Of a stretch of 44,279 bases of DNA, positions 1 through 44,279 are shown one piece after another (within the stretch, counting starts at the first letter, position 1; each line of letters begins with the position of its first letter). The stretch lies in assembly GCA_003345555.1 (NCBI GenBank), contig PRDJ01000012.1:1-44279 (forward strand). The letters are read 5' to 3'. Source of the stretch: Candidatus Thorarchaeota archaeon. Its GTDB lineage: Archaea > Asgardarchaeota > Thorarchaeia > Thorarchaeales > Thorarchaeaceae. Position numbers and translations under genes: made by a program. A model generated the notes under the pieces. The model saw nothing but the letters and a program-made list of their open reading frames with translations, made no database searches and had not been told where the DNA came from.

Positions 1-1380
1 CTTGGTTCAAGCTACGTGGAAGCTCGATATGTCCGCGAACGGGCAAAGGGTGTCGGGTATCGAAATGGTGAGCTGCTCTCTGGCGGACAAGAACCCTCTT
101 CAGGGATTGGCGTTCGTCTGCTTGTTGGAGGCAGCATGGGTTTTGGATCCTTCGACAGAATGGAGAAGCAGCTGGCGGAGGATGCAGTACGCGCTGCATT
201 CCGCATGGCGAAGAATGCCAAGCGGAAGAAGAAGATTGAACTTGGCAAGTCAGTCAGCAATCGAGCTAGTTGGTCTGTCAAAGCAAAGCAGCCTCTCGAA
301 GACATTGGTGTCGATACCATGATGGCCACTGCTGAAGAGTTGAACAAGCAGATGGCAGGCCTTTCCTACTACACCCTGATGCTGATGCCGACCAAGATAG
401 AGAAGTACTTGGTAACCAGTGAAGGAACGGAAATCACTGCTGATACCTCGTTTACTCGGGTATTTGTCCTCCTGACAGCTGAAGGGAAGAACGGTTCGGA
501 ACAGAGAATCAAAGACTTGACACGATCTGGGGGCTGGGAGGCGTTCAAAGAATCCAAGTTGGCTGATGTTGTTGCCGATCAGGTATCTCACCTCAAGAGG
601 GCAGCAGAGGAAGCACAGAAAGTCCCTGAACTCCTAGATCAGCCCGTCGACATGATTGTCGGCTCAGAGGTAGCGGGTATTATCAGCCATGAGAACGTAG
701 GCCACCCTAGTGAGGGCGACAGAATCATGGGGAGAGAAGGTGCCCAAGCAGGGGAGAGTTTCTGGAGAGACCTCAAGATTGAGGAATCGAGGATAGGCTC
801 TACTGTCGTGAATGTCTCCGATGATCCCACCATTCCTCAGACGAGCGGGTTCTACTTGTATGATGATGAGGGGGTCAAGGCAAGGAAACGCCGCCTCATC
901 AAGAATGGAATTGCGAACGAGCCTCTTCTCAACAGGGAATTTGGTCTCAGATTCGGAAAAGAGTCAAACGGAGCTGCAAGATCCTCGAGTTACAATAGAG
1001 AGCCAATCATCAGAATGTCAAACACGTTTTTCGAGCCGGGTGATTTGACATTCGAAGAACTCATTGAGGACGTCAAGCTTGGCGTCTACATGAAGAGTTT
1101 CCAAGAATGGAACATAGACGACCGCAGGTTTCAGTCGAAGTATACCGGTTCTGAGGCATACTTGATTAGAAACGGAGAGCTCACTGACACAATGGTTCGT
1201 AGACCGGTACTTGAGACAACAAGCGTCGGTCTCCTGAGTGCGATAGACGGAGTCTCAAAGGAATTCGTGCTCGACTTCGCAGGAACATGCGGCAAAGGCG
1301 ATCCGATGCAGGGCGTTCCCGTCTATGCAGGCGGCCCACACATTCGCATCAGAAATGTTAGACTTGGAGGAATGGGTTGA
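1..1380 (+). CDS. tldD: TldD family metalloprotease (5' end outside window)
   Basis: Probable zinc metalloprotease subunit of the TldD/TldE system, which degrades unfolded peptides and processes modified peptides in bacteria; the archaeal substrate is unknown. The metal-binding HExxxH motif (HENVGH) lies at codons 230-235 of the visible frame (688-705), followed by the family's GTxxYDDEG-like segment (YLYDDEG) and a C-terminal Cys-Gly-Lys-Gly region. The reading frame is open from base 1. A GTG at 16 could serve as a start, but the residues before it (Ser-Tyr-Val-Glu-Ala-Arg-Tyr) continue the conserved TldD N-terminal strand, so the true start is almost certainly upstream of the window. The stop overlaps the ATG of the next gene (TGATG), implying translational coupling with TldE. 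Family assignment is strong. Confidence 0.93.
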   Translation, partial: LGSSYVEARYVRERAKGVGYRNGELLSGGQEPSSGIGVRLLVGGSMGFGSFDRMEKQLAEDAVRAAFRMAKNAKRKKKIELGKSVSNRASWSVKAKQPLEDIGVDTMMATAEELNKQMAGLSYYTLMLMPTKIEKYLVTSEGTEITADTSFTRVFVLLTAEGKNGSEQRIKDLTRSGGWEAFKESKLADVVADQVSHLKRAAEEAQKVPELLDQPVDMIVGSEVAGIISHENVGHPSEGDRIMGREGAQAGESFWRDLKIEESRIGSTVVNVSDDPTIPQTSGFYLYDDEGVKARKRRLIKNGIANEPLLNREFGLRFGKESNGAARSSSYNREPIIRMSNTFFEPGDLTFEELIEDVKLGVYMKSFQEWNIDDRRFQSKYTGSEAYLIRNGELTDTMVRRPVLETTSVGLLSAIDGVSKEFVLDFAGTCGKGDPMQGVPVYAGGPHIRIRNVRLGGMG

Positions 1381-2759
1381 TGTCAAGTCTCGGTGAGCTG
1401 AAGTCTTTTGCAGATGCGGCGATCAATCGGGCAAGCGGAAGAGTCAGCGGTATCATTGCCAAGGTCATCCGCTCAACGGGATCACAAATCAGGTTCTCCC
1501 AGAGCCAAGTGGACATTTCAAACAGATGGGAGGACCTTAGGCTTGAGCTATTCGTGGTAGTGGGAAAGGCCAAGACATGCTCTTCACAGAGGTCAGTAGG
1601 TTCAGAGAATGACGTTCTAGCGGCTGTTGAAGACACTGTCTCCTTGGCGGAGCGTCTGCCTGAGTCTTCGATTTACCGCGGGATTGAAGAATCCACGACC
1701 CGCTTCGATGATTTGCCCGGTCAGTTCGATGAGCGAATCGACGACTATGTGGAGAGAGCTCCAGGAATAATCAACGCCGCGATTGGCGCTGCCTTAAGAG
1801 AAGGAGCCAAGAGGACAGCAGGAGCCCTCAAGTTTTCTAAGGACACTGCTTTCATGCGCTCAAGCCTCGGGCCAGAGGGAACAACAAAGAGAACGGCATT
1901 CGATTTCAATATCAGAGCTTTTCAGAATGAGCTTGACTACTCCGGTCAAGGCCTGTGCTGCGGCGTGAAACTGCTTGAGTCAGAACGTCAAGTTGTGGAG
2001 GCAGGTGCTCATGCGGGCATGTTGTCCAAGCAAGCTATAGGAGCTAAGCAGGGTGAGCCGGGCGTATACGACCTCGTGCTAAGCCCTACTGTAGCCGCTA
2101 ATGTGATGGGTTTCCTGCCTCAGACAGCTAACCCATACCTGATACTGACGGGTAGTTCTCCTCTAGGTGATAAGATGGGGCAGCTTCTTGGTTCGGAGGA
2201 AGTCAACGCATACGACGACGCAAGATACCCCGGAGGTCTGGGGTCTGCATCTTTCGACTTCGAAGGAACCCCGACACGAAGGACAACCATAATAGAGAAG
2301 GGAGTTCTGAAGTCGCTGATACACAATACAAGCACCGCAAAGATGTACGAAACGCAGTCAACCGGCAACTCACAGCTTATTCCGATTGCCTCCGGTCTAA
2401 TGATGTTGCTGCCAGGATCGACTAACGTCGTCTTCGATAACGGGACAATCTCGCCTGATTCTCTGTTCGAAGGTAACAGACCAACCATCTTCGTCACATC
2501 GAACTGGTACACGAGATGGCAGAACTACCAGACTGGTGACTTCTCAACAATACCGAGAGATGCGATGTTCTTGGTAAAGGACGGAAAGACGAAACCGATA
2601 AAGAATCTCAGAATCAGCGACAACATACTTCGCATGTTCAAGAACATAGCCGCATTAGGAAACGACAGAAAGCAAGTCTATTGGTGGGAAGTGGACGTTC
2701 CGACATTTATCCCCTCGATGAGGATTGCCGATTGCAGGATGACGGCAGCAACTCAATAA
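1380..2759 (+). CDS. pmbA: TldE/PmbA family protein, partner of TldD
   Basis: Paralogue of TldD lacking the HExxxH motif, as expected for TldE/PmbA, the non-catalytic partner in the heterodimeric protease. It is 459 residues from the ATG at 1380, close to the usual family length of about 450. PmbA-type features are the central segment with FNIRAF and SGQGLCCGVK and the C-terminal segment with NWYTRWQNYQTGDFSTIPRDAMFLVKDG, where the family carries a conserved RxxxxxxGxFS-like stretch. A TTG at 1377 is in frame directly before the ATG, but the ATG is preferred because it forms a TGATG overlap with the tldD stop. The two genes form an operon that ends at a compact hairpin just after the stop. 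Function is inferred from family. Confidence 0.92.
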   Translation: MSSLGELKSFADAAINRASGRVSGIIAKVIRSTGSQIRFSQSQVDISNRWEDLRLELFVVVGKAKTCSSQRSVGSENDVLAAVEDTVSLAERLPESSIYRGIEESTTRFDDLPGQFDERIDDYVERAPGIINAAIGAALREGAKRTAGALKFSKDTAFMRSSLGPEGTTKRTAFDFNIRAFQNELDYSGQGLCCGVKLLESERQVVEAGAHAGMLSKQAIGAKQGEPGVYDLVLSPTVAANVMGFLPQTANPYLILTGSSPLGDKMGQLLGSEEVNAYDDARYPGGLGSASFDFEGTPTRRTTIIEKGVLKSLIHNTSTAKMYETQSTGNSQLIPIASGLMMLLPGSTNVVFDNGTISPDSLFEGNRPTIFVTSNWYTRWQNYQTGDFSTIPRDAMFLVKDGKTKPIKNLRISDNILRMFKNIAALGNDRKQVYWWEVDVPTFIPSMRIADCRMTAATQ

Positions 2760-2776
2760 TCGACTCGTAGAGTCGA
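2760..2776. terminator. Hairpin between convergent genes
   Basis: Perfect 7-bp dyad TCGACTC-GTA-GAGTCGA, starting one base after the pmbA stop and eight bases before the GTPase stop on the other strand. Its position between convergent genes suggests a bidirectional 3'-end or terminator structure. No strong T-tract follows on either side, so the role is inferred from position and symmetry. Confidence 0.5.
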
Positions 2777-2783
2777 CGCAGAC

Positions 2784-3335
2784 TCAGACCTGCTTGCTTT
2801 GCCTCAGTGATTGCAGGGTCATTCGACATGAGATTGCAGCATGCAAGAATATCTCGCTCACGTTCTGCCCAGTTTTCGCACTTGCCTCGAAGTATTGCAT
2901 TGACAGAAGCTCTGCCAAGTCTTGTCCTTCTTGCGATGTCAAAGCAAGCTTCTGAACCATGTCTGCCTTGTTGCCAACGAGGGAGCCCGTGAGGTGCATT
3001 CCGGGTGATGGGCATGCTCCCTGCGTAATCGCATCATACCACTTTGGAACTTCCTCGAAAGTTGGTCGGTCCGTCATGTCAAATACTAGAATAAGGTGAT
3101 GCGTTCCTTGATAGAAGCGATTTCTGAGAGAAATGAAAGACTGTTGACCGGCCAAGTCAATTACATCAAGAACCACCTTGCCGTCAGGGAAGTCAAGAGA
3201 AGCCACGTTCATATCAACGCCGATTGTGGCAGTGTACTGCGGCTCGAATCTGCCAGAGAGGTATCTCCGAAGAAGAGATGTCTTGCCCACATTTCGAGGA
3301 CCTGCAAGTATTATCTTGAAGACTTCAGTGGGCAA
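2784..3335 (-). CDS. Ras/Rab-like small GTPase (Asgard eukaryotic-signature type)
   Basis: Small GTP-binding protein of the Ras superfamily. From the TTG at 3335 it has 183 residues. All G motifs are present: P-loop GPRNVGKTS (12-20), switch I Thr in TATIGVD (Thr37), DLAGQ (60-64) with the Gln equivalent to Ras Gln61, NKAD (122-125) and SAK (152-154). The TIGVD effector loop is Rab/Ran-like rather than Arf- or MglA-like. There is no C-terminal cysteine, so no CaaX or CC prenylation site. The frame is open to a GTG at 3395, adding 20 residues with no homologous look. The TTG is preferred because AAGGGTGG lies about 9 bases upstream and the product then starts just before the first beta strand, though the longer form cannot be excluded. 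Such families are expanded in Asgard archaea; the role here is unknown. Confidence 0.88.
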   Translation of the reverse strand: MPTEVFKIILAGPRNVGKTSLLRRYLSGRFEPQYTATIGVDMNVASLDFPDGKVVLDVIDLAGQQSFISLRNRFYQGTHHLILVFDMTDRPTFEEVPKWYDAITQGACPSPGMHLTGSLVGNKADMVQKLALTSQEGQDLAELLSMQYFEASAKTGQNVSEIFLHAAISCRMTLQSLRQSKQV

Positions 3336-3608
3336 TACTCGGAACCACCCTTGGTTGACACCGGCTGCGACGGGTTCACTTAAGAGAGTTCCCACGACGT
3401 CTGTTCAAAAGCCAGGTATCTTTTCACTGCTATGCCGCAAACAAAACCTGTTTGTTGCTTCGTAAAGAATTTCAGTGTGTTCAACCCGGACAACCCCAGA
3501 CAAGGTGACACCCGGCACTGGCGACAATGAAATCGGCTTTGGCCCTTTCATCACATGCCTTGAACAGCTCCACGGATCAATGGAGAGGTAAGTAAGGAGG
3601 AAGAGACG

Positions 3609-4793
3609 ATGAGAAAAGAGGAAGCAGCAATCAGGAAGGAAGAGGAGAAGATTAAGGAAAAGGAGGAGAGGATGCTTTCATCGTTTGCACACTCGTTCAG
3701 TCTATTCTGGGCATCAAAGCGACTGAGATGGTTAAGCGTAGTTTTTGTTTTTGGTCTGATTTGGACGACATTCATCTACAGTTATGGTCCGCATGTTATA
3801 CCAAGTGGCATTCTTCTTACCTTGACAATACTGACCGGCGGTCTATGGCCTTTCTTCTTCATGCTAGCAGCCGCTTTGGCGTTACTACATTTGGAACGAC
3901 TTATTGCAAGTCAGACATCCTACCGCAAGTCGTTCTCGATTCTGCTACCATGGCTTGCACTAAGCGGCTATTTGGTGCTGGTTGTCTGGACTCGTTTCTT
4001 GGCAGCGTTTCTTCTCTTGATATTTGGCGTAGCTTTCTTTGGTTGGGTTTCATTCCAAGCATTCTTTGCCACCAGAACCAGTCTGCACTACGCAGACGAT
4101 GTATACATGAAATCGCATAATCTGCTGATCAAGGGCCTCGCGGTTCTCAGCAATTTCTTCTGTTACGCAGCGATAATCGGGTCCTTCTATTTCACCGTCT
4201 ATGTACTGAATCCTTCTGAAATCCTTAATCAGCCCAGAGAAATTCCGCTAATCGTAGGAACTGTATTTGCCCTCGGTTTCAACTTCGCCAACTTCCTCTA
4301 CATGGTGAGGCATCGTCACACAACGATTCTCGACAATCTCGCTTTATTCGGCTTGTTCATCTCGCTCTACTCTGCCTATTTCATCTACGAAGCTGGCAGA
4401 CCCATTACCGTTGGCATCAACTGGGTCTCGGTATCAATCTCCGTCTTTTTTGTAATCTATACTATGGGCTCAGTTGGCGAGACCCTTAGAGAGAAATCAC
4501 ACATCCGCGCCCATTGGACATTGACAGCTGAGTCTTCAGCCGCCCTAACTTTCTTTCTCGCTTCGGGTTACTATTTCGCTGATGCGTTTCTCTCGGTATT
4601 GTTCGCAGAACCAGCGCTTGCTACAGCCATTGGCGTTACATTCAAGCTACTCATCTTTCCCTTCGTGGCTGTTTTGACAGAAGCACATCATATGATAACG
4701 CGAGTCGGGGCTCCCCCTGAGCGGACTCTGGTGCCGGATCAGATTGAGAGTGGTCCGGGCTCAACTGAGGGTGGTACGAGCAGTCTTCAGTGA
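3609..4793 (+). CDS. Polytopic membrane protein with charged N-terminal helix, unknown function
   Basis: 394 residues that I do not recognise. The first ~26 residues are a highly charged Lys/Glu helix (repeats of KEE, likely cytoplasmic and coiled-coil-forming). About ten hydrophobic segments follow, roughly spanning residues 35-375, and a short Gly/Ser-rich polar tail. The start is well supported by a strong Shine-Dalgarno sequence (AAGGAGG) about 9 bases upstream of the ATG. The gene is divergent from the small GTPase, with about 270 bp between starts, and is followed after 113 bp by a thioredoxin-like gene on the same strand. No enzyme motif or transporter signature is evident. It may be a sensor-like or structural membrane protein, but nothing in the sequence fixes this. 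Confidence 0.75.
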   Translation: MRKEEAAIRKEEEKIKEKEERMLSSFAHSFSLFWASKRLRWLSVVFVFGLIWTTFIYSYGPHVIPSGILLTLTILTGGLWPFFFMLAAALALLHLERLIASQTSYRKSFSILLPWLALSGYLVLVVWTRFLAAFLLLIFGVAFFGWVSFQAFFATRTSLHYADDVYMKSHNLLIKGLAVLSNFFCYAAIIGSFYFTVYVLNPSEILNQPREIPLIVGTVFALGFNFANFLYMVRHRHTTILDNLALFGLFISLYSAYFIYEAGRPITVGINWVSVSISVFFVIYTMGSVGETLREKSHIRAHWTLTAESSAALTFFLASGYYFADAFLSVLFAEPALATAIGVTFKLLIFPFVAVLTEAHHMITRVGAPPERTLVPDQIESGPGSTEGGTSSLQ

Positions 4794-4906
4794 AATGAGC
4801 CTCCCACTCTGCGCCTCAGGACTCATGACCGGCCCACGATAGAGACAGTACGCCTCGGCGAAAGAAAGGGTTTTAGCCTGACGAAGCTGGCACCGTTTGA
4901 CTGAAA

Positions 4907-5404
4907 TTGGTCGACCTGCGGAGCATCAGAGACAGGACGAAATCGGCAACCGAGTACATCGAATCCCTTCCTGAGAGTGAGAAACAGGGCTTCTTGGACG
5001 TGTATGAGGACTATCAGCTGGACTTTGGAATCGTTGAGGCATTAAGGAAGCTCGCTAGGGACGTGACAATCGTGGTTCTCAGTGCAGGCTGGTGCAAGGA
5101 CTGCAAGAACGCTATTCCCGTTCTAGCACATCTTGAGGAAGAGATTGACCTCGATGTCAGAGTGTTCGGTGGTATAAAGACCGCTCCGCTCGACCCCAAA
5201 CATAAGTGGGCCATACCTCCCTCTCCCCCTGAGGTTGAGGAATGGAAAGTGAAGGCGATACCTTGGATTGAGATCTTCGACAAGAGAGGAAACAGGGTCG
5301 GGACAATCATTGAAAAGCCTACGGTAAAGACCACACTAGAAGCTGAGCTGCTATATGTTCTGGAAAACAAGACACGGCCGCCTTCGAAACGGCAGACGAA
5401 CTAG
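4907..5404 (+). CDS. Thioredoxin-fold protein with WCKDC active site
   Basis: 165-residue cytoplasmic thioredoxin-superfamily protein; no signal peptide. The redox motif is WCKDC, within LSAGWCKDC at about residues 60-68, in the usual position after the first core beta strand. The cis-proline loop is probably the KAIPWIEIFD segment (about residues 117-126). The extra ~45 N-terminal residues are helical and charged. Expected activity is thiol-disulfide exchange or bacilliredoxin-like reduction; the partner is unknown. The start is TTG at 4907 without a good ribosome-binding site, so the N-terminus is less certain than the family. A small hairpin (5439-5456) lies shortly after the stop. Confidence 0.85.
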   Translation: MVDLRSIRDRTKSATEYIESLPESEKQGFLDVYEDYQLDFGIVEALRKLARDVTIVVLSAGWCKDCKNAIPVLAHLEEEIDLDVRVFGGIKTAPLDPKHKWAIPPSPPEVEEWKVKAIPWIEIFDKRGNRVGTIIEKPTVKTTLEAELLYVLENKTRPPSKRQTN

Positions 5405-5754
5405 TGATGGCAATACAGCCCTCCTTCGCAGGTAGACTGAAGCTGTCTTTAGCTTCGAAGAACTCAAATGACGAAGTCCCTCATCTTTGGGCCCTTGGTC
5501 TTGCCGATTCCTTGTGCACCCTGTAACACATGTATCGCCCCCGGTACTAGGATGATTCCCCGGAGAGATCTGGCCACCCGATTCCGAACAGACAATGACT
5601 AAGACTGCTGCCGGCATCCCGATTTCTCTCGGCAATGTGGGGAACATCAAGAGAAGCTTCATATAGAAAGCCTGTGAAGGCGAGCCAGTCGTTGTGGTTT
5701 GGCGGGTCTACTATGCCGGCAAATCACAGACTCATTTTCAGAGGAGAAGAAAAG
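5405..5754. other. 350-bp intergenic stretch with weak hairpin and TATA-like element
   Basis: No convincing coding sequence was found on either strand. It holds a small hairpin, GAAGCT-N6-AGCTTC at 5439-5456, which may mark the 3' end of the thioredoxin-like transcript. A TATA-like element (TTCATATAG, about 5658-5666) would place transcription start near 5690 for the downstream surface-protein gene. A purine-rich Shine-Dalgarno sequence (GAGGAGAAG) precedes the ATG at 5755. Confidence 0.45.
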
Positions 5755-8169
5755 ATGAACTTTAGAGCGAAGTACGCGCTCCTTGCCGTGTTCATCGGGG
5801 TCACTCTTGTGATGCCGATGTGCGCCGGGAGTGCGACAAGCACGCCTCGTCTGAACTCTTCTGTTCAAGAGTCGACCGTTGATGGCCCAGAAAGCATTCA
5901 GGCCATGGAAGTCGTGGACTCATTTATAGATCCATGGGGTGGAGTATACAACGTGGTTGGCGGTGCTTACAACGCCACTCAATACGGGTTCTCCCACATA
6001 ACGGCGCTCCAGAACGTAGTGAAGAATCAGATGCAGAACGATGACGGATATGTCAGCATGTCGGTGTTCGAACTGAGCGGCATGACGGCATTTCCGAATG
6101 GAGTTGTCGGTGGGCCCACAGCTATGCTGGAGATTGTCGTCAGCCCAGTGATTATCGTACCGACACTGAGAGAGAATACCTATTTCGCGGACCTTTCCCA
6201 AGCTGAAGCAATAGCCCTCGCTGACGCAGTCGCAGCGACCTACGAGACCGCACTCACAATTGACCTACAGAGATTCATGACAGTCCAGACGGAGATAACT
6301 TTCTCCTTCTCTTACGACATATACCCGAGTGTCTTCTGTGAGGGCATTTCGTACATGATGACCTATATGGCTCTCTTGACAGCTGACCAAGGTATAGCCG
6401 CAATGAATGCCCTATTGGCCAGACTAGCCAGTCTGGGCGGTGTAATGTCCCTCTTAGGAGCACCCAACTGGCCCGAACTACTCACTTCGGCAGTGGAGAC
6501 TTACATCCCGCACCATTTCATGCCACATTATGAAACATCCTATCCAATGGTTATGAACATGTTCGGCAGCGTAGGCAAGCCCTACATCAGATCTGGAAAT
6601 GTCAATGACACTCAGACAGTCCAGTCGCTGGTGGTTGCGGGTGCAGCCTTCAACTACCCCGGGTATGTCACAGCAGTGGATGGCAATGAGACTTATTCAC
6701 TGAAGACACATGTTGGCTACACCGGAAACATTGAGAACAAGATGCAGCAAGACAGCAGTGCCATGTCAATCTTGGCTTTTGGAGGTCAGGCACCTAGCTC
6801 TCTCACTATGTATGGCATACCGGCCGGGTGGCTAAGAGTCAACGACCAGTTCCAACTGCCAGCCAATGTTACCATTGGCGATTTCACCATTCCAGCAAAC
6901 AGCACCATTTCTGACGCTATCCGTATGGTACTCTCATACCTGCCCCGGCAGGGCGCGCTATCCGTGAACGAAGGCATTGGCGGACTCAACAACACGATGC
7001 TTGATTTCATCGCCGACTTCTGGAGTTCGCCGGGCCTATTGATAGATCTCAGGGATATGGTCCTGGCTCTCAACTACACACTTACAACTCCAGTAACAGA
7101 GATGAACTACGATCTGTTGGCATCCATGATGAGAAGAGCTGGGATGACACCGGATACTCTAGTCAGCAAGATCGATTCAACTCTCGCAGCCAAGTCGCCA
7201 GTTGGTGCCTTGGTCAAAGCCTTTGTGGGATACTTCGATAGCTATCACGTCCTGGACATTCTCGAAGCCGACAACTATGCCAACGCTCCTGCTTTCGCGG
7301 CATACTTGAACACCTTCATTGGCGGTGTCGAGAAAGCTCTGCACGACTTCGGCGGCCTCGACGTGACTACCCAATTCACGACCAAGGAAGGGATAGCTAC
7401 TTTCGTTGAGGAGCATTGGGGTATTGTGTTGCAGGCTCTGTGGACGGCAATGGCTGCCAATGACCTGCCAGGAGTCAAGAGTGCTTTTCACAACATCCTC
7501 GACCCAACAAACCTTCAGGAACATATCACTCCGTACTTGATGGCAGATCTTGGTTCCTCACTGATCGCTGGCCTCGGCTTCCAGTTTGCAGTCAACTTCA
7601 ATGGAACAACATTGTTCCCCTTGTCAACTAGTGATCTGAGCCTCAGCTTCGAAGCTGACCCCGCGTCACTCGACATTAACGGCCCGTACTTGGCTATCGT
7701 CAAGGGTACCAGCACGAGAACCGTCACAGAAGGACAGATTGTCACCTTCAACATTACAGTGCACAACTATGGTGACGCAACTGCTTACGACGTGAAGGTT
7801 CTTGACGGCATTTGCGCGGGTCTAGACGGAGAAAGGCCCTATTACTGGACTAAGTCCACGTTGGCCGCAGGTGAAACCTGGTTATTTGACTATCAGGTCA
7901 CGGCAAGTGACGCAGGTCTCTACATGGACATGCCTGCCATTTGCGTCTACTTCAACCAGAGCTTGAGCACTTTTGACCCAGCTGCTGCAGAGAACTGGAC
8001 CGGCAGTGCCAGATACACTCTTTCAGCAATAGGCTACCAGATACTTGTCGAGGGCGGAAGTTGGTGGCCGTCTACACTCTTCGGCATCCCCACTCTCTAC
8101 GTAGTCGCTGGCGTTGGCGGTGTCGCAGTGTTGGGCGTGGCTTTGCTCGTCATTAGAAGAAGAGGGTAG
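5755..8169 (+). CDS. Large secreted, membrane-anchored surface protein, paralogue 1 (unknown family)
   Basis: 804 residues. An N-terminal signal peptide (Lys/Arg-containing n-region, hydrophobic core, then a Cys-Ala-Gly-Ser-Ala cleavage region near residue 25) and a C-terminal transmembrane helix with Arg-Arg-Arg at the extreme end predict a large extracytoplasmic body anchored at its C-terminus. More than ten Asn-X-Ser/Thr sequons suggest N-glycosylation. Most of the ectodomain looks alpha-helical and matches no family I know. Residues ~640-760 resemble a DUF11/CARDB-type beta domain (FNITVHNYGDATAYDVKVLD). The ATG at 5755 is chosen over an open frame back to 5635 because GAGGAGAAG precedes it and the signal peptide starts there. 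The next gene encodes a clear paralogue. Role might be S-layer-associated, adhesive or substrate-binding; none is demonstrable. Confidence 0.85.
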   Translation: MNFRAKYALLAVFIGVTLVMPMCAGSATSTPRLNSSVQESTVDGPESIQAMEVVDSFIDPWGGVYNVVGGAYNATQYGFSHITALQNVVKNQMQNDDGYVSMSVFELSGMTAFPNGVVGGPTAMLEIVVSPVIIVPTLRENTYFADLSQAEAIALADAVAATYETALTIDLQRFMTVQTEITFSFSYDIYPSVFCEGISYMMTYMALLTADQGIAAMNALLARLASLGGVMSLLGAPNWPELLTSAVETYIPHHFMPHYETSYPMVMNMFGSVGKPYIRSGNVNDTQTVQSLVVAGAAFNYPGYVTAVDGNETYSLKTHVGYTGNIENKMQQDSSAMSILAFGGQAPSSLTMYGIPAGWLRVNDQFQLPANVTIGDFTIPANSTISDAIRMVLSYLPRQGALSVNEGIGGLNNTMLDFIADFWSSPGLLIDLRDMVLALNYTLTTPVTEMNYDLLASMMRRAGMTPDTLVSKIDSTLAAKSPVGALVKAFVGYFDSYHVLDILEADNYANAPAFAAYLNTFIGGVEKALHDFGGLDVTTQFTTKEGIATFVEEHWGIVLQALWTAMAANDLPGVKSAFHNILDPTNLQEHITPYLMADLGSSLIAGLGFQFAVNFNGTTLFPLSTSDLSLSFEADPASLDINGPYLAIVKGTSTRTVTEGQIVTFNITVHNYGDATAYDVKVLDGICAGLDGERPYYWTKSTLAAGETWLFDYQVTASDAGLYMDMPAICVYFNQSLSTFDPAAAENWTGSARYTLSAIGYQILVEGGSWWPSTLFGIPTLYVVAGVGGVAVLGVALLVIRRRG

Positions 8170-8188
8170 TCCCTCTAGTGCATACCCA

Positions 8189-8233
8189 GGTCGCGCGTCG
8201 TTCGTGACGGCGCGCTGACCCTTCTCTTTTTCT
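8189..8233 (+). terminator. Hairpin plus T-rich tract between surface-protein paralogues
   Basis: A GC-rich imperfect stem bounded by GGTC (8189-8192) and GACC (8217-8220), with inner GCGCGTC and GACGGCGC arms around a GTTCGT loop, is followed at once by the pyrimidine-rich run CTTCTCTTTTTCT. This looks like a transcription terminator for the first surface-protein gene, so the second paralogue probably has its own promoter. Confidence 0.6.
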
Positions 8234-8334
8234 CACGTTTGTCATCAACCGTATCAACCGGGTCTGTTGGACATAGGGTGAATTGAAAGAGACAATTCCG
8301 TGTGTTGCCGATCCGATTCAGTTTGCGTGTGTTC

Positions 8335-8352
8335 GGCATATCTTCATATGCC
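8335..8352. promoter_or_regulatory. 18-bp dyad with TATA-like core upstream of surface protein 2
   Basis: Perfect inverted repeat GGCATAT-CTTC-ATATGCC. Its AT-rich arms could provide a TATA element, giving a transcription start around 8365-8370, and the symmetry would suit a dimeric regulator. The only upstream ATG of the following frame (8348) lies inside this dyad, which argues against that ATG being the real start. Confidence 0.4.
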
Positions 8353-8452
8353 ATCGACTCGGTTGCCCTGTGCTCGTGATAGATTGACCAAAGGGCGACG
8401 GCATCCCAACCGCAGGATAGCCCACAGAAGCGAAGTCACCGCAGCCTTTGCA

Positions 8453-10858
8453 GTGAGGCACTTACTTCCAGCAGTATTCCTGAGTGCCTGCCTTTTGTTT
8501 TCTAGCGCGGCAGCAGGTTTCGCACAACTACAATTGACAACCCTTGGCACATCACTACAATCCGGTTCAACGCTTGGCCCAGCTGCGATTGAGTTGATGG
8601 AAACCCTCATTGACCCTTGGGGAGGCGTACACAACATGATTGCCTCGGTGCAGAACGGAACTCATTATGGCTATCCCTCTGTACAGGCCTTAGAGGCAAT
8701 TGTCAATCACCAACTTGCGTTCGACAGCGGATATGTGGCGGAGATTGCCTTCGTGCTTCTCGGAAAGACCATCTTCCCCAACGGCGTAATCGACGGACCG
8801 ATGGCAGTGATGCAGCTCCAGATTGAGCCTGTGTTTGTGTGTCCCGCCAATCGAGCAGATGCAGCATTCGCGAATCTAACGCAGAATGAAGCCATAACTC
8901 TAGCGCAAGAAGCAGTGTCAGTCTATCAAACAGCTCTTTCAATCGATCTTGAGAGACTCATGATGATCGAGTCACAGGAGCATTTCTACTTCAACCTCAG
9001 TCTTGCTCCCGGGGTGGACTGTTACGGTAAGGGTTACTGGCTAACTTACGTTGGCTTATTCATGAATGAGGAAGGCAGCGCCGTTACGAGTGCTTTTAGA
9101 CAGCGCCTTGCCGCCCTTGGTGGGTTCATGAATCTCGTCGGTGCGCCGAAATGGCCTGATTTGGCGACAATCGCAGCCGAGGGATACATGTCTTGCTACT
9201 CTCTCCCAGATTACGACTCTCGGGGTTCGGTTGTCGACATGCTTCTCAAACACGTTCGACCTTTGATTAGGTCCGCGCATCCGGATCTCGAAGGGAGAGT
9301 TCAATCGGTCATTGCCGGCGTAGCAGCATTCAACAAGCTGAATCAAGTGATGCCGGGACCGGGCGAAGAAAGTTACTCTCTCAAGAGCGACGTGGGCTAT
9401 TCTTCTGCCATCATGAACAAGATGCAGCAGGACATTACTGCTGCGGCCGTCTCGATGGTTGGCGCCGAAGCACCGGGGCACTTGACCGTCGACGGGCTGC
9501 CTTCGTCATGGCTGTCTGTTGACAACGAATTTCCCAATCCCACCAATATCTCGCTGCCCGGAGGATTCGTTATTCCTGCAAACATGAGCGTGGCCGAGAC
9601 GGTGCTCATGCTCCTCGGCTCCATTCCCAAACAGCTTGCACTGGATCTGAATTCGCAGATTGGCACAATTCAGGCTGACACTCTTGATCAATTGCTCGAA
9701 GATATCTGGGGAGGAGGCGGTTTCCCCTTGGATCTCAAGGCATTACTGCTTGCCCTTGACTACTCCACATTAACATCCCCCGTCATCGACATAAATTACG
9801 ACACCCTAGCAGCAATAATGAGGAGAGCTGGCTTGACTCCAGACACACTAATCGACCTGATTGACCCTTCAGTCGCAGAAGAGAGTCCCGTTGGTGCAAT
9901 AGCAGAGGCTTTTGTCAAGTACTTCGACAGCTACAGAATACTGGACATACTGGAGGCAGACCATTACACTTCCCCGTCCGAGACACTAGGCTATCTGAAC
10001 CCCTTCATCCAAGGACTGGAGCAGGCGCTCCATGACATCGGCAATATCGATATGCCTTCGGAAGCAAGAACCAAGGAAGGCTTGGCCGCCTTTGTCGAAA
10101 AGCACTGGGACATCGTGCTGGGAGCGTTATGGAGTACCATGGCGGGCGGTAATCTCACTGCAATACAAGGCAGCCTGCATGCTATCCTCAATGTTACCAA
10201 CCTGCAGGAACACATTACGCCATACCTGATGGTTGACCTTGGCTCGCCCCTCATTGCTGGCACAGGGTTTGTCTTTGCCACAAACTACGAATCGAGCACT
10301 GGCCAGTTCACGGGGATGTCGGCAGATGATTTGAGAACTGTCTTTGATTTAGATCTCCAGAGACTTGCTTTCGACGGACCGTACCTTATTGTGGCCAAGC
10401 ACACTGACAGTGGGTCATTGCTTCTTGGGCAGAACGCGAATTTCACGATAGAGGTACACAACTTTGGAAATGAGACAGCTTACGACATCAAGGTTTTGGA
10501 TGGCGTCAGCTCAGGTTTCGATGGCCAACGTCCCTACTACTGGACCAAAGACGCACTGGCACTAGGTGAGAGCTGGGTAATCAACTATACAGTAAGAGCC
10601 AACGATACAGGTTTGTTCCTTGACATGCCAGCGATCTGCATATACTTCAACACAACTCTGAGCAGCTTTGACCCGGCTCACCCCAGTAACTGGACAGGAA
10701 CGGCGAGATATACGTTTTCAGAATTCGGTCACGAGATCAGAATCGAGGGGCAGAGTGGCTGGCAAGCTTGGCCTGTCGAGTACTCAATCGTGGTATTAGG
10801 GTGTGCGGCCGCGCTGGCCCTGGTGATATGCTTAGCACGAAGGCGCCCACACTCCTAG
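8453..10858 (+). CDS. Large secreted, membrane-anchored surface protein, paralogue 2 (unknown family)
   Basis: About 801 residues from the GTG at 8453, colinear with the preceding gene's product throughout. Shared landmarks include a DPWGG segment just after the signal peptide, a YFDSY-x2-LDILEAD block, LQEHITPYLM and a near-identical C-terminal domain with PYYWTK and DMPAIC. It has a signal peptide (hydrophobic core ending Ala-Ala-Ala-Gly-Phe-Ala), many sequons, a DUF11/CARDB-like domain and a C-terminal membrane helix followed by an Arg-rich tail. The frame is open to 8300 with an ATG at 8348. The GTG is preferred because it gives a normal-length signal peptide, whereas the ATG would add a 35-residue Arg-rich leader and lies in a dyad. 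No strong ribosome-binding site is visible, so the start is uncertain. Function is unknown. Confidence 0.83.
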   Translation: MRHLLPAVFLSACLLFSSAAAGFAQLQLTTLGTSLQSGSTLGPAAIELMETLIDPWGGVHNMIASVQNGTHYGYPSVQALEAIVNHQLAFDSGYVAEIAFVLLGKTIFPNGVIDGPMAVMQLQIEPVFVCPANRADAAFANLTQNEAITLAQEAVSVYQTALSIDLERLMMIESQEHFYFNLSLAPGVDCYGKGYWLTYVGLFMNEEGSAVTSAFRQRLAALGGFMNLVGAPKWPDLATIAAEGYMSCYSLPDYDSRGSVVDMLLKHVRPLIRSAHPDLEGRVQSVIAGVAAFNKLNQVMPGPGEESYSLKSDVGYSSAIMNKMQQDITAAAVSMVGAEAPGHLTVDGLPSSWLSVDNEFPNPTNISLPGGFVIPANMSVAETVLMLLGSIPKQLALDLNSQIGTIQADTLDQLLEDIWGGGGFPLDLKALLLALDYSTLTSPVIDINYDTLAAIMRRAGLTPDTLIDLIDPSVAEESPVGAIAEAFVKYFDSYRILDILEADHYTSPSETLGYLNPFIQGLEQALHDIGNIDMPSEARTKEGLAAFVEKHWDIVLGALWSTMAGGNLTAIQGSLHAILNVTNLQEHITPYLMVDLGSPLIAGTGFVFATNYESSTGQFTGMSADDLRTVFDLDLQRLAFDGPYLIVAKHTDSGSLLLGQNANFTIEVHNFGNETAYDIKVLDGVSSGFDGQRPYYWTKDALALGESWVINYTVRANDTGLFLDMPAICIYFNTTLSSFDPAHPSNWTGTARYTFSEFGHEIRIEGQSGWQAWPVEYSIVVLGCAAALALVICLARRRPHS

Positions 10859-11068
10859 TTGTAGCCGGGGTCTGGAACTGATGACCTCTCATGTTTTCCT
10901 CCGAGATGTCCCAATCGATACAGTATGGGTCGAATCTGCCCAAATGAACCCGAATTTGGCACTTCAGGACGACCTACGCGAAGCCTTTTATTGCGACTGC
11001 GCTCAGCCCGTGTTTATAGGACGACCCAAGAAACCGTTCTAGATTTCCGAACAATAGGAGATTTCGTA

Positions 11069-11380
11069 ATGCCTAAGAAACCAGAAAAGAAGACCCCTCC
11101 TGGGCAAGCGAAGAAGCCAGCTCCTAGCCCTGCAAAGCCAGCTCCAGCTGCCCCAGCGAAGCCAGCTCCCCCTCCGGCAAAGCCAGCTCCCGCTCCGGCC
11201 CCTACGCCAGCCGGTGCGTTCGAGAAATGGGAGTGCCAAGTCTGTGGTTACATCTACGACGAGGCCAAGGGAGACCCCGATGGCGGGATCAAGCCTGGCA
11301 CTAAGTTCTCGGCACTGCCGGATGATTGGGTATGCCCCATGTGCGGTGCTTCCAAGGAAGACTTCGAGAAAGTCAAGTAA
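11069..11380 (+). CDS. Rubredoxin with N-terminal Pro/Ala/Lys-rich extension
   Basis: 103 residues. The C-terminal ~53 residues are a canonical rubredoxin: Cys56-x2-Cys59-Gly-Tyr and Cys89-Pro-Met-Cys92-Gly bind one iron, with the [12 protein letters not shown] and LPDDWVCP segments typical of the family. It is a one-electron carrier for oxygen or peroxide reductases and related oxidoreductases. The N-terminal ~48 residues are a low-complexity tail built from PAKPAP-like repeats with clustered lysines, unusual for rubredoxin and likely extended and cationic. The start is the ATG at 11069, with AGGAG about 9 bases upstream; the frame upstream lacks homology. No redox partner gene is adjacent. 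A strong terminator follows. Confidence 0.93.
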
Positions 11381-11389
11381 GACTTAGCT

Positions 11390-11425
11390 GTGGGGCTTTC
11401 CTGCCCCACTTGCTCTTCTTTTTTT
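11390..11425 (+). terminator. Strong terminator after rubredoxin
   Basis: Perfect 7-bp stem GTGGGGC-TTTCCT-GCCCCAC (11390-11409) followed by a T-rich run containing seven consecutive Ts (11410-11425). It lies between the rubredoxin stop and the stop of the convergent permease gene. Confidence 0.8.
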
Positions 11426-11438
11426 CCGCAGTGCTCGC

Positions 11439-14171
11439 TCACCTGTTGCGGCCGGCCTCCCTCAAGAGGCGAACAACGTCTGTATTGACCGCTCTCTTCG
11501 TCACGTAGTATACAGCGAGGAGTGATGCAATGAGGGAGAGGACAACCAAGAAGAGAGTCCTAAAGTCAGCTATGATAAAGAGGCCGCCACTGAAGTGAAT
11601 CACCAAGTTTCTCAGTGCGAGCTCAACTCCAATGCCGGCGGCGCACCCTAAAATCACTCCGGATATCATAGGAACTGAACTCTCAGCTGCAAGTGTCCGT
11701 GCAATCTCTTTGTCCCTCATGCCGAGGGATGCGAGCATTCCAAGTTCTCTTCGGCGTGATGATGAGACAACCCAGCTACTGATTAAAGCACTGACTAACG
11801 CAGATGCGAAAAGCGATATCAACGAGGCATCAATGAGTATCTCGATTGAACGCAGAGCTGACACATAATCGGCCTCAAGAATCGAGACCAGAACGGGGTA
11901 AGCGCCCGGCACCGAGAAGAGCTCCTTGATGACTGCCGCGGGATCAGTGGACTCGATAAGCAGACTGCCAGCCTTGAATGGTTCTCCTCGAATGATGCCC
12001 CAAGTCTCCATGCTCACTATAACAAAGGTCGGCTCTACGGTCGAGAGCATGAAGACTGGCACTGCTGATTCGCTTATTGCGACGACCGTCAGATTCGCAA
12101 TGGCACCTACATGCACAGTATCTCCAAGACCGAGACCAAGAAAGTTAGCCGCATACTCTGATACTGCACAGGACATTGGTTCCAAGATGACATCCAAACC
12201 GCGCGTGAGATTGACAGACTGAAGAATTCCTAGCGACGCCAGCCGCTCCAAACCATGGGGCTCAGCTCCCATGAGAAGGCCATCTCCGAACAGCGACGAA
12301 TGCCATATGATTTCTAGGGCCTGATTCATTGGGACAACAGTCGTGATGTTGGGAATACTCTGGATTTCTGATATAATCTCTAAGTCAGCAGGTGGGTTCA
12401 TGTAGACAACTACATTCGCAGACGTAGTCTGTCCCGCAATGTTCCTCTTCCATGATTCCGTTATCACATATCCAACATTGGTGGATGCGAAATATAGGAC
12501 AGTGGAAGAGGCAAACAGGTTGAATACTACTAGGCCTGCAAGGGTGTTTCGTCTCAGATTCCTACTCGAAAGGATCCTCACGACCTCCGATGCGCCTACC
12601 ACGGCAGGCCAAAGAAACCTGCGAGAACTTGCAAGGTTCGGTGAAAGGGCGGCTACTAACAGGATTAGCGCCGGAATCGAGAGTATGCGAATTGAGGCTA
12701 TCTCAATGATGTGCAAATCGAGAAAATCAGAGACTGCTTGTAGTGCAACAATGGATGTAAGCGAGACAGCGACGGTGCCCACAGCCGCCCGAACTCGTTT
12801 TCGACCTGACCTAGAGAGCAAGCGGCCAGCCCCGGCAGGGGGCAGGGCTCCCGACCCGAGACTAGTGGCAACGGACTCCCTAGATGCGCGCCAAGCTGGC
12901 AAGTAGCCCGCCATTAAGGTCAGGGCAATACCAAACAGACAAGCTATAATCACACTGAGAGGGTCTACGGTCGCAAGACTCCTGAAGTATTGACTCATAA
13001 TACCGACATAAGTGATTCGAGCGAGAAGGACTAGGAAGTTGAGGACAACAGTGCCAATCACGAGACCAAGGCCGATGCCCAATGCGGCTCCGACGATACC
13101 GATTGTGCCGACTTCTGCAAGAAGAAGAACCAGAACATTTGATCTCGAAGCCCCGAAAGCAAGGACCACGCCAGTCTCGTAGCGCCGCTGACTGAATATC
13201 ATCGCGAATGAGGAGAATACCCTGAACACTGCTGTGAAAGATGACACAGCTACAAGTGCTAGCAGAACTGTCTGCGCTTGGCTAAGGAACAGTGATGAAA
13301 GCTTCAGGGGATAGACCTTGAGATTGGTGACCGTGAAACCCTCGCCGCACACTGCCTTTATGTAGTCTGTAGCGGCGGGTGCTGCAAAGACATCATAGAG
13401 CTCAATCAGTAACTTGTTACTGGAGTGTGCTTCGTATCTTATGCTGTAGATCTCCCATGCTCGCTCTAACGATATGAAAACCACAGGGCCGATGACTCCT
13501 TTGTCAATGGCGAGACCGTAACCTGTTATGTTGAAGAAAGCAGCGGCAGCACTTGTGTGTAATGTGAGAAGATCGCCCAACGAGACATTCAACAACTCGA
13601 TGGCGTCCATTGTCAGAAAGCACCCGTCGCCTGAGATGTCAAGAGAACCAGCTGTTGCGTTCAAACTGCCTATGCCAGATTCACTTTGCAGGTCGAGGCC
13701 CACCAGGAATACGTAGATTCCGCTGGTGAGATTCTCATACGTAGCATATTCCTCTATTCTGGGAATCGCTCTCATCACACTGGGTCCACTAAGTATGTCT
13801 GACCTCATTTGTGTAGTAATCGGCTGCCCCCACCTCGTAGCTGACACCGATATGTCTACAGGGGAGAGTGTTGCTTTCAGAAAGAGGTTGGCGCTGTTCT
13901 CTAGGCTGCTGCTGGCAGAGAGAGCAGTATAAAGAAGACTCACCGAGATGGCAATCGACATCACCGTGACAGCGGCTACTCTCTTCCGTCGCAACGCGTT
14001 TCTGAAACCTATGCGAGCCAGCTCTCGTACCAAAGTCTTCTTGGTTCCGTCGTGGTGATGGATTGGAACTGACCCTAGTACCTTTTCAAGATTCCACTTA
14101 CGAACCGCCCCATTTGCCCGGGCCCGTCGAAAGGTCCTTATGGGCCGATACACGAGGTCGACAATTAACAT
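11439..14171 (-). CDS. FtsX/MacB-type ABC transporter permease (large, two FtsX units)
   Basis: 910 residues. The N-terminal part (RIGFRNALRRKRVAAVTVMS) is the classic start of a MacB/LolE-type permease: basic cytoplasmic helix, TM1, ~200-residue extracytoplasmic domain, then three TM helices (~300-410). After a linker of two hydrophobic segments a second unit repeats the plan (RRNTLAGLVVFNLF, ectodomain, three C-terminal TMs), giving about ten TM helices. Such proteins move lipids, lipoproteins or peptides, or transmit mechanical force, using a separate ATPase. No ATPase gene of that type lies nearby, so it is an orphan here. The ATG at 14171 has no ribosome-binding site and gives an unusual ~50-residue leader; a TTG near 14033 (Leu before Val-Arg-Glu) is an alternative. 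It is divergent, by 20 bp, from the next gene. Confidence 0.88.
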   Translation of the reverse strand: MLIVDLVYRPIRTFRRARANGAVRKWNLEKVLGSVPIHHHDGTKKTLVRELARIGFRNALRRKRVAAVTVMSIAISVSLLYTALSASSSLENSANLFLKATLSPVDISVSATRWGQPITTQMRSDILSGPSVMRAIPRIEEYATYENLTSGIYVFLVGLDLQSESGIGSLNATAGSLDISGDGCFLTMDAIELLNVSLGDLLTLHTSAAAAFFNITGYGLAIDKGVIGPVVFISLERAWEIYSIRYEAHSSNKLLIELYDVFAAPAATDYIKAVCGEGFTVTNLKVYPLKLSSLFLSQAQTVLLALVAVSSFTAVFRVFSSFAMIFSQRRYETGVVLAFGASRSNVLVLLLAEVGTIGIVGAALGIGLGLVIGTVVLNFLVLLARITYVGIMSQYFRSLATVDPLSVIIACLFGIALTLMAGYLPAWRASRESVATSLGSGALPPAGAGRLLSRSGRKRVRAAVGTVAVSLTSIVALQAVSDFLDLHIIEIASIRILSIPALILLVAALSPNLASSRRFLWPAVVGASEVVRILSSRNLRRNTLAGLVVFNLFASSTVLYFASTNVGYVITESWKRNIAGQTTSANVVVYMNPPADLEIISEIQSIPNITTVVPMNQALEIIWHSSLFGDGLLMGAEPHGLERLASLGILQSVNLTRGLDVILEPMSCAVSEYAANFLGLGLGDTVHVGAIANLTVVAISESAVPVFMLSTVEPTFVIVSMETWGIIRGEPFKAGSLLIESTDPAAVIKELFSVPGAYPVLVSILEADYVSALRSIEILIDASLISLFASALVSALISSWVVSSSRRRELGMLASLGMRDKEIARTLAAESSVPMISGVILGCAAGIGVELALRNLVIHFSGGLFIIADFRTLFLVVLSLIASLLAVYYVTKRAVNTDVVRLLREAGRNR

Positions 14172-14191
14172 CGTCAGAAGGTTCCGACATC

Positions 14192-14743
14192 ATGCAATGG
14201 AGCAAGAGACTGACCACAATTGCGACGGTTCGAAACGTCTTACTGGGTCTTCTATTGGTTATCGTCCTCGGAGTCATATTGATGGCCGTGATCCAGCCGC
14301 AGATGATGGCTTTGAGCGGTGGCCTGCCGATTCTCGACTTGCGCCTATTCTATACTCCAATGGATGTCAATCAGCTGTTCGCAGCCTTAGGTGACACCGG
14401 CCGTCTCCTATACACCTACCACCAAGTTGTTGATTCCTTCTTTCCAGCTACCTATGGTATCACCATTGTCCTTGCGCTTGTGAGATTGGTCAACAGAGTA
14501 TCATCTGGACCAAGCAGGCTCAGAGTAATTGTGTTTGTTCCTATATTTGCCGCCATGGCAGACTATGCCGAAAATTGCTTAATTGCCACACAGCTTGCCA
14601 CATTCCCCCTTCTCTCAGATGGAATCATAATGACAGCTGCAATCATGACAGTCACCAAATGGGTACTGATTGTCATTTCCCTTGCGGCGTTAATCGTGCT
14701 TGGTTTGGTGGCAATGAGGAAAGGAAAACAGGTTCACCCTTGA
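14192..14743 (+). CDS. Small four-TM membrane protein, unknown function
   Basis: 183 residues with about four hydrophobic helices: near residues 14-34, 85-100, 110-130 and 150-175. A conserved-looking motif Ala-Asp-Tyr-Ala-Glu-Asn sits in the third membrane region, and similar Asp-Tyr-x-Glu-Asn motifs occur in small uncharacterised bacterial membrane proteins. The ATG at 14192 is chosen because hydrophobic coding begins there; the upstream extension of the frame overlaps the divergent permease gene and has no protein-like character. Start-to-start spacing to that gene is only 20 bp, so the two probably share a bidirectional promoter or one start is mis-set. I cannot assign a function. Confidence 0.72.
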   Translation: MQWSKRLTTIATVRNVLLGLLLVIVLGVILMAVIQPQMMALSGGLPILDLRLFYTPMDVNQLFAALGDTGRLLYTYHQVVDSFFPATYGITIVLALVRLVNRVSSGPSRLRVIVFVPIFAAMADYAENCLIATQLATFPLLSDGIIMTAAIMTVTKWVLIVISLAALIVLGLVAMRKGKQVHP

Positions 14744-14843
14744 TGCGACCGACTGGCCAACAATGGGTATTTCGGGTTGAACCAAACACTTTTGAACGGT
14801 TAACAACGCGTCATCAGACACCAGCAATTAGGGCTTGGTCAAC

Positions 14844-16580
14844 ATGGACGAGAAGCTCCTCAAGCTTAGACACTCGCTGTCTCATGTCATGGCAGAAGCA
14901 GTGCTAAAGAAGTTCCCGGACGCGCTACTGGGAATAGGGCCAGCCATTGAAGAAGGGTTCTACTACGACTTTCTTCTGCCGCGAGCACTCACTCCTGAAG
15001 ACCTTAATGAGATAGAGCAGGAAATGAGAAGAATCGTCAAGGGCAACATCAAGTTCGTCAGGAAAGAACTGTCACGAGCTGAAGCAAGAAAAGCCTTCAA
15101 GAACCAGAAGTTCAAGCTCGAACTGATTGATGAACTTCCCGAGGGAGAGACCATCTCCACCTATACGAGCGATACCTTCACAGACCTTTGCAAGGGTCCT
15201 CACGTCGAAAGCACCAAGGAGATACCGGCCAATGCTTTCAAGCTCCTTGAGGCATCGGGCGCCTACTGGAGAGGCGATGAGAAGAACCCTCAGCTGCAGC
15301 GAATCTATGGAACCGCATTCTCATCCAAGAATGAACTCGATGAATACCTCAAGAGACTCGAAGAGATTAAGGAGAGAGACCATCGCAAGCTAGGGAAGGA
15401 TCTCGAGCTCTTCCATTTGTCCGATGAGATAGGAGCAGGCCTTGTTCTGTGGATGCCGAAGGGTGCAGCAGTCAGGATGGCTTTGGAGGAGTATTGGAAA
15501 TCGGCCCATTTCAAAGCAGGGTATCAAGTTGTCTACTCGCCCCATATAGCTAAGCTTGACTTGTGGAAGACCAGCCATCACTGGGAATTCTACCGAGAGA
15601 ATATGTATTCACCAATGGAGATTGAGGGACAGGACTACGAACTCAAGCCGATGAATTGCCCCTTCCATCTGCAGATGTACAAGATGCGGAAGAGGAGCTA
15701 CCGGGAGCTACCGTTGAGGTGGGCTGAACTTGGAACCGTCTACCGATTCGAACGGTCAGGAGTATTGCATGGTCTAATGCGAGTCAGAGGATTCACTCAA
15801 GATGACGCTCATATCATAGTTACCCCCGAGCAGCTCGAGTCAGAACTCGTTAACATCCTCAACTTGAACTTGGAGATACTCAGAACCTGTGGTTTCTCGG
15901 AATACGACATCTATCTTAGCACTATGCCGGACCACCATGTGGGTACCTACGAGAACTGGGAGAAGGCAACTAGTGCACTCAAGAGCGTACTTGAGAAGAC
16001 GAATCTGCCTTACAAGATTGACCCCGGGGAGGGCGTGTTCTACGGTCCGAAGATTGACATCAAGATAAAGGACACTCTGGGCAGGGCTTGGCAATGCACG
16101 ACCATTCAGGTTGACTTCAACCTTCCAGAGGCATTTCATATAACTTACGTCGGAGAAGATGGCCAAGAGCATCAGCCAATCATGCTGCACAGGGCCCTTA
16201 TGGGGTCGTTAGAACGGTTCTTCGGAGTTCTAATAGAGCATTACAAGGGTGCCTTTCCGGTTTGGATGGCTCCTGTCCAAGCAAGACTCATTCCAGTCAC
16301 AGACAAGCAGACTGAGTACTGCCGCAGAGTCGTTGCCGAGCTTCGGGACATGGGAATACGCGCAGAGCTGGACGATGCACCTGAGAGAATGCAGAAGAAG
16401 ATAATGACTGCTCAACATGAGAAAGTTCCGTATCAACTTGTAGTTGGAGAGAGAGAGGCGGGACAGGAACAGGTGGCTGTCAGACTTCGCACAAATGAAG
16501 ACCTAGGGCCAATGCCACTTGCTGATTTCAAGCGCATGATACGGCGAATCATTGACGAGCGTTCAGCCTCGCTCAAGTAG
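14844..16580 (+). CDS. thrS: Threonyl-tRNA synthetase, bacterial type, lacking the TGS domain
   Basis: Class II aminoacyl-tRNA synthetase charging tRNA-Thr, 578 residues. The N2 editing domain starts almost at the N-terminus: His10-x3-His14 and Cys116-x3-His120 match the four editing-site residues of bacterial ThrRS. The catalytic domain has the zinc ligands (Cys in MNCPFH, His in the DDAH segment, His in LHRALMG), motif 2 (RFERSG) and motif 3 (GSLERFFG), followed by an anticodon-binding domain. The ~60-residue TGS domain that normally precedes the editing domain is absent. Many archaea use a different ThrRS with a DTD-like editing domain, so this version suggests bacterial ancestry. The ATG at 14844 is preferred to the TTG at 14835. 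It appears monocistronic. Confidence 0.96.
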   Translation: MDEKLLKLRHSLSHVMAEAVLKKFPDALLGIGPAIEEGFYYDFLLPRALTPEDLNEIEQEMRRIVKGNIKFVRKELSRAEARKAFKNQKFKLELIDELPEGETISTYTSDTFTDLCKGPHVESTKEIPANAFKLLEASGAYWRGDEKNPQLQRIYGTAFSSKNELDEYLKRLEEIKERDHRKLGKDLELFHLSDEIGAGLVLWMPKGAAVRMALEEYWKSAHFKAGYQVVYSPHIAKLDLWKTSHHWEFYRENMYSPMEIEGQDYELKPMNCPFHLQMYKMRKRSYRELPLRWAELGTVYRFERSGVLHGLMRVRGFTQDDAHIIVTPEQLESELVNILNLNLEILRTCGFSEYDIYLSTMPDHHVGTYENWEKATSALKSVLEKTNLPYKIDPGEGVFYGPKIDIKIKDTLGRAWQCTTIQVDFNLPEAFHITYVGEDGQEHQPIMLHRALMGSLERFFGVLIEHYKGAFPVWMAPVQARLIPVTDKQTEYCRRVVAELRDMGIRAELDDAPERMQKKIMTAQHEKVPYQLVVGEREAGQEQVAVRLRTNEDLGPMPLADFKRMIRRIIDERSASLK

Positions 16581-16595
16581 ACCTGGACTCCTGCA

Positions 16596-16634
16596 CATCA
16601 ATGGGAACGATTCGTCCTCCCATCTACGTTGATG
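16596..16634. promoter_or_regulatory. Compound inverted repeat between thrS and the peptide-transporter promoter
   Basis: Outer arms CATCAA (16596-16601) and TTGATG (16629-16634) enclose ATGGGA (16601-16606) and TCCCAT (16618-16623), so the segment can fold into a stem with a side bulge. It lies 16 bases after the thrS stop and 12 bases before a TATA box, so it could end the thrS mRNA or act as an operator upstream of the transporter promoter. No T-tract follows, which slightly favours a regulatory role. Confidence 0.4.
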
Positions 16635-16645
16635 AGTTGGAACTA

Positions 16646-16653
16646 CTTATATA
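16646..16653 (+). promoter_or_regulatory. Archaeal TATA box for the peptide ABC transporter operon
   Basis: CTTATATA is a close match to the archaeal TATA consensus. Transcription would start near 16675, giving a 5' leader of about 65 bases. The leader contains an inverted repeat CGCAAT-N9-ATTGCG (16682-16702) and a good Shine-Dalgarno sequence (GGAGG, about 16727-16731) before the GTG start at 16740. Confidence 0.65.
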
Positions 16654-16739
16654 CAAGTGGAGCTAAGAGTGGTGAACACACCGCAATTGCCTTGCGATTG
16701 CGCTGGTTAAGCTTGGTTACTAATGGAGGATTTCCATAA

Positions 16740-18377
16740 GTGCAGAAAAATCAAATGACAGCGATTGTGGTCATAATAGTGGTCATCGCCGGAGCGGCAG
16801 GTGCGTACTATTTCTTAGCACCTCCTGCTAGTGTAACCATTGTCATAGGTACTACCGACTCTGTCGAGGCGGCTCTGGACATGGCCCTAGCCTATGACTA
16901 CTTTGGCTGGGAACTCATAACGTGCCTCAGCGCGGGGCTCGTTGACATAAGACCCGGATCGCAGGCTGGAGCCTCTGACATAATCCCTGCCTTAGCGACG
17001 GATTGGATTATGAGTGGCGAGGGTAAAATCTGGGACTTTGAGCTGCGAACTGGTGTGACCTACGATGGTGTCAGACCCTTCAATGCGACCTGTGTCAAGT
17101 ACACCTTTGATAGGAACTGCAACTTGACAGGCGTGGGTCTATACGAACCAGACGGCCCACAGCTAAACATGGACTACCAGGGTATAATAAAGAACGTCAC
17201 CATACTGGAAACCTACAAGGTCAGGTTCAACCTCAAGATTGCATTTGCACCATTCTTGCAGCTCTTGGCTTGTGCTGCATCCTACATAGTGGATCCAGTG
17301 CGTGCTCCGATGAAGCAAGTCATCATGTACAATGGCACAAACTTGGCCGGGAGTACGTCTTGCGGACTGGGACCGTATGTGCTTGAGAAGTGGGATCGTT
17401 CGGGAACCATCGACAAGGAGGTATGGCTGAAGAAGAACCCCTACTACTGGAACGTAACAGGTGGTATTCCGAAGAATACTGAAATCATCATAAAGAAGTA
17501 CACCGATGCTACATCGTTGGCCACGGCCATGGCTGCTCTCGAGATCGACATTGCATACAGGCAGTTGCTGCCTGAGCAGGTCCAAGCCTTCGAGAACAAC
17601 ACGAGCGTTAAGGTGTGGAAAGGGATAGGAGCACAGATTCAGTATATGTGCTTCCAGCAGAGAATCTACCCATTCAACGAGACGGATGTGAGGATAGCTG
17701 TTGCTGCCTGCCTGAACAGGACTAACATCTGCAGTACTGTGTTCCGTGGTACGGCCGACCCGCTGTACAGCATAATCCCGAACGGAATGGCGTATCACAA
17801 GAGCTCCTTCGCGAAGTATGGCACAGCCAACTATACATATGCAGCTAGCCTTCTAGCGCCATTCGGGTACAATGCCACGAATCACCTCGTCATAGACTTC
17901 TGGTACGAGAGCTCAGGACACTATCCGTCAAGTGCTCAACAAGCCTTGGTCTATGAATCCGACTTCGAAGAGAGCAACGTAATAGATGTCAATCTTCATG
18001 GAGTGGACTGGGGTACCTACAAGGGCCTTAGAGACAACGGAACAATGCCGGTGTTCGTGTACGGATGGTACCCAGACTTCGTGGACCCCGACAACTACGG
18101 CTTCCTGCCATTTGCGGCTTGGTTGAACATGGACTACGACAGCACACATCCACAAGGCGGTATCGACATGAACAAGTACTGGACAGATGCTCGAAGTGCG
18201 ACAACGAGTGCAGGCCGTCTTGGCAACTATACTGCTCTGCAGGATCTGCAGGCCTCTGAATGTTCGGTTGTGCCTCTCTGGCAGAAGAGCACTGAGGCTG
18301 TGACTAAGCTCGACATAAAGGGCATAGTCTTTGACATAACTGTCAACTGGCGCAACTGGCTCCTGTATAGAGGGTAA
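16740..18377 (+). CDS. Peptide-type ABC transporter substrate-binding protein (SBP family 5)
   Basis: 545-residue extracytoplasmic solute-binding protein of the DppA/OppA class (cluster C). An N-terminal hydrophobic segment (residues ~7-28) acts as a membrane anchor or signal sequence without an obvious lipobox cysteine. The body carries family hallmarks: LATDWIMSGEGKIWDFELRTGVTYDG near the N-terminus (the conserved A-x-W-x8-W/F-x-F-LR-V-F segment), the YDVxFNLKI-like stretch and a C-terminal DFVDPDNYGFLPFA segment. The ligand could be peptide, but related archaeal proteins bind sugars or other solutes. GTG start with GGAGG about 9 bases upstream. It is the first gene of a five-gene operon and is separated from the permeases by a stem-loop, consistent with higher expression of the binding protein. 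Confidence 0.93.
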   Translation: MQKNQMTAIVVIIVVIAGAAGAYYFLAPPASVTIVIGTTDSVEAALDMALAYDYFGWELITCLSAGLVDIRPGSQAGASDIIPALATDWIMSGEGKIWDFELRTGVTYDGVRPFNATCVKYTFDRNCNLTGVGLYEPDGPQLNMDYQGIIKNVTILETYKVRFNLKIAFAPFLQLLACAASYIVDPVRAPMKQVIMYNGTNLAGSTSCGLGPYVLEKWDRSGTIDKEVWLKKNPYYWNVTGGIPKNTEIIIKKYTDATSLATAMAALEIDIAYRQLLPEQVQAFENNTSVKVWKGIGAQIQYMCFQQRIYPFNETDVRIAVAACLNRTNICSTVFRGTADPLYSIIPNGMAYHKSSFAKYGTANYTYAASLLAPFGYNATNHLVIDFWYESSGHYPSSAQQALVYESDFEESNVIDVNLHGVDWGTYKGLRDNGTMPVFVYGWYPDFVDPDNYGFLPFAAWLNMDYDSTHPQGGIDMNKYWTDARSATTSAGRLGNYTALQDLQASECSVVPLWQKSTEAVTKLDIKGIVFDITVNWRNWLLYRG

Positions 18378-18409
18378 GTACGCAGTATTCCACATACAAT
18401 GGTTGAAGA

Positions 18410-18492
18410 GTGCTACCAAGCTGAGTAGACGGTTCGGTGGCTCTATCCGTAGGGCTTAAGAACCACTACTATCTGGGACAGCTTGGTAGCAC
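18410..18492 (+). other. Long intergenic stem-loop between binding-protein and permease genes
   Basis: Perfect 14-bp inverted repeat: GTGCTACCAAGCTG (18410-18423) pairs with CAGCTTGGTAGCAC (18479-18492). Inside, AGTAG (18424-18428) pairs with CTACT (18466-18470) and GGTTC (18431-18435) with GAACC (18460-18464), so 24 base pairs can stack in one extended, bulged stem of 83 nt. It lies 32 bases after the binding-protein stop and before the permease ribosome-binding site. Such structures commonly stabilise the upstream mRNA segment or cause partial termination so that binding protein exceeds permease. No poly-T follows. Confidence 0.65.
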
Positions 18493-18522
18493 AACGTTTT
18501 CTTTCCCAGAAAGGTGAACCTC

Positions 18523-19542
18523 GTGACTCTAAGATCCTACGTCGTTAGCCGTCTCCTATTGACCATACCAATGATTATGCTGCTCGTTACACTGGTCTTC
18601 ATCATACTCAGAATCGTGCCCGGTGACCCGGCCTCTCTGCATTTCGAGAAACACGTCGATCCCGTTGTCCTTGCGGCATTCCGCCACGAGTTCGGTCTTG
18701 ACTTGCCAATATGGGAGCAATACGTCAACTACCTTGCTTCCCTGTTCCGCCTTGACCTCGGCGTGTCGATGGGATCAAGCCGAACCCCCATAGTCTATGC
18801 CATAGTGACCAGGTTTCCTGCTACACTTGAGCTGGCAATTTACTCCATGCTGTTTGCAGTTCTCTTTGGCATTGCGCTCGGCATCAAGTCCTCGAAGAAA
18901 TACGGATCGGCCACAGATACGTCAATACGCCTTTTTGGCATCATCACATATGCGATTCCTGTCTTCTTCCTAGGCTCTGTGCTCCAGATAATCTTCGCAG
19001 TATGGCTACATTGGGTTCCAAGCGGCGGACGATTTGAGAATGCATTTCTAGCCTATCAGCCTCCAACAATAACGGGCTTGTACACGATTGACAGTCTCCT
19101 GACCGGAAACCTGTTCGCCTTCGTTGTGTCACTCAAGTGTCTGATATTGCCATCTGTCACACTCGGGACTGTCTTGTGCGGCATCTTTGTTCGCTTGACT
19201 CGTACGAATATGCTTGAAACTCTCAGGATGGACTTTGTCGTGGCCGCAGAGGCTAGAGGTCTCCCTGAGAACGTCGTAACAATGAGCTACGCTTTCAAGA
19301 ATGCATTCTTGCCCATTCTCACGATGATAGGTCTACAGTTCGCGGCCCTTTTGGCAGGGGCAGTCCTCACAGAGACGACTTTCAACTGGCAGGGCCTTGG
19401 GACCTTCCTCGTTGATAGCATCAATTCGCGTGACTATACTGCGGTTCAAGGGATTGTCGTATTCTTCGGAGTTCTTGTGACGCTCGTGAGCCTTGTGGTC
19501 GACCTGTTCTATGCGTACCTCGACCCACGAATCAGACTATAG
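18523..19542 (+). CDS. Peptide ABC transporter permease, DppB type
   Basis: 339 residues, six predicted TM helices, inner-membrane permease of the BPD_transp_1 family. The N-terminus SYVVSRLLLTIPMIMLLVTLVF and the following RIVPGDPA segment are diagnostic of DppB/OppB. The cytoplasmic EAA loop is EARGLPENVVTMSYAFKNA in the expected place before the last helices. GTG at 18523 is preferred because AAAGGTGA sits about 6 bases upstream; the in-frame GTG at 18514 would lie inside that ribosome-binding site. The gene is followed after 11 bp by the second permease. It forms the transport channel together with the DppC-type protein. Confidence 0.93.
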   Translation: MTLRSYVVSRLLLTIPMIMLLVTLVFIILRIVPGDPASLHFEKHVDPVVLAAFRHEFGLDLPIWEQYVNYLASLFRLDLGVSMGSSRTPIVYAIVTRFPATLELAIYSMLFAVLFGIALGIKSSKKYGSATDTSIRLFGIITYAIPVFFLGSVLQIIFAVWLHWVPSGGRFENAFLAYQPPTITGLYTIDSLLTGNLFAFVVSLKCLILPSVTLGTVLCGIFVRLTRTNMLETLRMDFVVAAEARGLPENVVTMSYAFKNAFLPILTMIGLQFAALLAGAVLTETTFNWQGLGTFLVDSINSRDYTAVQGIVVFFGVLVTLVSLVVDLFYAYLDPRIRL

Positions 19543-19553
19543 GAGGTCCATCG

Positions 19554-20819
19554 ATGAGCAGTGACACATCTATTCACGGCATCTTCCTAAGCCTAAAGTC
19601 AGTCAGCGGAGACCTTCAGAGTCGTTCGTTTCGTTGGTGGGTCGGCTTTTTCATTGTGACAGGTCTTTCGCTCTCTGTCATTGTCGGTCTGCTAATTGTT
19701 GCCCTATCCTCGAATAGTGAACTGGGACTGCAAGCCGTTGTGGGCACAGTGGTTATCGCGTCTGTATTTCAGGTCGCGTACAAGCTTCAGAAACGAAGCG
19801 TAGCAGCGGGCCGACTCAAGCGCATGGAAGGTCGCACTATCTGTGCAGCCGTATTTCTCGTTACCAGTGCGGAAGTTGTTCTATGGGCTCTGTCCGCAAT
19901 CCCCACCGTGGCTCGCGCCTTTTCGGTCGCAGTAATTCTGGGGGGCTTCCTCGTTGCAGTCATCATGCTTCTAATCCTTGAGGGGTACCCGATACTCAAG
20001 GTGCGTGGGTCAGCGGGCTACATCGCAGAAGCAGGATTACTGATAGTCTTCTCAATGGCTTATATGACAGTGATTTCGTCCTGGATATCGCCCTTCTTGG
20101 CCACTAAGATTAATGTGGGCCCGATACTATCACCACCGTCGCTTGCCTATCCCCTTGGAACAACGTCGCTAGGTCAGGATCTTCTGAGCAGGGTCCTGAC
20201 AGGGGGATCTATCATGCTTCAAGTGGCAATCTTATCTGTTATAGTATGCTTTTCGATTGGCGTACCTTTGGCGCTCGCTGCCTCGTACAGGGGTGGAGTC
20301 GCAGACCGCGCGGCATCTCTCGTAATGGACAGCATATACGCATTTCCGGGCCTCGTCTTGGCAATCGCCATTTCAGCGATGCTTGGGCCCGGTGTAATCA
20401 ACATGGCCCTGTCCATCGCAGTCGTCTACATTCCATCCTATTTCAGAGTTGTACGGAGTCAGGTACTGACAATCAAGGAGTTGCCATATGTCGAAGCCGC
20501 AGTAGCTATGGGAGCCCGAAGCCGAGACATTGTGTTCAGGTACATACTGCCGAACCTTCTGCCCTCAGCCGTTGTTGTCATGACTATCAATTTCGCAGAT
20601 GCCATATTGACCGAGGCAGGCCTCACCTTTGTCGGGCTCGGCCTTCCAGTAAATGTGCCTGACTGGGGCTGGGATCTCACTTTCGGACGAACGCAGCTAA
20701 TAACCGGCGCATGGTGGGTAATTGCGTTCCCTGGTCTCATGATAGTGTTGCTGGCCCTTGGATTTACCCTTGCAGGGGAAGGGTTGAACGAAGTCCTTAC
20801 ACCCAAGCTCAAGGAGTGA
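19554..20819 (+). CDS. Peptide ABC transporter permease, DppC type, with extended N-terminus
   Basis: 421 residues, about 120 more than a usual DppC/OppC. The C-terminal ~250 residues form the standard permease: LGTTSLGQDLLSRVLTGG entry segment, EAAVAMGARSRDIVFRYILPN EAA loop, then the final helices ending near the conserved LTFVGLGLP segment. The extra N-terminal region (about residues 30-150) holds roughly four further hydrophobic helices with a basic loop (KLQKRSVAAGRLKR), not seen in standard DppC. A strong ribosome-binding site (AGGAGG) precedes the ATG by about 7 bases, so the long form is probably genuine and not a mis-called start. It partners with DppB and the two ATPases encoded downstream. 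Confidence 0.92.
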   Translation: MSSDTSIHGIFLSLKSVSGDLQSRSFRWWVGFFIVTGLSLSVIVGLLIVALSSNSELGLQAVVGTVVIASVFQVAYKLQKRSVAAGRLKRMEGRTICAAVFLVTSAEVVLWALSAIPTVARAFSVAVILGGFLVAVIMLLILEGYPILKVRGSAGYIAEAGLLIVFSMAYMTVISSWISPFLATKINVGPILSPPSLAYPLGTTSLGQDLLSRVLTGGSIMLQVAILSVIVCFSIGVPLALAASYRGGVADRAASLVMDSIYAFPGLVLAIAISAMLGPGVINMALSIAVVYIPSYFRVVRSQVLTIKELPYVEAAVAMGARSRDIVFRYILPNLLPSAVVVMTINFADAILTEAGLTFVGLGLPVNVPDWGWDLTFGRTQLITGAWWVIAFPGLMIVLLALGFTLAGEGLNEVLTPKLKE

Positions 20820-20826
20820 GACCGCA

Positions 20827-21837
20827 TTGGGGATAGTTCTAAACATCCAAGACCTGACAGTGACCTACAAAACTCGAAGAGGAACGGCCTGCGGTGTCAA
20901 TAACGTGTCGCTGGAACTCGAAGAGAACAGGACACTTGGATTGGCAGGCGAATCGGGCTGTGGCAAGTCCACACTCGGCAGGGCGATAATGCGACTCGTA
21001 CCGTATCCTGGGCGGATAGTAAACGGCAGCATCATCCTTGACATTGACAGGGACATCGAGTATCAGGGGGGCTTCATCGGCAAAGGTCCGAAGGATCTGA
21101 TGGAGTTTTCTGAAAACGAGATGAGGGCCCTCCGCGGAGAGGAAATGGCCTACATTTTCCAAGATCCTATGACATCCCTGAACCCAATGAAGACCATTGG
21201 CAGTCACTTCGTGGAGCTCGTGAAGGCTCATTACCCGACCATGGAGAAGGCCGAGGCAATAGAGAGGGCCAAGGAGATACTTGAGAACCTTGGCATTCTG
21301 CCGGAACGTGTCGACGACTATCCTCATCAGTTCAGCGGAGGGATGCGCCAAAGAGTCATGATTGGGTTGGGACTTGCACTTCGACCCCGGCTGCTTATCG
21401 CCGATGAGCCTACTACATCATTAGATGTTATAGTCGAGGCACAAATCCTTCAGCAGATGGCTCAGCTCAAGGAGAAGTTCAACCTTACGATGATGCTCAT
21501 CACTCACAACCTGGGTGTACTTGCCCAGACTGCAGATAGCATCGCAATCATGTATGCCGGGAGAATCGTCGAGGTTGCCGATACGGGCGCATTGTTCGAA
21601 CGTCCTCAGCACCCTTATACCAAGGCACTGCTGGAATCAGTACCCGACGTCACCAAGCCAGAGAAAACTCTCTGCTGCATTCCCGGGTCCCCGCCGGACC
21701 TTATTCAGCCGATCTCTGGATGCCCCTATGGTCCCAGATGTGCACAAATGAAGGACACATGCAGGAGGATAGAACCTCTGCTTGTTCGAAGTAGTACTGG
21801 AGGACTTGTGGCCTGCAATCAGTATACAGGAGACTAG
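20827..21837 (+). CDS. Peptide ABC transporter ATPase, DppD type
   Basis: 336 residues, cytoplasmic ATP-hydrolysing subunit. Walker A is GESGCGKST, the Q-loop IFQDP, the signature FSGGMRQRV, Walker B LLIADEP with TTSLD, and the switch histidine ITHNLG; all are intact. The C-terminal oligopeptide/dipeptide domain carries the Cys-Pro-x5-Cys-x6-Cys segment (CPYGPRCAQMKDTC), which in some relatives binds an iron-sulfur cluster. The TTG start at 20827 is supported by AAGGAG about 10 bases upstream, overlapping the previous stop region. It forms a heterodimer with the DppF-type ATPase encoded three bases downstream. Confidence 0.94.
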   Translation: MGIVLNIQDLTVTYKTRRGTACGVNNVSLELEENRTLGLAGESGCGKSTLGRAIMRLVPYPGRIVNGSIILDIDRDIEYQGGFIGKGPKDLMEFSENEMRALRGEEMAYIFQDPMTSLNPMKTIGSHFVELVKAHYPTMEKAEAIERAKEILENLGILPERVDDYPHQFSGGMRQRVMIGLGLALRPRLLIADEPTTSLDVIVEAQILQQMAQLKEKFNLTMMLITHNLGVLAQTADSIAIMYAGRIVEVADTGALFERPQHPYTKALLESVPDVTKPEKTLCCIPGSPPDLIQPISGCPYGPRCAQMKDTCRRIEPLLVRSSTGGLVACNQYTGD

Positions 21838-21840
21838 CAG

Positions 21841-22818
21841 ATGACGCTCATACAAGTGGACCACCTCAGGAAGTACTTCCCAGTTCAGAAAGGCTTCGCC
21901 GCCGCTCTCCTCTCAAAGGAGAGTCAGTATGTCAGAGCAGTAGATGACGTTTCATTTGAGATTGAAAGAGGCGAGGTTCTCGGCCTCGTTGGCGAAAGTG
22001 GATCGGGCAAGACAACAATAGGTCGACTATGCGTGAGACTGCTGAAGCCGACAGAGGGAAAGATACTGTTCGACGGAACCGACATCTCCTTGCTGAGCAG
22101 CGAGGAGATGAGAGTCATGAGGCGCAAGCTTCAGCTCACATTTCAGGACCCGAGCTCATCCCTGAACCCTCGAATGACAGTCGGCAACGCAATCGCAGAT
22201 GCCATGAGACTCCAAGGCATTGGGACACCGAAGGAAAGGAGAGAGAAAGCCGAGGAAGTCTTAGAAAGAGTGGGAATGTCACCGGCGAAAACATTCTATG
22301 ATAGACTGCCACACCAGCTGAGCGGCGGCCAGAGGCAGAGGGTTGTCTTTGGCAGAGCAATCATATTGAACCCCGAGTTCATAGTGACTGACGAGCCAGT
22401 GGCTATGGTCGATGTTTCAATCAAGGCCCAGATATTGGACCTTATGATGGACCTGAAGAGAGAGTTCAACCTGACCTATCTGTTCATCTCACACGATCTT
22501 GCCACAGCACGTCATGTGTGCGACCGGATAGCAGTCATGTACCTTGGGAGGATTGTCGAGATTGCTGACAAGAACAGTATCTACGAGAATCCTCTTCATC
22601 CTTACTCAAAGGGTTTGATGTCTGCTATTCCCGTACCAGACCCGAGAATCAAGAAACCCGCGGCTATCCCGCAAGGTGAGATTCCCAGTCCAATCAATCC
22701 TCCGCCAGGGTGCCGGTTCAACCCCAGGTGCCCGAGCGCATTTGAAAGATGCCCTCTAGAAGAACCTGAACTGCGAGACCTCGGGAATGGCCATCAAGTG
22801 GCATGTCACCTGTACTGA
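21841..22818 (+). CDS. Peptide ABC transporter ATPase, DppF type
   Basis: 325 residues; the second ATPase of the importer. Walker A GESGSGKTT, Q-loop TFQDP, signature LSGGQRQRV, Walker B FIVTDEP, D-loop region VAMVDVS and switch histidine ISHDL are intact. The C-terminus has the oligopeptide-transporter domain with CRFNPRCPSAFERC. The insertion after the first strand (KGFAAALLSKESQYV) is typical of DppF/OppF. The ATG starts three bases after the dppD stop. It is the last gene of the operon; a weakly structured 164-bp gap separates it from a convergent zinc-ribbon gene. Confidence 0.94.
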   Translation: MTLIQVDHLRKYFPVQKGFAAALLSKESQYVRAVDDVSFEIERGEVLGLVGESGSGKTTIGRLCVRLLKPTEGKILFDGTDISLLSSEEMRVMRRKLQLTFQDPSSSLNPRMTVGNAIADAMRLQGIGTPKERREKAEEVLERVGMSPAKTFYDRLPHQLSGGQRQRVVFGRAIILNPEFIVTDEPVAMVDVSIKAQILDLMMDLKREFNLTYLFISHDLATARHVCDRIAVMYLGRIVEIADKNSIYENPLHPYSKGLMSAIPVPDPRIKKPAAIPQGEIPSPINPPPGCRFNPRCPSAFERCPLEEPELRDLGNGHQVACHLY

Positions 22819-22982
22819 ATCCCATTAGGATTGAGACTCACTCATGAGACCGGCCTAGGCGTCCAAAGCCTTTCAAGCACGGCAGCCCATGAGATGTTAC
22901 GCGGCAAATTGATAACAGAGACTCTCAACCATTGCCTTTCCAGTTAAGATATACACACGCTCACTACGTGCCTTAACGATGT

Positions 22983-23528
22983 TCACGGAACAGACGATAG
23001 CCGGAATCGCCTGCCACAGTTTTGGCATGCTAAAGTCCCATTCACATCGACCTTGTCGCGCGAGTACGAATAGACAGCGTCGCAGTAAGGACACTTCTCC
23101 CTCCATGTGAAGACCATACTCTTATCCTCTGGTGCTTCAATCACTATTCTGCCACAAGCACGACATTTGAGTGCAGGCAGGTGCGGACAGGGCCCCCGGA
23201 AGAAGTAGACATTCCAATCGGACGTAGGGCCCAAGCTCGCTCCAAACGCAGAATAGCGGCGAAAACCGGTAATGGTGGGCACATCCTTGTTCCAGTATAT
23301 GCCTCCGGCGCCGACGATGTACCCCTTATCCATAATGGCATTGCAGAAGGGGCAGATAGTGACAACCTCCTGACTCTCGACACCATCCTGAGGCTCATGG
23401 TCGGGCTCGAATCTTCTGCCGCAGTTCTTACATTCCACGCTTCCGTCTGCATCCATCCTGTCAATTTCATAAATGTAGGCGGCGGAACAGTACGGGCACT
23501 TGGCTGCGGGAAGACTGTTTCTATGCAT
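22983..23528 (-). CDS. Triple zinc-ribbon protein with DUF6487-like centre
   Basis: 181 residues with three complete Cys4 zinc-binding units. Ribbon 1 is Cys11-x2-Cys14 and Cys33-x2-Cys36; the central unit is Cys59-x2-Cys62 and Cys122-x2-Cys125; ribbon 3 is Cys146-x2-Cys149 and Cys168-x2-Cys171. Ribbons 1 and 3 are internal duplicates with identical 19-residue spacing and shared endings (Cys-x-Asn-Cys-Gly-Arg-Arg-Phe). The centre (CPFCNAIMDKGYI, GIYW, LKCRACGRIVIE) resembles the DUF6487 domain of small bacterial proteins, from memory. Function is unknown; zinc ribbons of this kind bind nucleic acid or protein. No membrane segment. The ATG at 23528 is the only good start. A decayed copy lies immediately upstream at 23712-23969. 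Confidence 0.82.
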   Translation of the reverse strand: MHRNSLPAAKCPYCSAAYIYEIDRMDADGSVECKNCGRRFEPDHEPQDGVESQEVVTICPFCNAIMDKGYIVGAGGIYWNKDVPTITGFRRYSAFGASLGPTSDWNVYFFRGPCPHLPALKCRACGRIVIEAPEDKSMVFTWREKCPYCDAVYSYSRDKVDVNGTLACQNCGRRFRLSSVP

Positions 23529-23711
23529 CTCGCTTCATACCTCATCGGACGGGAGACTGTTCGAGGCCGCAAGCACCAAGCGCACAACAAGAACCGAAAC
23601 TCCAGCTGCCATATGTTGACAATGCGATGCTAAGCCTATATCCCTTGTGCAGCCCGAGGCGCCGTCATGAAATACGATGATTCGTTCTACGAGAATACTG
23701 TTCCCCGATTC

Positions 23712-23969
23712 TCATGAAGACGACGAAATAGGAAACCTTTCGCCGCAATTCTGGTATTCGACGCTTCCATCCGCAGCGACCTTGTCGATTCTGCAAGCGT
23801 CGGTGGCGCCGCAGGATGGACAACTTTCCATAAAAGCAACGTGACCAGCATCGTCAAGTTCTGCGCCATCGACAGGGGGCAAGTCCAAGCCAACAAGTAA
23901 GACTCGCACGATAATTCCCGGAAATCCCGATGCCATATGGACATGATGAAGCACTAGTGCTTTATCCAT
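23712..23969 (-). pseudogene. Decayed copy of the zinc-ribbon protein
   Basis: An 85-codon frame whose last ~36 codons align with ribbons 1 and 3 of the neighbouring protein: Cys50-x2-Cys53, then 19 residues later Tyr72 in place of the third ligand, then Cys75-Gly-Glu-Arg-Phe. The Cys-to-Tyr change needs one base (TGC to TAC) and destroys the site. Upstream of Cys50 there is no recognisable ribbon and no match in the expected DUF6487-like segment. I read it as a truncated, degenerating duplicate on the same strand. It could instead be a short expressed protein with a three-Cys site. Confidence 0.55.
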
Positions 23970-24036
23970 TTTGCATCGAAGCGCATTGCTGTGGCAAACT
24001 TGATGCTAGGACATGTCTGACGGGCCTGGTAACACG

Positions 24037-24105
24037 GCTGAACTAGCTGAACGAAAGAAGCTGAGCAATGAATAACAGCTCAGAAGACACTGAAAGCATA
24101 TATGC
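24037..24105 (+). promoter_or_regulatory. Promoter with repeated GCTGAAC boxes upstream of the DUF4139 genes
   Basis: GCTGAAC occurs at 24037 and 24046, with GCTGAGC at 24060. CTGAGC (24061-24066) is mirrored by GCTCAG (24078-24083). The palindromic TATA-like element GCATATATGC lies at 24096-24105, placing the transcription start near 24126, only ~10 bases before the TTG start at 24136, so the mRNA would be nearly leaderless. The repeats upstream of the TATA element look like a regulator-binding cluster. Confidence 0.45.
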
Positions 24106-24135
24106 AGGCACCTGAACGACTCGTCAGGGATCTTC

Positions 24136-25725
24136 TTGACAGAGCTGCGCACGGAAATCTCGCGAGTGACCATCTTCAGGGATGGAGCCCGAGTTACTCG
24201 CACGGGCAAGGTGTTACTGGATTCCGGGACCCAAAGGGTGCTTGTGGGTGGTATTACGGAATACGCGCATGAAGACAGCTTCCGAGTAAAGGGCTCGGGT
24301 CCAGCTACTCTATCGAGCATTGATGTCAGAAGAACAGTGGAGACCTACGAACCCAAGAGCGACCTGAAGCCCTTGCTCGATGAACTCAAGAAGCTCAATT
24401 CGGAACGCGAAGCGACAGCTGATGAAATCGCCATATTCAGCGGTCGGCTGTCGTATCTTGAAGCCATGAACGCGGCGTTTGCTGGCAACTTTGGTCTTCT
24501 CTTCGCCGCCAGTGAAGCAGAGGTTTCTCAGTTGACCGAAATGGATACAGTCTCGGGTCGAAGCATAGTCGAAACGAAGAGCAAAATCCGCGAGCTCGAG
24601 AAGAAACTGAGGGACATTGACGACAGAATCAACTCAGTGAAGAAGAATCTTGGAAGAATCGAATCTGAGAAGAAGACTGAGAGTTTCTTCGAAGTCGAAA
24701 TAACTATCGACGTGTCGAAGAAGGCACAAGTTGAGCTCGAAGTCACTTACCAAGTTGCAAACACAGGATGGCGCCCGAGTTATGATTTAGATCTTCTTCC
24801 GGGTTCGGCGAAGCTAAGGAGAGTAGCTCTGCTATACAACCAGACTCGAGAGCCATGGCAAAAGGTAGCCCTAACTGTCTCAACTGCCACTGCAAAGCCA
24901 GTTGAAGCAGTCGAAGCCAGTCCCTTCTACATTACAGCTTACGACCCCGAAGAAGAACGCCGTCGAATGCGAGCTATGAAAAAGGAGATGGCACCGAAAA
25001 TGAGACCTCCTCCTCCGCCCGCAACAATGGCAGCTCCAGCTCCGTCTATGGCGCCACCAGCTCCAAAGCCAGTCATTTCTGAACAGCTTGCACAAGTCTC
25101 CGAACTCGCATCAGGCATCTCAGTATATGAGCTGCCTAGCCGGGTCACGGTTCCCTTTGGCAACGACGAGCATCCATTCACGCTCCTCGAAGAGGAATTG
25201 AAGTCGTCGACAATCCATTACTGGTATGCCGATGGTATGCCAGAGCCAGTAGCTCAGGACGAAGTCACAAACGGTGACACAGTCATATTGCCCGGGAAAG
25301 TGAAGGTCTATGCAGAAGGGGACTACATAGGCGAGTCGACCGTATCACAGATATCGCCTCGAGAGAAGTTCAAGATGGGTACTCGGGTTGCCTATGATGT
25401 GAAGGTAAAGAAGAAGCTCACTTCCCGGGAGATAGAGAAAGCAGGCATAACCCGCGGTAAACTGAGAAGGGCTTACTCGTATAGTCTGGAGATTGAGAAT
25501 TTCGGAAAGACGCCCATCAAGATTGAGGTGTATGATAGAGTACCCCACAGCCTTAACCCATCTATCGAGGTCAAGGGCAATTGGGGTCAGCATCAGCCGG
25601 AGAGTAGTGAGCTTGGAGTGATAAAGTGGAGCCTCGATGTCGAGCAAATCAAGAAGAGGCAAATCGACTACAGCTACGAGGTTCTGTGGGAGCGAGGCAT
25701 CACCATAAGCCCACCATTGCCGTGA
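24136..25725 (+). CDS. DUF4139 (MuiA-like) protein, paralogue 1
   Basis: 529 residues of the DUF4140/DUF4139 family, named after mucoidy inhibitor A; biochemical role unknown. The N-terminal domain opens with VTIFRDGARVTR, the hallmark of the family. A Lys/Glu-rich coiled coil follows at ~80-185, then the DUF4139 beta-rich domain with VTYQVANTGWRPSYDLDL. A Pro/Ala/Met-rich linker (~290-320: stretches of PPPPP and APAPS) splits DUF4139, and the C-terminus (SPREKFKMGTRVAYDVKVKKKL and the YSLEIENFGKTPIKIEV segment) is typical. No signal peptide or membrane helix, so the protein is probably cytoplasmic. TTG start. It is followed with about 10 bp spacing by a paralogue; the two form an operon. Confidence 0.9.
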   Translation: MTELRTEISRVTIFRDGARVTRTGKVLLDSGTQRVLVGGITEYAHEDSFRVKGSGPATLSSIDVRRTVETYEPKSDLKPLLDELKKLNSEREATADEIAIFSGRLSYLEAMNAAFAGNFGLLFAASEAEVSQLTEMDTVSGRSIVETKSKIRELEKKLRDIDDRINSVKKNLGRIESEKKTESFFEVEITIDVSKKAQVELEVTYQVANTGWRPSYDLDLLPGSAKLRRVALLYNQTREPWQKVALTVSTATAKPVEAVEASPFYITAYDPEEERRRMRAMKKEMAPKMRPPPPPATMAAPAPSMAPPAPKPVISEQLAQVSELASGISVYELPSRVTVPFGNDEHPFTLLEEELKSSTIHYWYADGMPEPVAQDEVTNGDTVILPGKVKVYAEGDYIGESTVSQISPREKFKMGTRVAYDVKVKKKLTSREIEKAGITRGKLRRAYSYSLEIENFGKTPIKIEVYDRVPHSLNPSIEVKGNWGQHQPESSELGVIKWSLDVEQIKKRQIDYSYEVLWERGITISPPLP

Positions 25726-25735
25726 GGTGAACCAG

Positions 25736-27328
25736 ATGAGCACGAATCTAGAGACAAAGGTAACGAGTGTGACCGTATTCCGAGACGGAGCAAGAGTGAC
25801 CAGGACCGGTCTAGCACACGCGACTCCCGGAGAGCAGTCCTTCATCATTTCAGATATCACTGGCTATGCTCAAGATGACAGCTTCCGCGTCAAAGGTACT
25901 GGTGCAGCGGCACTTAGGGGAATCGACGTAAAGAAGAAGCAGCTGACCTTCGAGCCAGCAGGAAGTCTAAAGGAACTGAAGGCAGAACTGGAGAAGATAG
26001 AGAAACGGAAGGTTTCTCTGACAGATCTCATAGCTTACCAGGAGTCTCGCGTGGCCCAGCTGACTTCGATAAGCAAACAGTTCTATTCCGAATTCGGCAA
26101 GTGGTACGCCGCGAAGGAGTCGAAGATGGATCAGATGACTGCTATGGACAAGGCTTCCATGGAGCTTCTGCGCGATGCCAAGAAGAAACTCAGAGAATCA
26201 AGAGAAGAACTGAAGGAAGTTGAAGCCAAGTACAATGCAATTCAGTCCAATATCAGCAGGGTACAGGGCGAGCGACGCACGGAGACAGTTACAGAAGTCG
26301 CGGTCACTCTCGATGTAACTGGGGAGACAGATATCCGACTCGACCTCACGTACCAGCTCAGCAATGCTGAATGGGAACCGAATTACGATGTGGACATCGC
26401 AGACAAGAAAGCTCGGATTAGAAGGATCGCCATGGTTTCGAACCAGAGCTTGGAGGAATGGACTGATGTGGCCCTCACTGTTTCCACCGCGTCTGCAAGA
26501 CCTGTTGAGGCAGTGAAAGCTGAACCATTCTACATAGATGTCTATCAGCCAGTCGTTCTTCGTGCAATGGCTGCTGAAGCAGGCGGGGCTGGGCGACCTA
26601 TGCCACGCGAGGCAGCCGATAGAATGATGATGGTCGAAAAGGAGGCTGGGGAGGAGGCGCCGCCGGCCGCTGAGGAGATGGCCGAACGCTATGCTGAGAC
26701 TACGGAGTCGATCAGTGGCACCGTGATGTACGAGCTGCCGGGCACTGTTACCATTCCCTCTACGGTCGAGCCACACCCCATTACTCTTACCGAGGAGATG
26801 TATGATAGTAAGCGGCTCCATTTCTGGAATGCCTATGCCATGCGAGAAGTGGTTGCTCAGGACGAGATAACCAATGGAGATTCTGTATTGCTGCCAGGCC
26901 CAACGAAGGTCTATGCGGCGGGTGACTTCATTGGTCAGACCTACCTAGCAATGATAGCACCGAGGGAGAAGTTCCGTCTGGGCACAAGAAGCGCATACGA
27001 TGTCAAAGCAGAGAAGAAGCTCCTAGCGAAGGACACAGAGAAGGCTGGTATCTCAAAGGGCAAGAGAAGACGCGAGTACAAGTATCGTCTGGCATTCAAG
27101 AACTTCGCGAAGGAGAAGATAGAGGTAAAGGTCGTGGACAGGATTCCGTACAGCAGCAGTGAGAAAGTCACCGTCTCGCTGCAAACACCTTCCATCCCTT
27201 ACGAGAAATCTGAACTGGGTATCATTGAGTGGAATGCTGCGATTGAGCCCGCGAAGGAACTCAGCATAGATTACGGGTTCGTCGTTGAGTGGGAACAACA
27301 ACTGGAGATACGACCTCCCTTGCCGTAG
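25736..27328 (+). CDS. DUF4139 (MuiA-like) protein, paralogue 2
   Basis: 530 residues, colinear with the preceding protein: VTVFRDGARVTR at the N-terminus, coiled coil at ~80-185, LTYQLSNAEWEPNYDVDI, an internal linker that is Met/Glu/Ala-rich here and not Pro-rich, and the C-terminal APREKFRLGTRSAYDVKAEKKL block. Both proteins end with the same short motif, Pro-Pro-Leu-Pro. The ATG at 25736 is preferred to the GTG at 25727 because GAGGTG lies 6 bases upstream. Two different paralogues in tandem suggest a heteromeric assembly through their coiled coils, but this is inference. Cytoplasmic by absence of export signals. Function unknown. Confidence 0.9.
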   Translation: MSTNLETKVTSVTVFRDGARVTRTGLAHATPGEQSFIISDITGYAQDDSFRVKGTGAAALRGIDVKKKQLTFEPAGSLKELKAELEKIEKRKVSLTDLIAYQESRVAQLTSISKQFYSEFGKWYAAKESKMDQMTAMDKASMELLRDAKKKLRESREELKEVEAKYNAIQSNISRVQGERRTETVTEVAVTLDVTGETDIRLDLTYQLSNAEWEPNYDVDIADKKARIRRIAMVSNQSLEEWTDVALTVSTASARPVEAVKAEPFYIDVYQPVVLRAMAAEAGGAGRPMPREAADRMMMVEKEAGEEAPPAAEEMAERYAETTESISGTVMYELPGTVTIPSTVEPHPITLTEEMYDSKRLHFWNAYAMREVVAQDEITNGDSVLLPGPTKVYAAGDFIGQTYLAMIAPREKFRLGTRSAYDVKAEKKLLAKDTEKAGISKGKRRREYKYRLAFKNFAKEKIEVKVVDRIPYSSSEKVTVSLQTPSIPYEKSELGIIEWNAAIEPAKELSIDYGFVVEWEQQLEIRPPLP

Positions 27329-27407
27329 ACCTCCAAGTAACGGGTACAAGCTTCAGCCCCACGAAGACCGGCATTATCTATGCCAGCGGAAGACGAGAAT
27401 CGTCTTA

Positions 27408-27530
27408 CTAACGGCCAATTTTGTCTGTGATGCACGCGAATCGCTCGGTTGTATTCCGGCATTTCTCAAGCATCATGCTTTCGTTGTGTAATTGGATGAC
27501 TGGGGAGAAATCACCCCACTCCGAGGTTCA
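27408..27530 (-). pseudogene. C-terminal remnant of an M20 peptidase
   Basis: Reading the minus strand down to the TAG at 27410-27408 gives a ~40-codon stretch containing GDFSPVIQLHNESMMLEK. This aligns with the last part of the intact M20 peptidase next door (GDFFSRVHSPNESIMLEN), including the metal-ligand His, the NES motif and similar distances to the stop. DNA similarity is also evident around the sequence encoding Met-Leu-Glu (AAGCATCATGCTTTC against AAGCATGATGCTTTC). A stop codon lies just upstream in this frame. The fragment is too short to be functional and is best read as the remains of a duplicated peptidase gene. Confidence 0.6.
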
Positions 27531-27562
27531 GCATGCGAACCTTCAACTCTCGAGTAACGCGG

Positions 27563-27814
27563 CTATCTGTCAGTATCATCGAGTGGGCCACGTGCCGCAG
27601 GATTGATGCCCCTTCGATTGTATCTCACGCCGCATCCGAACACCAGCACGACATAGAGCCCGAGTCCAAACAAGTTTACGACAAAGAATGCACCACCATT
27701 GAATAATATGTCATAAACTATTGAAGCAAAGATCAAAATCACAGGGGCTAGTATAGCTCCCATGAACGCGTAATAGAAAGTAGGATGCTCCCTTTTGCCG
27801 TATTCCGCCATCAT
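27563..27814 (-). CDS. Small two-TM membrane protein
   Basis: 83 residues with two hydrophobic segments (about residues 14-34 and 41-60) and a basic/polar C-terminal tail (RYNRRGINPAARG). The start is ATG at 27814 or the adjacent ATG at 27811, preceded by AGGGTGTGAG, a usable ribosome-binding site. It lies downstream of the M20 peptidase on the same strand, with a remnant of another peptidase after it. I do not recognise a family; small proteins like this are common and lineage-specific in archaea. Confidence that it is a gene is moderate. Confidence 0.6.
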   Translation of the reverse strand: MMAEYGKREHPTFYYAFMGAILAPVILIFASIVYDILFNGGAFFVVNLFGLGLYVVLVFGCGVRYNRRGINPAARGPLDDTDR

Positions 27815-27940
27815 ATCTCACACCCTCTAATTCTGTGCATTACGAAGATAACAAAGCGAACTCCCATAGTCAACGATTCCCCCAAACCTATTACATGGAT
27901 TCGACGCTCTTAAACTCTCGCAGCCATAGAAGCATTGCAC

Positions 27941-29284
27941 TCACAAATGCTCCATCTCATCCATCAAGTATACAATCCGCTTTATTGACTTCTGGTAGTT
28001 TTCAAGCATGATGCTTTCATTGGGCGAGTGGACACGTGAAAAGAAGTCTCCACAGCCAATCGACACCATCGGGACTTTGTCTTTGAACAGATACAACGGG
28101 CCCGACCCCGGTGATGTAATATGAATGTCAATATCGTGTCCGAAGGCCCTTCTGTTAGCTGCTGCCACCACCTTCACAAACGGATGGTCAACCGGTGCTT
28201 TCGCCGCAGGGTAACCCTCATGCCAAGGAATATTGACAGCCGAGAAGCCATTCTGATCTAGATGAAGCCTAAGCTTTCTCAGAATGTCTTCTGGATCCAT
28301 TCCTTCGACGAGCCTGAAGTCCACTTTGGCGGAGGCCTTCGCGGGTAGAACGGTCTTAGAACCTTCCCCCTGCCAGCCACTGTCGAGACCGCAGATATTG
28401 CATGTAGGTTTGTTATAATAGGCCTCTTTCACTTCCATCCCTGACATACCGTTCAGGAACTCTTCGATTCCGTAGTGCTCTTTGAATACGCGCTCCTGAA
28501 GGTCCATCTTTGTGGCTGCCTCGACTTCTGCTGGTGTTAGAGGCCTTACGCCATCATAGAAACCCCGAATCATTACGCGGCCACGCTGGTCCTTGAGAGA
28601 CGCGAGAGCGTGTACGAGTGTGTATGCTGCAGAAGGGAGTACGCATGCGTTGGCAGAATGTGCATCATGAGAGAGAAGCTGAACTTCTAGCTGTACGTAT
28701 AGTATGCCTTTCAGACCAAGCCAAGCTTCTTGGGTTCCTCCCGGTCCAGAGCCCCCGAATTCCCATATTCCACCATCGGCTTTCAAAAAAGAAGCATTGG
28801 CGCGTGCGAACTCAGGAAGGTGCGGGCTGCTGATTTCCTCCTCCCCTTCCACGATAAACTTCACGTTGATTGGCAGCTTGTGTCCAGTTTCCTTGAGCGC
28901 CTTCATCGCCCATATCCGAGAGATGAGATCGCCCTTGTTGTCTGCTGTGCCACGCCCAAAGATGCGTCCGTTTCGTATCACTGGATTGTAAGGAGACGAT
29001 TCCCAGAGATCAAGGGGCTCCGCAGGCTGCACATCATAATGATCATAGAATAGCAGAGTTCTTTTTGTGCCCGTGTCCACTTTGCCTGTGACAACCGGGG
29101 AGCCCGAGGTTTCGTATACCCGAGTTTGTAAACCCACTTCGCTGAGCATCTTCTCAACGAGCTCTGCGGCCTCGGTGATTCCCTCGCCCTTTGCCGCCAC
29201 AGATGGGATGCGACAGAGCCTCTTGAGATCCTGAAGGGACCTACCTATTGTTCGGTCAACATAAGCAATGGCGTCTTCAATCAT
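27941..29284 (-). CDS. M20 family dipeptidase / carboxypeptidase-like metallopeptidase
   Basis: 447 residues from the ATG at 29284. The dinuclear zinc site residues of clan MH are visible: His82 and Asp84 in DHYDVQP, Asp115 in GRGTADNKG, the catalytic and ligand glutamates in VEGEEE (~150), and a C-terminal His in RVHSPNES. The lid domain (about 185-300) contains HDAHSANACVLPSAAYTLVHALASL. Expected role is cytoplasmic hydrolysis of dipeptides or removal of an N-acyl group, fitting the peptide importer in this window. The frame is open upstream to 29452 but that part has no family match; the ATG follows a GGGCGGC stretch and begins the conserved helix. A separate C-terminal remnant of a homologue lies downstream. 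Confidence 0.92.
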   Translation of the reverse strand: MIEDAIAYVDRTIGRSLQDLKRLCRIPSVAAKGEGITEAAELVEKMLSEVGLQTRVYETSGSPVVTGKVDTGTKRTLLFYDHYDVQPAEPLDLWESSPYNPVIRNGRIFGRGTADNKGDLISRIWAMKALKETGHKLPINVKFIVEGEEEISSPHLPEFARANASFLKADGGIWEFGGSGPGGTQEAWLGLKGILYVQLEVQLLSHDAHSANACVLPSAAYTLVHALASLKDQRGRVMIRGFYDGVRPLTPAEVEAATKMDLQERVFKEHYGIEEFLNGMSGMEVKEAYYNKPTCNICGLDSGWQGEGSKTVLPAKASAKVDFRLVEGMDPEDILRKLRLHLDQNGFSAVNIPWHEGYPAAKAPVDHPFVKVVAAANRRAFGHDIDIHITSPGSGPLYLFKDKVPMVSIGCGDFFSRVHSPNESIMLENYQKSIKRIVYLMDEMEHL

Positions 29285-29476
29285 GATGCCGCCCGATGTA
29301 TTGGATGAAAGACCCGGGTCAAATACGCTGTGGTCACTCAATCGCGGCCATACAAAGAGCTGTACAAAAGGAAAGAATACAGAGGCTAGTCCGGAAGGGC
29401 TAGCCCGCTGCAAGCGTTGCCTGGTGATACAAACTTCAGCAACGGCATTCACCGGAGGGACCGGTTTCAGTATCTC

Positions 29477-29629
29477 TTAGAGAGTGACTGGTCGGCAGAG
29501 GTTCTCCTTCTTGTTGGCCGCTCTGCCACAGACCTCACAGATGAACTTGGGGTCCTTGACTATTCTTCTCATATCATCGACGCCGTGGTGTTTGGCGTAC
29601 TCACAAAGGTGTTGACTGTGTTCACTCAT
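29477..29629 (-). CDS. 50-residue Cys-rich small protein (putative zinc site)
   Basis: A short gene of 50 codons with a strong ribosome-binding site (GGAGG, 7 bases before the ATG at 29629). The product has four cysteines: Cys9, Cys31-x2-Cys34 and Cys45, in the arrangement FICEVCGRAANKKENLC near the C-terminus, which looks like a zinc-binding or metal-binding site. I recall similar small conserved proteins (C-x2-C-G-R-x-A...L-C-x-P) in methanogens and some anaerobic bacteria; their function is unknown to me. It lies upstream of the M20 peptidase gene on the same strand and may be co-transcribed. Confidence 0.75.
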   Translation of the reverse strand: MSEHSQHLCEYAKHHGVDDMRRIVKDPKFICEVCGRAANKKENLCRPVTL

Positions 29630-29710
29630 GCTTAGTCCTCCAAGCAGGCATTTAGGCTAGCAGCACTCGGCACTTCTAATAAGTGTTGGCAAGTGACACC
29701 TCTGGATAGG

Positions 29711-29718
29711 GATATATC
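29711..29718 (+). promoter_or_regulatory. TATA-like promoter of the MFS gene at 29749
   Basis: GATATATC lies 31-38 bases before the ATG at 29749, so transcription would start near 29740 and give an almost leaderless mRNA. No Shine-Dalgarno sequence precedes that ATG, consistent with leaderless initiation. Confidence 0.5.
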
Positions 29719-29748
29719 TCCGCAACAAAACCAGCCTTGTGGCCCCGA

Positions 29749-31023
29749 ATGCAAAGCACTCTCCAAACCAGCGACTGGTCGAGTTTAGAATCTGTATACC
29801 GTTCAGCGTTCTTCTGCAGCCTCGGTTTCTTTCTGGTATCATTCCTTCTTCCTATAGTGGCTTACGGCTACATGGGCGCCTCAGCAGTACAAGTCGCTTT
29901 GATATTCTCAATGCTGACTCTCGGCTATGCGATCTTCTCACCCGTTGCCGGCAAGATCGCAGCTCGGGGACGGACGCGCGAGTGCATATGTGGTGGGGCA
30001 TCAGTTCGTGGGCTGTCCTACTTTGGCATGGCTGCTGCCGTCGCGCTAGGTTCTGTTGATACGTTGATAGTGAACAGCCTGCTGTGGGGATTTGGCGCGG
30101 CCTTCTACCAAGTTGGTAGTGATTCGGAAATATCGGAGAGGGTTGTTCGGGAGAACAGGGCCGAAGCATTCGGAAGACGCGAGGCGGCTAACGCTAAGGG
30201 CAGTCTCGCGGGAGCCCCGGCAGGATTCTTGATATTAATGTTCTTCAATGTGTCCTACGTATTCCTGTTCTACGCGGCCATGAACCTAGTTGGCGGGTTT
30301 GCTGTCATTCGACACAGACCTGAGCCAAGACCTCGCGCAGGCTTGTCCCCATACCTACGCGCTGGCGGCGTTGTCGCTACGGGTATCGCGGCGCTTGTTC
30401 TGGCGGCGTCCCTTGATACATTCATCGCCGAGCTGATGAGGCCTTTTGTCGAACTGCTCATCATCAGCGTGTTCAACCCTGACATCCACATCTTGGCTTT
30501 GGTGTATCTACCGGGAGGGATTGTTTCGGGACTTCTTGGTGGAAGAATGGGTCGGCTTGCAGATCGGTCGAGCAGAATGAAGATTGTGGCAGCGGCGGTT
30601 ATTGTCAGCTCGTCTTCCTCTCTGCTCTTGGCGGTGATACCAAATGCCGCCGCCTTGCTCATCGCCGTCATTCCACAGCTTGGGTCTATCACTGAGGCCG
30701 GAGTCGGACTGCTCTTGATAGCAGTTCTCTTCACAATCCAGAGCACTACCACCTTGCTTGCCTATGTGGTCATATCCTCAGTGTTTGGCACGGCGTATGA
30801 AGGAAGGGCCGGAGAGGGCTTCGGTAGGTTTGAGGCAGCGCTCGGCGCCGCAAGATTCGCAGGTCCGATAACAGGCGGCATTCTTTGGGACACAGTCAGT
30901 CCTATTGCGCCATTTGTCCTCGTTGGTCTGAGCGGATATCTGTTGATACCTTTGTACTACGCTGGAATAAGGCGCTATGAGCAATTGTGCCATGACAGAC
31001 ATCATGCCAGTGCCGTAGACTGA
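29749..31023 (+). CDS. Major facilitator superfamily transporter
   Basis: 424 residues with about twelve hydrophobic helices and no signal peptide. A motif-A-like loop is seen between helices 2 and 3 (SPVAGKIAARGRTRE) and its counterpart in the second half (GRMGRLADRSSRMK), the twofold pattern of MFS carriers. The central loop between helices 6 and 7 is short (RHRPEPRPRAG). The substrate cannot be read from sequence. ATG at 29749 is preferred to the TTG at 29737 on the basis of the TATA spacing. It is divergent from the 50-residue Cys-rich gene and convergent with the coiled-coil membrane protein. Confidence 0.88.
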   Translation: MQSTLQTSDWSSLESVYRSAFFCSLGFFLVSFLLPIVAYGYMGASAVQVALIFSMLTLGYAIFSPVAGKIAARGRTRECICGGASVRGLSYFGMAAAVALGSVDTLIVNSLLWGFGAAFYQVGSDSEISERVVRENRAEAFGRREAANAKGSLAGAPAGFLILMFFNVSYVFLFYAAMNLVGGFAVIRHRPEPRPRAGLSPYLRAGGVVATGIAALVLAASLDTFIAELMRPFVELLIISVFNPDIHILALVYLPGGIVSGLLGGRMGRLADRSSRMKIVAAAVIVSSSSSLLLAVIPNAAALLIAVIPQLGSITEAGVGLLLIAVLFTIQSTTTLLAYVVISSVFGTAYEGRAGEGFGRFEAALGAARFAGPITGGILWDTVSPIAPFVLVGLSGYLLIPLYYAGIRRYEQLCHDRHHASAVD

Positions 31024-31076
31024 ATCAATGAGACCATGTCAAAAGGAATAGTCTGGTGTCGCGTTCTGCCTGTGTA

Positions 31077-31724
31077 CTACACCTGATGAAGGAACCCTGA
31101 GGCAACCAGAGCAATGCCCACGAATATCATGAGGTAGTCAAAGAACGTGTCGAATGCAGAATAAAGGAAGTTTAGCTCGGGACCGCCCGCTAACATAAGA
31201 ACGCCCCCCGTCGTCAGTACGGCACCCATGAGTATCAGGAGCCCGCCAAAGAAAGCTCCTACTCGCCTCACGAATCGTCTCGCTTCTAGTGTTTCCAGTT
31301 TCATGGACAGTTCTCTGTCGACGCGATCGAAGTGCTTTATAGCTTCGTTTAGGCTTTTCTCTGCCGTTCTTGCCTGTTCAATCTTTCCCTCCAACTCTAC
31401 CTTGCCAGTATCATCCTTCGGAACAGCACCATCAGTCGTCATTCCATCACCCGATGCTTTCTTTTCCAGTCGTTCGATGGCCCTTGATATCTCAACTCTG
31501 AGGTTGTCGGCCTTATCACGCGTTTCCATATCCGACCGCGGAATGCCACCTATCCGTTCCAGCTCCAGTCTCAGCCCGGCTCTCTCTTCGCCCAGTCGGA
31601 GTAAATCCTCAATAATCTCGTCCCTTACTTCTCTCTTGAGGCGCGAGCGTTCATGTACCTTTCGCGCTCGCATGGCATGCTGCTTCTCTTCGGGCTCTGA
31701 GCTGCCCTTTTTCGTGTCACTCAT
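31077..31724 (-). CDS. Coiled-coil protein with two C-terminal TM helices
   Basis: 215 residues from the ATG at 31724, which has a good ribosome-binding site (GGGAGGCGG) about 8 bases upstream. The N-terminal ~140 residues are very rich in Lys, Arg and Glu with long helical heptad-like stretches (VRDEIIEDLLRLGEERAGLRLELE and EQARTAEKSLNEAIKHFDRVDREL), predicted coiled coil. Two hydrophobic helices follow at about residues 153-175 and 190-212. It starts two bases after the stop of the upstream APC permease, so the two are in one operon. It might be an accessory or regulatory partner of the transporter. No known family is recognised. Confidence 0.8.
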   Translation of the reverse strand: MSDTKKGSSEPEEKQHAMRARKVHERSRLKREVRDEIIEDLLRLGEERAGLRLELERIGGIPRSDMETRDKADNLRVEISRAIERLEKKASGDGMTTDGAVPKDDTGKVELEGKIEQARTAEKSLNEAIKHFDRVDRELSMKLETLEARRFVRRVGAFFGGLLILMGAVLTTGGVLMLAGGPELNFLYSAFDTFFDYLMIFVGIALVASGFLHQV

Positions 31725-31726
31725 TC

Positions 31727-33523
31727 CTATCCGCCTCCCTGAGGAGCAAATAGGTATCTCGTCGTAAACAAAAGATAGCCAGTGACGAGTGCGGTAAGTG
31801 CGGATGCCCACAGAGATAAAGATAGTAAGAACCGATAACCATCGTAGTGCCCTGCTATGAGAGGGTACTGTAGAATCTCATAGAATGCCGCGTAAAACAC
31901 CCCCACTCCGACAGCCGCGAAAACCAGTAACCCAATGGCCGCCAGAGTCTTCAAGACGTGAAGACTGCTTGTCATCAGCTCAAGTCGTTGCGATATGCTG
32001 CTTGGGGCTGCTGCGAGAGGAGAACCTATCTTCATCATGCGATTAACAGGGAGTATTGGAGCGATGCTGCAGACGATTTGGAGTGCTGCACCCCAAGTCA
32101 ACGCCGGTGCAAGCTGATAGGTCAGGCCACCAACTGACAAGACGATGGATCCCCCTCCGATTGCGACGCAACCCAATAGGACCAATCCACCGCCTATTCC
32201 TATGCCAGCAATAGAGTACTTCCGGTTTGACCAAGAAGATATCTTGTAGAAGTATAGTAGCAGCCCGAAGACGGCTATTGCAGCTCCGGTCGCAATTGCT
32301 AGCCGGTCCACAAGAAGCACCATCCCAAACAGAAGGGAGGCCGTCGCCAAGGACACTAGATCATTGGACCTGAAGTGACGTTTCAGAGCACTCCTTTTCC
32401 GTCTGAGAGGAAAGACGGAGGCCACGACCAATCCAAGGGATAAGAACAGGTTGAAGTTCGCTACATGTGTCACGAATTCTAGGCCTCCGGTAGATGCGAA
32501 GAATGCCATCAGAACGGATGCCGTGATTGTGGCTATTGTTGGGACACCAATGCCATGAGTGCGGCAGAACAGGTCAGGCAGGAGGCCGTCCTTGCTCATA
32601 GCGAACATGACTCGCGTGGTTGCCAAGATTGCAATGTTCACGCTAGTTAGAGTTGCTGCGACGCCAATCACGGCAATGAGAACTTCCCCACCCACTCCTA
32701 GGATTCGCTGTCCCAGAAGCACCAGCGGTGATGTCGACTCTGAGAGTGCCGTCGCGCCCAAGACGCCGACGGCAGCCAGCACAATGACTACGTACATCAA
32801 GATACAGATGAGTACGCTCATCAGAGTTGCACTAGGAAGATCCCTCCGGGGGCGCTTCGCCTCGCCGCTTATGTTGGCGATTGTTTCAAAGCCAAAGTAT
32901 GCCACAAACAGAAATGCAGTTGCCTGCAGTGTCCCGGTCCACCCGAGAGGCATGAAAGGAGACATATTACCTGGCGAGAATGAGAATATCGACCCCCCAA
33001 CCAGAATCGCGAGGCCGGCGATGAGGCACAGCACAAGCAACATCTGTATTTCGCCGGATTCTTTCATCCCTTTCAGATTAATCACGGCGAATACAGCTAT
33101 GACCAGAAGAGCAACGACAATATTAGCCAAGCCAGACAATCCAATTACCGGACCAATGACGAATGCGAAACCCAAGGCACTCAGGCTTCCGTAAACCACG
33201 TTCGCGAAGAGGAACAACCAGCCGCATAGAAAGGCCAGCGGCCCGCCATATGCCTTCTTGGCGAAGGTATAGCCGCCTCCGCTCTCGGGGAATGTCGACG
33301 AGAGCTCTGCATAGCTCATGCCAATCGGTATAGTCAGTATGCCGGAAAGAAGGATTGCCAAGACTATTGAGGGCCCAGCCATTCCGGCTGCAGGACCTAA
33401 GGACACAAAGAGAGGTGCCCCGATCGTGCCGCCGACGCCTATTGCCACGAGGGTTTTCTTGTCCACGCGCTTGGGCAAGTCGACGGTTCTATCTTCTGTG
33501 ACCGCCGTCATTTTGAGGTCCAT
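31727..33523 (-). CDS. APC superfamily amino acid permease
   Basis: 598 residues, with about fourteen hydrophobic helices. Helix 1 carries the unwound-helix motif GVGGTIGAPLFVSLGPAAG, characteristic of amino acid-polyamine-organocation transporters; the PIGMSYAELSSTFPESGGGYTFAKKAYG segment that follows is the conserved helix 2 region. Helix 6 has FLFVAYFGFETIANISGEAKRP, also typical. The last ~150 residues add a further membrane region beyond the usual twelve-helix core. Probable function is uptake or exchange of amino acids. The ATG at 33523 could be leaderless: a TATA-like stretch (about 33549-33560, minus strand) is ~26-37 bases upstream. It is co-transcribed with the coiled-coil membrane protein and divergent from GAPDH. 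Confidence 0.92.
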   Translation of the reverse strand: MDLKMTAVTEDRTVDLPKRVDKKTLVAIGVGGTIGAPLFVSLGPAAGMAGPSIVLAILLSGILTIPIGMSYAELSSTFPESGGGYTFAKKAYGGPLAFLCGWLFLFANVVYGSLSALGFAFVIGPVIGLSGLANIVVALLVIAVFAVINLKGMKESGEIQMLLVLCLIAGLAILVGGSIFSFSPGNMSPFMPLGWTGTLQATAFLFVAYFGFETIANISGEAKRPRRDLPSATLMSVLICILMYVVIVLAAVGVLGATALSESTSPLVLLGQRILGVGGEVLIAVIGVAATLTSVNIAILATTRVMFAMSKDGLLPDLFCRTHGIGVPTIATITASVLMAFFASTGGLEFVTHVANFNLFLSLGLVVASVFPLRRKRSALKRHFRSNDLVSLATASLLFGMVLLVDRLAIATGAAIAVFGLLLYFYKISSWSNRKYSIAGIGIGGGLVLLGCVAIGGGSIVLSVGGLTYQLAPALTWGAALQIVCSIAPILPVNRMMKIGSPLAAAPSSISQRLELMTSSLHVLKTLAAIGLLVFAAVGVGVFYAAFYEILQYPLIAGHYDGYRFLLSLSLWASALTALVTGYLLFTTRYLFAPQGGG

Positions 33524-33652
33524 TCAGGCCTTTCAGCGTTAATAAGCCTATAGAAAAAACGAGTTTCGCGCCTCTGTCAAACCCTTTCATGTGCGGAGTC
33601 AAACACAAATCTCGTCACACCAAAACTGCCGTTCTGTATTCACTGCGTAAGA

Positions 33653-33675
33653 GATATAGCAGAGGTCCAAGACCT
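33653..33675 (+). promoter_or_regulatory. TATA element and inverted repeat upstream of GAPDH
   Basis: GATATAG (33653-33659) is a TATA-like element about 50 bases before the GAPDH ATG. Immediately after it lies the perfect inverted repeat AGGTC-CAA-GACCT (33663-33675), between TATA and the expected start site near 33680, the usual place for an archaeal repressor operator. Confidence 0.45.
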
Positions 33676-33704
33676 GTGTGCTAAGTAATTAGAGGTGCGT
33701 TGGA

Positions 33705-34703
33705 ATGGCACGTGTTGCTATCAATGGTTTTGGGCGGACTGGACGCCAATTCATGCGTCAAGTCCTGGCAAAGAAGAACTTGGAAGTCGTCGCTATCAAC
33801 GACCTGACGGATGCAAAGACCTTGGCCCACCTGTTCAAGTACGATACGGCCATGCGTCAGTTCAACGGCACGGTCACTGCGACGAAAGATGGCATTGTAA
33901 TCAATGGCAAGGAAATCAAGATCCTATCCGAGAAGGACCCTACGAAGTTGCCTTGGAAGCAGATGGCTATCGACATTGTCATTGAATCGACTGGAGTCTT
34001 CAGGGACACTGCTGATTGTCAGAAGCACGTTGCGGCAGGAGCCAAGAAAGTCATCCTGACTGCACCAGCAAAGGGAGAAATGCCGACCTTTGTCATGGGA
34101 GTGAACGAGTCAACCTACGATCCTGCAAAGCACCACATCGTATCAAATGCGTCTTGCACAACGAACTGCCTAGCACCCATGGTGAAGATTGTTGATGAGG
34201 CCTTTGCAATTGTCAAAGGCATGATGACGACAGTACATGCTGTAACAAATGATCAAAGACTGCTCGACCTCCAGCACACCGACTTGAGAAGAGCCAGAGC
34301 AGCAGCATGGAACATAGTGCCCACATCAACTGGAGCAGCTAAGGCCATTGGTTTGGTGTATCCCAAGGCAAAAGACAAGATGAATGGTATAGCAATCAGG
34401 GTGCCAGTGCTGGATGTCTCGCTTACAGACCTGAGCGTCGTTGTCCAGAAACCAGCCACAGTCGAAACAGTCAATGCGGCATTCAAGAAGGCAGCCGACG
34501 GAGCAATGAAGCCGTACCTGCGCTACACTGACGAGGAGCTCGTCTCATCCGACTTCATAGGAGACACGCACTCGTGCATCTTCGACTCATTGCAGACGAT
34601 GATTGTCGGCGATATGGTAAAGGTGCTCGGCTGGTACGACAACGAATTAGGCTATTCCACGAGGTTGACTGACCTCGCGAGCTTCATGGCACAGAAGCTG
34701 TAG
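33705..34703 (+). CDS. gap: Glyceraldehyde-3-phosphate dehydrogenase, class I (bacterial/eukaryotic type)
   Basis: 332 residues. Reversible oxidation and phosphorylation of glyceraldehyde-3-phosphate. The N-terminus ARVAINGFGRTGRQ is the Rossmann dinucleotide-binding motif, with Asn-Asp at the end of strand 2 (VVAINDLTD), suggesting NAD preference. The catalytic motif SNASCTTNCLAP (catalytic first Cys about residue 151), the HAVTNDQ segment with the catalytic His and the C-terminal WYDNELGYSTRL are intact. Archaea usually carry the distinct archaeal-type GAPDH, so a class I enzyme points to transfer from bacteria or a dual-enzyme arrangement. GAGGTG about 9 bases before the ATG serves as ribosome-binding site. 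A terminator follows. Confidence 0.95.
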   Translation: MARVAINGFGRTGRQFMRQVLAKKNLEVVAINDLTDAKTLAHLFKYDTAMRQFNGTVTATKDGIVINGKEIKILSEKDPTKLPWKQMAIDIVIESTGVFRDTADCQKHVAAGAKKVILTAPAKGEMPTFVMGVNESTYDPAKHHIVSNASCTTNCLAPMVKIVDEAFAIVKGMMTTVHAVTNDQRLLDLQHTDLRRARAAAWNIVPTSTGAAKAIGLVYPKAKDKMNGIAIRVPVLDVSLTDLSVVVQKPATVETVNAAFKKAADGAMKPYLRYTDEELVSSDFIGDTHSCIFDSLQTMIVGDMVKVLGWYDNELGYSTRLTDLASFMAQKL

Positions 34704-34726
34704 TGGTTTTGAGAACGCTCTGAACG

Positions 34727-34752
34727 GGAGGCCGCCTTTATCGCGGCCCCCT
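34727..34752 (+). terminator. Terminator-like hairpin after GAPDH
   Basis: GGCCGC (34730-34735) and GCGGCC (34743-34748) form a perfect stem around a seven-base loop. The stem extends outward, after one mismatch, by GGG against CCT. A weak pyrimidine-rich stretch follows. It separates GAPDH from the citrate-synthase-like gene. Confidence 0.55.
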
Positions 34753-34813
34753 GCTCTAGTCTGTCTTGTTTCGTTCATCGCTTGATTGTCAGGTGCAGAA
34801 CAGGTAGCTGATT

Positions 34814-35836
34814 ATGCCGGCGCATTATCCCATCAGTCAAATCGATCCAGTCAAAGGACAGCTGCTGTTCAGAGGAGCAGATGCCACAGTACTTGCCGGG
34901 AAGGAGAGCTTCGAGAGCGTTTTGCATCTGTTGATTCATGGTCGTTTGCCTGGAAAGGAACAGCTCAACATGTTGACGGCGCTGATGAGAAACTACAGGT
35001 TTCACGGTCCCGACGTAATGGATTCTCAGCCGCACGAGTGGAAGTCAAACGAGGAAACTCATCTCATGGTGTTGGCAAGTCAGTTGGAGGACTACGCCGA
35101 AAGGTTCGACTTTGATGTCTACGAATCCCTCATCTTCTTCGTGACTCTGACACCGATGGTCATTACATCTCAATGGCGTTTAGCGCATGGTGAGAAGACG
35201 ATCTCTCCTCGGAACGATTTCGGGCAAGCAGCTAACCTACTTCGGATGCTGGGAAATCAAACGGATCAGGAGTTGGTAAGAGACTTTGAAACCTGTCTTA
35301 TTCTTCATATGGATGATCCACAGAACCCTTCTCTCAATGCTTTGGAAGAGAAGATGAAATCCGGTGCCTCTCCATCAGAGTCGCTTATCGCCGCGCTGAA
35401 CGAACATTCGAAGCCGCTGCATCACGGTGCTGGATGGGAAGCATTCAAGACCATCAGCGCAATCCATGACCCAGCTGACGTTCCGGAGATGCTCGCAGAT
35501 AGAATGGACCGCGGTGACCGGATATTCGGCCTCGGTCATCGAGTATACCGAACCATAGATCCAAGAGCCGATGTCATGAGAGAGATGCTACGTCGGAGGA
35601 CGGCGGGCACTCCTCAAGAGTCGCTCTTCCAAGTCATCGAGGCTATAGCGACTGAGGGGAGTCGGTTGATCATGGAACGCAAGGGCCTCACCGTGTACCC
35701 CAACATTGACCTATACAATGCTGCGGTCTACTCGGTGCTTGGCGTACCCGCGGAACTCAACACACAGATGTTCGCCATTTCCCGTGTGTGTGGCTGGACA
35801 GCTCACATTCTGGAACTCCTTAGGACTCGGGGCTAG
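34814..35836 (+). CDS. Citrate-synthase family protein with altered binding residues
   Basis: 340 residues, shorter than the ~370-380 of archaeal citrate synthases. The fold is clear: ISQIDPVKGQLLFRGAD at the N-terminus, then the catalytic elements His in KPLHHGAG, His in FGLGHRVYRTIDPRA and Asp in YPNIDLYN, equivalent to pig His274, His320 and Asp375. Two things differ. The oxaloacetate-binding His of the usual ADHEFNAS-like motif (pig His238) is Asp here (HMDDPQNPS) at exactly the usual 35-residue distance from the next His. The chain also ends at AHILELLRTRG, before the segment that carries the final substrate-binding Arg. It may be a citrate/2-methylcitrate synthase variant or an enzyme with another acyl-CoA/oxoacid substrate. 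Start supported by CAGGTAG upstream. Confidence 0.85.
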   Translation: MPAHYPISQIDPVKGQLLFRGADATVLAGKESFESVLHLLIHGRLPGKEQLNMLTALMRNYRFHGPDVMDSQPHEWKSNEETHLMVLASQLEDYAERFDFDVYESLIFFVTLTPMVITSQWRLAHGEKTISPRNDFGQAANLLRMLGNQTDQELVRDFETCLILHMDDPQNPSLNALEEKMKSGASPSESLIAALNEHSKPLHHGAGWEAFKTISAIHDPADVPEMLADRMDRGDRIFGLGHRVYRTIDPRADVMREMLRRRTAGTPQESLFQVIEAIATEGSRLIMERKGLTVYPNIDLYNAAVYSVLGVPAELNTQMFAISRVCGWTAHILELLRTRG

Positions 35837-35865
35837 AGCAAAGAAGACCAGACAGGAGTCAATTC

Positions 35866-36762
35866 TCACTTCAAGCCCCATGTCGATACCGCATCAACCG
35901 CGGCTTTTCTCTCCGCAGCAGTAAGCGATTGGATTGGCGGTCGACATTCTCCACCAACAAGCCCCAGGTAATCCATCATGGCTTTCACGACTGGCACGTT
36001 GTTCGCAGTTGCCTTGCCCTCTCTCAGGTTCTCAAACGGTGTGATTAGTGCATGGACTTTCATTGCCTCGGCGTAGTCATTTCGTTTGAGCGCATCGAAC
36101 ATCCGCTGAGAAACTCTTGGAGCGAAGTTACCGAGCCCGGTCGTGAACCCTTCAGCCCCGGCCAGCCAGAAGAATGGAGCAAATCTCTCAGCAGTGCCGC
36201 ATGACCATATGACACGTTTACCAAGTGTCTGGATGCTGTAAGCGAAGTCGACCACTCGTCCGAAAGCGTATTTAACACCGACGACGTTCCTGTGATTGAT
36301 GAGTTCCTTGAGAACGGCATCAGTAAGCAGCGGCCCTCTCTTGTATAGCGTAACACCGATCTTGGCCGCATCCAGTATCCTTCGATAGTAGCCCACGATT
36401 CCCTCTTCCGAGCTAAAGACATGCTGAGGATAGAGTATCATCACACCCTCTGCGCCCATTGATTCCGCATGCTTGGTCATGCTGATAGCTGTCGTCACGC
36501 TGTTGCCCACACCGGGCATGACAAGCATCTTGCCCGAACACGCCTCGGTTGTGGCTTTGACCACTTGGCCCCACTCTGCTTCTGAAAGCGAGTAGAACTC
36601 TCCTGTGTTCCCGCAAGGTATGACAAGACGGACGCCGTTCTTCTTCAGGTGCGACATGTTAGTTGATATGCCGTTGATATCAACCTGAGACAGGTCCGTG
36701 CTGAACGGTGTGGCAGTGGTCACGCAATAACCGCGAAGAGCATCTTGAAGGGCTTCGAACAT
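35866..36762 (-). CDS. DapA/N-acetylneuraminate-lyase superfamily aldolase or dehydratase
   Basis: 298 residues, a TIM-barrel Schiff-base lyase. The GNTGEFYSLSEAEW segment corresponds to the conserved GTTGE motif that binds the pyruvyl carboxylate. The Schiff-base Lys is in NVVGVKYA and the upstream catalytic Tyr is probably in VTLYKRGP, where true DapA has YYNVPGRT. That change makes dihydrodipicolinate synthase unlikely and fits a sugar-acid or other 2-oxoacid lyase/dehydratase of the superfamily. The ATG at 36762 is preferred to the upstream open frame because GGAGTGAG, overlapping the stop of the upstream hydrolase gene, is the only ribosome-binding site. It is the last gene of a minus-strand set with a C45-like hydrolase and an MFS transporter. 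Confidence 0.88.
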   Translation of the reverse strand: MFEALQDALRGYCVTTATPFSTDLSQVDINGISTNMSHLKKNGVRLVIPCGNTGEFYSLSEAEWGQVVKATTEACSGKMLVMPGVGNSVTTAISMTKHAESMGAEGVMILYPQHVFSSEEGIVGYYRRILDAAKIGVTLYKRGPLLTDAVLKELINHRNVVGVKYAFGRVVDFAYSIQTLGKRVIWSCGTAERFAPFFWLAGAEGFTTGLGNFAPRVSQRMFDALKRNDYAEAMKVHALITPFENLREGKATANNVPVVKAMMDYLGLVGGECRPPIQSLTAAERKAAVDAVSTWGLK

Positions 36763-36778
36763 GTTGTGACACTCACTC

Positions 36779-37624
36779 CTATGGGAAGTCCTTGATAATT
36801 CTCTCCTTGTCCCGCGAGGAGAGGTCGAAATCAATGGCGATTTCTTTGTACGGGTTCGAGCACGGGTTTCCTCGAGCCACGTGCATCTTGAAGGAGAGCT
36901 TCTTGGGACCGATTCTGTGCATCTCGATTATGTATGAATATGTGGTCTCGCCCATCAGAGCATTGTCGCGAATCCTAGCCGCTCTGTGCCGGCATATTGA
37001 GTCGAAACCCCTACTGTCGCTATGAGTACTCAGTATCGCTGTCATGTCACGCAGCGAGGAAGCGGACTCGAGCATCTTGGTCGCCATTTGATGTCTCTTT
37101 TCACTTGTAGGTAGCGGCCCACCAGCTTCACGTTCCTCCTTTGACGCCTTGAGCACGACATCCTTTGTGGGGAGCTTCATGTGATGGTTGGCACGCGTTA
37201 TACTCCTTGGGTTTCTCTCTAGCTCACACACGCCCTCGCCGATTTCAATTGCACCCACGCCTTCGAGTGTACCGACGACGAAGTTGCACCATTGGTAGCG
37301 CTTGCCGCTCCGAAGTGAGTCGGATACCATATCATGGGCCTTGTCCACCGTCTTTGCTTTCCTAAGTATCTCTTCGAGAAGGAAGTCGTAGGCATCTGCT
37401 TGCTTAATCAAAACCGTGGAACTGCAGGCTGCTAGACCCCACTTGTTAACGCCGATAGAAACGCCGGCCTTCGTACCGGTCCCGATGTTTACTCCGGAGA
37501 CTGCAAACAGGGTATCGTCAAACAATGCGGAGTCCCTGAAATCCTCATATACCAAGTCCCGATTCTTGAGCAGGAACAGCCCATCACCAACTCTCTTGGC
37601 GGCTATTGTGCAACCGTCTGACAT
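36779..37624 (-). CDS. C45-type Ntn amidohydrolase (acyl-CoA:6-APA acyltransferase-like)
   Basis: 281 residues of the N-terminal-nucleophile hydrolase superfamily (C45/choloylglycine hydrolase-like, AAT). The nucleophile is probably Cys5 in MSDGCTIAA: cleavage of the Gly4-Cys5 bond would expose it. Other family features are LLKNRDL, where Asn-Arg-Asp shape the active site, and VNKWGLAACSSTVL. These enzymes hydrolyse or transfer acyl groups on linear amides or small peptides. No signal peptide, so it acts in the cytoplasm. It follows an MFS transporter gene by 76 bases and precedes the DapA-like gene by 16 bases, so the three probably take up and break down one compound. Substrate unknown. Confidence 0.82.
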   Translation of the reverse strand: MSDGCTIAAKRVGDGLFLLKNRDLVYEDFRDSALFDDTLFAVSGVNIGTGTKAGVSIGVNKWGLAACSSTVLIKQADAYDFLLEEILRKAKTVDKAHDMVSDSLRSGKRYQWCNFVVGTLEGVGAIEIGEGVCELERNPRSITRANHHMKLPTKDVVLKASKEEREAGGPLPTSEKRHQMATKMLESASSLRDMTAILSTHSDSRGFDSICRHRAARIRDNALMGETTYSYIIEMHRIGPKKLSFKMHVARGNPCSNPYKEIAIDFDLSSRDKERIIKDFP

Positions 37625-37700
37625 GTACGCGCTGCTCTCCTCTCTGGCATTTGTACCTGATGGTCATGGCTCATCCATCGACTGCTCGCGTCTTCATCGG

Positions 37701-38930
37701 TCAGCTTCCGCTAGAAACCGGATCGTCAGATGTTGTCGGCGTGATAATAGCGGCCTCTTCTTTCTGTCGTGCTTGCTTCTCCACCTTGAAGAGCGTTGCA
37801 CAGACAACCATTGCAGCAAGATTGAACACAAGAGTAACCCATGCCAAAGGCTGAAAACGATAGAAAACCAACTCGGCGAACAGACCTCCGACAATCGGAC
37901 CTAGCGCATTCCCTGCGTTCTGTGCACCATTGACAATGCCCATGGCGCTACCACGTTCCTCATCTCTGGACATTCGAGCTGCAAAAGAATAGCCTCCGGT
38001 TTGGGCAAGAGCATAGATGGGTAGCATGTAGAGTACTGTTGCAACGAGTGGGTCCGTGGCGAGACCCCACCCGACAGCATATAGGGAGTAGGACACGTAT
38101 GCCGTGAACAGGATAGGAACGGCGCCATGCTTGTCAACAAGCTTCCCAATGAAGCCCGTGATAAGGACTGCAGCAAGGGTTGCGCCAGAGTTGGCATAAC
38201 CAACGTATGTCGCATTGCCGACTAGTTCGTCCACAATCACAATCGCCATCACGAACGATGTGGCATAGATACCTATCGTGCTGAGGGAAACGGCAAGAGC
38301 AAGCCTTGCCATCCCGGGTTTCCTAATCATCGTCCTAAACCTGACCTTCGTACGGACCCCCGGCTGGACAACGGGCAGATCTTTGACGAGGGCGGCGCTC
38401 AAGCCTACGGCGATAATACAAATGGCCGCAGATATTCTGAACAAGGTGTACATGCCGAGGGGATCGTGAAGAATACCACTGACCAATGCTCCAAAGAACC
38501 ACCCAGCTGACTGAACGACCATGAAGAACCCAAGGCGTTCGCCCTTCTTTGTTGTCTTGCTCGTGAGATAGGCTTGGCCTGCAGGGATCGCTGCTGCTGA
38601 AAATGCAGCTCCTGCCATCGCGACCAACACGAACAGAAGAACATTGGTCACAAAGGAATAGAGAAGGAACGTGTAGGAGTACCCTATGAAACCAAGCACC
38701 ATGAATGGTTTCCTCTTTCCAACACGGTCTGACAACGAACCCCAGAAATACACCGCTGCCGTCGTCACCAAAGCTGGAGCGGCCCAGACATAGGCCAAGA
38801 CGAGAGGCGAGGCCTCACCCAAGTCATGTTTCGCAAAGTACGTAATGAACTGCCATGCTATTGCCTGTCCCATGTTCTGACAGCTGTATGCGAGATACAC
38901 TGCTAATCGAGACCGGTCAATCTCAACCAT
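37701..38930 (-). CDS. Major facilitator superfamily transporter (first gene of DapA-like/C45 set)
   Basis: 409 residues with about twelve hydrophobic helices. Motif A between helices 2 and 3 is well preserved (GSLSDRVGKRKPF), the second-half equivalent is GFIGKLVDKHGAV, and a longer helix-6/7 loop carries basic residues (GVRTKVRFRTMIRKPGMARL). The C-terminal ~30 residues are polar. It resembles drug/sugar-type MFS carriers; substrate cannot be assigned, though the downstream hydrolase and lyase genes suggest an organic nutrient. The ATG at 38930 is the start of the hydrophobic coding region. It is divergent from the orphan Opp-type ATPase, with about 100 bp between starts. Confidence 0.88.
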   Translation of the reverse strand: MVEIDRSRLAVYLAYSCQNMGQAIAWQFITYFAKHDLGEASPLVLAYVWAAPALVTTAAVYFWGSLSDRVGKRKPFMVLGFIGYSYTFLLYSFVTNVLLFVLVAMAGAAFSAAAIPAGQAYLTSKTTKKGERLGFFMVVQSAGWFFGALVSGILHDPLGMYTLFRISAAICIIAVGLSAALVKDLPVVQPGVRTKVRFRTMIRKPGMARLALAVSLSTIGIYATSFVMAIVIVDELVGNATYVGYANSGATLAAVLITGFIGKLVDKHGAVPILFTAYVSYSLYAVGWGLATDPLVATVLYMLPIYALAQTGGYSFAARMSRDEERGSAMGIVNGAQNAGNALGPIVGGLFAELVFYRFQPLAWVTLVFNLAAMVVCATLFKVEKQARQKEEAAIITPTTSDDPVSSGS

Positions 38931-39032
38931 GGAATGGCGCCCCTAGCTGGTCGGCGTCCGATTCTCATTAGGTAATAATGTTATGGTGTAACAAGGGTCG
39001 AACAGGGTTCAACAGAGAGCAGCTATTGCGGA

Positions 39033-40208
39033 ATGCGCTGGTCGGAGGGTTCTTCAGTGTTTCAAACTCCGGGCTGTCTTGTGTCCTCTTGCGACAACGA
39101 ACTGGTTCTCCGCATCGAGAATCTCCGAGCATACTACACCTCGAAGAAGGGAATCGTCCGAGCAGTTGATGATGTATCGTTCGATATCAAGAGAGGCGAA
39201 TCAGTTGGACTGTTTGGTGAGTCAGGCTCTGGCAAGACTTCAGTCGCGCTGGCAATCATGGGCGTCTTCGACAGGATGTCGAGATACTATGCCTCTTCTT
39301 CGGGCGACGAAACGACAAGGCACCTTTGGGAGCTTCGTGACCAAGCGAGGAAGAAAGGGCTCACATCATCAGACATGAATGAGGTTCTGCCCGGAGTTGA
39401 GGGGCACATATGGTTCAAGGACAAGGACCTGCTGGCTCTGGATGAAAAGGAGTACAGAAAGATACGGGGCAACGAAATCACGTACGTGCCTCAGGGTTCA
39501 AAGAAGTCGATGAATCCGTACATGACCATCGACTACCAGACAGCTGAGTCCCTATGGGCGCACGACGAGAAGAGGATTCTTCAGGAACGCCAAGTCATCC
39601 GGCGGGTCCTTCAGGCTCTTGACCTCGTTGAGCTTGCTGACGTCGACATCAGGAAGGATTTCAAGCCTACTCAATTCAGTGTTGGAGAAGACCAACGCGT
39701 ACTAATCGCAATGGCTCTGATTACGAAACCTGCTCTCATGATTGCTGATGAGCCTACAACAGGATTGGATTCTGGCGTGCAGCAGAGGGTCCTTGCCGCG
39801 ATCGACCTCGTAAGAAAAGAGCTCAGCACTTCAATGCTGATCATAAGCAATGACCAAAGGCTCATAGAATGGACCACCAATAGAGTTGCCGTCATGTCAG
39901 CAGGGCGAATCATGGAGTTTGGTGAAACCAACAAAGTGCTAAAGTTGCCCGGTCATCCATTCACGAGGGCCTTTGTGATGAGCAACCCAACAATGGAGGC
40001 CCTGCGGCGAATACGAGAAAAGGGATTGGTGATTCGGGGTATACCGGGCAGCCCACCAGATATGACTAGCCCGCCCAGTGGTTGTCGGTTCCATCCTAGG
40101 TGTGAATACATGGTGCCGCTTTGCAGAGAAAAGGTCCCTGACTACAGGGAGGTTGAGCCCGGCCACTGGATTTGTTGTCACAGGTACGAAGAACTGCCAG
40201 AGTTCTGA
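39033..40208 (+). CDS. Orphan oligopeptide-type ABC ATPase with degenerate signature and switch motifs
   Basis: 391 residues, OppD/DppD-like. Walker A (GESGSGKTS) and Walker B with D-loop (MIADEPTTGLD) are intact. The signature LSGGQ/FSGGM has become FSVGE (from Phe215), and the switch histidine of ITHD is Asn273 (IISNDQ). A ~50-residue insertion with a charged helix (about 89-140) lies between Walker A and the Q-loop (YVPQGS). The C-terminal oligopeptide domain with CRFHPRCEYMVPLC is present. No permease or binding-protein gene is adjacent; the nearest complete peptide transporter is 16 kb away. It may pair with a catalytic ATPase as a degenerate half, or have a non-transport role. The ATG at 39033 lacks a ribosome-binding site; a GTG at 39081 is an alternative start. 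Confidence 0.85.
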   Translation: MRWSEGSSVFQTPGCLVSSCDNELVLRIENLRAYYTSKKGIVRAVDDVSFDIKRGESVGLFGESGSGKTSVALAIMGVFDRMSRYYASSSGDETTRHLWELRDQARKKGLTSSDMNEVLPGVEGHIWFKDKDLLALDEKEYRKIRGNEITYVPQGSKKSMNPYMTIDYQTAESLWAHDEKRILQERQVIRRVLQALDLVELADVDIRKDFKPTQFSVGEDQRVLIAMALITKPALMIADEPTTGLDSGVQQRVLAAIDLVRKELSTSMLIISNDQRLIEWTTNRVAVMSAGRIMEFGETNKVLKLPGHPFTRAFVMSNPTMEALRRIREKGLVIRGIPGSPPDMTSPPSGCRFHPRCEYMVPLCREKVPDYREVEPGHWICCHRYEELPEF

Positions 40209-40226
40209 TGTGCTAGAATGAAGAAT

Positions 40227-40259
40227 CTCAGCTCCAGCCATTTCAGGTCCGGAGCTGAG
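40227..40259. terminator. Hairpin between convergent ATPase and PPDK genes
   Basis: Perfect 9-bp inverted repeat CTCAGCTCC (40227-40235) and GGAGCTGAG (40251-40259), loop 15 bases, in the 60-bp gap between two converging stop codons. Probably a bidirectional terminator or 3'-end stabiliser; T-tracts are weak on both sides. Confidence 0.6.
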
Positions 40260-40268
40260 TCTCCGGGA

Positions 40269-43025
40269 CTAATCTTCTACGCTTGTCCGTTTGGCTTTGA
40301 TTGCGGCCTGAGCAGCTGCCAAACGAGCTATCGGAAGTCTGTAAGGTGAACAAGACACATACTGGACACCGATACTGTAGAAGAACTCGATTGACCGCGG
40401 ATCTCCTCCGTGCTCTCCACAGACGCCAATCTTGAGATTTGGTCTTCTCGACCTGCCTCTTTCAATCGCGATCTTCATGAGATCCCCAATTCCACGCTTG
40501 TCAATGCTCTGGAAAGGATCGTTCACGAGAATGCCTTGCTTGAGGTAGTCCGGCAGGAAGCCCCCGATGTCATCTCTGGAGAATCCGAATCCCATCTGGC
40601 TCAGATCGTTTGTGCCGAATGAGAAGAACTCTGCAGTCTCGGCCATGTCATGTGCACGCATACATGCACGAGGAACTTCAATCATGGTGCCGTAGGCATA
40701 GTCCACCTTGAAGCCATGCTTCTTTGTTGCATCTTCGCTTGCCTTGTCAACGATGGACTTCATCACTCGTAGCTCTTGTGCTCCGCTTGTCACAGGTATC
40801 ATGATTTCGATCTTTACCTTCTTGCCTTCCTTGATGAGCTCCGATGCCGCATCCAAGATGGCATGCATCTGTGCCTCTGGTATCTCCGGGTACGTGATGC
40901 ACAGTCGTACGCCGCGATGCCCCATCATTGGGTTGTTCTCGTGGAGACTCTCGCCTCGTCTTCTGACCTCGTCAACGTCAACGTGCAGAGCGCTTGCGAG
41001 CTTCTCCAGACCAATCTTGCTCTGGGGAACGAACTCGTGTAGTGGTGGATCCAACAATCTGATCGTGACAGGACGACCATTCATCACTTCAAGGGTGCCC
41101 TTGATGTTCTCCTTCATGTACGGTTCGAGCTCATCGAGCGCATGTCGTCTCTCTGCTTCGGTAGCACTCATGATCATCTTACGAAGGAGGAACAACGGTT
41201 CATCCGATCCTTCACCATAGAACATGTGCTCAGTACGGTATAGACCAATACCTTCTGCTCCGAAGTCGACCGCGTTCTTCGCATCCTTCGGAGTGTCTGC
41301 ATTGGCTCTGACACCCATTGTTCTGTGCTTGTCGACGATTCTGAGGAATTCCAGCAGTCTGGGATTGTCTTTCGCACTAATTGTAGGTAGCTGGCCAGCA
41401 TAGACGAGACCCGTGGTGCCGTTCAGGCTGAGCCATGTCCCTTCGATGTACGTTCTCCCGCTTACAGACAGCGTCTTGTCGGTGGGACTAATCTGAAGCG
41501 TGCCTGCCCCAACTATGCAGCACTTGCCCCACCCACGTGTCACGAGTGCAGCGTGGCTTGTCATCCCACCGCGTGCAGTGAGAACACCTGCCGCAGCCCT
41601 CATTCCCTCTATATCCTCGGGGCTGGTCTCTTCTCTCACGAGAATCGCACTCTTTCCTTCCTTGGACCACTTGATTGCATCAGCGGATGTGAACACGATT
41701 TGACCAACTGCGCCTCCAGGTCCTGCAGGCAGACCTTGGGCAATCGGTTTGGTCTTGGACTCGGCAGCGGGGTCAAGAATGGGGTAGAGGAGTTGAGTAA
41801 GCTGTTCTGGCTTGAGCCTCAGCACAACCGTCTCTTCGTCAATGAGCCCTTCATTGAGCATATCCAGCGCGGTGTTCAATGCGGCAGTTGCCGTTCGCTT
41901 CCCGACTCGGTACTGAACCATCCAGAGCTTTCCGGATTCGATTGTGAACTCGATATCGAGCATGTCATGCCTATCGTGCTCAAGAGTGCTGCGGATGTCA
42001 CTCAGTTGTTGATATACCTTAGGCATCTCTTGCTGAAGTGATGGAAGAACCCTGTTCTGGTCTGTCTTGCTTTCTTCGTTCAACGGGTTGGGCGTTCTTA
42101 GTCCCGCTACGACATCTTCGCCCTGAGCGTTGAACAGCACTTCGCCATAGAAGATACCTGCACCTGTTGCAGGATCTCTAGTGAACGCAACGCCCGTCGC
42201 AGAATCGTCACCCATATTGCCGAAGACCATTGACTGAACTGTGCATGCTGTGCCCCAGTCATCAGGAATGTGCTCGATTCGGCGATAGGCAACTGCACGT
42301 TTGCCATACCAGCTCTTGAAGACTGCACCGATTGCACCCCAGAGCTGTTGGTCATAATCATCGGGGAACTCTTTCTTTAGAGCTGACTTCACTTCTGTCT
42401 TGAACTCGGCGCACAGCTCCTTCAAGTCAGTGACCGTGAGCTCTGTGTCCGACTTCGCACCACGCTTCTTCTTTCTAGCGTCCATGACCTGCTCCAGCCG
42501 GTCACGAATACCCTGGCCCTCCTCACGCTCGATGCCCTCTGCCTTTTCCATTACTACATCAGAGTACATCATGATAAGGCGGCGGTAGCTGTCATAAGCG
42601 AACCGCTCGTTTCTCGTTGTTTGAATAAGACCCTTGATTGTTTTGGAGGTGAGGCCGACATTGAGAACGGTATCCATCATGCCGGGCATGCTCTGCCGTG
42701 CACCTGATCTGCAAGACACCAACAAGGGGTTCTTGGGATCCCCGAACTTCCGGCCCATTAGCTTCTCAGTTTCCTTCAGAGCGTCTCTTATCTCCTGCTT
42801 GAGATCCTCAGAGATGACCCCTCCCTGTTTGAAGTAGTCCATACACGCGGAGGTCGAAATCGTGAATCCCGGCGGCACGGGCAAACCGAGTTGCACCATC
42901 GAAGCCATGCTAGCTCCTTTTCCGCCGAGCTCATTGCGCATGCCTAAATTGCCATCTGCGTCGCCGCCGCCAAACCTGTAGACGCGTTTTGGCCTAGCGT
43001 CTGCCTTGGATAACGCTGTAGACAT
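40269..43025 (-). CDS. ppdK: Pyruvate, phosphate dikinase
   Basis: 918 residues from the ATG at 43025, close to the usual ~880-900. It interconverts pyruvate + ATP + phosphate and PEP + AMP + pyrophosphate, feeding gluconeogenesis or, in reverse, glycolysis. The N-terminal ATP-grasp domain starts with RNELGGKGASMASM. The phospho-carrier His is His491 in GGMTSHAALV. The C-terminal PEP/pyruvate barrel ends with GVCGEHGGDPRSIEFF, containing the catalytic Cys. The frame is open to a GTG at 43100, but the ATG at 43025 has GAGGTGGT 10 bases upstream and begins just before the conserved YRFGGGD segment. A structured leader lies at 43042-43120. Intact, no frameshift. Confidence 0.96.
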   Translation of the reverse strand: MSTALSKADARPKRVYRFGGGDADGNLGMRNELGGKGASMASMVQLGLPVPPGFTISTSACMDYFKQGGVISEDLKQEIRDALKETEKLMGRKFGDPKNPLLVSCRSGARQSMPGMMDTVLNVGLTSKTIKGLIQTTRNERFAYDSYRRLIMMYSDVVMEKAEGIEREEGQGIRDRLEQVMDARKKKRGAKSDTELTVTDLKELCAEFKTEVKSALKKEFPDDYDQQLWGAIGAVFKSWYGKRAVAYRRIEHIPDDWGTACTVQSMVFGNMGDDSATGVAFTRDPATGAGIFYGEVLFNAQGEDVVAGLRTPNPLNEESKTDQNRVLPSLQQEMPKVYQQLSDIRSTLEHDRHDMLDIEFTIESGKLWMVQYRVGKRTATAALNTALDMLNEGLIDEETVVLRLKPEQLTQLLYPILDPAAESKTKPIAQGLPAGPGGAVGQIVFTSADAIKWSKEGKSAILVREETSPEDIEGMRAAAGVLTARGGMTSHAALVTRGWGKCCIVGAGTLQISPTDKTLSVSGRTYIEGTWLSLNGTTGLVYAGQLPTISAKDNPRLLEFLRIVDKHRTMGVRANADTPKDAKNAVDFGAEGIGLYRTEHMFYGEGSDEPLFLLRKMIMSATEAERRHALDELEPYMKENIKGTLEVMNGRPVTIRLLDPPLHEFVPQSKIGLEKLASALHVDVDEVRRRGESLHENNPMMGHRGVRLCITYPEIPEAQMHAILDAASELIKEGKKVKIEIMIPVTSGAQELRVMKSIVDKASEDATKKHGFKVDYAYGTMIEVPRACMRAHDMAETAEFFSFGTNDLSQMGFGFSRDDIGGFLPDYLKQGILVNDPFQSIDKRGIGDLMKIAIERGRSRRPNLKIGVCGEHGGDPRSIEFFYSIGVQYVSCSPYRLPIARLAAAQAAIKAKRTSVED

Positions 43026-43041
43026 TCTGAATGACCACCTC

Positions 43042-43120
43042 AGTCTAGAATCTCGCATTACATGCGAGACGACCAGCGGCGCTTCGACAAAGAAAGCCAC
43101 CTCCTCGGTCGCTCTAGACT
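43042..43120 (-). promoter_or_regulatory. Structured 5' leader of ppdK (nested inverted repeats)
   Basis: AGTCTAGA (43042-43049) and TCTAGACT (43113-43120) are perfect inverted repeats. Between them TCTCGCAT-TAC-ATGCGAGA (43051-43069) forms an 8-bp hairpin. On the ppdK strand this puts the structure 17-95 bases before the start codon, just upstream of the ribosome-binding site. A TATTATA stretch near 43164-43170 could serve as promoter element for either divergent gene. Confidence 0.45.
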
Positions 43121-43301
43121 CTTGTTTTCACTTTGATTATCACCAAAGAGCCTTCGACACCGCTATTATACCTTCGGTCTGTACCTATTTGAGCCGCAAT
43201 GCTTTTCAAATCAGGTCATGTGAGCATTCTCCACTTGGTCAACTGCAACTGTATACGAAACTGTGCGGGATTCAGCATGACCAGTAAACGAGGAAGCACC
43301 T

Positions 43302-44279
43302 ATGATCGACCTGACTAAGAACGACGCCCAGCTGAAGCGGAACATTCAGCGCTGTAAGGAACGGAGAATAGTCATACCGACATTCGGTCAGCTCAAGGAC
43401 CCGAAGACAATCCCTGAGAAGGTCAAGTTCCGGCTCAAGAACATAGGTCTGTGGGATGTCGCCCCTGAGAATCTCTTTAGGATATCATGGAAGAACGAAC
43501 CATTTGAGAAGGGGGGACTGTTCACAACCCTTCCTAACTACCTTGAACTACCACCTGAACTTACCGGGGTCGAAGCAAGAATCATTGCATTGATTGGCAA
43601 GTGGTTCCCAACGGGGTCGCACAAGGTTGGTGCCACTTTCGGCTGTCTCGTTCCTCGTCTCGTTACAGGCCAGTTCGATCCTACTAAGCACAAGGCGGTC
43701 TGGCCAAGTACCGGCAACTTCTGCCGAGGAGGCGCTTACAATGCCACGCTTCTTGGGTGTGACAGCATTGCCATTCTGCCGCAGGGAATGTCAAAGGAAA
43801 GGTTCGACTGGCTCAAGACTGTCGCAGGTGAGATAATCACCACACCGGGCAGTGAAAGCAATGTCAAGGAAATCTACGACAAGGTCTGGGAGCTGAAGAG
43901 AACTCGAACCGATGTGTTCGTCTTCAACCAATTTGCAGAGTTCGGCAACTACCTGTTCCACTATGATGTCACTGGTCACGCAATGGAGGAGTTGATCAAG
44001 AAGGAGTCGGGGAACAGTCGATACAGAGGAGTGTGTCTGACCACCGGCTCTGCGGGCACAATCGCGTGTGGGGATTACCTGAAACAGGCATATCCCACTT
44101 CGAAGATTGCAGCTGGTGAGGCAGTTCAGTGTCCGACTCTCTGGCTGAATGGATACGGGGCCCATCGCATTGAGGGCATCGGTGACAAGCACGTTCCTTG
44201 GATACACAACACCCGCAACACGGACCTGATCATCGCGATAGACGATAATGACACACTGAACCTCATCAGGCTCTTCAAC
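43302..44279 (+). CDS. PLP-dependent enzyme of the TrpB/cysteine-synthase fold (3' end outside window)
   Basis: 326 codons visible, open to the last base of the window. The PLP-binding Lys is Lys108 in TGSHKVGATFG. WPSTGNFCRGGAYNA provides the conserved Ser/Thr-x-Gly-Asn phosphate and substrate loop, and LTTGSAGTIACGDYL is the Gly-rich cofactor phosphate cradle. The ~90-residue N-terminal extension before the Lys is longer than in CysK. The combination looks like a fold-type II lyase/synthase related to TrpB2, threonine synthase or cystathionine beta-synthase-like proteins; the substrate cannot be read from the visible part. The ATG at 43302 follows GAGGAAG. It is divergent from ppdK, with a 276-bp gap containing the ppdK leader and a TATA-like element. 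Confidence 0.85.
   Translation, partial: MIDLTKNDAQLKRNIQRCKERRIVIPTFGQLKDPKTIPEKVKFRLKNIGLWDVAPENLFRISWKNEPFEKGGLFTTLPNYLELPPELTGVEARIIALIGKWFPTGSHKVGATFGCLVPRLVTGQFDPTKHKAVWPSTGNFCRGGAYNATLLGCDSIAILPQGMSKERFDWLKTVAGEIITTPGSESNVKEIYDKVWELKRTRTDVFVFNQFAEFGNYLFHYDVTGHAMEELIKKESGNSRYRGVCLTTGSAGTIACGDYLKQAYPTSKIAAGEAVQCPTLWLNGYGAHRIEGIGDKHVPWIHNTRNTDLIIAIDDNDTLNLIRLFN

Follow-up and report, generated by a model that had tools for sequence, protein, structure and literature searches.

FtsX-type permeases transmit ATP-driven movement to an extracytoplasmic partner (mechanotransmission), as in FtsEX-EnvC and YbbAP-TesA, where the partner is a soluble hydrolase or activator. Type VII ABC permeases are recognised by an FtsX domain, MacB-like ectodomains and 4 or 10 transmembrane (TM) segments. 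In YbbP, the 10 TM helices and two ectodomains follow the order TM1, ectodomain, TM2-7, ectodomain, TM8-10 (PMC12646458). DUF11/CARDB surface proteins (PF01345, PF07705), found in archaea and bacteria, carry one Ig-like domain, placed next to the membrane and followed by a C-terminal TM helix. An Ig-like domain, a TM helix and a short basic tail also make up TRAP-beta (SSR2, PF05753), a part of the translocon whose chains are about 160 residues long. TRAP subunits have been reported widely in Asgard archaea (PMC10307638, PMC11417166).

The window analysed here, a 44,279-nucleotide stretch of Thorarchaeota DNA, encodes two adjacent members of a surface-protein family, SURF1 and SURF2, and close to them an FtsX-type permease (Table 1). 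SURF is a genuine, undescribed and clade-restricted family of familiar overall architecture, which is duplicated at this locus. In the literature searched, no description of the family was found, and no paper joins Thorarchaeota and FtsX. SURF resembles the DUF11/CARDB surface proteins in the placement of its Ig-like domain, but these have no counterpart of its ~600-residue ectodomain in any library searched.

Table 1. Coordinates of the SURF genes, their parts and their neighbours in the window
Feature	Position	Strand	Basis or remark
Ras-like small GTPase	2784..3395	-	PF00071, 2e-41; conserved neighbour
TM430, unclassified polytopic membrane protein	3609..4793	+	frequent upstream neighbour of SURF
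Thioredoxin-like protein	4907..5404	+	PF14595; conserved neighbour
SURF1, 804 aa	5755..8169	+	ORF and translation
SURF1 signal peptide, about residues 1-26	5755..5832	+	hydropathy segment 5-28; in all orthologues
SURF1 ectodomain, residues 46-642	5890..7680	+	no known family, no internal repeat
SURF1 Ig-like domain (DUF11/CARDB/TRAP-beta-like), residues 643-760	7681..8034	+	PF01345, PF05753, Foldseek
SURF1 conserved tail FGIPTLYVVAGVGGVAVLGVALLVIRRR, residues 775-803	8077..8163	+	conservation; family-specific
SURF1-SURF2 intergenic region, ~280 bp	8170..8452	.	T-rich run ~8222-8236 after SURF1
SURF2, about 801 aa	8453..10858	+	SURF1 paralogue; probable GTG start
SURF2 ectodomain	8579..10375	+	no known family
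SURF2 Ig-like domain and TM helix	10379..10840	+	PF05753 TRAP_beta match covers both
Rubredoxin with proline/alanine-rich N-terminal extension	10925..11380	+	NF045768, 91.5 bits, over cut-off
FtsX-type permease, YbbP-like topology	11439..14171	-	about 10 TM, two ectodomains; co-distributed with SURF

The SURF1 start codon is an ATG with GAGGAG upstream, and SURF2 most likely starts at the GTG at 8453, directly ahead of a good signal peptide. Neither ORF is interrupted or truncated. A preliminary description of this DNA had them encode adjacent archaeal proteins of ~800 residues with the same architecture, and this holds: the proteins are full-length paralogues that align end to end (45% identity, 65% positives, 708 bits), their origin is Asgard (Thorarchaeota), and a surface topology is supported. 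The four sequence blocks given as conserved between them are all present in both, namely YFDSY-x2-LDILEAD, which reads YFDSYHVLDILEAD in SURF1 and YFDSYRILDILEAD in SURF2, LQEHITPYLM, PYYWTK and DMPAIC. SURF1 and SURF2 each comprise, in order, a signal peptide, the ectodomain, one Ig-like domain and a TM helix, and end with the basic tail RRR. Hydropathy agrees with the claimed signal peptide, C-terminal TM helix and basic tail in both proteins: each has a TM-like segment towards either terminus and ends in basic residues. A signal peptide and a C-terminal TM anchor are seen in all nine full-length family members, these calls resting on hydropathy segments. SURF1 has orthologues in 12 other genomes, and in the closest orthologous pair dN is low relative to dS (0.062 and 0.717; dN/dS 0.09), which indicates that SURF1 and SURF2 are real genes. 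By this comparison of coding sequences the family is under strong purifying selection. A promoter and a terminator of its own had also been ascribed to each gene. This was not established, as a promoter scan around the SURF genes, not modelled on archaeal promoters, gave a count near chance (8 against 5.0 +/- 2.2).

The ~600-residue ectodomain has no match in Pfam, NCBIfam, PHROGs or the PDB sequences, searched with single sequences and, where tried, with a profile. The preliminary description had recognised no family for it, and no confident match to a characterised family turned up. PDB sequence matches to azurin and chlorite dismutase (E about 0.2) are read as chance. Self-comparison of the SURF1 ectodomain found no repeat, which rules out an internal duplication. 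Structure prediction performs poorly: the AlphaFold2 model of full-length SURF1 from seven sequences has a pLDDT of 35, and a model of residues 381-804 has a mean pLDDT of 46 and was treated as weak in searches. In these poor models the first half of the ectodomain looks mixed alpha/beta, and the earlier picture of a mostly helical ectodomain fits the second half only. Two N-glycosylation sequons (N73 and N734 of SURF1) are invariant in the nine full-length sequences, and the mature part of SURF is strongly acidic; both features are consistent with an exposed glycoprotein.

The best conserved stretch of SURF is its tail, with the consensus FGIPTLYVxAGxGGVAVIGVAxLLVRRR in orthologues. With SURF2 and the g6 copy set aside, the orthologues have a mean pairwise identity of 79% in this tail, against 44-53% in the ectodomain. 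The SURF2 tail is 32% identical to that of SURF1, compared with 76-79% for the orthologues: SURF2 has lost the conserved stretch, its TM helix having been rewritten. The full-length motif was seen in SURF proteins only, other matches being generic TM ends. No exosortase/archaeosortase (PF09721) scored over the cut-off in the 47 genomes of the window's GTDB family, in a search that detected its positive control. Since the tail is not shared with unrelated proteins and the enzyme was not found, an archaeosortase (CTERM-type) sorting signal was rejected and the tail is taken for a TM anchor with an interacting role.

SURF is found in 13 of these 47 thorarchaeal genomes, a count that includes one (G022) where no more than the C-terminal 29-31 residues are seen, next to a 100-N gap. 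The search covered 228 genomes of the phylum, and SURF is absent from the remaining 181. A profile of the family found five matches in contigs where an earlier two-sequence query had found none; the matching contigs are mostly labelled Thorarchaeota, and one is labelled Lokiarchaeota. In one genome lacking SURF (G018:C621, locus L043, 7956-8189), a SURF-related C-terminal fragment lies near a 100-N gap and is either a remnant or an assembly artefact. The SURF gene is interrupted by the edge of a contig or by a gap in five genomes (L017, L014, L015, L016/L021 and L045), which may be more often than chance would give; strain variability or repeats are possible causes.

Every other SURF-bearing genome shows a single copy, and no third copy was found in the window's own genome (93% complete). 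In the tree, SURF1, SURF2 and a partial copy from a sister species cluster together (86/93), and the SURF2 branch is the longest of the three (0.81 vs 0.46). This grouping and the long SURF2 branch point to a duplication within the lineage of this genus as the most likely source of the pair. The preliminary description saw in the retention of both copies a possible heteromeric surface structure. The two genes are indeed adjacent, on the same strand and full-length paralogues, but the single copy elsewhere argues that neither retention of two copies nor an obligate heteromer is a property of the family, and SURF2 lacks the conserved TM helix. An obligate SURF1-SURF2 heteromer is therefore highly unlikely.

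Translocon components offer another comparison. The DUF11/CARDB-like domain proposed earlier was confirmed, DUF11 (PF01345) scoring 33.7 bits in SURF1 and 26.6 bits in SURF2 against a curated cut-off of 24.6; it matches all nine full-length members at E up to 1. TRAP-beta also aligns with SURF over the Ig-like domain, the TM helix and the short basic tail, in a borderline profile match and in a low-confidence structure. In the genome search PF05753 is barely over its cut-off of 22.4 in both genes (SURF1 22.5 bits, SURF2 23.1 bits), and in SURF2 the match spans the Ig-like domain and the TM helix (profile 18-170 of 178); by hmmscan the pair scores 20.3 and 20.8 bits, below the cut-off. Foldseek with the C-terminal SURF1 model ranks TRAP-beta chains at the top (E 1.6e-5) and a CARDB domain within the top ten, the model being of low confidence as noted above. 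With TRAP subunits encoded by Asgard archaea, SURF could on these grounds be a TRAP-beta-like translocon component with a large extra ectodomain, helping the biogenesis of secreted glycoproteins. This is very improbable, even a little more so than the heteromer. The DUF11 score exceeds that of TRAP_beta, and the patchy presence of SURF in a single GTDB family is unlike that of a core translocon part. Furthermore, PF05753 also matches in Methanosarcina and is not specific, which is why SURF is not called TRAP-beta; TRAP-beta as a small protein with only an Ig-like lumenal domain was rejected, as SURF, at about 800 residues, carries about 600 extra ectodomain residues. A 540-aa protein in 40 of the 47 genomes fits TRAP_beta better than SURF does.

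This 540-aa protein (G000:C16:794-2413, minus strand, locus L107) has the same architecture as SURF, with a signal peptide, an ectodomain, a CARDB/TRAP_beta-like domain and a TM helix. No other protein of the window's own genome matches PF05753 better, and it may correspond to the so-called thorarchaeal TRAP-beta. It differs from SURF in being near-universal in the family. Profile comparison (96.8%) shows that the two share the Ig-like domain and TM region; the alignment covers these parts only, so homology of the ectodomains was rejected.

The gene order TldD, TldE, Ras-like GTPase, thioredoxin, TM430, SURF and FtsX permease is recurrent, and here the rubredoxin gene is placed between SURF2 and the permease. 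TM430 has no Pfam or NCBIfam family. It is near-universal (44 of the 47 genomes), usually with a second, distant paralogue, and it was rejected as a functional partner since it occurs with or without SURF. Several genomes without SURF retain it in place beside the thioredoxin or the GTPase, which marks TM430, thioredoxin and GTPase as bystanders. The Ras-like GTPase adjoins the thioredoxin and the membrane protein in many genomes. Elsewhere in the window (24136-27328, plus strand) there is a tandem DUF4139/DUF4140 pair, also paired in most relatives read.

The permease has the order described for YbbP, TM1, ectodomain, TM2-7, ectodomain and TM8-10. PF02687 (FtsX) matches it twice and PF12704 matches twice in its L022 orthologue; its profile matches the LolF, LolE, YtrF, MacB and BceB structures. 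It thus has the FtsX domain, MacB-like ectodomains and 10 TM segments of a type VII ABC permease. Unlike in YbbAP-TesA, FtsEX-EnvC and other type VII systems, no ATPase subunit adjoins the permease in the window or at the other loci read. A further difference is that the putative partner, SURF, would be a large TM-anchored glycoprotein instead of a soluble protein.

SURF and the permease are co-distributed. Over the 47 genomes, 12 have both, one has SURF only, two have the permease only and 32 have neither (Fisher p = 2e-8, kinship ignored). At the level of genera, seven have both, six have neither and none has one alone (p = 6e-4). Corrected for kinship on a proxy tree, three to four independent contrasts are left, all concordant and too few for significance. 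The discordant genomes, G031 with SURF and G028 and G014 with the permease, are 74-87% complete. The two genes lie within about 5 kb of each other in 7 of the 12 genomes, and they are co-present though unlinked in G020 (about 330 kb apart) and G011 (about 26 kb). In G060 and G022 the pair is found away from its usual neighbours. No such pattern is seen for the other conserved neighbours; given TM430 in 44 genomes, location alone fails to explain it. The preliminary description regarded the SURF pair as the strongest candidate here for an undescribed system; a stronger lead, the co-distribution with the permease, had been missed.

These observations suggest a model in which SURF1 and SURF2 would belong to the thorarchaeal cell surface as type I membrane glycoproteins, exported by the signal peptide and anchored by a single TM helix, the RRR tail acting as stop-transfer signal. 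The TRAP-beta/CARDB-like Ig domain would sit beside the membrane, with the ~600-residue ectodomain facing outward. SURF would be the extracellular partner of the YbbP-like 10-TM permease, whose ATP-driven motion may reach it via the conserved Gly-rich TM helix and the Ig domain and alter the state of the ectodomain, so that it binds, releases or assembles at the cell surface. After duplication SURF2 diverged, most in the TM helix, and probably acquired another ligand or another partner. The data show the architecture, the reality of the genes, their taxonomic range, the duplication and the co-distribution; that SURF and the permease are partners, in which direction they act and with what output is inferred. 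The reading of SURF as a membrane-anchored protein that partners a type VII ABC permease on the outside of the cell, with SURF2 duplicated and diverged, is offered tentatively and is somewhat more apt to be wrong than right; SURF2, without the conserved tail, speaks against it. Distinctly less probable is the full proposal that Asgard archaea have a novel sort of type VII ABC system, with a YbbP-like permease acting conformationally on a large TM-anchored surface glycoprotein with a TRAP-beta-like domain, duplicated and diversifying here.

Alternatively, SURF may act on its own, as an adhesin, a receptor or a structural coat glycoprotein, the link to the permease reflecting only that both genes were inherited together with an accessory region. 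Archaeal surface proteins typically have such an architecture, and cultured Asgard cells bear many and complex surface proteins with no ordered S-layer (PMC9834061). Where the genes are near each other, joint gain and loss of the region explains part of the pattern, and independent contrasts are few. However, co-presence persists where the genes are unlinked, and the other neighbours are present regardless of SURF. A stand-alone SURF comes close to an even chance of being correct. Compared with the permease partnership it takes fewer assumptions but leaves the unlinked co-presence unexplained, and it is about as likely or more so.

Thorarchaeota are relatives of the microbes that gave rise to eukaryotic cells. 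The surfaces of Asgard archaea are thought to be relevant to syntrophy and to pre-eukaryote contacts, and most of their proteins are unclassified. SURF is one such family that is now given a defined range, an anatomy and a candidate partner. If the link of SURF to the permease is true, relatives of eukaryotes would have an ATP-powered means of controlling their surface proteins, and the domain of SURF that lies next to the membrane and resembles TRAP-beta would be informative about the origin of that translocon subunit.
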